Source: Hyperoplus lanceolatus (Eukaryota; Chordata; Actinopteri; Uranoscopiformes; Ammodytidae). From it: a stretch of DNA of 64,000 bases. Numbering within the stretch: position 1 is the stretch's first letter; each line of letters opens with the position of its first letter. The stretch is taken from contig CM049396.1 in assembly GCA_026929865.2 (NCBI GenBank), positions 22,944,001-23,008,000 of the forward strand. The letters are read 5' to 3'. Below are positions 1 to 64,000 of the stretch, piece by piece. The position numbers and the translations under genes are program-made. The notes under the pieces were generated by a model. The model ran no database searches and was not told the origin of the DNA. It saw only the letters and a program-made list of their open reading frames with translations.

Positions 1-610
1 GGCTGAACCATCAAAGAAAAAATAGAAAATGCAATGAAGAAAAGCTAAAAGGGAGAGAGATAGGCAGGCGGGAGGGCGTTGCCAAGTAACGTATACACAA
101 TTTCACGGTAGCGAACTGCAGTGTTTACTCCTAAATGAATGAGCAGTAGCCTACTAAAACTAAGTTTACTTTGCCTCACCAGCATCATCAGATGACCATT
201 ATTCATCTGAAATAGTCATTATTTACAACAACATAAACACATTACCTCATCGTGATCCATACTAACTGCCGTCTCTCGTTCATTCGCTTTGTGTGAGGAC
301 ACGCAATCTTTCAGCTCCGTGAGAGAGAGTAGTTAAGGTGACACTGCTGCATCAACTCATTGCTGTCAGGTGTGTGTGGCACTGACTGGCATTAGTTGAT
401 GCTGTGTCACCAACCACTCTCACGGAGCCGAAAAGAGTCCGGTGCCCTCACATTTTCAACACACGGACATGCACTATATTGCTTCCTGATCATTTGAATC
501 TCGCACACCCGGCACAAGCTAAAAAACAGCTTCACGACAGCTGGCGTCGTAAAAATACTACCGCTTTTGTCCAAAGGGGTCGCCAACGTGCCATGTTACT
601 CGTAGTGGCT
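1..610 (+). mobile_element. TTAA-flanked non-autonomous DNA element, copy 1 (cut by window start)
   Basis: This is the right-hand part of a repeat seen complete at 11361-12293 and, reversed, at 58254-59143. It ends in GTTACTCGTAGTGGCT followed by TTAA at 611-614. It carries the same internal landmarks as the other copies, including a CTCCGTGAGAGAGAGTAGTT block near 315-335 and its inverted partner CACTCTCACGGAGCCG near 415-430. No transposase is encoded. A 146-residue open frame across it has no recognisable content. TTAA duplications fit Kolobok or piggyBac type transposition; I cannot choose between them. Confidence 0.75.
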
Positions 611-614
611 TTAA

Positions 615-2396
615 TCAGATTTCAGCAGATCTTACCAATTCTTTTGTTATATCTTTGTTATAGTGGTAGTTACTCGCAGGTACAGTACACAGATGAGTAT
701 GAGCATTCTCATTATATAAAATTTCAAAAATCTGTTGACGTGTCCTTTAATGCCTCTACAAAATTTCACAGCAATACTTTGGTCTTGACCGGATTCGTGG
801 AAAGACCAACCGACATAGGCAAATTTAATTTGAGTCAACTATAAAATTAAACTTGCCCCTGGCCTTAATTAATTTGCTCTATACATAGAGAGAGCGAAAA
901 AAGAGAAAGAAGGAAATGAAAGAAGCTGTTACTGGTGGTGAGTTGGGAGTTCAATCAGAGGCTGTGTGTAGCAGACAGACGGATGGACTGGTACGTTACC
1001 AGAGATAAGAATGTTGAGGGAGACATGCCTTCTGAGATACCTTTGTTTTATACAAAATACAGCTACCATTCTCCCATTGGCGAGTCCCCTTTGACACACG
1101 GTACTTTAGGTGAACAGTTAAGGGTGCTAACAAGGTTTGAATGGAAATCTTCATTGTGGGTGGTTACAGTCAGGATACAGACTGACAATGTGTCCATTAA
1201 TGAGCATGAGATTGACACCGACTGTGTCTGGGGCTGTTATGAGCGATATCTGTCCATAACGCTGAATGATTCTCTCTGTTAGGGAAGTGCACGTCTGCCG
1301 GTCAGCGATGAGTATTATGGAGCTCCGGTATCTGCTCATAGTGATGTGCAGCTCAGGGTTTTAGCTGGCTCTGTGTGACGCAACTGTGTAAAAATACGTT
1401 AATGGCTGTCATTGTGCTACTTCTTCTAGTGCAAGGGCCCTTATCCACAAGCCACCATTGAGAAAAAAAATTACACAAAGAGCCCATTGTGTGGAGGCAA
1501 GCTCACGATCTGTAAACTCCTGATATCAAGGGGCCCTACCATCAACCTCCCTGCTCCTCTGACTTGGGTTAGCTTGTTTTAGTGCTTCATATCATTGATA
1601 ATCAAAAATAGTTATGAATATATAGAATATAAGAATTTTCTTGTAATCAATAAGCTTGTGTCCTAAAGAGGAACTTCGTATGATGCTATCATGGCGCTCC
1701 ACTCTTGTTGGTAGATTTAGTGTTATTGGCAATGACTTCACGATACAAATCACGATACATAGGTGACAATATGGTTTATCACGATACATTGCGATACAAT
1801 GCATAATGCGATATTTCTCATAGTTCATTAAAAATGTAAAAAAACTGAGCTGATATACAAGTTGTTGTGTACGGTCTGGGTGGTCGTTATATCAGATCGC
1901 ATTATATACGTATATAAAATTCAGCTGACAATTTGAGTCAAAAGTATTTATTTAAAAACTTTAATTCAAATTCAAACCCCGGTAATTCAAGGCAACTAGT
2001 TGTACTGCAAAATCTACAGGAGCTGAGGTGTAGTTCCAACCCGTTTAAAACTTGACTTTTATAAAATATTAACTTTTGGAGCTGACGATACGATACAGAT
2101 ATCACGAAAATAAATATCACGTTATATTGCAGTATCGTTTTTTTTTAGCAAAGCCCTGATAATTAGGGTCGGACAAAATACAACACACCTTTCAGTATAA
2201 TTACATACAATCCAACACCACCAAAACAACAGCCTTGGAAATGACTAAAGAGTAAATACAAACTGAATCTATTTTAAATAAAATATTGTTTATTTTTATG
2301 TGACTAAAAAGGTCAAATTAGAATATGAAACAGTATTTAGAGCAATTGTTTGGGACTGGTTAATGCATTAACAGGAGTCCGCCCATTTTTGTAATA
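615..2396. other. No gene recognised; decayed repeat DNA
   Basis: The open frame at 935-1282 (115 codons) has no motif I recognise and no splice context, so I do not call it a gene. From about 1720 to 2165 the sequence is rich in CACGATACA and GATACGATAC words and ends in TTTAGCAAAGCCCTGATAA, which resembles one end of a decayed hAT-type repeat. The matching opposite end was not found. The remainder is AT-rich and featureless. Confidence 0.4.
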
Positions 2397-3164
2397 GGGG
2401 AGAGTGGCCTAAGTTGTGCAACTTTTCACTCAAAGACTTTAAAGTAAGGCCTTGACAGTAAAGTCTCCAACTCAAATATGTACATATATTTCAGGGTGTT
2501 CATTGATATATATCTCATAAGGGTGTTGTGCCATTGATATATATCTCATAAACTGTAATGCAAGACAAATCCATAAGACAATCACTTATTTAAGGTGTAT
2601 TTAAAGTAAATAGAGTAAATAGTTGACAAAGATTGAAGGACAATTTTCTTAAACAAGGTGTTGGGAATTCATAAGGGATAGATTTGATCAAAGTCAAGAA
2701 TATTATTAATTTCAAGGAAATTATAATATTAAGAAAAATTGTTAATTAATGATCAATTTAATTAGTCCAGCTAATCAAATTACTTATTAATACCTACGGA
2801 GCACCACCCTTTGAAAAAGGGAACTTTGAATCAAATCAGAAAAACAGTCTCATAATGTTAAAGGGATTTACCTTTTAAAATGTCAAAGTTGGTTACAATG
2901 TACATTTAAGATAATGAAGGAGTGAATATTCGAGCATATACCTTATTTACCAGCAATTAGTGAAATACAAGACACAAATATCACAGACACTGCTTCTTTA
3001 AATCCAAATGTAAGGGTTTATTTACTTCGGCAAGTTGATTAAAACGATACACATAAGTCAATAACCATTAACTAATCTAATTTAAGAAAGCAGACATAGC
3101 ACAAGCAATAAAAAGAACAGTTTAGAATCAAACCCACAGGCTATAGTACATGTGTATGTACCAC

Positions 3165-3192
3165 TCTGTGTGTGTGTGTGTGTGTGTGTGTG
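3165..3192. repeat. (TG)n microsatellite
   Basis: A short, nearly perfect TG dinucleotide run lies inside the 2395-5341 element. Confidence 0.9.
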
Positions 3193-4598
3193 GCAAAAAG
3201 AAAGGGGGGGTGGACACCGCCCAAAGCCAAAAATGGCGGACAGCTTGTGACGTTTTCGTCAAGTGAAGGGGGTCACCGATGGCGACGCAATCACGTGGCG
3301 GAGACGTCCTAACTGTGACGTGTGACGTTAAAGTCACATGAAGGGGGTCAGCGCTCGCGACCCACGCAATTTAACTTTGGAAACCACAGAAGTCAACGCT
3401 CATATCCTTAACAATCGCGACACAAATGTAAGAATATGTGTTGGTGTGCGGATGTACAGAGTTTGAATAAAGAGAGAGAAAGAAAGAGGAGATCAAGTAA
3501 AAGCTCGCCACAGAAAGTGCACAGTTAGTTGTTCACCTTGATTTATAGCCTACAGTCATTCAATCTGTGAGTGGTCTCACAAAACTGATGCTGCTTCGGA
3601 GTTATCAGAGGGGAACAGCTGTTCTGGCACGTAGCGACAATCACAACAATCAAACATCTCCCGGAAAGCCGGAGGAAAAACCACAGTGAGCAGTTAGGCA
3701 ATTATTGTGAAAATAATGCTGTCAGAATCACATTTAACAAGGGAAAAACGACTCGTCAGTCGGTACCTTAACCTTAAGTTAATGTATACCTAAATAGATA
3801 TCTATAGCCTACGTTATAGCCCAGACAAATGCCTACTGTGAACCGTCTCCGACGGTGATGAGAAGCGATGTGTAGGATAGGATCCTGTGGTCCACACGGC
3901 AGGTTTAGAGGAGGGTCCTGCTTGTTATGCTGGTGGAGGAGCGATCTTGCTTCTTGGGGGAAAGACGGGGCCCGTTGCGGTCAGCTGGCTTGCTCCGGTA
4001 GGGGCACATGTGTCTTTTGTGGAGGCGGCGAGGCAGTTTACTGTCTGTTGCGTTCAGGGACGCTGGGCTTCTTCTCCGGCTGGCAGGGAGGAAGGCACGG
4101 CTGAGTTTCAGCAGCCGCGGTAGTATGAAGTTTCCTTGGTGAAACTTCCTTCGGATCCGAGAAGGTAAAGACTGCAGGCAAGCAGTCTGTGAGCTCAGCT
4201 TAAGTTTGCAAACACCCGCTTTGTGGATGGATCCACTGCGAAAGGCTCAGTTTTTATGACCCCTTGTTCTTGGGGGTTTTGCCTCCCAAAAACTCAAATC
4301 CAGGCTTTATTTTACCCATGTAGGCCCCAAGAGTTCCTTATCAGGCTTTGAAAAGGGGAACTAGGCCTCACTTTTCATCATAGATTTCTATTGTACTTTT
4401 TAGCACTGCTGTAGGCACAACAAAGGCCTAGCAGATCTAATGGTTTTACCTGCAAAGCTCACAATGACAAAGTCACAATCATCATCTTTCTGGCCATCTG
4501 AACTCTCATCAGTGGTGTCGTTAAGTGGAATTGAGATGTCACTCTCTTCTGAGCTACTGTAGACAATCACTTTCTTTTGGTGACCAGCGTATACAGCC

Positions 4599-4935
4599 AT
4601 GCCACTGGCACAACTCTCAGAAATGTACTTTGCACTAGTTGCTCCGTGCTTGTGGAACCAACTGCCACCTGACAAATGTGATTCCCTTACATGTCTGCCT
4701 TTAAATCAAGGCTCAAAACCCATATGTACACCCTGGTGTTTCCTCCCCATTAACTATCTTACCTCTGCACTACTATCTGTGTTTATGTGGATGTATGGGC
4801 TTCACGTCTTTTATTTTGGTTATTGTTATTTTACCTTCATTGTTTACCTACTGAATGCACTATGTACAGCACTTTGGACAGTGCAAACTGTCATAAATGT
4901 GCTTTTATAAATACATTTTACTTACTTACTTACTT
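4599..4935 (+). mobile_element. LINE 3' end fragment with (ACTT)n tail
   Basis: The start translates as a reverse-transcriptase C-terminal tail of the kind that ends many fish non-LTR elements (an APxLWNxLP-like block, here VAPCLWNQLP). It is followed by a short 3' untranslated region with the typical sequence ACTTTGGACAGTGCAAACTG and a tetranucleotide tail of ACTT units at about 4915-4934. It is 5'-truncated and cannot code for an active enzyme. The clade is not resolved. Confidence 0.6.
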
Positions 4936-5470
4936 GTAACTCACCCAGGCCATTTGGCACAAATCACCCCAATCCCAGAAATTTGGATAATAAGCATGAT
5001 GCAGCAATTTAGGGCTGACATCGTGCTAACTGTATAGACTCAAAATGTAGCATACCAAAGCACTAAAACATGTGTCAAATGTTTTCAAACTTGTCTATAA
5101 ATGTTCAGACACAATAATCAAAAAACCTTGATCATGGAAATTTTACTTTGAAAGGCAAAACACAGTTTTTTGAGCTTAAATGTGCTTATATCTTATTCCT
5201 TGTGTCTCCCTTCTTTACAGGATGAGTCAAATGGATTGCTCTTCTTAAATATGTGGTCACATTTCCAATTTCTTTCATGGTTTTCTAGAAACAAGGGATG
5301 GCACAACTTCCAAAATGCACAACTTAGGCCACTCTCCCCTACCTGTAGATGGACAAATATGAAAGTTATAAAAATAAAATCTTTCTCCATTAACTATAAA
5401 GGCAATAAATCCAATGGTCAGTGTCACATAAGAGAACACCAGAAGCAGTGATTCACCAAGCATACACAAT

Positions 5471-6325
5471 GGCCGGGTTTCCCAGATTCGTTAAGAGCCT
5501 CTTTGGGCTAAGTACTTCTTTGGAGCGCTCTTAAGAACGCTGTGAAAGAAGAATGCGTTTCCCAGATTCGTTCTTAGCGAAAGAAGCTCTTTCACTAAGA
5601 TGGAACTGTAAGATGGAGCTGACCCACTCTTACAACCTTCTTAGCGACCAAATCGTCAGTGATCATGCCGCGTCAGGGAAATTTATTTCCTCCACTTTTC
5701 GAAATAATAAAACAATGCTCAATGCGGACCACTGGCGCAATAAACAGTAGACTAATAATAGAGAAAAAAAATGTTTTAATGAATTAGACGTTTACGTTTT
5801 CCACACACATGAGTTTATAGTACTACACATAAAAAAACATCAACAACCCTTTGGCATTTCACAGATATCAAGGAAACAGATTTAATTGAATTCAGCTGAA
5901 CCTCATTGAGAGCGGCTCCCGCCGCTTTCTTCCATTCTCACATGTGTGTGCCTATATCCACGGGGTAGGCTATGTATGCGCTAATGGGCTTGATAACTAC
6001 TTGGATACACTTGTTGCCACACACACACCCGCACACACACAATACATGCGTAGCCTGATTCCACCTGTGTGGGGGAGACCACGGGCCGCTGTGTGTGGCT
6101 TATGCGCTGATAAAGAGGTGGGTGATCGATTCGCCTGGCATCGATTTATTCAGTTTCAGCACTACCGCGGTGGACAGCTCCCACTAAAGAGCTTCTTTTG
6201 CTTCATCTTACGGCTTCTCCAAAGATGGCACTTAAGAAGCCATCTGGGAAACACCCTTCTTAGACGAACCCTTCTTTCGACCCTTCTTTGGTCCCAAAGA
6301 ACGATCGAATCTGGGAAACGCGGCC
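5471..6325. mobile_element. PIF/Harbinger-like non-autonomous element
   Basis: The left end GGCCGGGTTTCCCAGATTCG is inverted at the right end as CGAATCTGGGAAACGCGGCC. AAT lies directly outside both ends (5468-5470 and 6326-6328), which gives a 3-bp duplication as expected for PIF/Harbinger elements. A second internal copy of the CGTTTCCCAGATTCGTTCTT block lies near 5554. Nothing in the 855 bp reads as transposase. Confidence 0.75.
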
Positions 6326-6637
6326 AATGTCTTTTGTGGTTTATGTTCTCATCATGTTTAGTGGTTTAAGGTCCTCATCATTAATTGGATGACTGGAGTT
6401 ACAATGATGGGACAATCTACCGTACCATAATATTGCTGCATTCCTGATACAAGATGGTAGGATAAATGAAGATGTGGAAGGACTGTGCTTCAGCCTGCCT
6501 GACTCTACTCACTGAGACTAGTTCATAGCTACACTGGTTGGCAGATGTCAGATCTCTGGAAGTGAACAGAGAGAAAAAGTTGACTTGGATGTTTCTGGGT
6601 TGACTTCCATGTCTATGCAGGGACAGCAGTGTTTCCC

Positions 6638-6684
6638 GCACGTTCACTCAGCAGCGGCGCAGCGCCGCTGCTGAGTGAACGTGC
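6638..6684. repeat. Perfect 23-bp inverted repeat with a 1-nt spacer
   Basis: Arms 6638-6660 and 6662-6684 are exact reverse complements around a single A at 6661. The hairpin lies 11 bp inside the left terminus of the hAT element and includes part of the TIR. It would extrude a stable cruciform or RNA hairpin, with GCAGCGGCGC at the tip. Confidence 0.95.
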
Positions 6685-7636
6685 GCCGCTTCTATAAAAA
6701 TCCTTCGCCTCCGCATTTTCTATTTTTTTTTTGTAGGCCTACGTAGCTCCTTTTAGAAAATGGGCAGCGCGTAACGTAAATTGCGCAACACGCGGCACAT
6801 CATCATGTAGCCAACATCTAAGAAGAAGAATAACCTAACATTGAGTGTGGCAGTTGTTGGCAGTAGTAGCCTACACGGTTGCAAAGTTACATTGATTCCA
6901 GCAGCGAGTGAAGCGGAAGAGCGAAGTGTAGCGGAGGAAACTGGTGAATGTAGCTTACCGCGCTGATTTGCTTCTATCACTGGTTTCACTTCAGAGGTGT
7001 CGGCCAGAACACCACTTATGGCCAAAAACGTCAGATTATAAGCATGAGACTAGGAGAGGACGAGTATGGTTTATCCGCTCTTTATTTTCTTCTCTTTCAC
7101 AGACACAGCAGCACACAGATCGCGGGAAAAGAACAAAGGGTTTAACTCTGCTCCTGATGAGACGTTGGAACAGCTGTTATTGCGACCCGCGAATCGCTGC
7201 CGTTAAAACATGCATAAAACTATAACAGCAATCTTACTCACACACGGGTGATTCCACAACTCAAACAAACATGTACAAACTGTAGAATGATCACTACATG
7301 CACGCTCGCACATCCGACCGAGCGAGAGGAGAAAGGAAACTAGAAAGAAACTAAAAAGACTCTCCAGCCGACTGACGTCACGGCCCTAACTGACAGCTAC
7401 CCACACGAAACAAAACACAATTTAACACACTGTAAGAAGTATTAAACACTGTAACCAATAACTTTGGGGCCTTTTCTACACGAAGAAAGAAGGAAAGAGA
7501 GAGAGAGAGAGTAAGTTGCTAAAATGTGTCTCTACATGACCTTCAGTGTTAAAAACCCTCTGAGCCCTATCATAATTTTATTTCATCTAGGCTATAAACC
7601 GTAACCTCCGTGCCGTTTTTCCTCTAGTAGACTATT

Positions 7637-7657
7637 GTGTGTGTGTGTGTGTGTGTG
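7637..7657. repeat. (GT)n microsatellite
   Basis: A short GT dinucleotide run is followed by a GGTGGTGGTG run, inside the 6627-9199 element. Confidence 0.85.
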
Positions 7658-9457
7658 GTGGTGGTGTTGTCGCTCTTTTTGGATCACTCATAGCCTTTAC
7701 AGGAGCTTATATCCAGCCAGGAGCTTCTAGCCTGGGCATTTTCGGGAACTGTTAGATCCGATGTTGTTCTTTATTGCCATATAAAATCCGTTTTCATCAA
7801 GTATTTTAGTTAGGGATTTATGCTAATCACCTGTAAGCATGCGGTCATTAGCATAAATGCAGGGAAAAAGCCTATGGACTTTTTAAAAGATTATGAATAG
7901 TTTCTATTATGTATAATTTATATTTATTTTAGAATTGTCATCACCTTTTGACTCCCAAGACTAAGAAGAAGTGTTTTAAGCAATAACAAGCTTAATCAAT
8001 GTGTCTTTTAGTGGCATATCAATAAATAATTGTGAGATATTTTTAGCTTTTTTACTGTCTAATTGATCATTTCCTAGATTCAAACAACATCACAGCAGCA
8101 CACATTCTTATAGTCCAGGTTGTGGCCCAAATAAATGATAGCTTGACAGCTAGGCATTATAGGGTGATGAATGCAATCTTAATAAGAGAATAAATCCAGG
8201 CAAACCAAAACATCTCAAAAATGGCTTAGGGCTCAGAGTTTAAAAGGCTGGTACAAGCTCTTAAGGGATGCACTGTGCACAATGTATATATACATAGTTA
8301 AATAATATATATTACATTTGCAGATGAGTCTAAAAAGTTGGGTGAAAAAGAAAGGCAGACGGGGACAATGGAGGAGCTGAGGTTAGTGAAGCAAATTAGG
8401 GAAGCAAACTTTCAAGCTAATGAGAATTTTCTTTTGGATTTGAATGCATAATGCTAGGTGATATTATTTGAACATTACAAATGCATGTATATAGGATAAT
8501 TTGAAGGAAACAAATAAGATTTCTAGCATTTCTTACTTGTTGTTTAAGTGCTCAAGTTTATTACAGAAAATACAGGTAGACCAAGTAAGGGAGGAAAGAG
8601 AAGTGACAGAGAAGCAAGGAGAACAAGAGAGAGAGGGTGCAGTGGTAGATCCTGAGAGGTGTTTTGCCCATGATTGCAGGAGATTTCATTTTTGAACAAT
8701 GTGTCTTGTGTAAAAAACAGTGTGTAGTGTTTTGAAAAAAGTGTGTTTGAGAATTTCAAACACAGTGCAAAGCACTTATTATGTTTGTAGGGTTGGTGCT
8801 TGTGTTTTGGGCATGGTCACCAAAGTTAGAGGTTGTGATGCTTTGGGCATAGCAACCACTTTTAGTGTTTAAGCATTAGGCAAAAATCTGTAAATAAATT
8901 GTGCAAATTATTTTTGCGTTGTGGCATTTTTTGTTTAAATATTAATTTCTATGCAAAAATGTCAAAATCTGTAAGACACAAAAGGCAAAGTTACAACAAC
9001 AATAATCCTATCTACAGTAATACACAGGACTGTGTGAATAGGATTTAAGTGCATATTCTCCTCTCAAAGTGCACCAGATTCATGGATTCCAATGTACAGG
9101 GTACAAAAAAAAACGGCCGGGGGGGCATGCCCCCGGACCTCCCTAGAGGGTTCGGGGACCACAGCACCGCTGCTGAAAAAAATCCTGCGGGAAACACTGG
9201 ACAGGTACAAGGGATAAATACCAAGCATGTTACCCAACTAGGGTCTGAAGTCAAAACAATGACACAAGCTACATAAGTTGCGAAGAATGCCAGTACTTTA
9301 TATTCCCAGTAATAACAACACAATCTCTGCATAACATCGCAGTTAGCTCATGTACAAAGTGCCCCCTTGTTTGTGATTTGGGATTTGTGTGCAACAGAAT
9401 GGAAAGCTCAAAAACCTGTCTGTGCATGCCTTGAATAAGTCTTTGACAGCATCTTAC

Positions 9458-9640
9458 CTTGTGCAGGCTGCCCTTGGAGTCCCCCAGGAAGGCAATGGTA
9501 TGTCCCACCCTCACGCTGACTGCCACAGCAGTTAGCCGGGCCGATGGGCTGTCCAAGATGGCCTCCGCTTCTACGGGCATCCTGCTGGCCATGGGGCTGG
9601 GAGTGTGGTCAGAGCCACAGGGGTAGGCTTCCAGAGTGTT
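9458..9640 (-). CDS. Plexin-B-type exon (end of sema domain region)
   Basis: On the minus strand a 183-bp block is bounded by an acceptor (CCACTAG before 9640) and a strong donor (CACAAG|GTAAGA at 9458). It reads 61 codons in phase 0 with no stop. The peptide includes [15 protein letters not shown], then RLTAVAVSV, then [16 protein letters not shown]. The PCGS-HTPSPM and [13 protein letters not shown] blocks are what I know from B-class plexins at the end of the sema domain, just before the PSI domains. Plexins are single-pass semaphorin receptors that signal through an intracellular GAP domain. Codon-level splicing is intact, so this is probably a live host exon. Neighbouring exons were not found; the flanks are transposon-filled, so the introns are probably large. 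Which B paralogue it is (plxnb1, 2 or 3) cannot be decided, so no symbol is given. Confidence 0.78.
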
Positions 9641-11360
9641 CTAGTGGTGGGGGACACGCACAAGAGGACAAGTCAGTGTGTAGTCGGGATTCTAATGGGT
9701 CATGTTCTGTTAACATGAAGATTAGATTAACAAATTAAAATAAATAACACATTTAATTTTGACCTAAGTACCCTTAGGGGGCTTACAAAGCTGTGACCAT
9801 TTGTTCTTGTATCCAGAGTCTGGCAGTATGAAGTGTTTTTTTCTCTAGTGGCAATGCTCTTGTTTTGGGCAATCAGGGAAATTTATTTTCAACGTGAACA
9901 TTTGAAAAATGGGGTCATTGCTTCATCATTTGTAATCTTAACAATAGGAAGTAGAGGCTATGAACCAGGGAGCTGTGCATGTTGCTTGAAGGCTCCTTGT
10001 TTAATGATGGATTGCATGTAGTTGGCTGGTATGTTGTTATGAATGGAAACAATCATTGGCCTGCTCTTAACATAAAAGAGATTGATTATATGCCAGCACT
10101 GCCTAGGAATGATGATATGAATCTACCACTTCAATATTTTCATGATTTCACCACTACAAAAATTGTCACAACTTTAAGGACTCCTTGACATTAACCATGG
10201 GTTGAAGGAAAGTTAAGCCTTTTTTGTCCACATCATGTGAAGTGAACCCAATCATTCCAGTAAACCAACAGGGATTATTGCTAAGAATAGCCCCACAATG
10301 AATCATGACTAAATTTCCAAGGACTTATTACTTCCAGTATAGGACAATGGCTAAGGCCCTGTTTCGGAAAGCGGTCAGACACGGTTTAGGGAAAACTCAG
10401 AGTTAAAAGGAAACTCTTATGCAAAATTCACTTTTTTATGTTTTGCAACATTAACATAGTTCCCTGGTGTGACTAAAAAACAACCCTCCTTTTCTCAGCC
10501 TCCACCTTTCTGGAAATCTGTGTTTAAAAACCCCAGTCAGATTTCTCTCCCCCTTATGACATCATAAGGAGAAGCCAAACCCCCATTATCAACCAAACTT
10601 AGCACTACCTCCATATTAGCACACTTCCAGATACCCCTGAATCTAACTGGCAGTTAGGTTCAAACCAGAAGTTAGATTCAGGGCCAATCAGAGCAGACTA
10701 GGCTTTTTGGAAGGTGGGGCTCTAAAACAGAGCGTTTCAGACAGAGGTTGAAAATAGGAGATTCATCAATGAAAAATGTCCTTAACCCATTGATGACGGC
10801 TGCTGCGCGATGCCACATTGCCTCTCCTGCCTGATGCTGCATCGTGCAGCATTGTTACTTTATCTAATTTTCATGGCATGTGCAGCATAGAATGCACTGT
10901 CATTGGTTCAAATACACATGAGGTGGGTTTTGTTGATTTTTTAAGACCACGTGATCACCCAAAAGTTGTGTGGTTTGGCGAAAACCACATCAATCAAAAA
11001 AATAAAAAATAAAACAAAATAATAATAAAAATAAGCCGGCTGTGTCAGCGATAGTGTATTACAGAACAGTTAGTGGCGTTTGGTGCGCAGAATCAAGGTC
11101 CACTATAGGCTACTGACGAAAATCACACTAAATATTTTATATTATTTATTCTTTTTTTTCTCCCCCATCTAATTTTGACGATTTTTAGAAAAATTTGTTG
11201 GTGTGTAAGCGCTAAGGGAGCATGTTTAAATAAAACCTGTGAACCTTAACTTTTAAATGTATTTTATTTCATGTTTCTATGTGCTACACAGGCTTAGATA
11301 TTAAGGTTTTGGTAGACTTGACAATTCGTACTATTTTTTCAGAAAACCCTCAGGCATTAA
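9641..11360. other. Probable intron with old repeats; no further gene recognised
   Basis: Upstream of the plexin exon on its strand. From about 10356 to 10780 there is a repeat with AAAAACAACCCTCC, AAAAACCCCAGTCAGAT and CCCTTATGACATCATAAG blocks, which recurs at about 31230-31430. A TTAACCCATTGATGACGG sequence at 10791 resembles a TTAACCC-type piggyBac MITE end but has no partner. No exon with splice sites could be recognised. Confidence 0.45.
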
Positions 11361-12293
11361 AGCGGCTACGAGTAACATTTAAATATCTTTTAAACAGCCT
11401 CATGTTTCCTCTGATAATCATAAATTACCTTTAACAGCAAACGAGACCATCAGTGCAAAGAAAGATGTTTTTAAATAGTTTTTATTTCTGCTTTTGGTCT
11501 GGTCGCACACCCAGTCCGATTTTCGGTTCGCTCGTGCAGGCTCTATGGTCACATATCCATATTGGTCGCAGATTTCAGTGTGGCGCAACAACGTGAATTG
11601 AGAAGCCTATCCTTCCAGGTGAGGGAAGGGGAGCAGGAGCCTTGTTTGAGACAGTTATTTGTCGTCATAATGACTGATAACGGGGCTGAACCATCAAAGA
11701 AAAAATGCAATGAAGAAAAGCTAAAAGGGAGAGTGATATAGGCTACGGGCGGGACCAGGGCGTTGCCAAGCAACGTGTATACAATTTCACAAGAGCGAAA
11801 CTAGACTGCAGTGTTTACTCCTAAATGAATGAGCGGTTGGTACTAACACAAAGTTTGCTTTGCTTCACCATCATCAGATAACCATTATCTGTAATAGTCA
11901 TTATTTACAACAACATAAACACATTACCTCATCGTGATCCATACTAACTGCCGTCTCTCTTTCATTCGCTTTCTGTGAGGAGTCGGACACGTAGGCTAAT
12001 CTTTCAGCTCCGTGAGAGAGAGTAGTTAGGTGACACTGCTGGATCAACTCATTGCAATCAGGTGTGTGTGCCAGACTGGCATTAGTTGATGCAGTGTCAA
12101 AACCACTCTCACGGAGCCGAAAAGAGTCCTCACACTTTCAACACACGGACATGCACTATATTGCTCCCTTCTCAGTTCACACTCCCGCGCCTGGCACGAG
12201 CTATAAAACAGCTTTGCGACAGCGGGCGTCGTAAAAAATACTACCGCTTTTGTCCAAAGGGGACGCCAACGTGCCATCTTACTCGTAGTGGCT
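11361..12293 (+). mobile_element. TTAA-flanked non-autonomous DNA element, copy 2 (complete)
   Basis: Complete 933-bp copy. TTAA flanks both sides (11357-11360 and 12294-12297). Termini are AGCGGCTACGAGTAACAT and its inverse ending CTCGTAGTGGCT. Inside, around 12005-12120, a CAGCTCCGTGAGAGAGAGT block and its inverted partner ACTCTCACGGAGCCG form a long imperfect hairpin. No transposase domain is present in the 169-residue frame or any other frame. The TTAA duplication is shared by the piggyBac and Kolobok superfamilies. Three copies in 64 kb suggest a successful family. Confidence 0.85.
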
Positions 12294-12297
12294 TTAA

Positions 12298-15200
12298 AGA
12301 GGACCTATTATGCTACTTTTCTGGTCTTAATTTCTTGTTTTACACTGCTATAGAGCAACCTGACACGAATCACATCACAAAAAACTATGTAGATTTTCGG
12401 GAAGCTCTTTCTCTTATTTTGGCGATCCAGCACATCCTGTCAACACTTGAGTGTGTGCGCTTCGGCTCCCTCCGCCTGTGCTTCGGCCATCTCCGCTCCC
12501 CTCCCCCCCCCTCCTGCAAACCCCACTCCGTTGTGATTGGTTACCTTCCTTCCGGAACACTTTCAGTGGCGGGAAGCGCGAGCATGGACCTATAAGGGCG
12601 CGAGGCAGACGCGAACAGGGAAGTGACAGCATTACCATACATGGAAACATCCGCGTGGAGACGTCACAAAGTTTTATGCGACGTCACAAATTATGAAAGG
12701 GTAGACCGCTTTGAAGACGTGACTTCTCGACTGGCTAGAATAGTGTTTAGTGCTCTGCACAGACACCCCAGACGGTCAGCAGGGAATATGTCGAAATGCA
12801 TGTAAGTCATTATTTGATAATTTAGTATGGTTAAGCATGACTATGAATCATCATAACAACGTTTATAGGTCATAAAAGTCAAAAAGCATCATAGGCATTC
12901 ACAGCTTTAATATTCTGCGTATTTATTCTTATTATTTTTATTCCGCCACTTCTTTGTCGTTCAATAACTTCAACATACTTCAACCTTCATACAACTTCCA
13001 CATATCAACATTTTCAGCTCTTCAAGGGCTTCTTGGGACCATTTCAACATTTTCAAAAAAATTCATAATTTCATATTTATTCAACGTTTTATGAAAAATA
13101 TTCAGATCCCAGCCACTCATTCATACTTATTCCCACAAACTTCATATACACCTTCAATTGTTCAGCTATTTCAGGACATTAATCTGTATGATTCAGAATT
13201 TTTTGCTACACTGCAAAATTTCAAATAAATTCAACTTTTATGAATTTTAATATTTCATGCAAAATTATGATGGTCCCTACCGTTCATACTTCATCGTAGA
13301 AACTCAACTTGCAGAGAATCAGTCCCCAAAGGTCTGGTAGGATTAACCAACCTTTTAAAAGGGACTATCACATCTTAAATAAGTTTATGACCTCCGCAGG
13401 GGTCTGGGATGGTTGCATCTACAGATAAACTTTTGTAAACATGCGTTAGACTTTAGTCTCTTGGAATGCACTGTGGCATCAGTCTTAACCCATTACAACA
13501 TTTCAAATGAGACACTCTGTGTAGGCACAACATCATTACATACATTTTGACTGCTTAATGAGATGTAAATATAAAAGGCTACCGTTAATGCTTTCTCACT
13601 GATGAGAATTTCTTTAGTGCAAAATATATTCTCCTATTATCTCTGTCAATAATACACAATTTTGATTTTAAACTGTGTGAATCTTTTTGATAATTCACTC
13701 ATACAAAGTTATGTAAACACATAAAGAGTGTAGAGTGGAATATAAGATTAAGTCATTAATACACTGCTTATACTTGTGATGACAAAATAAATAAAAAACA
13801 TGCATTCCCAATTTGCATCACCGATGATTAACTAGACAAGTATGGAGGAAATTGATGTCTTTGTTCTTATCAGTTCACAGGAAAGTAGACCACTGACCAT
13901 GTATTATCCCTGCAGTTAACTCTACCTCCTTATTTCATACAGAACTGTGCCAGTTCCAGACCATCCAGCTCAGTTACCAGCTCCCGTCCTGTTAGTTTCC
14001 CACCAGGAACTAGCCCGAGCCAGGAGGAAGACACCACCCCTACCTACACCTGCAGCACAACCCCGAGCCTGGGCAAGGACCAAGACAGGACCAGAGGTGA
14101 GTTGTCAGACCAATACCAAAAAGCCATAAGGCAAGTCAGGCTTGTGGCCTCTCACTTTTAACTCCGTGGGGGACCAGGTTATCTTGTTAAAAAAAAAATT
14201 CAAAAATCATTATCTCAATATTTTTGGACTATATATCGATACAAGCTATATATCTCAATATATATCAAATCTTCTCTTGAGCACATAATAAATGCTTAAT
14301 GTAATATATTTTTTTTGCTTAACATCACACCAGTAATATGTTCTAAATAGTCCCTGCAAAATGTGTGTGCACTAACAATGCATTAGGCTACATAAAACAA
14401 CAGCTTAATATTATTTAGTGCTTTCTATTGGAACAATTTGAAACATGCACATGGCAAATATTGTGCGCACTTTATTGATTGTTGAGACTTATTGGTATGG
14501 CTGAATGTAAAACCTAAATGCAACACAATTTTAATTCAGCTTTAGCTACATCTTTATATTGCCCCACTCTTCCCCCACTGGCATATCTGCAAGGTATTAC
14601 TGCATGGAACTCTGAGAGTAACAGAGAGTCCGTCTGGTCTGCTGAATGGAATCAGACATCAGAAATCTCATGTTGAACTTAAACACTAACCAGACACCCT
14701 GGCTTTAATCTGGATGCCTGACCTATGCTGCACTCAGCAAAGTTAAGAGTCATTTGGTTACGTGGAAAAGATTGGCGACAGTTTCAAAGCAGGGAAAGAA
14801 AGGGAGAGGTTGATCCCTGGTTTCATTATGTAATTTAAAGCTGGTCTGGGTGTCACTACATTTATATATTTATATTTATATATATATATATATATAAATG
14901 ATTATATATATATATATATAAATGTAATGTAATGCAATTGAATTGAATATTAGACACTATCTTGTTCTAATAAATACTTTGTGGATCATGGTTAATGACA
15001 TGTACAATAATGATATTCAAATATGAGTGCTACATGTGCTGTGTGTTATTGCTCCTTGTTGCTGCTCTGTGCACCTCTCAGACTGTGATTTACAGCGTTT
15101 CCTTTGCAGGTGATTTGCATGGCCGTCTTGTCTTCTTCTTAAGACACTTCATCCAATTGTAATAGGGAGGTTTCTGTTCTTGGAAGTCCATTCTAGTATG

Positions 15201-15600
15201 TTTTGTCCGTTTGCCCGTCTCTTCTTGACTCAACATCATTGTAAATGAGGGTCACCCCTCCATGATCTCTCGAGTATAATTAAGGGTTAAATATAATAAT
15301 AAATAATTCTTGATTATTATAATTTTTGTGATGCATTATTAATGTATTACTATAATTTACAGGCAACGGGGAGAGAAAATCCGTTCTAATTTACTTTATT
15401 GGCCCTTTGGCCCTGAAGGAGCTTTTTTAAAGCTAGAAAAACATACAAATAACTATATGTTATATAGATTTGCTTTTCGCTGGGAGTTAGATGGATAGCA
15501 CTCGCTTGTTTCTGTGGTAAGTTAGTAAGTTGCCATGCTGTGGAAAGCATCCTGCATTTTTCCATTGATTGAGAAGTCTTTTAATTCTGCCGAAGAGATG
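12298..15600. other. Repeat-rich gap; possible spliced block at 13933-14099
   Basis: The start (AGAGGACCTATTATGC) is the end of a common fish repeat; its other end was not found. From 12930 the sequence is AT-rich with many TTCAA/TTCATA words. A block at 13933-14099 is framed by TTTCATACAG and GAGGTGAGT and so looks like an exon, but its 60-residue frame is low-complexity, rich in Pro, Ala and Arg, and not recognised. An AT-dinucleotide tract lies at about 14861-14925. Confidence 0.4.
14857..14925. repeat. (TA)n tracts
   Basis: Two TATATA runs of about 20 bp are separated by AAATGATTA and flanked by TTTATATTTATA, giving a small AT palindromic tract. Confidence 0.85.
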
Positions 15601-16184
15601 TGGCTCTAACATAGTGATTCTCAAATAGGGGTACGTATCCCCCCAGGGGTACTGCAGGGGGTAGTGCGGGGGTAGGTGAGATTTTAAGGGGACATATTAT
15701 GCTAAATCTCGGTTTTGAAGGTGTATTTCCAAGGTCTAGGGAGGTTTATTGGGTTTATTTTTCAAAAACCCAATAGTTTTTCTTCATTCCCATTTCTTCA
15801 TCGCCTTTTCCAGCCTTCTCTGCCCTCTATCTCAAAAGGTTGGTTTTGACATCTACCCCCTTTCGCAAAAATCCTAGTCTGCTCTGACTGGTCAGATCTA
15901 CATGGGCGTGCATGCACCGCCCTGCTCATTACTCTATACCTACCTACATGGGCATGGCACCGCCCAGCTGTCAGTTTTGTTTACTTTTGGCCAATGCAGC
16001 ATGGAGATCGATGTTACCATGTTTAGCTTCATTTCTACAGCAAATTTCAGCACACTTACCACTTCTAAACCAAAAGCTTTACAACTGAACCTGTTCAGGC
16101 AGGAGTCTGAGCTGAAAACTGTGAAAATCGCATCAAGATTTCTGGTTTCCCTGACATTATCCTCAGGTAAATACAGTTTAAATA
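15601..16184. repeat. Two fish repeat ends (hAT-like and TTAA-GGGGACATATTATGC)
   Basis: At about 15615-15665, GTGATTCTCAAATAGGGGTA resembles the terminus of a Charlie-like hAT. At 15686, TTTTAAGGGGACATATTATG begins a repeat related to the block at 12298. That second repeat continues to about 17150 once the inserted Tc1-type element is removed. No intact coding content is present. Confidence 0.4.
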
Positions 16185-17049
16185 TACTCAACAAAAATAT
16201 AAACGTAACACTTTTGTTTTTGCTTCCATTTTTCATGAGATGGACTTAAAGATCTAAAATTCATTCCAGATACACAATTCTAACATTTCTCTCAAACATT
16301 GTTCACAAATCTGTCTAAATGTGTGATAGTGAGCACTTCTGCTTTGCTGAGATAATCCATCCCACCTCACAGGTGTGCCACATCAAGATGCTGATCTGAC
16401 ATCATGATTAGTGCACAGGTGTGCCTTAGACTGTCCACAATAAAAGGCCACTCTGAAATGTGCATTTTTTTGCTTTATTGGGGGTCTGGGGACTCAGAAC
16501 CAGTCAGTATCTGGTGTGACCACCATTTGCCTCATGCAGTGCAACACATCTTCTTCGCATAGAGTTTATCACATTGTCAATTGTGGCCTGTGGAATGTTG
16601 GTCCACTCCTCTTCAATGGCTGTGCGAAGTTGCTGGAGACGGCTTATGGTGGAGAAATGAACATTCAATGCACGAGCAACAGATCTGGTTGACATTCCTG
16701 CTGTCAGCATGCCAATTGCACGCTCCCTCAATGCTTGTGGCATCTGTGGCATTTTGCTGTGAGACAAAACTGCACATTTCAGGGTGGCCTTTTATTGTGG
16801 ACAGTCTAAGGCACACCTGTGCACTAATCATGATATCAGATCAGCATCTTGATGTGGCACACCTGTGGGTGGGATGGATTATCTCAGCAAAGCAGAAGTG
16901 CTCACTATCACACATTTTGACAGATTTGTGAACAATGTTTGAGAGAAATGGTACAATTGTGTATCTGGAATGAATTTTAGATCTTTAAGTCCATCTCATG
17001 AAAAATGGGAGCAAAAACAAAAGTGTTGCGTTTATATTTTTGTTGAGTG
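16185..17049 (-). mobile_element. Tc1/mariner-type deletion derivative with ~300-bp inverted arms
   Basis: Ends are (T/C)ACTCAACAAAAATATAAAC in inverted orientation, flanked by TA at 16183-16184 and 17050-17051, the Tc1/mariner signature. The inverted arms extend inward for about 300 bp. Between them lies a transposase gene missing its middle (next entry). The element inserted into the TTTTAAGGGGACATATTATG repeat. Confidence 0.9.
16504..16767 (-). pseudogene. Tc1 transposase remnant: N-terminal HTH fused in frame to C-terminus (87 aa)
   Basis: The open frame runs from an ATG at 16767 to a stop at 16504. Residues 1-45 (MPQALRERAIGMLTAGMSTR, then SVARALNVHFSTISRL) match the first DNA-binding helix-turn-helix of Tc1 transposases. 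Residues 48-87 (EEEWTNIPQATIDNVINSMR and on) match the last part of such transposases. A full protein is about 340 residues, so roughly 250 residues, including the whole DDE catalytic core, are missing. The fusion nevertheless stays in frame. It cannot catalyse transposition. It might still bind the TIRs if expressed; that is inference. Confidence 0.8.
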
Positions 17050-17338
17050 TATGTCACAGTCAGTAACAGAATATGAGCTAAGTATTTATGCAAAAACTAT
17101 CTAAACGTGTAACATACAGCGTTTTATATATGTCTCTACAGGTTAAACTGGGGAATGATCTACAACCCAGTGGAGTGAAAAAGCTTTGGTTGTGAAGCCA
17201 TGCTGAGGCAACATGTAAATGCACAGTAACGCGGCAGGAAAGAAATGTATCATGTCAAGATTCACTGGAAAGGCATTATCTTTTGTAAAAAAAAAAGTAT
17301 AGAAAAAATTACAGTCAGAACTGCAAATTATCTGACAC

Positions 17339-20300
17339 TAGGGCTGGGCGATATGGACCAAATCTTATATCACGATATAGGTAATTTTATATCGCGATAT
17401 GGATATATATCACGATATAGTATTTTCCTTTAAATTAAATGGATTACAATAACCATACTGCACTTTAATCACATTAGATTATTATCATCTTTTGCTTGGA
17501 ACTTAAATTTCCATACAAAAGAGAAACTGGTGCAAAATACCACACCAGTCTGGCTTTAGTCAGTCAGTGCAAAATAAAAATGACAGCATCAACCAAAGAG
17601 CCTACATTTTCCAATTGATAGTAGCCTATATCAAAATAATGAAAGACTTGAATTTTCCTGCAGTATTTGCTCATCTTCATTTAAAAAAGCTGTCAACATT
17701 AACTAATGAGCAAATGTCTGGTAATACTTTCACTCCAGCTTCAACACAAATAATATTTTCAAGTTTGACATGTTTTAAAGTTACATAAAACCAGCCTTGC
17801 TGGCTGTCTCCTACAATAACAGCACGGGGTGAAGCCCGAGTAGGCTAAAGATGTCATTATTAGCCAGCTAGCTCACGAGCTAACTGTAGTTTGCGGCTTA
17901 AAACAAGCCAACTCTGTGTCACGGCAACAGCACGCTGAAGCGCCGCACACAGCAGCAAGTTTCCTTTTCCCGATGACATTTTTGACCATTAATACCAGCT
18001 GCTCTGCCACCGTGACACGGAGTTGGTTTGTTAAATGTATGGCGCACCGGGCTAAAAAGCTAAAGCAACAGATGAGGCTTCTTCTGTTGAGGGTAGAAGA
18101 AGCTGTATTGCAGCCCAGAACTCTGCTGCAGAGCCCCCGTGTGGCGCGGCGGTGTAACTGCAGTGTAACTGTAGGGACTCGGAGAGAAGCCCCTGACTGC
18201 GGCCCGCAGCCAACGTTGAGGGGAGGAGACATTGAGGGGCCGGCACATTGAGGGGGGGGGGAGCCTAAGACCACATTGAGGGGGACGGCGCTCAGTCTCT
18301 CACATTCACTCCTCAAGCAGGCTAATGCTAGCGCTATGTTAAGCTAGCGGGAGCCCACGCTGTTAATTAAATACAAACACATGGCACGGGAGTGTTGTGA
18401 CTGGCTATCTTTCTTGCAGGGTACCTATTATAATGTTAAACGTAGCCTATACTACTTGCTGTAGTTTGGTCTGACTTTGGCAGTTGGCATTGTTACATCC
18501 GTAGTAATACCAAAATAAGAGTCCTTGTTACATCCAGTTTAGCAATATCAAAATAAGAGTCCTGCATGGAGCAGTAGCATACAGGGAATGGGCCCTTTTT
18601 GTGCCAGCGATCACACCATTTTTGATCAAAGATGTGGTTTTACTTCATATTTTTAACTAAAATCAATATTCTTATGATTGCCATAAATATTTAAGACATA
18701 GTTAAACAAACAGCATATATTTTTCATAAGCTTAAAGGAATACATACCATAAAGGTGTGACAGAGTTGAAACTAGGGTAACAGGGTTGAAAATGGTAACG
18801 GGGTTGAAGGGGACATATACAAATTAGAGTTATTTTAGACTCAAATTGCTTTCAACATGCATTAGGTAAAAACAATTCTAATAATTCATTTTAATGAATA
18901 GATAACTTCACGATCACAGTACCGGATTGGTGGAATGACTCAAATAAATTTTGTGAAACAACATTTTATCAAGCTGACCTGGCATATTAAATACCCCTTT
19001 CTTGTGAAGAGTGAAGACCCATAGCTATTATGGATTGTATCCACAGAATATACATGCTGTTACAGCCATCCTGTTCTTTACCTTGAATATGTGTGTATTA
19101 ATTATTAGTAATATTAATTGAATTATTCGATGGCAAGGGGCGTGTTTTGGGCCGCAAATTCGCCTGAGAATGGCAGCCGGTGTCAGTCTGGCAATGTCAC
19201 AATCAAGTGCAGACACTGTGGAAACATAAGTTTGACCGCTTTAATTTAAATGTTTGTTTTCCAGCACCTTAACACCGTATATTAAACACCACAGTTAATG
19301 CCCAGGAGGCATCGCTTCGCCTTGCTGTGCATACATGTATCCATGATCAGTTAAAGCCTCAAAGTGTTATATGCCTGGAAAATCCTGTCCTTGTTCAGGA
19401 AGGAAATCTTTTCAGTAAGGGTTCACAAGTGTCATCTATAGTCTACTTACAGCAGTGTGTGTCTGGAAATATTGTAAAAAATGCAATTAATCATTTAACA
19501 ATTCAAACATCTTTATTTTAAGATACTTTTGTTATTGAGTCACATTTTAGGTCAGCCCTGACACACTACAGCTTGTGAAAATAAACAATATTAACGGTTT
19601 TAATAGATTGTGCAATTGTCCCTTTGTTGCTGTTAAAATAGACTCATCCATAGTGAATTATGTGAGGTGACTATGGCAAGAGAGAGTATAAGGTAAAAAT
19701 AAGGACAATATGTGTTATTTGATTGTTCTACACTTTATTGATTAGTTATCTTTTCTGTTAATAGTTTACTATGTATTTTTTGTAGTTGTTATTTTTACAT
19801 TGTTCTGTTGAATAATAAGACTGTTGTTAGGGCTGCTGTGATTGGTGTAACTTAATGTGCGTCACACCTGTAGCATTTAGTTATGTCTAATTGAGGTATA
19901 TTTTTAAGCCTTGAATGTGGTCACATTGCATCTGTTAAGGTCATACCTTGGGGTCACAGTGACCCCTTCATAGTTCCCCATATCTTATTTTGACTCTTAC
20001 TTAATTCATAGGCAGCTGGGCCTGCAACCGTCACAGACAGACAGGTACAGGAGTTCTCTTTAGCACATGTCACATTGTTTACAGTGCACACTTAATCATT
20101 GTACATACATATATACTTGCTTTTGTAAGTATAGATCTCATTGCTGACCCTTGGGAGACACAACACTAATTTAACACTCACAGGATCATCTATGTCCTCA
20201 TAAGTGAACTGTTACAAGATAGCAAAAGCAATCAACATAGTAGGAAGCGATGTCCATTGTTAACCTGTTGACCTTTAAGAAGATATTTAACCGGTTAATA

Positions 20301-20893
20301 CTATAGGTTAAACATAAAATTATCTAAATGTTTCTTATATCCGGTTATTATTCCAAGTAGGGCCTATGCTACTGCTGCATGCAGGACTCTTATTTTGATA
20401 TCACTAAACCGGATGTAAGAATGCGTTCTTCATGCAAATAATTAAACAAGTCGTTTAGGCTATGCTTAACTTTATAATAGGTCGATGGTACGCAGCAAGA
20501 AAGATAGCAAGTCATAATACTCCCGTGCCATCTCTCTGTAACATTTAATAAAGAGCGTGGGCTACCGCTAGCTTAACGGCTGCAGCGGACCTCTACGAGT
20601 GAATGTGTGAGAAAGAGACGGACAAGCAGACAGCGAGCGCCTGCTCAAGCTCCCCCCTCAATGTGCCGGCCCCCTCAATGTCTCCTCCCCCTCAACGTCT
20701 CCTCCCCCTCAACGTCCGTCTGCGGGCCGCAGTCAGGGGTACTTGGACTCGGAGGGACAGCTGCCTCCCGCTCTATCTAAGCTCCCGCCACATGAACTTT
20801 TTTTCTCCGCGGTATAAACGGTTTGGCCAAATCTCTCCCGGTAGACACATTCATATCGTCCACGATATGATATCGTCATATTGCCCAGCCCTA
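17339..20893. mobile_element. hAT element with long inverted arms (3.6 kb)
   Basis: Termini are TAGGGCTGGGCGATATGG and CATATTGCCCAGCCCTA, with a perfect 8-bp duplication TCTGACAC at 17331-17338 and 20894-20901, diagnostic of hAT. Inverted similarity continues well beyond the ends. The G/C-rich block with repeated CATTGAGGGG at 18180-18290 is mirrored by CCCCTCAATG/CCCCTCAACG at 20655-20715, and 18480-18600 (AATAAGAGTCC blocks) is mirrored at about 20335-20425. The central ~1.7 kb encodes no transposase I can read. It is non-autonomous. Confidence 0.88.
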
Positions 20894-20901
20894 TCTGACA
20901 C

Positions 20902-21622
20902 CCTTTCAATATCTAGTAGATAATGTATCATTTGTATCGTGATCACTCATTCATAATAAAGTTTTACTGTAAAAAAATGTATTGTGTTTTATTTTAAACT
21001 GTCACTGTTTGCTTCGTGTAGTAAAGGATTACTTGAAACTCACATTTCCATAGTCAGGATGTTGGACTAGTTTTCTGACCGATCTACATGTATTGACTTT
21101 ACGTTTTTTAATTCAACCCTTTATCTCTCTGAAGATGTTTTCTTTGAAACAGTATCATTACATTTTACAAAGACCAAAACCATCCTTAAAAATAAAGCAG
21201 TTTATTCATAGCCAGTGAAATGGAAATATAGAGTGTACATATCAAACAGAAGCAAAGCCATAACTTGTATGTAACTGTCCAGTTGTTGCTGGTGGGCCCT
21301 GAAGGAGACCACCTGTCCCACCCAGTGAACAGTCCTCTGATGGAACAGTGTGACGGTCCTTGTGGGTCAAGGCTCCGTCAGGTCACTCATCTGTAAAACA
21401 TGGCACAATCAATGTTACATCATGTAGCCTACATAGCCTACATCATACATCTGTAGTTATGGCAAAGCTACAAACTAATAAATATATTTTTTCTTCCATT
21501 ATTAAATAAGATAGGCTACTAATAGATTCAGTATAACCCTTGCTCAAGAAGCAACGAGTTCTGAGTGATACCGTGTGCTTTTTGAAATATAATGGACAGG
21601 AAACAAACAGCAGCAGAGGCAT
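20902..21622. other. No clear gene; possible minus-strand terminal exon at 21190-21390
   Basis: On the minus strand, TGTTTTACAG immediately precedes ATGAGTGACCTGACGGAG and a stop seven codons later. An AATAAA lies about 190 bp downstream, at 21201-21206. This could be a last exon with 3' UTR of an unseen gene, but the seven-residue frame gives no identity. The rest is featureless. Confidence 0.25.
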
Positions 21623-22060
21623 ATTCATCATCATCATCATCATCATCATCTTTATTGGCAGACTCATGGTCCATATACAACACACACAATAAACACAAGA
21701 CATAAACACAAGAATATATATAAAAAAAGAGACATCACAACAGAGATTTGTACCAGAACTTCCATAAGGAAGACTGGTATCGCACACAACTACATGCAGG
21801 ATTCACCAGCATCTGCACAAGACTGTTCTTGCAATCGTTTAGGCGGAGAATAAATCTGTACATTATGTGTCTCAAGAGAGCTTCAAAGGTGTAAACATTA
21901 ATACTGCAGAACAATTGACTGGCACTAGTAGATCTGGGCTTTTTTAACAGGATCCTCATGGCATCGTTATAGGCCACTCGAAGTTTCTGTAAACTTGCTC
22001 TCTTGTACTTACACCACAATGAAGCGGTATACAAGGGAGTACAATATTAACAGTATTCCT
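21623..22060 (-). mobile_element. 5'-truncated LINE with (ATG)n 3' tail
   Basis: On the minus strand the frame at 22034-21735 encodes KRASLQKLRVAYNDAMRILL and RHIMYRFILRLNDCKNSLVQ. This is the C-terminal region typical of non-LTR reverse transcriptases, where LxVAYNxAxRxL precedes the end. The 3' end is a run of ATG units at 21625-21652. Catalytic domains are absent because of 5' truncation. The clade is not resolved. Confidence 0.7.
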
Positions 22061-22127
22061 GTCTGTATTAGTGTACATTACCCTAGAGATGTAATAGGCC
22101 TACTGCTGCAAGTACCACTACTGCTTG

Positions 22128-22919
22128 TGTAACAGTGTAAATAATTACTTGTCTTAAATGTTAAATTCCTGTCAAACCTGGGACTGCAACAAAAGTTCTT
22201 TGTGTATTTTACTGTGAAAGTCTACAGCGGAAGTTGGTTTCTTACTTAATGCTGGGCATTTTGCTTTGTGCTCAGAAGTAAAATGTTGTCACGCTGTGGG
22301 TAAGTTGCTGGCCTATTCCCTCAGACATTAAGTATAGTAATAAGTGAAAACTACGGTTCATATGATGTATAAAATATCAGCATTTGTTGTATAGCATGCT
22401 TGACTAATGAGGCATCTGTAAAACTAGTAGTGTTGTTGTTTTGTGACGAATTGTTGCCGTGGTGTTTGAAGAGTCTTTGGGCTAGCAGCCAACATGTGTG
22501 AAGTTGTACTAGCTAGTTACTTTCAGCACGGGGTGCACGTGACCTCTATGCTCATGCCAAGTTCCTCTTTTTATTTGTAGTGCGAGCAAGACGAGACGGA
22601 CTTTCATGTAATTACACACTGGTTGTGTTTTTCTTTCCATGTCCCAGGTATGTTTATTTGTGCTGTTTTACATGCAATGTTATGTTTTTATATTTTATTT
22701 ACAAGTATGTATTTCAAAATCTATACGATCACGTTCAAGAAGTAAAATTTCGTCACGCTGTGGTGTGAGCAAGAAGAGACGGACTTTCATGTAATTACAC
22801 ACTGGTTGTGTTTTTCTTTCCATGTCCCAGATCCCAGAATAAAACTAGTCCAATGCATAATCCAGCTTGTCCCTGTGAATCATTCGAACAGCAGCAGTGG
22901 AATAGTTACGAAGGTCACA
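22128..22919 (+). repeat. 5' LTR (792 bp) with an extra 183-bp segment
   Basis: It begins TGTAACAGTG and ends GGTCACA. It is 183 bp longer than the 3' LTR; the extra is exactly 22648-22830, inserted after GTCCCAG. A polyadenylation signal AATAAA follows at about 22837. Good splice sites are present: CTGTGG|GTAAGT (donor at 22300) and TTTATTTGTAG (acceptor ending 22580). Confidence 0.9.
22300..22580 (+). other. Predicted LTR intron (281 bp)
   Basis: Donor GTAAGT at 22300 and acceptor TTATTTGTAG at 22580. The same sites bound 23940-24220 in the 3' LTR. Use of these sites is supported by a copy of the joined product, CACGCTGTGG directly followed by TGTGAGCAAG, inside the extra segment of the 5' LTR (junction at 22763/22764). 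Confidence 0.6.
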
Positions 22920-22920
22920 T

Positions 22921-22935
22921 TGGTGCCGTGACTCG
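22921..22935 (+). promoter_or_regulatory. Primer-binding site (tRNA-His type)
   Basis: TGGTGCCGTGACTCG begins two bases after the 5' LTR. It matches the standard histidine-tRNA primer site used by several vertebrate LTR elements. Reverse transcription would start here. Confidence 0.85.
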
Positions 22936-23235
22936 TCGATCTCCTGCTGGACGGTGGCTCCTTCAGTGCGATCCGGGGACCCTTTCTGCTACTGCTGCTC
23001 CTCCAGATGTAGGGGGCCCTGCGGTCTGCTCTCGCTCGTGCCGCCGGCGTGGCAGCATTCTACTTCAGGACTTGGGTGAAGCCTCGCGGATTGCTCGGGG
23101 ACGCACCCTTGGCGAGCAAGAGCGTCATGCCAGGCTGTGTCATGTGCGGGTGATCGGGACTCCGTGGAGATGGACGAGACAGATGGCTGCAACCGGACTT
23201 TGGACTGGCTGGTGCGCTCCCCTGGCCCAGTTACC

Positions 23236-23435
23236 GTCAGTGTAGAGTAATATCCCTGACTCAGTGTTCGTCAGTGTAGCTAAATATCCCTGCCTCAAGT
23301 GTCTGTCAGTGTGGCTAATATCCCTGACTCAGTGTTTGTCAGTGTCCGTCAGTGTAGCTAATTTTCCTGACTCAGTGTCAGTCAGTGTAGCTAATATTCC
23401 TGACTCAGTGTCCGTCAGTGTTGCTCATCTACCTG
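23236..23435 (+). repeat. ~33-bp minisatellite, about six units
   Basis: Units begin GTCAGTGTAGCTAATAT and continue with CCTGACTCAGTGT. They are diverged and one is truncated to GTCAGTGTCC. They fill part of the interior of the LTR element where gag would normally be. Confidence 0.85.
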
Positions 23436-23767
23436 TGCCAGGTATGTCTTAGTTGACTCTCACAGAGGACGTTGATGAGAACTCTGCTATTTGTTTGTTT
23501 TTGTGAACTTGGGTATGCAATGTGTATTGCCTTGAACTAGATGTTTGGAAGGTGTATATGGCATCTTCTACTGGTCTGTGTAAAGTATTGGGCTTGGTAC
23601 CTCCTGATCCTTTTGCACTCCCTAAGGGAGGATTTTGTATCAACTGTAATTTACATCAGTGATATGGTTTCACTTTGAGCAACCCCACATTTTTTTCTTC
23701 TCTATTTCTTTTCTCGTTATGATACTCTGGATTTGTCTGGTGTTTAACAGAATTTAAAGGGGGTGTA

Positions 23768-24376
23768 TGTAACACTGTAAATAATTACTTGTCTTAAATG
23801 TTAAATTCCTGTCAAACCTGGGACTGCAACAAAAGTTCTTTGTGTATTTTATTGCGAAAGTCCACAGCGGAAGTTGGTTTCTTTCTTAATGCTGGGCATT
23901 TTGCTTTGTGCTCAGAAGTAAAATGTTGTCACGCTGTGGGTAAGTTGCTGCCCTGTTCGCTCAGACATTAAGTATAGTAATAAGTGAAAACTACGGTTCA
24001 TATGATGTATAAAATATCAGCATTTGTTGTATAGCATGCTTGACTAATGAGGCATCTGTAAAACTAGTAGTTTTGTTGTTTTGTGACGAATTGTTGCCGT
24101 GGTGTTTGAAGAGTCTTTGGGCTAGCAGCCAACATGTGTGAAGTTGTACTAGCTAGTTACTTTCAGCACGGGGTGCACGTGACCTCTATGCTCATGCCAA
24201 GTTCCTCTTTTTATTTGTAGTGCGAGCAAGACGAGACGGACTTTCATGTAATTACACGCTGGTTGTGTTTTTCTTTCCATGTCCCAGATCCCAGAATAAA
24301 ACCAGTCCAGTGCATAATCCAGCTTGTCCCTGTGAATCATTCGAACAGCAGCAGTGGAATAGTTACGAAGGTCACA
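23768..24376 (+). repeat. 3' LTR (609 bp)
   Basis: It starts TGTAACACTG and ends GGTCACA. It is nearly identical to the 5' LTR apart from scattered substitutions and the absence of the 183-bp extra segment. The same intron-like sites lie at 23940 and 24220. Confidence 0.9.
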
Positions 24377-24779
24377 CTTGCATAACTACACACTGTCAAC
24401 AACAAACAAATACTCTTCAGTTTCCAACACACCATACAGTTTCACCGTCTGTTTTTCACACAGGGGCTGTCACGGACAGACTCACAGATCTAACCGTTAG
24501 CGTACTTAACCCAGAGACATTCTCTCGTTTCAGTCGGCGTTGGTTATTATAGGAGGGATAAATTAATTAATTTTTTTTGTTATAAAATACTTAAAACAGA
24601 CATATACCCCTGGCCCTTGCACAACTTTGATATAAATGAAACTCAGGTCCTTTCCCACAACATGAAAGTTACTGCCGCCGTGAGAATCAAAATACACGCA
24701 TACTTTGTTTAGACAGGTGCACAATGCTCCTCACTACATTAGTAGAGAGGAGCAAAGCTATAATTTCTTACCTGGCATC

Positions 24780-26715
24780 ATGGAGAGACTGTACTGTACC
24801 GAGGAAGCGAAGCGTATGGTCATGGAGACGGACGAAGAGCCCGAGGAGGCAGATTGCACATCTGACTCCGATACGGATACGGCGGATGAGGATGCAGACT
24901 TGGACTACCATCCGGATGCTGGCACATCGTCCTCCAGCTCCAGTGAAGCATCCAATTCAGGGGAAGATGAGGCTCGTCCAGACCAGCTATGGGGGTCCAA
25001 AAACGGCCTCATCCACTGGGCACCGTCAAACGCCCAGACGCTCCGGTACTTCCCTGCCGAAACCGGACTCACTCCAGGCCCAACCTGCTATGCTGTGGCC
25101 CGCGTCAATGAGCTGGTAGACACCTTTAATTTGTACTGTATACCTGAGATGACGGCGCTGATCACCACTTACACAAACCTGCACGGGAACAGGACGGTCC
25201 AGGACTGGAAGGATGTAGATGACATCACCGTGCGGAGCTACATCGGACTCCTCCTGCTGGCCGGTGTTTACCTCTCTCGGGGAGAAGCGACCCGCAGCCT
25301 TTGGGACGATGAGATGGGCAGGCAAATTTTCAGGGCTACAATGTCCGTGAAAACTTTTGAGAGGCTGGGAAGAATCATCCGTTTCGATGACCGACTTTCA
25401 AGACCGCGGCGCAGGGGAGACGACAAGCTGGCTGCAGTGAGGGAAATTTGGGATCTCTGGACAGCCAGGCTCCCCCTGATGTTCAACCCAGATGAAGATG
25501 TCCGCGTCGACGAGCAGTTGGTGCCATACAGGGGACGCTGCCAGTTCCGGCAGTATATGCCAAAAAAGCCGGCCAGATTTGGACTGAAAATGTGGGTTAC
25601 TTGCGATGTCAATACTGCATACGCATGGAAGGTATCTGTGTACATCGGCCGAACAGCTGGTGAGCCCGCAGAGCGGAACCAGGGAAGGAGGGTCGTGCTG
25701 GAGCAGACGGAGGGCCTGAAAGGCATGACTGTGACTTGCGACAACTTTTTTTCCTCACACGGGCTAGCAGAGGAGCTGCTCCAAAGAAAGATGGCTATGG
25801 TCGGGACGATCCGCAAAAACAGGGTTGAGCTGCCCAAGCAGCTGCTGGTCACAAGAGGGAGAGAGGCACTCTCCTCCCTGTTTGCTTTCACCGAGACGCA
25901 CACTTTGGTGTCGCATGTCCCAAAGCGGGGCAAAAACGTCCTCCTGATCAGCACAAAGCACCGGGCTCCAGAGGTAAGCAGCGGGGAGAAGAAAAAGCTG
26001 CAGATAATATTGGACTACAATCGCTGCAAAGGAGGAGTGGACACAATGGACAAGGTATGTAAAAATTAAACTATTTCATATATTTATTAGATCTATTTTA
26101 TTGTATTTTTTTTTCTTTTCTAACCTATTTTATTTCTTTGTTTTTTTCGTGTATTATACATTATCCTTGTAATTGTCATCGCCACTGTACAGGAGACAAC
26201 CTCAGTGTCTCACGAGTTAAAATAAAGGTTATTATTGTATTGTATTTTTACAAAACTCTCATCATTTTTCTCTGGTCCCTTTTTTGCAGATGATCCCGGC
26301 ATACAGCTGCCGGAGGGCAACCAGGCGGTGGCCCTTGGCACTATTTTTCAACATTGTGGACATCAGCGCGCTGAACGCCTACATCGTATGGAAGGCTATT
26401 GATCCGGCATGGCACCAGGGGGAATCCCACAGGCGTAGGCCTTTCCTGGTCGAGCTGGGGAAGAGCTTGGTAGCTCCACAGATGGCCCGAAGACAGCGCC
26501 TCCCTAATGCACCATGGGCCGCCAGCCTGGTTATAGGGGCACAGGCAGTTAACCCCACCACAAGCGCAGCAGGTCCAAGCTGCTCACCAACCGACCGTGC
26601 AAGGAGGCAGTGTGCGCTCTGTAAGACACGCAAAGTCGCAAGCATCAGCTGCAAGTTGTGCGGAAAGTTTGTCTGCAGGGAGCACTACATTAATGTTTGC
26701 AGTTCTTGCATTTAA
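24780..26715 (+). CDS. piggyBac transposase (PGBD4-like), two exons
   Basis: Cut-and-paste transposase expected to act in the nucleus on TTAA targets. Exon 1 is 24780-26054 (425 codons, from the first in-frame ATG) and exon 2 is 26290-26715, joined in phase 0 to give 566 residues, close to the usual size. The N-terminus is acidic with a serine run (residues about 14-65). The DDE_Tnp_1_7 domain follows. The three catalytic aspartates are all present: D244 in VDEQLVPYRG, D321 in VTCDNFFSS and D421 in KGGVDTMDK. Their spacing is as in the founding piggyBac enzyme. Exon 2 carries the conserved RRATRRWPLALFFN block and ends in a cysteine-rich zinc-binding domain (CALCKTRK, CKLCGKFVCREH, CSSC) used for end recognition. 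The 235-bp intron has GTATGT and TTTTTTGCAG sites. No stops or frameshifts occur, so this is a recently active or domesticated copy. Confidence 0.93.
26055..26289 (+). other. Intron of the piggyBac transposase gene
   Basis: GTATGT donor and TTTTTTGCAG acceptor with an AT-rich, pyrimidine-rich body. Removing it restores the continuous VDTMDK-MIPAYSC reading frame expected of the family. Reading through meets a stop at the fifth codon. Confidence 0.85.
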
Positions 26716-26770
26716 ATGTTTGGCCTAAGGTAGGCCTATGTTGTTCATTTGTTCATTTGTTGTATTTTGT

Positions 26771-27090
26771 TTAAAGGGTTCATTTAAAAAAGAAAATCAT
26801 TTATATTTGTATATGTGTGATAAGTTCTGATGCTGGTTGAATAAAATGTAAAATAATTGAATAAAAAAAAATCTAATGATTTCATTTGTATAGGCTCATT
26901 TCTTATTTTGAACCATAAAAAGGGTGTTTTGCATGTCAAAGCATGTCAATTAAAGGGTTAATTTAACAAAAAATACATTAATATTTTATATGTATGATTA
27001 GTTCTGATGCCGGTGTAAAATAAAATGTGTTTTTTTATATATAAAAACAATACTTTATTTAATTTTTATAGGCTCATTTCTCATGGACAC
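26771..27090 (+). repeat. 178-bp tandem duplication in the piggyBac 3' region
   Basis: Blocks AAAGGGTT, AGTTCTGATGC, AATAAAATG and TATAGGCTCATTTCT occur in the same order twice with an offset of 177-179 bp (26773, 26823, 26893 and again 26952, 27000, 27071). Each copy includes an AATAAA polyadenylation-type signal. Confidence 0.85.
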
Positions 27091-27147
27091 ACTAGTGTGT
27101 CGAAGGTGTAAAAGTGTGATTATTTTAAAGGAGCATGGAAGGGTTAA

Positions 27148-28439
27148 TATGCATGTGATTGCGTCAGAGCACTACAGGTCTTCTGGACTGGACGCTGAAC
27201 AAGGTCCTCCACCATAGAAAGTATTTACAGCTTCTACAATTCCAGTTGAATCACCTTAATGCTTAATGAACACAAGTTGTCTTTAAAGTGGGAACGTCCA
27301 TGTCTAGGGGTCATTGAGTTAGATACATTAATATCAAACTAACTTAAAACAATATATTCACATATCATATATTTTATTGCTGTCTGTATTGCTGCTGCTG
27401 TATTGCTGTTGGGGGTATAGTAGAAAACGGTAAGCCTGTTCATTTAAAGTGCAAACTTTTCAGTGACAGCTGTGTGGGATGCATGTCTTCAGTTGGCCAC
27501 AAGAGGTCTGCCATGCACTAGTATTTTCTCCAGCAAGCTAATGCTGCCTTCACATACTGGGGGAAAATATTAAACTTACGGTAAACATCACAATACACAT
27601 TAACAACAACACAGTTGAGTGGAAGCCTGAATGGGACATGGTTTCTGTACACTCTCATGTTTATAAAATTGAACAGACAGTGCTCCTTTATACATGTCTA
27701 CAGTCTAAGCAACCTGGCAGCTAAAACATTGGTGAGTCCAGCTTTCTCTGGACAGTGTTTACGTGCTGCATTTCAGGATACAGTTTAGATTTTGCTTGGC
27801 AAATATGGTATAAACATTGACTGAGTATTACGCCTACTGAACAGCATTTAACAAAAAACTGGAAATCACAAATTAGTATTTCTAAAGACTTCTGCAAGTC
27901 TACTTTTGATTTGATTTGATTCAATTTATTTCAGACATATCAGTGATACAAAACAAAATGAAAAGCATGGAAATACAACAAACAAAAAATTATGTTTTCA
28001 CAAAAAAAATAAAAAAAATAATCTGTATTGCTGAGATATGCCTGAAAAGGAGCAGGAAGAAGTATACACTTATTTAATCCTACCCCTTTTCCATAGTAAA
28101 AAAAATAAAAAATAATAATACTTTTTCTAGCTCGGTAAAACAAAGTGTTGTGTTATTTTTAGGTCCCCTTATTTAACGTCTTTAACAAATGTTGAAAAAA
28201 GAAGTGCCTTACTTGTTGATTTACTTTTTTATTAATGTCTTATTTTATATACTTATTGTTTTTTGATTGTAGTCATTCTGTTTTATTTCTCATACTGCCT
28301 TAGAGACATTTATAAAGGGTTAAGTGATATAAAATCGTCTGTTTTGTATTTAAAAAACTTTGAATTTAAAAAGGAAAGGAAACAAAAGCTCGGTTTAGCT
28401 CGGTTAGCCCATAGAAAATACGAGGAGCACTTAAACGCA
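27148..28439. other. No gene recognised; LINE 3' end at 27902-28143
   Basis: The only identifiable content is a minus-strand LINE 3' end (see separate entry). The rest is AT-rich intergenic or intronic DNA. Confidence 0.4.
27902..28143 (-). mobile_element. LINE 3' untranslated fragment with TTTGA tail
   Basis: Read on the minus strand it contains AAAGGGGTAGGATTAAATAA, then TTCTTCCTGCTCCTTTTCAG, and ends in AATAAATTGAATCAAATCAA repeats. This is the common 3' end of a fish non-LTR retrotransposon family. It contains no coding sequence. Confidence 0.55.
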
Positions 28440-28925
28440 GCATGATATCCCCCTTTGCCAAACCCCTTTTCACCCCCATGGAGAGAGTGCAGGGCGCTGA
28501 AAGCACCGAACCATTCCCACCACTACTTACCGGGCGACGTGTGGGGGGAAGAGACATGCTGAGTGAAGCCACGCACAGACAAGAGACACAGCCGGGCATG
28601 GACTTTTACTGAAAGGACTAACTGCACTGATTTGTTTTCGGTACGGCGTTAGTGTTGAGACAAGTGAAAGTTGGATACCTGGGGGAGACATTTGCAAGTC
28701 TGGACTGAATGACAATGGAATTTGTGAACTCGTAAACCTCGACAAACCACGTTATCCGTCTCGGCTCATTTGTCTGCGTACACCAGCACCGGTTGCGGAG
28801 CATATTGGATACGTAACTCTCAATGAAACCAGTGGAAACTTGGTCTGTTCGCTGTAGCGAGGAGTAAAGCAGCGCCTCGAGCAAGTGACCCGAGAGTTGT
28901 ACACTACACTATACACAGGACAAGG
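28440..28925 (+). other. Candidate non-coding first exon
   Basis: This block is less AT-rich than its surroundings and ends in a strong donor, GGACAAG|GTGAGTAG at 28925/28926. TATAAAG lies at 28311. No open frame across the donor gives a recognisable product, so if real it is a 5' UTR exon of a plus-strand gene whose coding exons lie further right or outside the window. An enhancer or chance donor is the alternative. Confidence 0.3.
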
Positions 28926-29412
28926 TGAGTAGCAGCCTGTCTCTGTTTCCTCTCATTTTAACAGTTAACATTATAACTGCGTATGTTTTTCCTGTTGTGT
29001 GAAAAGTAGGCTAATATCAATAAAATGGTGATGTTCGGTTCCAGGGTCAACTTATCACATGCGCGTGGGGTTAAAAACACTTGCCCGCTCTGTTCTAATT
29101 CAGGCTCTTGCTTATTACTATATTAGCTATGTTAGCCATAACGCCAAGTTTATCTCATTACATTACAGCGCACTAACTGGGGGACAGTCACAGAGTGCCT
29201 CACTGGAGTTAGCTTACTTCTCCAATATAGTTTTGAGAGCAGCCGACCTGAACGTCCCCCTGTTCGGGTCATCACTCTGATATACCATGGCAGACAGACT
29301 CCAAGCTATTTCTGCGCTGCAATTTCTGTCTGATTGACTAGCTCAAAGTGTTCTATGAACCACTTTACTATGAAGGTGGACAATGATTCTGAGTAGATGC
29401 TTTCATGTCTGT

Positions 29413-29781
29413 TTGAAGGTGGAGTCAGCGATTCTGCAGAATCTCCTACTTTGTCAAAATCAGTGAATATCTGTAGCCCAGGCTATGCATTGTGTGTGTG
29501 TGCACGAACAAAGATGTTATTTTTACACAACCCAGGTTCTGTAAACTGGTATTTAAACAAACCGTAATTATGTAAACAACAGGGCCTAGACGGCAACATG
29601 CCAGTTTACAGAGCCTAGGCTGTGTATTAACTCTGGATTTTCTTTCTGCGTACACACAGCTAGTTTAGGGGCAGGGTTTAGGGGCAGGTAGCAGATCGTG
29701 GTGACATATTCACTGATTTTGATAAAAAGTGATTTCGACAACAAGAAACCACTCTCCAAAACCACTGAGTCCACCTTTAAA
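29413..29781. repeat. Fish MITE, copy 1 (AAGGTGGAGTCAGCGATTCT)
   Basis: Left end GAAGGTGGAGTCAGCG and right end ACTGAGTCCACCTTTAA are inverted. The interior shares TTTACAGAGCCTAGGCTGTG and AGGTAGC(A/G)GATCGTG blocks with the copy at 32441. Confidence 0.65.
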
Positions 29782-32440
29782 TGTGTGTGCCGAATTATTT
29801 CTTTAAGTATTTGCTCACCTTTTTAAATTGATATGCTGTTGATGAAATATACATCGCAATCAGAATGGGAAAGCATTACTGGCCAGGCAAGTAGGCTACA
29901 AGGAATAGACCCCATATTCAGACCCCATATTGATTTTTAAGAAACAGGCTGGTACTCTTTAGAGATACAAGGTCAGATTCAATTATTCACATTATTTTTT
30001 TAACACAGTCTCTTGTGTAATATAGTGTTTGTGTTTTATAGCCTTCACATACACTTGGTAACATGTCATGGCTGACAGTTCATCAGAGGGGGGCTCTAGT
30101 GAGAATGTGACCTTTTTGAGTTTCTTGCGTCCCGGTGGTGAATGTCTCCTCACAGTTTTAAGTGTCTTCTTAAAGCGTGTCCATCTGTTCCTGTAGCCTT
30201 ATAACATAATTGATGGCTTAGCCTATAAGCCAGGAAATTAGATGGCCTATCCCTTCCCAATGATGATGATGATGGTGATGATGATGATTGCTAATTTATG
30301 ACAGATTGTCAGTAGAAAATTGGCGAAAACTATGGATGTGCCCAGACATTTTTTGTGCCTAGATCCTTGCTAGTTCTTGCACATGCTCAAATGATGTGTA
30401 TACACTTTTAAATGGAAACTCATGTTCATTTATGTATATAAAACACAACACTTAACCATTTTTTTGAAGACCAATCCTCTTTTATACGGTTAGTCCCTGC
30501 ATTAAAAATATTTCGAAGACCAACACGCTCTGGGGATTAAGTTGTATTTGACAGCAGTATAGAGAGTGTTGCTGCACTTTAAATAGGAAGGATGTTTAAG
30601 TTTAGTGTCTCGAAGTGGAGGACATGTTGTCATCATGGCCCCGACTGTTTATTAGTAGAACATTTGTGTACTTGTAGCTGTCAGACACCAGGACCCAGTG
30701 TCGTCTGGACTTGTACGAAATGACCTTTAACCCCTGTTTATCAATGCTGTCATTATGGGGTTTACATTTCACCTTTTTATAGGCTTGACCTGTGGTGACC
30801 TGAGAGGGAAGAAAAAAAAGGGTTGTAAAAGGCTGCTACATAAATGACTATTGTTTCAATCACTTAAGTTTCAGAATTTGACTCTTTTCCCAACTTCCAT
30901 CAAGCACATATCCTAAGAGTAAATAGAGTAAAGAGTAGATTTGGGATTTGTCTGTCCTTGCTCAGTATCCATTTGTTACACGTATTTCTGTTGACATTGT
31001 GATAATAAACAGGTGGGAAGACTTGAGGTTTTGATGAACTGTGTCTGGCTCTATAGATCAGCAGCTTGGCCGTTGATTTAGTATCTGAACACAACACAGC
31101 CCGGTCAGGACAGAGCTGTCACTGCAAGGTGCCAAGTCACATGTGATGTAGAGAATAGGAAAGGCTCGGGCTATGCTCACACACACCTAGCATGGAAGAC
31201 GTTGGGTTGTCTAACAATGGTCACGAAGAGAGGGGTTTAAAGGTAACCTATTTGTCTTTTTTTATGGTTCTTGAACAATAATATGGGTCTCCAGTGTGTC
31301 TAGAACCTCCCAAAATATAAGAAAAAAAAAACAACCCTCTGTCTTTTTCATCACCTCCACCTTTTGAAAAACTGTGTTCAAAAACCCCAGTCAGGTTACC
31401 CCCCCTTATGATGTCATCATAAGTTCTAACCACTACACCACGAGCGCTCCCCCATATTTTTTTAACCTGAAAATTAGCTTAATATCTGTCCTGAAGTATT
31501 TGCATATTTTCAGACAGATTAGGTTGAAAACAGAAGGTATAAAGGAGAACTTCAAAGCCCTCGTCTCCTTCTCACCTCCATACTTCTGGCCAATTAAGGA
31601 CTGACACGGGGGTTAATGTTGAATTGTTGATTCAGGAAATAGTTGGAGCCAGCTCCCCCAGTTCTGAAGGTGGAGAGGTGTGGGGGGACGAGCAGAGCTG
31701 ATGAAGTATAGCAGCAGCTCTAACATTTTTCTGCTCAGATGAATGTACGCCTGAGGAGAAAAACCATGTTAAGAAGAAGTCAGAATGCTTCTTATAACAT
31801 TCTTCTTGGATCATCAGCATCTGCAGCTCTCTTTCTCACATTGGAATCTGGTAGACAGTTATCTACAATTTGAAATCAATCGTTGAAACAAACTGACAAG
31901 CATTTCCACTTTGATTGGCCAGGTGTGTAGGGGTGTGAAAGTATGGAATGTCTCTCAAAGTCTTCTCTCTTTTTTTTTTACATTCTTCAAATAATTGAAA
32001 TCTATGGAGGAGGGAACTAGTTTTTCTCTTGCCCGTTGGAGAGTGTGATCACCCCACAAAGGGCGAAGTTAATATGGACGGGGCAGCCCAGACTCATCTG
32101 ATCATTGGGCTTGCCCAGCAGGGGTTCGGGGCTACTTCCCCTCCCATGGTCAGATTAAATACTCAATTTAATTATGTTACTGAGCAGTAAGTCAATAACC
32201 CTATCGGAGTGCTGTGGCTGTTTAATGGGGCTTTGTGAGCCAACAGATGCCCCCAAGATTATAGGGACAATATGCTGCTGGTGCAAACCCTGAGCCCAGG
32301 GATAAAAGACGGCATGAAATCTGATAGGAGATGCCCCTCCTACTAGATACCACTACGCTGTATACCCCTCAAGATAGCCCACATTAAATATAGCCGCATC
32401 AGATGGCAGTATATCTCAAAGTGGAATTATTTAAAGTAGT

Positions 32441-32775
32441 TTTAAAGTTGGAAGTCAGCCACTCTGGAGAACGCTTGTTGCCAAAATCAGTGAACATCTC
32501 CTCACGATCCACTACTGTGTCCGTGCCGTGTGTGCTGAAAAGAAAATTCTGTGTTAATTCACAGCCTAGGCCCTGGACACGGGTGTGTTGCTAGCTACAG
32601 TTTGTTTACATAATACATACAGTACCACTTTACAGAGCCTAGGCTGTGCATTAAAACTGGATTTTACTTTCAGCATACGTACAGACAGTACGGACAGGTA
32701 GCGGATCGTGAGTATATATAAATTTACCAACTTTGACAACAAGCATTCCCCAGAATAGCTGACTTCCCCTTTTAA
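32441..32775. repeat. Fish MITE, copy 2 (diverged)
   Basis: It shares ordered blocks with 29413-29781 (CAAAATCAGTGAA, TTTACAGAGCCTAGGCTGTG, GACAACAAG). Its ends are AAAGTTGGAAGTCAGCCACT and GACTTCCCCTTTTAA. The termini are partly eroded. Confidence 0.6.
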
Positions 32776-33497
32776 TGTATTATCAAACTCTGTGGCGTAC
32801 CATACATTTGTTCCATGGCATTGTTTGTGCAGTGATTCTGCACATTTTGTACATTCAAATATTTAGATGAAAGTAAAATGGCAACTCACGGGGGCAGATG
32901 TCTATTGGCGCTTTTCCACCGCACATGTAGCTCGACTCAACTTGGTTTGGTAGCAGCACGGGTCGTTTTCCACCGCAAATAGTACCTGCTGAACGTGGGC
33001 GGGGTCGTCGTAAGGGGCTGAAAGCCTACTCCGGAGCAAAGTAGCAAAGCAGAAATTACGAGCAGTTGTTGCACTATTAACTGAACCAACCGCCAAAAAC
33101 ACGGATGAAAAATGTTTAAGAAATACCCCCCTAGTATCTGTTTGCTAAAAGAAGTAGAAGAATATTGCTACGGGCCATTAAAAGGGATGGTTGTTGTCCC
33201 GATGTGTGACTCTGCCACACAGTCAGCTGTAGGGATGCGTCACGTACATCCCTATGCACGTTAACACGGGCATGATAAAGTTGACTGTTTAGTGCTTGTT
33301 TCAGGATATAGGTGAGTCAATCTATGAAAAAAAAGGGCTTAACCCCCAAAAAATTGATACAAAAGGTTTTTCAATGGATTCCTGTAGTATTTGGTGTGCT
33401 GAATAACATACTAAAAGTCTACCAAAATATACCTCCCAGAAAGCCCTCATTTCCAAGATGGCGGCCAAAATGGCGGCGGGGAGCTTGTAATGGCTAT

Positions 33498-33909
33498 GGT
33501 TGCGTTCCGAATCGCATACTCTTTCTTTTTTTTTATATTCTACATACTACATCTGATGATAAAAAGAATCTAGTTAGGATGCAGTAGGCATACTATTGGG
33601 ACATACTTTACTCTCTTATTTCATCATAACATTGCGCCTTGATCTTGCCTCTTGCTTTTATATCCGTCGCATCCCCGTTTGTTTTCATATGGAGGCTTCG
33701 TTGATGTGACGTCACTTCACGTGCACACTGGATTGTGGGTCAGAATCGCCCAAATAGGATGCACTTTTCAACACTAACAATCTTGGCCGCATGAAGTAGG
33801 ACATCCGGGTACTTCTAACCATCCTAAATCTGGCCACAAGAATCGGGACATCCTAAAACCTTTTTTCTACATACTATATAGTAGAAAGTATGCGATTCGG
33901 AACGCAACC
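33498..33909. mobile_element. PIF/Harbinger-like MITE (412 bp)
   Basis: Ends GGTTGCGTTCCGAATCGCAT and its inverse ATGCGATTCGGAACGCAACC. TAT flanks both sides (33495-33497, 33910-33912). Removing the element plus one TAT restores the host TIR reading ATGGCTATATCTCAA. It is non-coding. Confidence 0.9.
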
Positions 33910-34130
33910 TATATCTCAAATTGAAAAAATGTTGCAAAGGAATTTTCAACTGATTTTGGTACCTCTGGACATGCTTAGGAACATACTAAAAATCTAGGAA
34001 AATACACCTTCCGGAAAGGCTTCATTTTCAAGATGGCGTCCAAAATGGTTGCCGGCCAAGCTTAAAATGGCTATATATCTCAATATAAAAAGATTATTCG
34101 AATGATTTTTCACTTGATTCTGGTACCTGC

Positions 34131-35525
34131 TAGGGGTGTAACGATACACGTATTTGTACCGTACCGTGACGGTACAGGCACGTATTTGGTGTTACAGAGG
34201 TAGACCGCGGTCCGTTTGTGGCGTAGCCTACATAGCGTTAATATATGACGAATGTACAGGCTTGTTTTGCGGTGTGGAACTTAAAACTTGTAGTCGGAGT
34301 TCCCCCCGGACCATTTAGCCTCCGGCTCGCTCGCACGTGCGCATTAGCAGCCAGCGAGAGTCTGTTATCTCCATGGTGAGCACAGCATGAGGGTGCAGTG
34401 TTGCTAACTTAGCAACTTTTCATAGCCCTCTGGCGACTTTTTTTTTTTTTTCAAAAAAGCGACTAGCGACAAATCTAGCTACTTTTTCTGGTGTTATTGG
34501 TGACTTTTGGAGACTCTGTTGCTAAAGCATGTATCGCGCTTTACTTCTAAACGAGCAGCGGCTGGCTCCCGAGGCTCCTGCCTCCTCCCAGAGCACTGAC
34601 AGGCGGCCGAGTCCTCACGCAGCAGTCCCTCCCAGCTGCGGTCAGAGCAGGAGATACACACCTCTCCGCTCAAGTGTTCCGTTTGCATCACTATTAGCAG
34701 TTATAGCAGCGTTCCCCCCTCTTCTACAGTCTATGAGTAGTGCAAATAAAGATGTTATACAGTGCTTTCGAACAGAGAGCGAACTGCGTGGCGAAAGACA
34801 ACAGGAAACCGGAGCTTGCAGGCGTACCCCTGTCATTCAAATCCCGCTTGAGGGATAACTTCGGATTCCAGTAGAATTATGAAAACAGTGATAAACGTGT
34901 GGAACAATGTCGGCACACAGGTTATTGTTTCACCGCGATCGCCTATGTAGGAGCCAACCATGGACATATAAAGGGAGCCAACACGTTGAACATGCATACG
35001 CATTTGAAAAGGCACCATCCAGGTCTTACTATCACCGTTACTGGGAATGAAAAATTGAGCTGTGCAAACACAGACAGTATTTTCTATTTTATACTGAAAA
35101 TACATAAGCTGTCATTTAATTAGTTGCACTTTTATTTGATAATTGTTATATTTATAAGAGCACTTAGAGCTGCAGTAATATTTTATTTTTTTAAAGTCAA
35201 AAATACCTTAAAGAAGACATACCCTTTTTTTACATACCAGCTTACAGAGCCTGCTGAGCATTAACACTGGCTTTTTTTCACTGCAATTTTAGTTTATGCT
35301 GCACATTCACTAGTATTTAATAAGTATTTTATTTATTGGAGAATTGCAGCAGTATTCTTTTTAGATTTGTTAGGCCTATGCATTTTATTTGTATGTTACA
35401 TACTGTCAGCTAGTTAAAACTGTTCATTCTCCCTTAACTATGAACCGTACCGTACTGTACCGTACTGTGACTTCAAAACCGAGGTACGTACCGAACCGTG
35501 ACTTTAGTGTACCGTTACACCCCTA
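34131..35525 (+). mobile_element. hAT element with BED-finger remnant (1.4 kb)
   Basis: Ends TAGGGGTGTAACGATACACG and GTGTACCGTTACACCCCTA. The 8-bp duplication GTACCTGC is perfect (34123-34130, 35526-35533). Bases 34396-34760 are homologous to the first ~350 bp of the separate hAT at 43018, so this element is a mosaic. Around 34925-35030 a frame encodes GANTLNMHTHLKRHHPG, the His-containing half of a BED zinc finger, the usual N-terminal domain of hAT transposases. The rest of the transposase is gone. Confidence 0.88.
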
Positions 35526-37111
35526 GTACCTGCAAATATGCTTATGAACATACTAACAATCTAGGAAAATATACTTCCCAGAAAGGTTTCATTTTCATAA
35601 TGGCGTCCAAAATGGCGGCCGGGAGCGTAGAATGGCTATATCTCAAATGGAAAATGTTACAAAAGAATGTCAACTGATTCTGGTACCTCTATACATTAAG
35701 AACGTGCGACAAATCTAGGTAAATATAACTGCATTTTCTTCCAGAGAAATATTTAAAACCGATCCACAGACCGAATAGCCTGGAATGTGTCCATATCTGT
35801 TTGATTCAGACTTGATTGTATTGGTGACTCTGAAAATGGTATAACATTATAAGCATCACCAAATGTTTACCAGACAGTGGGAAAGCTTTTTCAAGCAATG
35901 GTTGAACAGTCTGAAGCTATGTATACCTCACTAGTTAAGGGTGAAATGCCATTAGAAACAGTGTTTATATCAGAGACCCTCATTAGAATAAATGAAGAGA
36001 TGGGGAAAAGGAAGATGGAACTGTGTGCTCAATCCAAGACAAGTCAGTTGTGGCTAAATTACTAAAACATGTTAGAAGTTGCTAGGTCACTGAAAACGGC
36101 AGATCGCACAGGTTCTTGGCTTTTGCACCTACGCGCTGTTTCTGACTGCATGCCGATTCTCGCTGCGGCTGGGCATTACAAGTACTTGAAATCGGTACAC
36201 TTTTATGTCTAAGAGATGAGTCAGCTTCACATCAACCACCCAGATGTGTTCAGAAAATTCAAAATGGGTTTTCATGTTATCCGTCGCAGCAGCCAGTCAT
36301 GGGCAGGCCTCAGCTCAGATCTTGTCATCGAGACGACATTGATGAGGTCATTGAAGACTACCGGTAGTATGATGCATGAAAGTGGAATGACTGACAATCA
36401 GAGAGCCCTTTGGACCATGTCAAAGTGCATAACATCAGAGTACAACACCGCAATGCAGGAGTTCACAAACCAGACATACACAACATCAGAACAGCACAAG
36501 GACTCAACAGAGGCAAGGATGAAAAGGGATGCTGCTGACCTGGAGAAGATCACTTCAAAACTTGCTATATGGTCACCTGTCTCTCCAGACTCTTCTTTAA
36601 GGAATGTTGTTACAGGTGTTGTTGCTGAGGACGCAGTGAACGTGCATGATTATGACTCTGTTGGACGCAATATCATGCACAAAATGATTGGACAGCCTGC
36701 ATTCTCATTTAGTAGAAAGGATAAAGCCATAACCCTTGGACAAAAATCATCTATCAAGGTTGCTCCTGATCGAACAATTGATTCTGCACTTCTTTTTCAA
36801 CGTTTCCTGATTGTCTCCCAAACTGGAGAGCTATCATTGGAGGAGGTTATGCGTTACGAACTCAGTCATTTCCCTCCTGCCCCCTTTGAAGCTGGAAACA
36901 TCTTCCGCAAGGCTGATAAACCACAACTTGCGCATGTTCATTCATTTCATTCATTTTCCTTTATTTATTCTCGAAAGATCAATTGAGGTTACCCTCTTTT
37001 ACAATGACGTCGAGACAGATACACAATATACAATGAGAATACACAACAAGCTTACAAAGAGACAACAACAATTAAAACATTCAGATCAATTGAATAAAAT
37101 AGAACAATAGC

Positions 37112-40100
37112 CTAATTAAAACAGTTACAAGTGGAGTGGGGCTGATTCAAAATAATAACTTTAAATTGGTTAACAGTTATGAGTGTATTTATTTTAATTT
37201 GATGTTGTAGGCTGTTCCAGGAGTCAGGGGCACTGTGGCTAAAAGCAGTCTTACCAAGGTCAGACCGGGCGTATGGAACATATAACATGAGCATTTCAGT
37301 TGAGCGGGTTTGATAAAGCCCATCTGAGATATGCAGCATTGTTGTCAAATAGAGTGGCAGCTTTCCGGTCAGGGCTTTATATATAAAAATATGCCAATGT
37401 GCATCACGTCTCTCTTTAAGAGAGGACCAACCAACCTTTTCATATAAAAGACAATGGTGAGTGTCATAAGCATCTCCTGTAATGAACCTTAAGGCAGAGT
37501 GAAAAACGGAGTCTAGGAGTTTAAGACATGATTGAGATGCATGCCTATAAACCACATCACCGTAATCAAGGACAGACATAAAAACTGCCTCAATAATCCT
37601 TTTCCTACTGAACAACGGGAAGGTGGCTCTGTTCCTATAAAAATATCCAATCTTTTGTCGCAGACGACAGACAAGATTTTTTATGTGAAATTTAAAAGAT
37701 ATTTTTTCATCTATCCAGATGCCGAGATATTTATATTCAGTGACTCTTTCAATTTGAGATCCATTATTTGTATGAATATTAAGATCATTAAAATGTATAG
37801 TTCTTGCTCTGGAGAAACACATATATTTTGTTTTGTCTGTATTAAGAACAAGCCTGAGGTCCACTAGACAGTCCTGCAGGGTGTTAAAAGAGCTCTGAAG
37901 GTTCTGAACAGATTGATGGACCAAATCAGAAATGCAATACAGTACAGTGTCGTCAGCATACAAATGGGCTTGACAGTTTTGTAGCGATGAAACAATGTTA
38001 TTGATGTAAATTGTGAATAGGACTGGACCTAAAATTGAGCCCTGCGGAACACCATTTGTAACTGTTAAAAACTCAGTTTGGTGGCTTCCCAGTTTTACTG
38101 ACTGCTGTCTATCAGAGAGATAATCCCTAAACCAGCTACATGTAGAATAATCAAAACCAATATCATGCAGCCTCTGTAAAAGCAAATGGTGATCTAAAGT
38201 ATCAAAGGCTTTTGACAGATCAACAAAAAGTGCTGCACAGTGCTTTTTATTGTCGATAGCTGTAACAATGTTGTCTAAGACCAAAGTGACAGCAGATACA
38301 GTACTGTGACCTGCCCTGAAACCAGATTGAAATGGGCTCAGAATGGAAGCACTGGATAAAAAGGTTTTCAACTGATTATTAATAACTGATTCTAGGATTT
38401 TTGCCAGGCATGGGAGTTTTGAAATTGGCCTGTAATTATTGAGATCACTTTTGTCACCCCCTTTATGCAATGGGATGACATGAGCTTTTTTCCAAACTTT
38501 AGGAACAATACCGGAGGAGATGGAAAGATTAAAAATATGGGTTATTTGTTTTGATATTATATGTGTAGAGAGATTGATTGAAAATGGGTCCAAATTGTCC
38601 TCCCCCATATACTTCCTGGGGTTGATGGCTAGAAGCGCATCTACAACAACACTTGTTGGAACTGGAACAAGGCTAAAAAGAGGAGTTTGAGAGACAGGCG
38701 GTACGTTACTACTAGTTGTAGAGGGTGTACATCCTCCATTCTGAAAAAGTTGACCAGCAGCTAAAAAATGTTTATTAAAAGCTAAACCAATCTCTTTCTG
38801 GTCATTTAAAATCTGACCATTTATTTTTATCTGACTGGGAACAGTGCTTGACTTGTTTATATTATAATAGACAGCCTTCCAAAATAATGCAGGGTTGGAG
38901 TAGCAGTTGGAAATTAAATCAAGGTAGTAATCCGATTTAGTTTTCCTAACCATGGTCGTGCACCTATTTCTGATTTGTCTAAAAACTGTCCAATTAAAAT
39001 CTCCAGAGCGTCTGGCTAGAGACCATGCTTTATTTCTCTCTATAAATAAGTCAGACAGCTCATTGGTAAACCAGGGGTTCGATCTATTTTTTACCCTGTA
39101 CTTTTTTTGGGGTGCATGATGATTCAAAATTGAGGTGAAGGTATTGGTGAAAAAATCCAAGGCTAATTCAACATCAGATATTTGAGTTGTGAGATGAATA
39201 TCACTGTGATGGAGTTCATTCAAAAAGGCTTGCTGGTTAAAACCTTTAAAATTACGCTTAATAATGATTTTAGGTTGACATTTTTTTAGGTGAATGCTTC
39301 TGATACAGGCCACCGGGCAGTGATCACTGATCCCAAGGTCAAAGACACCAGCAGAAACTATTTTATTGATTTGGTTTGATAATATTAAATCAATCAAAGT
39401 TGATTTAACTGGGTTTTTTAGATTGGGTCTTGTAGGCTCAGTTATTATTTGTGTAAGATTTAGGTTGCTACAGATTTCTTTGAAAGGTTCAGAGGCACCA
39501 GAAAGCCAGTCTATGTTAAAATCACCCATCACAATGACTTCTCTATTTACATATGGAGAGATTAAATGTGCTAGCTCAGACAAGGAGCTATTTTGCGCAG
39601 AAGGAGGCCTGTACACACCAATTACAACAAAACAATCATTGGATGATAAAGACAATTCCAGTGCAATAAATTCAAAGCAGCTACGAACAGAGACAGCATG
39701 TAATAATGTTACAGAATAATGAGATTTAACGTAGGTCCTGTCTATTCTGAATAAATTATAGCCATTTATTTCCACCATAGAGTCATGTGTACTGCTCTTC
39801 AGCCATGATTCAGTCAGAACCAAGACATCTGGGTCAGCCTGAGACACTAAGATCTTAACATGGTCCAATTTATTGTGCTGAAGCAAACTTCTAATGTTTA
39901 AATGAAGAAAACCCAAACCCTTTCTTAATTTGAGGATGTTTGGTGAGTTTATCTTTGATATGCTCATGTCCGGGTTATCAGCAGCTATGTGGTCCAACAC
40001 AATTGACTTATTACACAAAATAGGTACAGTTTTCAAGTTACTTGTAATCCCAAGTGGTCTGTGGCGTGACCTGTATGATCTATGTGGAGGGATTAATGAT

Positions 40101-40198
40101 GATCTGACAGACTGACATACAGGGATTGGGTGAGTTTTTAAAGTAATGGATGTTCCAGGCCTGGAGGGGGCGCTAGATGCATGGGGACTAGTAGTCAT
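37112..40198 (-). CDS. L2-type LINE ORF2: endonuclease and reverse transcriptase (1028 aa)
   Basis: It encodes the enzyme that nicks target DNA and reverse-transcribes the LINE RNA at the nick. One uninterrupted frame from ATG at 40198 to TAA. The AP-like endonuclease spans about 95-300: HLNIRSL (N101), LTESWL (E130), YRPPS (Y196), MGDFNID (D226, N228) and SDHCPV (D292, H293). The reverse transcriptase spans about 480-800: PLHKGGDKSDLNNYRPIS, FVDLSKAFDTLDH, GVPQGSILGP and catalytic YADD at 747-750. The C-terminus ends at SVNQFKVIIL-like sequence as in the family. One oddity: between FRIDR (about 150-154) and YVKSH the glycine-rich GGGVA-type segment usual in this family is absent, a small in-frame deletion that may weaken the nuclease. 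Confidence 0.9.
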   Translation of the reverse strand: MTTSPHASSAPSRPGTSITLKTHPIPVCQSVRSSLIPPHRSYRSRHRPLGITSNLKTVPILCNKSIVLDHIAADNPDMSISKINSPNILKLRKGLGFLHLNIRSLLQHNKLDHVKILVSQADPDVLVLTESWLKSSTHDSMVEINGYNLFRIDRTYVKSHYSVTLLHAVSVRSCFEFIALELSLSSNDCFVVIGVYRPPSAQNSSLSELAHLISPYVNREVIVMGDFNIDWLSGASEPFKEICSNLNLTQIITEPTRPNLKNPVKSTLIDLILSNQINKIVSAGVFDLGISDHCPVACIRSIHLKKCQPKIIIKRNFKGFNQQAFLNELHHSDIHLTTQISDVELALDFFTNTFTSILNHHAPQKKYRVKNRSNPWFTNELSDLFIERNKAWSLARRSGDFNWTVFRQIRNRCTTMVRKTKSDYYLDLISNCYSNPALFWKAVYYNINKSSTVPSQIKINGQILNDQKEIGLAFNKHFLAAGQLFQNGGCTPSTTSSNVPPVSQTPLFSLVPVPTSVVVDALLAINPRKYMGEDNLDPFSINLSTHIISKQITHIFNLSISSGIVPKVWKKAHVIPLHKGGDKSDLNNYRPISKLPCLAKILESVINNQLKTFLSSASILSPFQSGFRAGHSTVSAVTLVLDNIVTAIDNKKHCAALFVDLSKAFDTLDHHLLLQRLHDIGFDYSTCSWFRDYLSDRQQSVKLGSHQTEFLTVTNGVPQGSILGPVLFTIYINNIVSSLQNCQAHLYADDTVLYCISDLVHQSVQNLQSSFNTLQDCLVDLRLVLNTDKTKYMCFSRARTIHFNDLNIHTNNGSQIERVTEYKYLGIWIDEKISFKFHIKNLVCRLRQKIGYFYRNRATFPLFSRKRIIEAVFMSVLDYGDVVYRHASQSCLKLLDSVFHSALRFITGDAYDTHHCLLYEKVGWSSLKERRDAHWHIFIYKALTGKLPLYLTTMLHISDGLYQTRSTEMLMLYVPYARSDLGKTAFSHSAPDSWNSLQHQIKINTLITVNQFKVIILNQPHSTCNCFN

Positions 40199-40252
40199 GG
40201 AGGCTAAGCCACATGAGCTAAATACCTCTTGACTGACCAGGTGTGGAGATAG

Positions 40253-40870
40253 TCAAACTTGCTGGACAGAGTTTGCAAGAGGAGTGACGCTAGGAACTGA
40301 TTTTATTGTTAAGAGTATGTTGCTGGCCAGAAGATGTTTCCCTTCTTTGTTTAAATGCAAACCATCGCTGGCAAAGTAAGTCGGTCTGTTCCAGAAAACG
40401 TTAAAATTGTCAACAAAGGGAATGCCCATGGAGAGACAATATTGTTTGAGCCAAACATGAAGTTGGCGTGCGCGGCTGAATTTGATGTCACCGAATCGAG
40501 GCGAAGGCATGGGACCAGAGACGATACATTGTTTCCCAGCGGCCAGGACGGAGTCGATTAGGATTTTAAAATCAGATTTAAGACTTTCTGACTTTTCTGA
40601 CTTAAGGTCATTTGAGCCGACATGTGTTACAACCATAGATGCAGCGGGATTACTGTGGATAATGTGTGGAAGCACTGAGTTGATGTGGGATACCTGGGCA
40701 CCAGGATAGCAGAAGGTCTCCGCCCTTGGCAGGAGAACTTGTCGGACCATGGATGAGCCAACGAGGAGGCACTGGAGCTCCGCTGCTCGGCCCTGCTGCG
40801 CCTCAGAGCAACCATGTGAGTGCCGGGCTGGATCATTAGCCTGCAGTGTTGATGCCCGCGGACCAGGGCG
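40253..40870 (-). pseudogene. L2-type LINE ORF1: SGNH/GDSL esterase-like domain, N-terminus broken
   Basis: ORF1 proteins of L2/CR1 elements bind the RNA and many carry an esterase-like domain. Here the open frame (ATG-led part 40750-40253, open to about 40870) holds the blocks LVGSSMVRQV (block I serine), VVTHVGSNDLK (block III) and ASDGLHLNKEGKHLLA (catalytic Asp-x-x-His). Upstream, a Pro/Ser/Ala-rich N-terminal part lies in another frame (to about 41327), so a frameshift separates the two. It lies about 55 bp upstream of ORF2, as expected. Confidence 0.75.
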
Positions 40871-42057
40871 AAGCTGCGCAGCATCCTACGTCGGTTCTCT
40901 CCCGTGTTGGAACGACGAGACGTCTGGGAAACACCGGCCACAGGTGGAAAGGAGACAGCGGCGGCGTAGGAAGCGGCGGCGGGCAGCGAAGCGACAGCGG
41001 AGGAAGAGGAGGCGGCGGGCGTCGGAACAGCGGAGGTGGAGGACGAGGTGGGACGTGCCAGGGCAGTGGTGGTATCCCTGTCCACAGGTGAACCGTGGCC
41101 AACTGGACGTGACTGGAACCGGGGAGGAGAGCTAGAGCCATTTTCCATTGATGGAAACTCCTGAAGGCTCATAGCTTCAAATCTGTTGCCAAGCTCCAGG
41201 CGCTGCGGTGCTGGGGGAGTCCGCGGATGACCACAATGGTTACCCTTGCGGACTGTTGACCAGTTTATCGGCCTAACAGGGGTCGAGCTCAGCGGGAATT
41301 GTCCATCCCCTTTGTTAATAATCTGTAATCTGTGATCATGCAAGTGATGCAATCCTAGATACTGTACCAGAAACAGATCATTATGTTCTTGATGGAGGTT
41401 CACTCCTTCACCGAATACCATGGAAGCACGGACAAAGCTATGGTAAAATTGCGCAGTCATATGCAGACTTCACCATCCAACATTATGGCTCAGCTACAAC
41501 CATTGTGTTCGATGGCTATAGGGATGGGCCATCCATTAAAGACAACACACATCAAAGAAGAGGAAACAATATTCATCCCAATGTCAACTTCACTGCTGAG
41601 ACAGAGTTCTCAGGTAAGAAGGAGGAGTTCATGTCAAGAGATCTGAATAAACAGAGGCTGATCCAAATGATAAGCGATGAGTTGAAAGAAAGGGGTTGCA
41701 CTGTGGTCAATTCAATTGGAGATGCTGATGTAGACATCGTAAGGGAATCATCTCTTCTTCACACCACTACGCTGATTGGAGAAGATACAGATCTCCTTGT
41801 CTTACTACTTCACTATGGGCCGGTTTCACAGACAAGGCTTAAGCCTAGTCCAAGACTAAAATGCCTGTTGAGCTGGATTAATTCAAAACTACTTGCACAG
41901 GCTCAGTTTAAAATAGTCCTAGATTAAAGATATTCTGGATTAAACAAAGCCAATTGCAAAATGGACGACTAGAGCTACTCTAGGTCTAAATTTGAGTTTA
42001 AATTAATCCTCCAAAGAGGCAGGTTTAACTTCAGCTTAGTCGTGTTTGTGAGAGAGC

Positions 42058-42219
42058 ATGGACTATTTGAACTATCTAAATGAAGACCAACTCCCACTGC
42101 AGAGGCCAGCCAGAAGAGTACTTGTGGATAGGTCTTATCCAAAACATGTATTTGATGAACTTACATTTCGAGACCGCTTTCAATATGGAAAATGCACTGA
42201 AAATAACAACTTTGCTTGA
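42058..42219 (+). pseudogene. Harbinger transposase N-terminal remnant (53 aa)
   Basis: ATG at 42058 to TGA at 42219. The end reads YPKHVFDELTFRDRFQYGK, which resembles the N-terminal FRxRFRxxK block of Harbinger transposases. The catalytic part is absent. It may represent the first exon of the parental gene. The identification rests on a short motif and the context. Confidence 0.5.
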
Positions 42220-43017
42220 GTTTATTAGATGGATGCATTTAAATTGAAGATGTATTCAGCATAATAAAATGGGTGTCTAAAACAATTCTGTTTTCAAATG
42301 TGGTTGTTGTGATCTAAAACACTGACACACATGAATAACAAAATGACAAAACACAACATGAACACCTTTTATTTTCTACTTATATCTTCACTGTGATTAG
42401 TAATCACAATTGTCACAGTACTGTTTGAATCATAGCTCTCTCTTCCAACTTCATGTCCAATTCCATCTGTATAATTTTCATTTTCATGTCATACTTATTT
42501 CAGATATTGCATTTTCTGTTCATGGAATTCTCGGGCTAACTTTCATGCAACATCATCTTTTTTGTCCTTTGTTGAAATGTTGTGGCAAGCTCTTCTTTAA
42601 AGCGAGATGCGGGTTTTTCCAGAGTCTATCAGTGCAGATATCATTAAATATAATGTCAAAATTATAAATGAGAAAGATGTGAAATACCGATAATGATGAA
42701 GATAACCTGAAGTTGGTGTATTGTTCTCTTAGTAAAATTTTCATTAGAATTTAATTTGTTGCAAATTGCGGCCCAACTATTTATTTGCTCAGTCCCAGCA
42801 GTATGGCTTTTAGATTCAATAACCGGATGGTTTCAAACTATTCTTTTTTAAGAGATTTTTTTCAAATTCATTAAAGTTTATTGACGGGATTTTTTTAGCC
42901 TCTGCCATTGTTTTTTCTCACAAGCAATGGTGTTTCTGCTCCACTCCGGGTTTTTATGATCACCGTTGGACCAGCAGCATGTGCTCATGGGCAGGTGTTT
43001 ACAATCAGGCTTACTTA

Positions 43018-43644
43018 CAGTGTTGCCAACTTAGCGATTTTGTCCCTATATTTAGCGACTTTTCAGCCCCCCTGGCAACTTTTTTTTAAAACAGCGACAA
43101 GCGACACATCTAGCTTTTTTTTCTGGTGTAATTGGTGACTTTTTCGCCGAAGCAAGTATCACTTTTAACGCTTCTCAACGAGCAGCGGGAGCCTCCCGGC
43201 CCGTCCCCCGTAACAGAGCACTGACAAACGGCCCGGTCCTCGCGCAGCAGCCCCTCACAGCTACGGTCAGAGCAGGAGATACACCTCTCCGCTCGTGTTC
43301 CGTTAGCATCACTATTAGCAGTTAGCAGCTTTTCCCACCTCTTCTACAGTCTACGAGTAGTGCAATTCAAAATTTTATGCAGTGCTTTTTTAAACCATGA
43401 GCATGTATGATTACTGCTAGACTTAACATTACCACGTTGGTTGTTTATGCGATTGTCACGTTCATAACACTAGAACATCGTCTATTCAAATATTACTGTA
43501 TAAAACCCCTGTCTACAAATATGCAAATTAGGCAATGACGTCATCTACAAATATGCAAATTAGGAAATGATGTCATCTAGCGACTTCTAGCGACTTTTTG
43601 GACAGCCAATAGCTACTTTCCTTACTGAAGAGTTGGCAACACTG
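43018..43644. mobile_element. hAT MITE (627 bp) with perfect 8-bp TSD
   Basis: Ends CAGTGTTGCCAACT and AGTTGGCAACACTG. Duplication CTTACTTA at 43010-43017 and 43645-43652. It inserted into the Harbinger remnant. Its first ~350 bp are related to 34396-34760. Confidence 0.92.
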
Positions 43645-44634
43645 CTTACTTACCTTACTCCAGGACTTCATAGTCTCAGACTAACTAAACCAAATCTAAG
43701 CCATATCTATGAAAGTGACTTAAACGTCCCAGTTTAACTAGTCCACATTAAGGCCTACTCCTGGCTTAATCTGTGAAACCGGCCCTTTGTACAGAGAGAT
43801 AGTAAGGGCGTTTATTTCAGATCAGACAAGTCAAAAGCTGATGGCAGTTTTAAAGTGTATGCCGTAAACCATTTAAAAGAAGTACTTGGACATGATATTT
43901 GTTCTCAGTTGATGTTCATCCATGCTCTCACTGGCTGTGATACAACTTCTCGGATCTTCGGGGTTGGCAAAAAGACTGCTTTCCAGAAGCTTGTAAAAGG
44001 GGATCCTGTCCTTCAATCTTGTGCCAATGCATTCATTGTCCCAGACCAGACCACAGAGGTGATTGATGACCTTGGGTGCCAAGTAAAGGCTGTCCTCTTT
44101 GGTGGAAAGTCACAGATTCCCTTGCAGCAATGGGATATAACATTTTCAGCAAGAAGGTTGTCTCAGCTTCATCAACTGTAACGCCTGAACGTCTGCCACC
44201 AACTGAATCTGTGACCAAATTTCACTGTCGTAGAGCTTACTACCAGGTCATGGTCTGGATGGAAACTGAAGATGGTATGGATGCCCTGAACTGGGGGTGG
44301 AGCCTGCAGGACAACAGATTTGTCCCACTCATGTCAACAATGAATGTTGCTCCAGACAGTCTCTTGAAGGTCATTCAATGTAACTGTACCACTGCCTGCA
44401 AGACACTCCGCTGCTCTTGCAGAAAATATGGACTACCTTGTACTACTGTCTGTGGACCATGTCAACTTAAGGAATGTGACAATCCACTTAACAAGTTTCT
44501 TCCAGAGGAGCCCGAAGATGATGATAAATAAAGACCACAATAAGTGTGGCATTTATGTTGTTCAACACCAACACCACCTTTCTAGTTACCAATGTAAGCT
44601 TACAGGCAGTCATTTTGAAAATGATGCCTTTCTA

Positions 44635-45231
44635 GCAGTTATATTTACCTAGATTTGTCGCACGTTCTTAATGTATAGAGGTACCAGAATCAGTTGAAAC
44701 ATTCTTTTGTAACATTTTCCATTTGAGATATAGCCATTCTACGCTCCCGGCCACCATTTTGGACGCCATTATGAAAATGAAGCCTTTTTGGGAGGTATAT
44801 TTTCCTAGATTGTTAGTATGTTCATAAGCTTATTTGCAGGTACCAGAATCAAGTGAAAAATCATTCGAATAATCTTTTTCTATTGAGATATATAGCCATT
44901 GGTGGCCACCATTTTGGACGCCATCTTGAAAATGAAGCCTTTCCGGAAGGTGTATTTTCCTAGATTTTTAGTATGTTCGTAAGCATGTCCAGAGGTACCA
45001 AAATCAGTTGAAAATTCCTTTGCAACATTTTTTCAATTTGAGATATAGCCATTTCAAGCTCTTCGCTGCCATTTCGGCCACCGTCTTGGAAATGAGGGCT
45101 TTCTGTGAGGTATATTTTGGTAGACTTTTAGTATGTTATTCAGCACACCAAATACTACTGGAATCCATTGAAAAACCTTTTGTATCAATTTTTTGGGGTT
45201 AAGCCCTTTTTTTCATAGATTGACTCACCTA
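44635..45231 (-). repeat. Right TIR of the XPG-like element
   Basis: Uninterrupted ~597-bp inverted copy of the left TIR, starting GCAGTTATATTTACCTAGAT and ending GATTGACTCACCTA. Three ~160-bp subunits with CCATTTTGGACGCCAT blocks lie near 44755, 44910 and 45070. Confidence 0.88.
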
Positions 45232-45700
45232 ATACGTGTTTTCAAATGCAAGCCGTGTCTCTGCCTGAATATTTTATTGAGGTAATCAGTTCAGTCCGAG
45301 GCTTGTAATGTAATCGCCCGCTATCATGTCTGTCCCAGCTGGCTACTATTTAGCCTAGCTGCCCTACATGTCTCCTCTCGTATGTAAGTAACTTCCCCAA
45401 CAACCAACACTGGGTGAGCTTAGCGAATATATGGAAAATAAATTCGGATCTGTGATGCAAATCAAATGAAAGAGAGCCAGAGAAGGCTGCACGCGGCGTA
45501 AATACACTCAAAAGTCCCAGAGAGTTGGGGAGAATAAACAACAGAATGAAGCCGGTAGTCTCTGGCCACTGATTGGCCAGACAATAGTCTCTGGCCAATC
45601 AGTGGCCGGCCGTCTGCCGACGTCACCTTTTAGCATCGGCTCAGCTCGCTTGGAACCTAGAGCGAGGCGATACCAAAAAAGCAGCTGCTACGTGGTACCA

Positions 45701-47026
45701 GGGGCCTATTTCAGGTAGCTGGTTTTACATACTCTGGGTTTAATCCTGCGCTCTGAGTTGGTCAACTCAGAGCGCAGGGTTGACGAGAAACTCTGGGTTT
45801 TCGGTTTCAGAACAGTGGATCAGCGTTGGGTTAATCAACTCTGAGCGTGTTCACTCTGGGTGGAACGTGTGCATAAAAGCCATGGTCAATGGATCGCTGA
45901 AAACATGATTCACCATGGAAACAGAAGAAACAAATGCTTGATCCTCCCACTTCTCCACTTCTCAAAAAAGAAAAAAAAACTTCTCCGCTCCTCCCACTAG
46001 AGTAAGAAATATTAACTTATGAGCTTATGGAGAAGAATGAACGGGGATAGTCTCATAACTCTGATCTAATCACTTCGGCAATTCAGAAAAAAAGGTGCAA
46101 AGGTTTTTTGTCAAGAGCATCATTGCTTCCGTATGAGAAGCAAGTCTATTTTAAGAATTAAGTTACGCATATCAGCAGCAACAAAATTATCAAGCTGCCG
46201 CTGCACAGCACTGCTGACAGTGTTTTATATTCGCTGTAGCCTATTATGTAGGCAAGCTATAATAGGCCTACTGTGCAGTAAACAGACTGTCGCTTCTTTT
46301 AAATGGGGAGTGAAAGATATTAACGTTTGACACATAAGGTGACAGTTTCCATTGTAGATCCTGATTGTTTTATTACCAGATCCCTTGTCCTCTAGTGATC
46401 ACAGTTTAAATTATTATATTATTTCTATATTCATATTGGGCTATTTAACGAGGCTTGTCTGTGACTTTGGGATGACACAAGTGAACAGTAACGATCGCGT
46501 GCAGCCGCAGAATTACATTTCAACCTGACATATAGCCTATGTTCAGTGGCACAGATGTTAAAAAACTACTGATAATGATAAAAATAAATAACGAGATACA
46601 TACAATACAATAGGTTTATTAATCTGAATGTAAAGCATGTTCACGATGTGTAAGGTGGCCGCATATGAACGAACGAGGGCTGAGAACAAGGCTACTGATC
46701 AAATGATCGATCAAACGTAAAATCATCAGGAAATGATAAAAACATCCCGATGGAGATTTCTATGGAGTGATTTTGCTTGAAACTGTACAGGGTTGCGTTG
46801 TGACAGTGACTCTTTCTTCAGTCGGAGCTGCAGCGTAAAGTGAAAACAAACTCAGGGTAGGTCTAACCACCTATCCAGCAGGTTAGACCCACGGCGTATG
46901 TTGCCGCAGTAACTGACTCTCGGTTGCGCTGAACCTGCTTCTTGAAACGGAAAACCGAGAGTTTCCACTAACTCAGAGCGAACAAACTCTGGGTTGCCTC
47001 AAAACCAGCTACCTGAAATAGGCCCC
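45701..47026. mobile_element. Element with GGGGCCTATTTCAGGTAG ends and a palindromic 8-bp TSD
   Basis: Left GGGGCCTATTTCAGGTAGCT is inverted at the right as AGCTACCTGAAATAGGCCCC. The duplication TGGTACCA (45693-45700, 47027-47034) is perfect and itself palindromic. Near both ends lie CTCTGAG/CTCAGAG palindromes, including 16-bp arms at 45745-45760 and 45763-45778. No transposase frame is present. hAT is suggested by the 8-bp duplication, but the termini are not typical. Confidence 0.75.
45745..45778. repeat. 16-bp perfect inverted repeat, 2-nt spacer
   Basis: The arm CCTGCGCTCTGAGTTG and its exact inverse flank GT. It lies just inside the left end of the 45701-47026 element. Confidence 0.9.
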
Positions 47027-47650
47027 TGGTACCATGAAATTGCGGTGGAAAAGCCAAAAATGCGAGTCGAGTCGAGCTGATACCATGCGGTGGAAAAGCG
47101 CCATATGTTTTGCATATTTATGTAGAATTTCAGGCTGATTTTAAACTATCCCCTAAAGTCACAGCAGCACTATGAATATGTGATGATTTCCTGTGCTAAT
47201 TGTGCCTCCAGACTTCAACTTGACTATGGCTTTGCTCTCCAGTTACTGGTGTTCCATTTAGACTCTCTCAGATCTTTCTGCATATTACTTACAGTGCACA
47301 TTACATTACAACACTGAGCCCCAAGCTGGATAGGATGAAGCTACTGTCTTTTTCTGTCCATTATTTAAATGAGCATAGCCCCCATTTTTCTTTTTGGGTG
47401 TGGGGGCCGAGGATTTTCTTTGATAACAAGAATAGTGCTAACACGCTAACACACCCCAGGATCCTCAGAGGGTTTAATTAGACAGGGTTAGCCTGCTTAT
47501 TATTCACATATGTAAATGGGGACCCATATGCATGCACTGCTGTGTGTAAAATAGACTGGTGTGTTGGAATCTCTTTGAAGCAGCAAGAAGTGCTCTGTAA
47601 GAGTGTGAATTATTAACTCATCAAGATAGGCTGCATGCCTACACCACAGG

Positions 47651-47763
<113 letters not shown>

Positions 47764-48145
47764 TGGGTGTGGGTGTGTGTGTGTTGTCAGTTCTGTCATG
47801 AATGAAGCTGGTGTGTTTGCCTGAGGTCAGTGTTGAAGCAGGAGGCCATGTGATGTTTACTCAAGCCCTCCTGAGCTTGAACTGGACTGACCGACTGTTA
47901 CAGAATAACTCTTTGACTCAGTCTTATCATTGACATACATGATGCTCAGAAGGGGGTTAACCTCCGTATATAAGTCGGTATGAAGAACTCAAAAATTCAA
48001 GTTGGTAAAAGTATAGCAGACATTATGAAGGCAGGGTCCTTGTGTTGCAGTTTGTATTAAGACAACATGAATGCCTTCTATAACTGAGATAACTTCTACT
48101 GCTTCTTATAGGCTAACAGAGCTAGACAGTCTGCTGGGTATCTTA

Positions 48146-48480
48146 TGGCGCTTTTCCACTGCGTGGTTTAGCTCAACTCAACTCAACTCACATTTTTGGT
48201 GTTTCCAACGCAAAAAAATTGTGCCTGGCACCTGGTAGCGGCTGTTTTTTAGGTATCGCCTCACTCTAGGTTCCAAGCGAGCTGAGCCGATGCTAAAAGG
48301 TGACGTCAGCAGACTGCCAGCCACTGATTGGCCAGAGACTACCGTTCATTTGATTTGCATCACAGATCCGAAAAAACTTAATGAAATGTCCATATATTCC
48401 CAAAGCTCACCCAGTTGTGTTGGTTGTTGGGGATGTTACTTTAAACATAACCTACTGTACACGACACGAGAGTAAGGAAG
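48146..48480. mobile_element. Partial copy of the GGCGCTTTTCCAC PIF-like element
   Basis: It begins TGGCGCTTTTCCACTGCG and matches, in reverse, the right part of the 32906-47103 element through AGGTTCCAAGCGAGCTGAGC, CCACTGATTGGCCAGAGACT and beyond. The other terminus is missing, so it is truncated. Confidence 0.75.
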
Positions 48481-49269
48481 TACGGGAATTGGAATGCACC
48501 CAATGTACAGTCTCACATTTTAGTGTATCAGTTTGTTTTGTGCTACTTATTTTTCCATAATCCTGTTCATTCTTGTTTTGTATCCCCATTCGTCTCAGAC
48601 ACTGAGAAATATGTTATCCCCTAGCCCTGACTACAGGACTGTGTAACTATGCATTTTGGAAAAAATTTGCCAAAATGTATTAAAAAAAAATTTGGCCATG
48701 AACAATGCGCGCATGCATACATTTTCTGTTTCTGTCTGCACCTGCACATTCCCGTACATACTCCACAAAGGAAGGGTGACATGCTAGAATGCTCTTTGCA
48801 TATAATTTAGTTTGCATGTTTTTGCATGTGTTGTTGAATTGTGCTGTGCAAGGCCTTAGCAGCTTTGAAAGGGGTGTTCTGCAACTAGTCCTGGACCCCC
48901 TTCTCCCCTCTCTACAGGGGGGAGAAGAGGAAAAGTAGCCCTGCCTCCTTTTGTTTCTTTTGTTGAGAGGAGAGTGAAAGGACCAGCCAACCTCAGACTG
49001 GAGACTGGGGGTTAGGGACGTGAAGGCAAGTCATACCTCCAGGAGAGTGAGTGAGAGAGTCTCCTCCCCTGTCTGTCAGTTGAAAACAGCTGGTGTTTTC
49101 TACATACCTTAGGTAGGACAGGTGAGTGTGTGTGTGTCTGAGGAGGGAGTGTCCACCATCTGGAAGATAACGTTGAGCATCCAGGTTTATGGAACCCCAT
49201 AACTCCTTTTGAAAACAAACTTTGTAAGTCACCCTGGAAGTCCATCTAGGGTTTTATTGGGAACATGTT

Positions 49270-49563
49270 CATTTTAAAACTTGGGAGATTTATGGGCAGA
49301 TTTAGGGAGTGGTAATCGGTGTGAAATGGCCTTTTCTCTAGCTGAATTCTTCTTTGCATGGCGTGGCTGTGGTCTGACAGGTGGCATTTCATCCGGCCCT
49401 GTCATTTTAAAATGAATGAACTCAGAAGGCCGCTTGAAATTGAATATCATTGACATGACGTCAGGCAGTTTGCAGTAGCTTTTGACTTGTGGCGTCAATA
49501 TGAGAGGCATCTGCTGTGGTGGTGACACTATCTGGCTCTTTTTTCCCTCCCTCCCTCCCTCCC

Positions 49564-49615
<52 letters not shown>

Positions 49616-49960
49616 TTTTCATGGCATGCAGGCAAGCGTGAAAAGCAGCCATTTTGGAATACCGACAGCCGACTGTTGCCAAGTGGCAACCATGAAAGCT
49701 CTTGGAGAACCGCTCAGTTTCCTCAGAAACACTCTTTTTCTCAAGACAGCTCCCCCTAATTCAACTCACCCCCCTTTAATTCCATTTAAAGGCTGCATGG
49801 GGAGGGACTCTCTGTCCTGGGAAAAGGGGCGTTGCTATGGAAAAGCCAAAGACAAATGTTGGACAGGCGTGTTAAAAGTGCAGGACCTTGGCCCGCTGCA
49901 TAACATAACAATGTTCCCTGGGAGGAAAACCCTCTTACCTAGCTTTAGGTATGCACGCTG
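49270..49960. promoter_or_regulatory. Candidate conserved regulatory block with RFX-like X-box
   Basis: Excluding the GT tract at 49567-49614, this stretch is non-repetitive. It contains an inverted GTTGCC-AAGT-GGCAAC at 49675-49690, close to the RFX X-box form though with a 4-nt spacer, and a half-site GTTGCTATGG at 49831-49840. It does not read as protein. That it is regulatory is inference from texture and motifs only. Confidence 0.25.
49545..49614. repeat. (CCCT)n and (GT)n compound microsatellite
   Basis: CCCT units to 49566 run straight into a 48-bp perfect GT run. Confidence 0.95.
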
Positions 49961-50657
49961 AATAGAACAGCACCCTGGCTATAAAGAAGCCATGCCCTTT
50001 GAAATGATACTGTGGCCTTTTAAAATGCTCTCATAAGAAATGCTAATAAAGTTACCCCAGCCTATTGAAGTCAAAGCCGAAATTGGTAGGAGAAAAAAAT
50101 GAATCTGAATTACCTCAATTTATGATTACCTCAGCTAAAAAGCCGTAAGCCCTGCATGCAGCCAATTGGTCTATTTAGCTTAGCTGTAATTTAAATGACG
50201 TATACATAAAATAAATGTTTAAAGAAAATGTCAAAGTGCCATAAACAGTAAATGTTTGGTATTTTTATCTGGATAAATGAGTGAAATCACGTGAAAATTT
50301 GCCATCAAACCTTTTTGTGTCAGCGCTGTTATTATCATATGGCTACAACAAGAGCTACACGGCTACCTTATGTCATCCCATCAAAGTCTCATTGAGAGAG
50401 CATAGACATGATGCTCCAGCAGAGCACTGTTTGTTCACGCTGCTGCCTATGGCTATGGTGTTCTTTCTAAACCCTGACACTTCCTGTTGGTTGACACGTC
50501 CCTGTGGGGGTCAGGGGTCAGCGGGCTGTGTAATCCTGCTATTGACATGATAGTCCCCTCAGCACCACTGTGTTCTTTTCCCCCCTGAAGCTTTTAGCAG
50601 CACCGAGGTGCTCACTCACACTCCTGTGGAAATGTTTGCATGAATATGTGAGTACAT

Positions 50658-50819
<162 letters not shown>

Positions 50820-52130
50820 CCCAAGTGTTTCCTGGCAACCTCTTGCTAGTGAGCTGCAGTACACACAGTATACAGGCTTGCTCTGTTGCCCTCCCTTGGT
50901 TAGGATTTACATGGCTTTGATTTAGACATTCCTTAAGCCGATTTCTAAAAAAAAAAATTGGTTCCATTCCTTATTTCACTGTACTTCAATCCTGGTGAAA
51001 TAAAAGCAGAATCACACTGTGTGCAAGGCTGATTCACAGTCCAGCATAGGACAGTCCTGCTGTCTCTGTGAAAGTTGTTCAATAATATCTTACTTTACAA
51101 CATTCAAGACTTGTCTACGCCGAGAGCATTCATTAAGAGCACTCTCCTGGTGTGGAGAGCTTAAGTTTTTTTTTTAACTTGCTTACTAGGAATAATCTTT
51201 TCCACCCGCTCCACCTCAGCAGCTTTAATCTGGCTGCAAATGAACCAGGCCTCTGTTTCCAGGGTTATGGAGTGCTCTGAGGGGGTTTTGTGTGCGTGTG
51301 TGTGTTGTGTACACCCCACCTCCCAAGTTCATATAACTCAAACAGCACTTTGACTGAGCTGCCAGTTATACTTGTTCCATGAGTGAAGATATACACAAGA
51401 AAAGGCGGGAGTTGCATGTCCAGTTTGTCCACACAAACAGCTGTCAGAAACTCTCCTCTATAGCTGCTTGACTTTGTAAAGACATTTGAAGAAGACAATA
51501 AATCAAAGCTTCACAGTATTGACTACACCACTGATAATAGTGTAGTTGAGTCAGTTCTTATCTTGTTTACTAAGCTCCTCTACTGTATGCGCTTCCCCAC
51601 CCCCTCTGCCTGTGTTTGTGGGTCCTAGCTGAGCTGTGGTCATAAATCTTAGTTTTTTTGTTTACATTTTTCTCTCTTCTTCCCGTTTAATAAATTAATT
51701 TATCCATTTTCTTCTGATGTGTACAGAAGCTTCATCTGATGTTATCTGAGCATTGAGATTGACATTTTATCAAGATGAAATATGTTGCCCAATGTGCTGT
51801 ATTTGAATGCATAGAGCTAAATCTGTTTCAGTTTAGTTATACTACTAGTGTATGCCTGCTTCTGGACGTGCCTGCCCCATGCTTGCGCTATTTGCACTGT
51901 CACGCTAGCTGTCCTTTTTGTCTGTTTTTTTTTCTCAGTTTGCTGACCCAATCAACTTCACACTGTGGACTGAACTCCATAGGGTCCTTAGCAGTACACC
52001 CGCCAGGTGATGTAATATAATGTAAGGCGATTGGACAATGGGTTGGTATGACACTGGGAAGACAGACACACAGATACATCTTCCTTTATGGTGTGATACT
52101 GCTCTGTTTGGATGGTGTAGGGCCCTATGA

Positions 52131-53873
52131 AATCCGTTTTATTTTTTTCCAAATTCCGTTTTATTTTTTCACAAATTCCGTTTTTTCCGTTTAATCATGA
52201 CTTCCGTTTTTTGGCAATTAACACTCATTTCGTCATCAGAACTATTATTGCGAACAAATACTATTCTAACAATTTAATCAGATATAAGGCTAAATTTAAA
52301 ATACATCACAACATTGCACTGTTTTTAGTGCTTAAAAAAGCGAAAAAACAGATTTGTTGGGTATAGGCTATAACAGAAAATAAAGCCATTAATTTTGTGT
52401 TTCAAGTGAAACATTAAATATTATTTTTACATAAATAATAAAGTCCTTATTAACTTTGCAAGAAGCTGGACTAGAGTGAAAATTGGACAAGGCTCTATAA
52501 ATCCATGGCTTTTACCTGTGGGACAGCGCTTCACCCAACAGCGGGCTGCAACACCAACCTACAGTCTATTGTGTGACGGAGAGCTAGTTATCATTAGCAT
52601 CAGCGTTAGCCGACATCACGGCAACAGCTGAATAATGTAACACATTACACAAGTTACACTACAAGAAAACAACGGGCTGTAGACGCTAGAGTTATAATTG
52701 CGTGTAGGAAACATTGTTGAGACTGGAATTTCGTACCACAGCTGCCGTTCCATAATACAACACTCCCTTTAGCAATGGCTGAATATAAGACCTCCCTGTG
52801 CTGTGTATCTGCGGGAGCGAGTGGCATTAATAACTTAAAAACGGTAAAAGTTTAACATGATTACGTGCTTTTAGATGCTTTAATCATATGCCGAATTTAT
52901 AAACAGACCATATTATTAACAATAAATTAAGTTATGTACATGTCAGAGTTACGTACATGGATACATTCAAAAGTAAACATTGAATAGACAGATTTGTGAA
53001 AGGGGTTTGGCGCTGTGTGTTACATTAGCGATCCTGCAGCCAGGCTCTACTTTTCACGGCATTAGTTTGGTCTTTTGGTCAAAATTCCTCCCTAGTTCTG
53101 CTTTAATTTCAACCGTGTTGTTTCCCTTTGCCTTGGAAACTGAGGGGCTGTTTATTTCACAGTGTAAGTTTAAAAAAAAAACCCTGTTCAGACACGATTT
53201 ATCTGACATCTTCACCCGTGCACATGTTTTCAGAGGAAACGGGACGAAATCGATGTAGTAAGCATGCCAGGCCAGCAGTTGGCGGTACAAGGTAGTAGTA
53301 GATAGAATTTCCGGTGCATCCGGTGTCGGCTGTAAGAATTGAATAAAAAGGCGCGCCTTCGCCTATTTGCTTGTAGGAGCGATTGTTGGCACGATAACAA
53401 ATTCATCAGCAACAGCACAACGTCCATGAGCACAATGAATACAGCTCGGTGATCCGCCATTGTTGTTGTTGTTTTCCAACTGGCGCACATGGACCTACAA
53501 AGACGGCGCATGCCTATTTATCTCCAAACGCAATGCGCATGTGTGAGGGTGGAGCCGTGACGTCAGCGTTATCAGGGGGAATGGTTTCGGTGTTTACAGG
53601 AACCCAAAACCGTTAAGTTTTCCAAAAAATCCTCCCTCGGAGGTGATCTCAAAAACCTGCGGTTTCATGCCTGCGTTTGCTGTTTTCCTGTAAATGATAT
53701 AGTGCAACCGCGGGAATTTTTCCGCGTTTGCACCGTTTCGTGTTGTCGTGTAAAGTGCCCCTGAATTTCACCAAAATAATGGCGAATTCCGTGACATTCC
53801 GTGTTAACAAGCAGATTCCGTTTTTATTGCCCGATTCCGTCCGCGTTTTCGTTATCGCGGAAATCATAGGGCC
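52131..53873. mobile_element. hAT-like non-autonomous element with GGCCCTATGA ends
   Basis: Left GGCCCTATGAAATCCGTTTT and right CGCGGAAATCATAGGGCC are inverted. Subterminal runs of ATTCCGTTTT and GATTCCGT words are typical of this fish family. A clean duplication could not be read (GTAG and GTAA flank). No transposase was recognised in the 1.7 kb. Confidence 0.65.
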
Positions 53874-55167
53874 GTAATGGTGCTGTAGTTATGTTTTGAT
53901 TTGGCAATGTAAATAAAAATGTATTGGGTCGAGTTGGACTGTAAGTGGTCACATTATAAGTGTTGTTGCATCGTTACAAATAGTCTTTTTTATATATTTT
54001 TTAAATCTTTTGTTTCTTGGATCACACACACACACATCCAGAGTAACATCTGAAGTGTATGCTTCAGCACAGTTTTCTAAATGTGAACCATCCAGGCCTG
54101 TGTGGGTGATGGTTTTTGTCTTAGCTCAGCTCCCTTGCATCAGGGGGTAACCCTCCCTCCCCCCAAAAGAAAATGTAGAGCCAAAACAAACACTGAGAGA
54201 ATGGGCAGATGTTTTGGGACCGTAATGCAACTAAAATGTTTTCAAATCACTCCCACACAGATACCACATCATATTTCACGTTAGCTTATTTATTTAGCTG
54301 ATGCGATTATCCAAAGCCAATTACAATGCGTGCATTCATGAAGCTAATCTCTTGTTTTTGTTGCCTGTCTCCCAAATTATGTAGTAAATTGATTAATCAG
54401 ACAGTTGAGCCAGGTAGTCATACCAATCAGCATTATAAATGTAAATCTATATTACTGTAAATCTGCAGGAACTTCTACTATCAGAAGAAGGCTTCAAATT
54501 CAATATGTGCCTAGTTTTATATTACGTTCATATAATTAACTAAAAGAAAACAACCAAATCTAAAGGGATTTTCAATACAGTACGTATGTATTCACTAAAA
54601 AGAAACTGTTACATTGAACCCTGCTCCCTACATCCATATTGATTCACTATGTTGAGTCTACTTCCTATTCATCAGGGATACTAAAGTGTTTACTATAACG
54701 ACCCCATGGCCAGGATGCCCTGTATAGCACAGGGTAAACAGAAGGGGATGACCTCATTCTCATTAGTGTTACTGCAGGCTTCGACAGACCCCGAGCTCAT
54801 GAATGATTGCTTCTCAAATCTCTGAATGGAATTTGATGCAGAAACCCTTGGCTGCAAGAAGATGAATTTTGTTGAAGTCTGTTTCATTGAAATGCTTAAC
54901 TTTAATCCAGAATCCCTTTCATATTAGAGGAGACAGCATTAGCAAGATCAGGAAACTGGCAGTTCCTGAGCGGATTTTTTTTCCCCAGGTAAAAGTATGG
55001 ACTGGAAATTGGACCATATTCCATTATCACAAGGCCAGATTATCAAACCACATGTTAAAGGGCACCAAACTGTACACTTAAACTGGGTGCCTGAGGCACT
55101 TTTACGCAAACTAACACAACTACCTGTGGCTTTGCCGCACACATGGCTGCACCACAATAGCACTATC
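53874..55167. other. No gene recognised
   Basis: The block at 54487-54600 (GGCTTCAAATTCAATATGTG, then ACCAAATCTAAAGGGATTTT) is repeated inside the hAT at 63645-63790. Otherwise featureless. Confidence 0.4.
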
Positions 55168-56209
55168 AGTAGCCTCTTTTATACAGCCAGCCGGGAATAT
55201 GCCAGAATTTCGGCCCTCCGCCCTGCTGTATAAATGCGACCGTTGCTGAACGAGGGAAGAAAGGTGCGAGAGATTGTTCCGGGAATTTTACTACCTCGGG
55301 GGGTAGTAAGATTGCCGACACAATCACTTCCGCTTCTCTGTATAAATGCGGCCAGCTTGTTGTTGCGGAACAGGGGGGCGTTTGACGTTCCATAGCCTAC
55401 GTTCTAAACATGCGACCATGTTAGCAGTTGAAGGACGTGTGTTTAACATTAATCATGGCGGCCTGATGTCCAGTACAAATCACCAAATGAAAGGAATGGC
55501 GTATAATCTAGCTGGTCATAAAGTCCGCTGCTCAATCCAAACCCCTGTGCTTCATTTTGCAGAGTTTATGAGTCTATTTCTGCCCGGGGGAAGTTGTACA
55601 ATGGAAAGGCTAGGCTAGGCTAAGCAAGGCTGCGACCGGATCGCCGCTGCTATTATTATCCGAAGTCTGAGCGTATATCCACACTTTATTCCTGCCTACA
55701 GTAAGATGACTTCACACACTGTGTGTATGTGTATGTGGATGTCTGATTGGCAGATCTCTGCCCTCACAAAGAGACTCGCTCACAGCCAACCTGTCACACA
55801 AACACACACAGACACACACACAGAGGTGAAGCGGATTGATTTTGTCAGTTTGGTTAACAGTCCCAGTGATGTTGGACTCAGCGCTTTGCGAGATCAACCG
55901 GAAAAACATTGTGGGGACAGTAAAATACGGCCCTCTTACTGCAAGCTCCAGCACTTCTGCTCTCTTCACCGGCCAGTGTTGTTGTTGTAAAGCAGCTGAC
56001 CGGCGTGGCGCTAAATGTTTACGTCACACCTGACGCTGTTTACAAGCACCTCTTTCATTCCGGAACGCTGTGTAAAAGGGGTACTGATGCGCCAGCAGGC
56101 CGGCATTGCTTGGTTCTGTGTAAATAACACAGAAGCAAGCAAAGCCGGCATATTGGAGTGATGTTATCAATATCAATATGCCGCAATCTCTGTGTAAAAG
56201 GGGCTACTG
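55168..56209. mobile_element. MITE-like element with CAGTAGCCTCTTTTATACAG ends
   Basis: Left CAGTAGCCTCTTTTATACAG and right CTGTGTAAAAGGGGCTACTG are inverted. Interior copies of the same theme recur (TGTATAAATGCGACCG at 55230, TGTATAAATGCGGCCA at 55338, TGTGTAAAAGGGGTACTG at 56071). No duplication was confirmed and there is no transposase. Confidence 0.6.
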
Positions 56210-57867
56210 ACTACATTTGATTACATTTTTTTGAAAATAATGGAATACAGGTTTTATCTACCTGGGCCGGCTGCCCAAGTAGAGCATATGTGTGGGAAAC
56301 ACTGTTATTATCCACACATGGTTGAACCGTCACTGTTTTCCACTATGTTGTTGTCAGGTAGAATATATCAGATATTGAAAAATGGTCCTCTTCTACTGGT
56401 CTCAAATATGACTTTATTCAAGACACCAGACAATGTTTTGGTATTGCCTCTATCTCAGGTAGCCTACTACTAAGTACCACAGTTTAAGTCATCGGGCATG
56501 TTTCCAAAAGCTTTGAGAGAAGTTGTGACTGTGTATGACTTTAATTTTTTCTTCAACAGATAAGAATAAAGATGTATCTGTTCTATAAACATTTTGACCT
56601 CTTTTTTTATCTAATTGGAATCGAAACTCAAAGCGATTGAAACTGGAATCGATTGGCAGATTCGGAACAAAATCAATAACGATAGCAAACCCTAATTACC
56701 AAACTCACTGATGCTCTGTCAAACTGATTTGTCCTGATTTGGTAGAAGTTCACGGGCCTGTTGAAAAACCGGACCAAATACTGTGGGCTTCATTGGTCTG
56801 GCACAGTGTCAGTGGGGGATATCCCCCCTCATTAATTGCCCCTGGGCCTCTGTTGCTGCTACATAGCCCATTCATTATCGAGTGCCATCTAAAAACAAGT
56901 TGACACTTGTTTCCTCGCTCTACTTTGCATGAATTTTAAGAGTTAAGTTATGCAACAGAGCTTTTAGTGCTGCTGTTGAAGATTTTTATGACTGCAGTTG
57001 ATGAATTAGGCATGACATCATCTTTAACAAATGGATTGTGGATCGTTGCGCCCCTTTACACATTCACTTTAACTCTGAATTTATTTTTTGCAGAAGCATA
57101 ACTGTATATGTGAACAGATTTCCAGATTGTCCAGATTTAGGCCTGATAGTCCTAAGTGAGCCTCTTGTGAATAGAGCAGACAAATTTCCAGAGCGGCGAG
57201 TGGGCATATCTATGACTTTTATATCAACGTATGTATCGTGCAACTGGAAAAATAAAAGTGTCCAACGCTAATTGAGGAGATTCATTTTAAACAACATTAA
57301 GCCAAAGCAAAAAGTCATTCATGTAGACATCCGTTGCCTGGTCTGCTATCTTCAATGACCCGTGAAGACATCTTTTGTGTCATATCATGCCTCCTGCAGC
57401 CCCCCATAACCAGTCGCTGTCCGTTGCCAGAACTACCAGGACTATTTTCAACATATGAGAACATGTCGCACACAGACAATCTCCTGATATGTGGTAGATC
57501 CAGACATTCTCCGGATCAGATTCTCTGGATATTGTCTTGAGTTATTGTGTGAAAGGGGCTCTAGTCAGATTCAGTCAAACACACTCAGCAATGAAGTCTT
57601 TGACTTTGTGTGAGCTTGGCAGATGTGTGAACATGCCTGATGGGGACACACCAGCCTACAGAGCCTGGGGAAAGGGTTAGAGGCCAACCAAGAGGCAGAG
57701 AGGATTAAAGCATGGTCTTACAGCCACAATCAACATGTATAAGGACACATACATTTCCTAATTTGTATATTTATTGATTTGGGACCAGATGTTGAAGTTT
57801 TGGATAACTTAATTGTGAGCTTTCCAACTACCGTAATAGAAAACCGTAGTGTCTTTTAATTTAGCTA
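56210..57867. other. No gene recognised
   Basis: A short decayed hAT-like piece may lie at about 56610-56695 (CGAAACTCAAAGCGATTG and similar words). No exon-like block with splice sites was recognised. Confidence 0.4.
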
Positions 57868-58253
57868 CAGTGGAGGAAATAAGTATTTGATCCCTCACTG
57901 ATTTTGTAAGTTTGCCCACTTACAATGAAATGAGTGGGCTATAATTGTAATGCTAGGTTTATTTTAACAGTGATAGACATAATATCAAAAAGAAAATCCA
58001 GAAAATCACATTAAAAAAAATTATTTTGCATTTCATTGAGTGAAATAAGTATTTGATCCCCTATCAAAACATTGCTTAGTACTTGGTGGAGAAACCAAGT
58101 ACAGAGGTCAGACGTGTCTTGTAGTTGATGACCAGTCTTAAACACATCTCAGGATGACATTTGGACCACTCTCTTTGCAGATCTTTTCCTAAATTTTAAG
58201 GTTTCGAGGCTGTCGCTTGAGCTTGAGTTCCCTCCACAGATCTATTGGATTAA

Positions 58254-59143
58254 GGCTACTACGAGTAACATGGCACGTTGGCGTCCCCTTTGGACAAAAG
58301 CGGTAGTATTTTTACGACGACCGCTGTCGCAAAGCGCGTGCCAGGCGCGTGAGTGTGAACTGAGAAGGGAGCTATATAGGCCTAGTGCATGTCCGTGTGT
58401 TGAGGAGTGTGAGGACTCTTTTCGGCTCCGTGAGAGTGGTTTTGACACTGCATCAACTAATGCCAGTCACTGCCACACACACCTGATTGCAATGAGTTGA
58501 GCAGTGTCACCTAACTACTCTCTCTCACGGAGCTGAGAGGGAGAGTGATATAGGCGTGTCCGACTCCTCACAGAAAGCGAATGAACGATAGACGGCAGTT
58601 AGTATGGATCACGATGAGGTAATGTGTTTATGTTGTTGTAAATAATACTTTGTGTTAGTACCAACCGCTCATTCATTTAGGAGTAAACACTGCAGTCTAG
58701 TTTCGCTCTCGTGAAATTGTATACACGTTGCTTGGCAATGCCCTCGTCCCCCGTACCCTATATCACTCTCCCTTTTAGCTTTTCTTCATTGCATTCTCTT
58801 TTTTTTCTTTGATGGTTCAGCCCCGTTATCAGTCATTATGACGACAAATAACTATCAAGCAAAGCTCCCGCTCCCCTTCCCTCACCTGGAGGGATAGGCT
58901 TCTCAATTCACGTTGCAGCGCCACACTGAAATCTGCAACCAATACGGATATGTGACCATAGAGCTTGCACGAGCGAACCGAAAATCGGACTGGGTGTGCA
59001 ACCAGACCAAAAGCAGTAATAAAAACTATTTAAAAACGTCTTTCTTTGCAATGATGGTCTCGTTTGCTGTTAAAGGTAATTTATGATTATCAGAGGAAAC
59101 ATGAGGCTGTTTAAAAGATATTTAAATGTTACTCGTAGCCGCT
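58254..59143 (-). mobile_element. TTAA-flanked non-autonomous DNA element, copy 3 (reversed)
   Basis: Complete reversed copy (890 bp) of the 11361 element, flanked by TTAA at 58250-58253 and 59144-59147. Removing it with one TTAA rejoins the Tc1 sequence as GGATTAAGGTCTGGAGAC, which proves TTAA is the target duplication. The insertion post-dates the Tc1. Confidence 0.92.
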
Positions 59144-59148
59144 TTAAG

Positions 59149-60336
59149 GTCTGGAGACTTGCTAGGCCACTCCATGACCTTAATGTGCTTCTTCTTGAGC
59201 CACTCCTTTGTTGCCTTTGCTGTATTTTTAGGGTCATTGACGTGCTGGAAGACCCATCCACGACCCATTTTTACAGACCTGGCTGAGAGAAAGAGGTTGT
59301 CACCTAGTATTTCATGGTACATGGCCCCATCCATAGTTCCTTAGATGCAGTGAAGTCCACCTGTCCCCTTCGCAGAGAAACACCCCCAAAGCATAATGCT
59401 TCAACCTCCATGCTTGTCTGTGGGGATGGTGTTCTTGGGGTCATAGTCAGAATTCCTCTTCCTCCAAGCATGGCGAGTCACTATGATACCAAATAACTTG
59501 ATTTTGTTCTAATCTGACCACATCACCTTCTCCCATGCATTCTCTGAGACGTTCAGGTGTTCATTGGCAAACTTCAGACGGTTCTGTACATGTCCCTTGT
59601 AGCGGCTTCCCATTAGCCACTAGGCTGCATGTCGTTTGGTGTTCTGACGCGTGCCTATAGCCATACAGATTCAGTTAGCAACTTACGAATGTCCACTCGT
59701 TTCTTTGGTGTTTTATGATGCTTCGTTTATTCACCGAGTTACTTAAGGTTAGACTTGGTCAGACAACTTGATTCCACTGTAAACATGTAAGCTCCATGGC
59801 ACGGTCGAAAACATTTGCCTTCCGGCATGCAAGCACCTGGCTAGTGTGAGTGCGCCTGATTAATAGCTTTGCATCCGGTTACAGAGTGTTGCCACCAGGC
59901 GGTCGAATTGAGCATAACAAGACAAAACAAACAAACAAAGAAAAGGGTAAATGGCTCTTACATCCCTTCTTGAGCAGGGGGACCTTACGGGCACTACAGG
60001 ATTTCAATCCATTACGGCATAGTGTGTTACCAAAGGTTTTCTTGGGGACTGTGGTCCCAGCTGCCTTGGGATCATAAACAAGCTCCCCATATAGATCTGG
60101 GCTGATCCCTCACCTTTCTCATGATCATTGATACCCCAAGGTGAGATCTTGCATGGAGCACCAGACCGAGGGAGATAGATGGTCATTTTGTGTTTCTTTC
60201 ATTTTCGAATAATCGCACCAACAGTTGTCTCCTTCTCACCCAGATTCTCGCCAATGGTCTTGTAGCCCATTCCGGCCTTGTGCAGGTCTACAATCTTGTC
60301 CCTGATGTCCTTAGACAGCTCTTTGGTCTTGCCCAT
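59149..60336 (-). pseudogene. Tc1 transposase, fragmented
   Basis: Minus-strand pieces in order: the start [20 protein letters not shown] and [20 protein letters not shown] from 60336 (first HTH), LPRSGAPCKISPWGI (second HTH region) near 60170, and the catalytic part near 59250 with [17 protein letters not shown]. This last block is the family's HDNDPKH-like motif with changed residues. It continues with [19 protein letters not shown]. Stops, frameshifts and two insertions disable it. The normal product is a ~340-residue DDE transposase. Confidence 0.85.
59606..59954. mobile_element. Unclassified insertion in the Tc1 (about 350 bp)
   Basis: It interrupts Tc1 sequence between GTACATGTCCCTT and TACATCCCTTCTTGAGCAGG, which suggest an imperfect ~9-10 bp duplication. 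The right side is A-rich (AACAAAACAAACAAACAAAG), as in a retroposed element, but no pol III boxes were recognised. Confidence 0.5.
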
Positions 60337-60701
60337 GATAGAGATGTTGGAATTGGATTTATTGACTCTGTGGACAGGTGTCTTTTATACAGGTAACAAG
60401 TTGAGACAGGTGTGTTTTATAGAGGAAACTAGTTGAGACGAGGAATACTTTTTTTTAAGCACAAAAACTAATCTGTGGGAGCCAGAATTCTTTATGGGAT
60501 CAAATACTTATTTCACTCAATGAAATGCAAAATAATTTATATATTTTTTTAATGTGATATTCTGGATTTTCTTTTTGATATTCTGTTTTTTATAACTGTC
60601 TGTTAAAATAAACCTAACTTTAAAATTATAGTCCGCTCATATCTTTGTATTTGGGCAAACTTACAAAATTGGTGAGGGATCAAATACTTATTTCCTCTGT
60701 C

Positions 60702-61750
60702 GTCGTTTGGTGGGGTGCTGTACAATATGGGTCACACAGGGCCTGTGTTTTCTAAACAGTTCTTCATTTATTCCAACACTAATAAAGTTAACATGTCTGT
60801 TTGTCACGCCTTAAAATCAACTCACTACTGCAGTGAAGCATGAAGCAGTGAAGCATGGATAGAGAAGCGTGTTAATTAAAGTAGGCACTTAGTCCTAGCT
60901 GATTACCCTTGTGTGTGTTTTCCCCCATTATTGAAATAAACAATCATGCCATGTATTGTTGTCTGATGACAATGAAGAGTTGATCCTTTTTGCATGGGAT
61001 TAGAAAACATGTTATTGCAAAAAATTAATGAATTGGCTAAAGAGACACTTTGCTGGTTATTACGTTCAGTGTGAAAACACAAACATTATAAGACCAAACC
61101 TTCACCTAAAAGTTTTCCTCCTCTACCTTTTTTAAGATACGTCCAGTCTATTATTAGTTTACTATAAGTAAAAAGATGGTGGTACTTCCAAGAAAATGTT
61201 GTGTTTGGATCCAGTGACGCAATTTACCTATTCATCCACATTACTATTTAGTTTTCAGTTTGACACCAAGGTTGCCCTTTTCTGCTTTATTTCTGCTGGG
61301 AATTGTTGGTATAACCCATGAATATTCTGACTGTGAATGACCAGATGTTGGTTAAAGAATGAAGTAGGATGGCATGAGCCCTGTGCCAACTAGCTTGAGA
61401 GGGCAGGGCAGGAGTTGTATTTAGACCCAGTATATATTTTCCGAGGAACAGAGAGGGGAAAAAAGCTGACATTTTTGGTATTTAATTACAGAGGGCAGCC
61501 AAAGGCACACTGTCAATGGTAGATTTAAGGCCGGCCGCTTAACAACCTCAGGAATGGTGGCACTGTTGGTTTGTTGATGCTGTGTCATTTCCTCCTGTGA
61601 AGAGTCTTGAATTTTGTTGATGCGTTTGGGAAGTGTACAAGTTCCAGCTTCACTGAACGGACACAATTAAGAAGGCACTGAGTAAAAAGGTGCCACCAGG
61701 TGTACCAAAATGATTTACCAAGTGAAATACTTGGATTTTTTTTTCACAAG
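60702..61750. other. No gene recognised
   Basis: AT-rich DNA with no convincing frame, repeat end or splice-bounded block. Confidence 0.4.
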
Positions 61751-61763
61751 AATCCTTTTTGTG

Positions 61764-61920
61764 GGGGTGCTCCGGTGGCGTAGTGGATAGAGTGCGTACC
61801 ATATTGGCTCCGGCCTTCGTTGCAGTGGTTGCGGGTTCAAATCTGACCTGTGGACCTTTACTGCATGTCATCCCCCTCTCTCTCTGTCTCCCCTTTTCAA
61901 CTCTGTACTATCTAAAAAAA
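61764..61920 (+). mobile_element. tRNA-derived SINE
   Basis: RNA polymerase III A box (TGGCGTAGTGGATAGAG at about 61776) and B box (GGTTCAAATC at 61834-61843) lie about 58 bp apart. A CTCTCTCTGTCTCCCC body and an A-rich end follow. A perfect 13-bp target duplication AATCCTTTTTGTG flanks it (61751-61763, 61921-61933). Confidence 0.92.
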
Positions 61921-62408
61921 AATCCTTTTTGTGATAATTTTAGTTGCTCATGACATGGCTCCTGCTTTAAGAGAATACTTGCTTAGGCTATCTGATACTG
62001 TAACTCATACGTACTCAGTTTGCTCACCCTTACCAACCATCAGTCTTAAGCCTGTCTGTTTTGCCCACAATTCCACCACACTGCTCTTTTAGCTTCATAG
62101 TTGTTGTTACGCCTCACCCTCAAATTCCTGGGTCAAATATAAAGGGGTAGAGGGCAGAGGTAGGAGCTGGGGTTTCAGCGGGTGGGGAGCTGTACACTTG
62201 TTTAACAACCTTGAGGGTGGATTGGAAAATCTCCAGGCCTCCAGCTCTTTCCAAGTTGAGGTCACATTCTATGGAATGTAGGGAAGGGATGGGACTGTTC
62301 CTGTGCCAATATCAGGATCAGGTCCGATATCGCTGCTGTGAACTTATAGGATATCAGACTGACACCACAGATCCAAATTCAATAGTTAGTTTATAGCTAC
62401 GTGATATA

Positions 62409-63956
62409 CAGGGTTCGACATAACGCATGGCCCGTAGGCCCGGGGCCAGTAAAATCATATGCGGGGCAAGTTGATTGGCCAGTCACTGTCCCGCCCGGGC
62501 CAGTAACGGCCAATCACAGTTCAGTATCTTTTTGTAGACTACATCATGGTTCATTGAAATGCGCGTTGAGTCGTAATGAAAGCAGTGTTTATTTAAGACT
62601 CAATATAATAAACCTAATATAAAATATATTTTTTAATGAAAGACCAGTGGACAAACGATGCGTGGGCGTTTTGACGGGCGGAGCAACAAGCGGACGCACT
62701 CTCGCGCCGTTGGCAGAGCTGCCTACCGTCCGCCTGCGAGTCGACAAATCAATCGACTTACTCTGCCCCCTTTCTTTCTTCCCACAGCAGAGGTTGAGGT
62801 GCAGAAAATGAAGTGAAAACTGCGCTTTTCCTTTAGCTGCCGCCGTAATGTTACAGTATTTGCATGCAAGCCCCAATGATAATACAAATGAGAGGCTTTA
62901 TTTAAACGCTGTGAATGCGTCTCCGGTGATTGTGTCGGTTGTAGACAGAAACTAACGGAGGGACTCGGATCACGGACAGTTCCTGTAGTCGCGCAGTTTG
63001 TCTGCCGACATGGCACTGTGTTTTCAGGCTCGAGACATGCAATCAGATCGCGGAAGTCTTTCCCATTGAAATCGCTAACGGGGGGAATATCCCCGGTTAT
63101 TATTTTAGCCACAAACCACAGTTCATCTGCGCGACGGCTCACTCACTGGCGAGATCTCAAGGTGAAACGCTGCTATGCTCGGACGAAGGCATTGTGTGTT
63201 TCTAAGGTGATTTAACGTCATAGTCTCAGACGAGCATTTAACTTTTGCTGCATATTTGAAGCTGACACTTCATGCTGAAGTGACACTCCTGCAGTGCGCT
63301 CACGACCAGACGTGAACTCGCATACACGGTGAAATCTCCTATTAAAAAAACGGCATAACCCCCTGATTTTTGGATTTCTATTCTATTTTTAAAGTCAACT
63401 TGAGCACAAGTGGAAAACTGGTCATTCGGTCGACACTTTCACATCCCTAATGCATATAGAGCAAGTAATAAAAACAGCCTACCACACCACAAAGAATGAT
63501 TAGACCTTCATCTCTTTTTTTTATGTTTGAACATGACTTCTGCAGGTGAACTATTCATTAAACTGCCCAAATTCAAGAATAAAAACAATCATCAAACTAT
63601 TGGACTTTAAAATTCTGGCCGACCCCTTCAACATACTTTCAGTTGTAGGCTTCAAATTCAATATGTTTGCCTGGTTTTATATTATGTGTATGAGCAATAT
63701 CAATATTTCATATAATTAACTTAAATTAAAAAATAACCAAATCTAAAGGGAATATCTATACTCTTACAGTATAGATAATCCCTTTAGATTTGGTTATTTT
63801 TCTTTATTTTTCTAATACAGGTATTATAATTATTGACACTAAATCCTGAAGAAAAAATAAGTGTGTGCAGGGCCAGTGAAAATATACAAGGGGCCAGTAA
63901 AACTCGGATCCACTGGCCCGACGGGCCAGTAGGAAAAAATGTTATGTTGAACCCTG
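62409..63956 (-). mobile_element. hAT element with CAGGGTTCGACATAAC ends and 6-bp TSD
   Basis: Ends CAGGGTTCGACATAAC and GTTATGTTGAACCCTG. GATATA abuts both sides (62403-62408, 63957-63962). A subterminal GGCCAGTA theme is repeated at both ends. A minus-strand frame near 63130-63000 reads ELWFVAKIITGDIPPVSDF and DFRDLIACLEPENTVPCR, which resembles the early region of hAT transposases. The rest of that gene is absent. Confidence 0.82.
63747..63822. repeat. Inverted repeat, ~33-bp arms
   Basis: ATAACCAAATCTAAAGGGAA then TATCTATACT on the left is mirrored by AGTATAGATAATCCCTTTAG then ATTTGGTTAT on the right, with a short CTTAC spacer. The left arm and upstream 100 bp are related to 54487-54600. 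Confidence 0.85.
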
Positions 63957-64000
63957 GATATAGCACACCTTAAAAATTATTTAGGAATTAAAAAGTTCTG

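Follow-up and report, generated by a model that had tools for sequence, protein, structure and literature searches.

How can a DNA element move if its only gene appears to encode a FEN1-like nuclease and no transposase? This question is raised by positions 33309-45231 of the window (the whole stretch of 64,000 nucleotides analysed in this study), where the first-pass annotation had suggested that a flap-endonuclease-like protein is the mobilising enzyme. Our analysis revealed that this copy has lost the N-terminal half and the intact frame of its gene, and that it seemed transposase-free because the lost half is the one carrying the transposase. The element is very probably a dead, non-autonomous copy of an AcademX-type cut-and-paste DNA transposon, an assignment made from the described marks of that group.

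Terminal inverted repeats and target-site duplication

Self-comparison of the sequence identified inverted ends at 33309-33351 and 45189-45231 (TAGGTGAGTCAATC...GATTGACTCACCTA) and further inverted arms inside the element, the largest of which are 145-169 nt long and 92-99% complementary. The exact inverted ends and terminal inverted repeats (TIRs) of ~600 bp described earlier are therefore borne out, each arm measuring ~600 bp once insertions are removed. The left arm lies in three parts with two insertions between them and the right arm is unbroken.

33306..33308, no strand: left copy of the target-site duplication (TSD), ATA, 3 bp (sequence; empty sites with one ATA at 40/40 scored places)
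33309..33497, plus strand: outer part of the left TIR, 5'-TAGGTGAGTCAATC..., inverted arm to 45045-45231
33910..34130, plus strand: middle part of the left TIR; 33909-34053 is 99% complementary to 44904-45048
35526..35732, plus strand: inner part of the left TIR, complementary to 44635-44846
about 44633..45231, minus strand: right TIR, unbroken, ending ...GACTCACCTA-3' (inverted-arm comparison)
45232..45234, no strand: right copy of the TSD, ATA, 3 bp (sequence; empty sites)

Three 144-nt sub-repeats (44749, 44904 and 45064) occur in the right TIR at a spacing of 155-160 nt, the second and third being 81% and 63% identical to the first. Extra left-end matches at window positions 27729, 39940 and 50645, found in a loose 17-base end search, were taken as chance.

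The small flank duplication noticed in the first-pass annotation is 3 bp long (ATA-TAGG...CCTA-ATA). Examination of empty sites fixed this length, since the sites are clean: the joined flanks with one ATA matched all 40 places scored among 1,081 candidates, over all 184 bases and at 98%. The flanks themselves (33220-33308 and 45235-45318) belong to a very high-copy repeat of the genome, for which the 1,081 candidates are a first-look count. Because this repeat is so abundant and its empty sites match at 98%, it could serve to date recent insertions from many families.

Nested insertions and the remnant gene

The gene does not form one long frame filling the space between the TIRs, as had been described. 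Coding sequence that belongs to the element itself makes up just about 2.3 kb of the 11.9 kb and is present in pieces, and about 8.2 kb consists of nested insertions with sharp borders in comparison with sister copies (C4, C7 and C11). Two of the insertions we take to be hAT-like and Harbinger-like from their end sequences.

33498..33909, no strand: MITE-like insertion, ends GGTTGCGTTCCGAATCGCATACT, TAT-flanked; absent from C4 and C11, present in C7 (sister-copy comparison)
34131..35525, no strand: presumed hAT-like insertion, ends TAGGGGTGTAACG..., 8-bp duplication GTACCTGC; absent from C7, C4 and C11 (sister-copy comparison)
35889..36937, plus strand: coding piece 1, residues ~355 to ~705 of the relative P0001, two in-frame TAA (comparison with P0001)
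36938..41324, minus strand: LINE with GDSL-type ORF1, APE endonuclease and reverse transcriptase (RT); absent from C7, C4 and C11; borders accurate to within a few bases (Pfam; sister copies)
41325..41816, plus strand: coding piece 2, first part of the XPG/FEN1-like nuclease (LDGGSL, VFDGY, GDADVD, GEDTDLL) (sequence; profile and fold matches)
41817..43785, no strand: presumed Harbinger-like insertion, inverted ends GGGCCGGTTTCACAGA; present in C7, absent from C4 and C11; borders accurate to within a few bases (sister-copy comparison)
43786..44109, plus strand: coding piece 3, second part of the nuclease, TGCDTTSRIFGVGKKTA in the helix-hairpin-helix region (comparison with relatives)
44112..44531, plus strand, other frame: coding piece 4, C-terminal region with a 9-Cys CXC cluster (comparison with relatives)

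The LINE and the other inserts were rejected as parts of the element, each being absent from one or more sister copies. C7 shares the MITE and Harbinger-like insertions with the window copy, at identical sites, and is without the hAT-like insertion and the LINE, which are unique to the window copy among the copies compared. Pfam matches for the LINE were RVT_1 (E 2.4e-41), Exo_endo_phos_2 (1.6e-9) and Lipase_GDSL_2 (1e-9). The earlier statement that no reverse transcriptase accompanies the gene is thus incorrect for the interval and correct for the element, whose sisters are without the LINE. On the minus strand at 37112-40885 the LINE has an open RT/APE frame of 1,046 aa from stop to stop, together with an ORF1 of the GDSL-esterase type; judging from these frames, this suggests that the LINE is young. 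A repeat, about 80-88% alike in parts, is shared by the hAT-like (34409-34768) and Harbinger-like (43018-43458) insertions and also occurs in another fetched stretch (C18, L045).

Together the four coding pieces represent residues ~355-1119 of P0001, a 1,119-residue relative that is 81% identical to the window copy in the nuclease part, and they contain stops and a frameshift. Piece 1 retains the conserved glutamic acid of the DDE domain (DLVIET) and neither catalytic aspartic acid. Neither the window nor any of the 19 fetched stretches tested had a match to the region before P0001 residue 355 (P0121 residue 690). A protein search of the fish's own genome gave at least 51 matches (41 of 659 candidates scored); among the matches listed, none of ~80% identity covers residues 1-354, and more distant families do cover them at 25-61% identity. 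By manual count of these listed matches, both gene halves lie on one strand within about 3.5 kb at no fewer than 13 places.

Domain organization of complete relatives

The motifs GDADVDIV, GEDTDLLVLLL and GCDTTSRIFGVGKKTA pointed out in the first-pass annotation are present, the XPG/FEN1-like (PIN/XPG) fold of the nuclease part was confirmed by profile and fold searches, and the C-terminal CXC cluster was likewise confirmed. P0001 has seven active-site acids in order (D728, D768, D838, D840, D862, D864 and D923), presumably corresponding to those of FEN1, and an H3TH-type segment is present. When the nuclease part by itself was used for a PDB profile search, Exo1 ranked first; the same kind of search found nothing with the whole 50-sequence alignment and only weak unrelated chains with one relative alone.

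A complete element encodes one protein of ~1,455 aa. From N to C terminus it consists of a Cys/His region that is probably zinc-binding, a winged-helix-like region, a DDE transposase of the RNase H fold interrupted by a large helical insertion, the XPG/FEN1/Exo1-like nuclease and the CXC cluster. The DDE domain is N-terminal to the nuclease in the same polypeptide in complete relatives, and nuclease-bearing relatives commonly have it upstream in this way. The D, D, E triad is invariant among aligned relatives, and the nuclease residues are conserved to the same degree as those of the DDE domain. Full-length relatives therefore show both the conserved D-D-E and the RNase H fold of a DDE transposase. 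The best structural neighbour of the DDE part is the P element; Foldseek of the DDE model against PDB gave no significant match, which was counted as contrary evidence.

When four segments of this element's protein and 11 relatives were scanned against Pfam, a single family exceeded its cut-off (OST-HTH, in P0018, a hagfish relative); domain naming therefore rests on profile and fold searches. Matches to DUF6589 below cut-off were seen over part of the DDE region in P0169 (629-925, E 3.5e-6) and P0176 (586-805, E 6.7e-5). On this sequence similarity DUF6589 may be a related transposase family; no paper naming it was found in the literature searched.

Four stretches of related families (L058-L061) were read against P0121. 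L058 (contig C5), 64% identical, keeps the N-terminal and nuclease parts and has no match for residues 340-683, the site of the DDE aspartates; the gap probably reflects a separate loss of that core. L059 matches residues 344-1455, L060 331-1455 and L061 9-471 and 518-1455. In L060 and L061 the gene is enclosed by TIRs of about 415-420 bp that end in TAG...CTA and are flanked by duplications of 3 bp (TAT and CTC, respectively), so a 3-bp TSD occurs in both (2/2) copies with gene-spanning TIRs among the four stretches fetched. A gene-spanning inverted pair was not found within the fetched stretches of L058 and L059.

Family copies and movement in trans

The right arm served as the genome probe because it is uninterrupted and the first TIR probe had been swamped by the nested MITE. 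It gave at least 47 matches, a lower bound since 40 of 110 candidates were scored. The window copy and 15 other places were inspected. Both ends were seen in nine, two of which are one duplicated site, leaving eight independent sites; the remaining seven showed one end or none within the stretch fetched. A 3-bp flank match was found in 6/8 of the independent two-ended copies (ATA, ATC, TGA, GTG, CAT and TGA) and not in C7 (TCT/TAG) or C16 (TGA/TGT). By our own arithmetic the chance of six or more matches in eight copies is ~4e-10. The duplicated site (L048 and L049, contig C3) occurs twice with the same flanks, ~205 kb apart and in opposite orientation, which indicates that the segment containing the element was duplicated. 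In C11, a sister copy whose arms are without the insertions, the arms agree at 613/630 aligned positions.

C7 is 98.7% identical to the window copy, and their flanks have no similarity. As both share a gene-breaking insertion, one of the two must have moved after the gene was broken, that is, in trans, by transposase made elsewhere. Of the two, the window copy is more likely to be the mover, since C7 has no duplication. The most likely mechanism is ordinary DDE cut-and-paste transposition, staggered by 3 bp, with the transposase supplied in trans to the window copy. The DDE domain would cut and join at the TIR ends with this stagger, the repeated TIR sub-units and Cys-rich parts would serve end recognition, and the XPG domain may trim or cut flap- or hairpin-like intermediates.

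A bolder and only tentative reading is that the complete protein is a two-nuclease transposase, in which DDE makes one class of cut or strand transfer and XPG makes an obligatory cut of an end or flanking intermediate. Neither active site alone would then suffice for transposition, a chemistry that no eukaryotic cut-and-paste element is known to use. Since a second nuclease site is strictly conserved alongside the DDE site, what the nuclease does in transposition can be tested directly.

Classification and alternative explanations

Academ is listed among the DDD/E superfamilies in PMC9587614. According to PMC10045372, its AcademH members have 9-10-bp and its AcademX members 3-4-bp duplications, in line with an encoded helicase and nuclease, respectively. 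PMC4746887 records Academ from three teleosts out of four, and in PMC10294476 curated bivalve Academ elements, recognised by a DDE/D profile, average 5,565 bp. This average is compatible with a ~1,455-aa gene flanked by TIRs, and among the relatives found here are the bivalves Mytilus and Argopecten. AcademX is the lineage for which a DDE transposase has been reported together with a nuclease and a 3-bp TSD, hence the assignment to it. We assume that the AcademX nuclease is of XPG type, as is the one in this element's protein.

That the FEN1-like nuclease itself mobilises the element, with the DDE transposase uninvolved, was supported by the window copy and the fetched coding copies of its own family, in which nothing matches the region of the first two aspartates and the nuclease and/or CXC is kept, and by the equal conservation of nuclease and DDE residues. 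It is nevertheless very unlikely. The earlier statement that no DDE transposase is present holds for the window copy, which is without the first two aspartates, and fails for complete relatives, which commonly encode that domain upstream in the same protein with an invariant triad; a transposase of a known type towards the N terminus, which the first-pass annotation had named as contrary to its proposal, was found at fold level in relatives, in the part missing here. In addition, the insertion disrupting the gene in both the window copy and C7 means that at least one of them was not moved by its own product. Transposition by FEN1-only chemistry is unneeded and is contradicted by the complete relatives. 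The same truncated copies could instead have been kept as trans-acting, repressor-like regulators of intact elements: seven coding copies (window, C7, C4, C11, C10, C20 and C22) keep C-terminal without N-terminal coding, and C20 and C22 hold just the last ~50-90 residues. However, the window copy, C7, C4, C11 and C10 are broken by stops, frameshifts or insertions, C20 has a frame break, and coding starts differ between the truncated copies, all of which makes such retention highly improbable.

Placing the DDE, XPG and CXC protein in a superfamily distinct from Academ would agree with the P element as best structural neighbour and with the sub-cut-off DUF6589 matches in two relatives. We consider this improbable, given the nuclease and 3-4-bp TSD described for AcademX (PMC10045372) and the known occurrence of Academ in teleosts (PMC4746887) and bivalves (PMC10294476), in agreement with the gene size and the bivalve relatives. 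The element type is already described in animals, and the window copy is very probably a new dead member of it. Decay of a known element type explains the case and removes an apparent instance of transposase-free, FEN1-driven transposition; the case also yields a clean 3-bp duplication with empty sites and evidence of movement in trans.

Comparison with known systems

The nuclease resembles FEN1, XPG and Exo1 (Rad2) in fold, in its seven ordered acids and in a helix-hairpin-helix-like GCDTTS..GxGK segment, whereas identity over the fold is about 13-17% and the domain is fused inside a transposon protein. P elements, hAT (Hermes), Transib and RAG1 share with the transposase an RNase H fold that holds D, D and E, the last preceded by a large insertion, and differ in their termini and in their accessory domains. 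The TSDs of P, hAT, Transib and RAG are of lengths other than 3 bp. AcademH belongs by name to the same superfamily; however, it has a helicase and 9-10-bp TSDs (PMC10045372), in contrast to the 3-bp TSD found here. No helicase family was above cut-off in the 11 relatives scanned or in the pieces of the element's own protein; one sub-threshold HerA-type match was seen, in P0163 (E 0.041). Like this element, AcademX (Repbase) is a DNA transposon of animals that combines a DDE transposase and a nuclease with a short TSD (3-4 bp reported, PMC10045372; 3 bp here), and the window copy differs from it in being inactive and without the DDE core.
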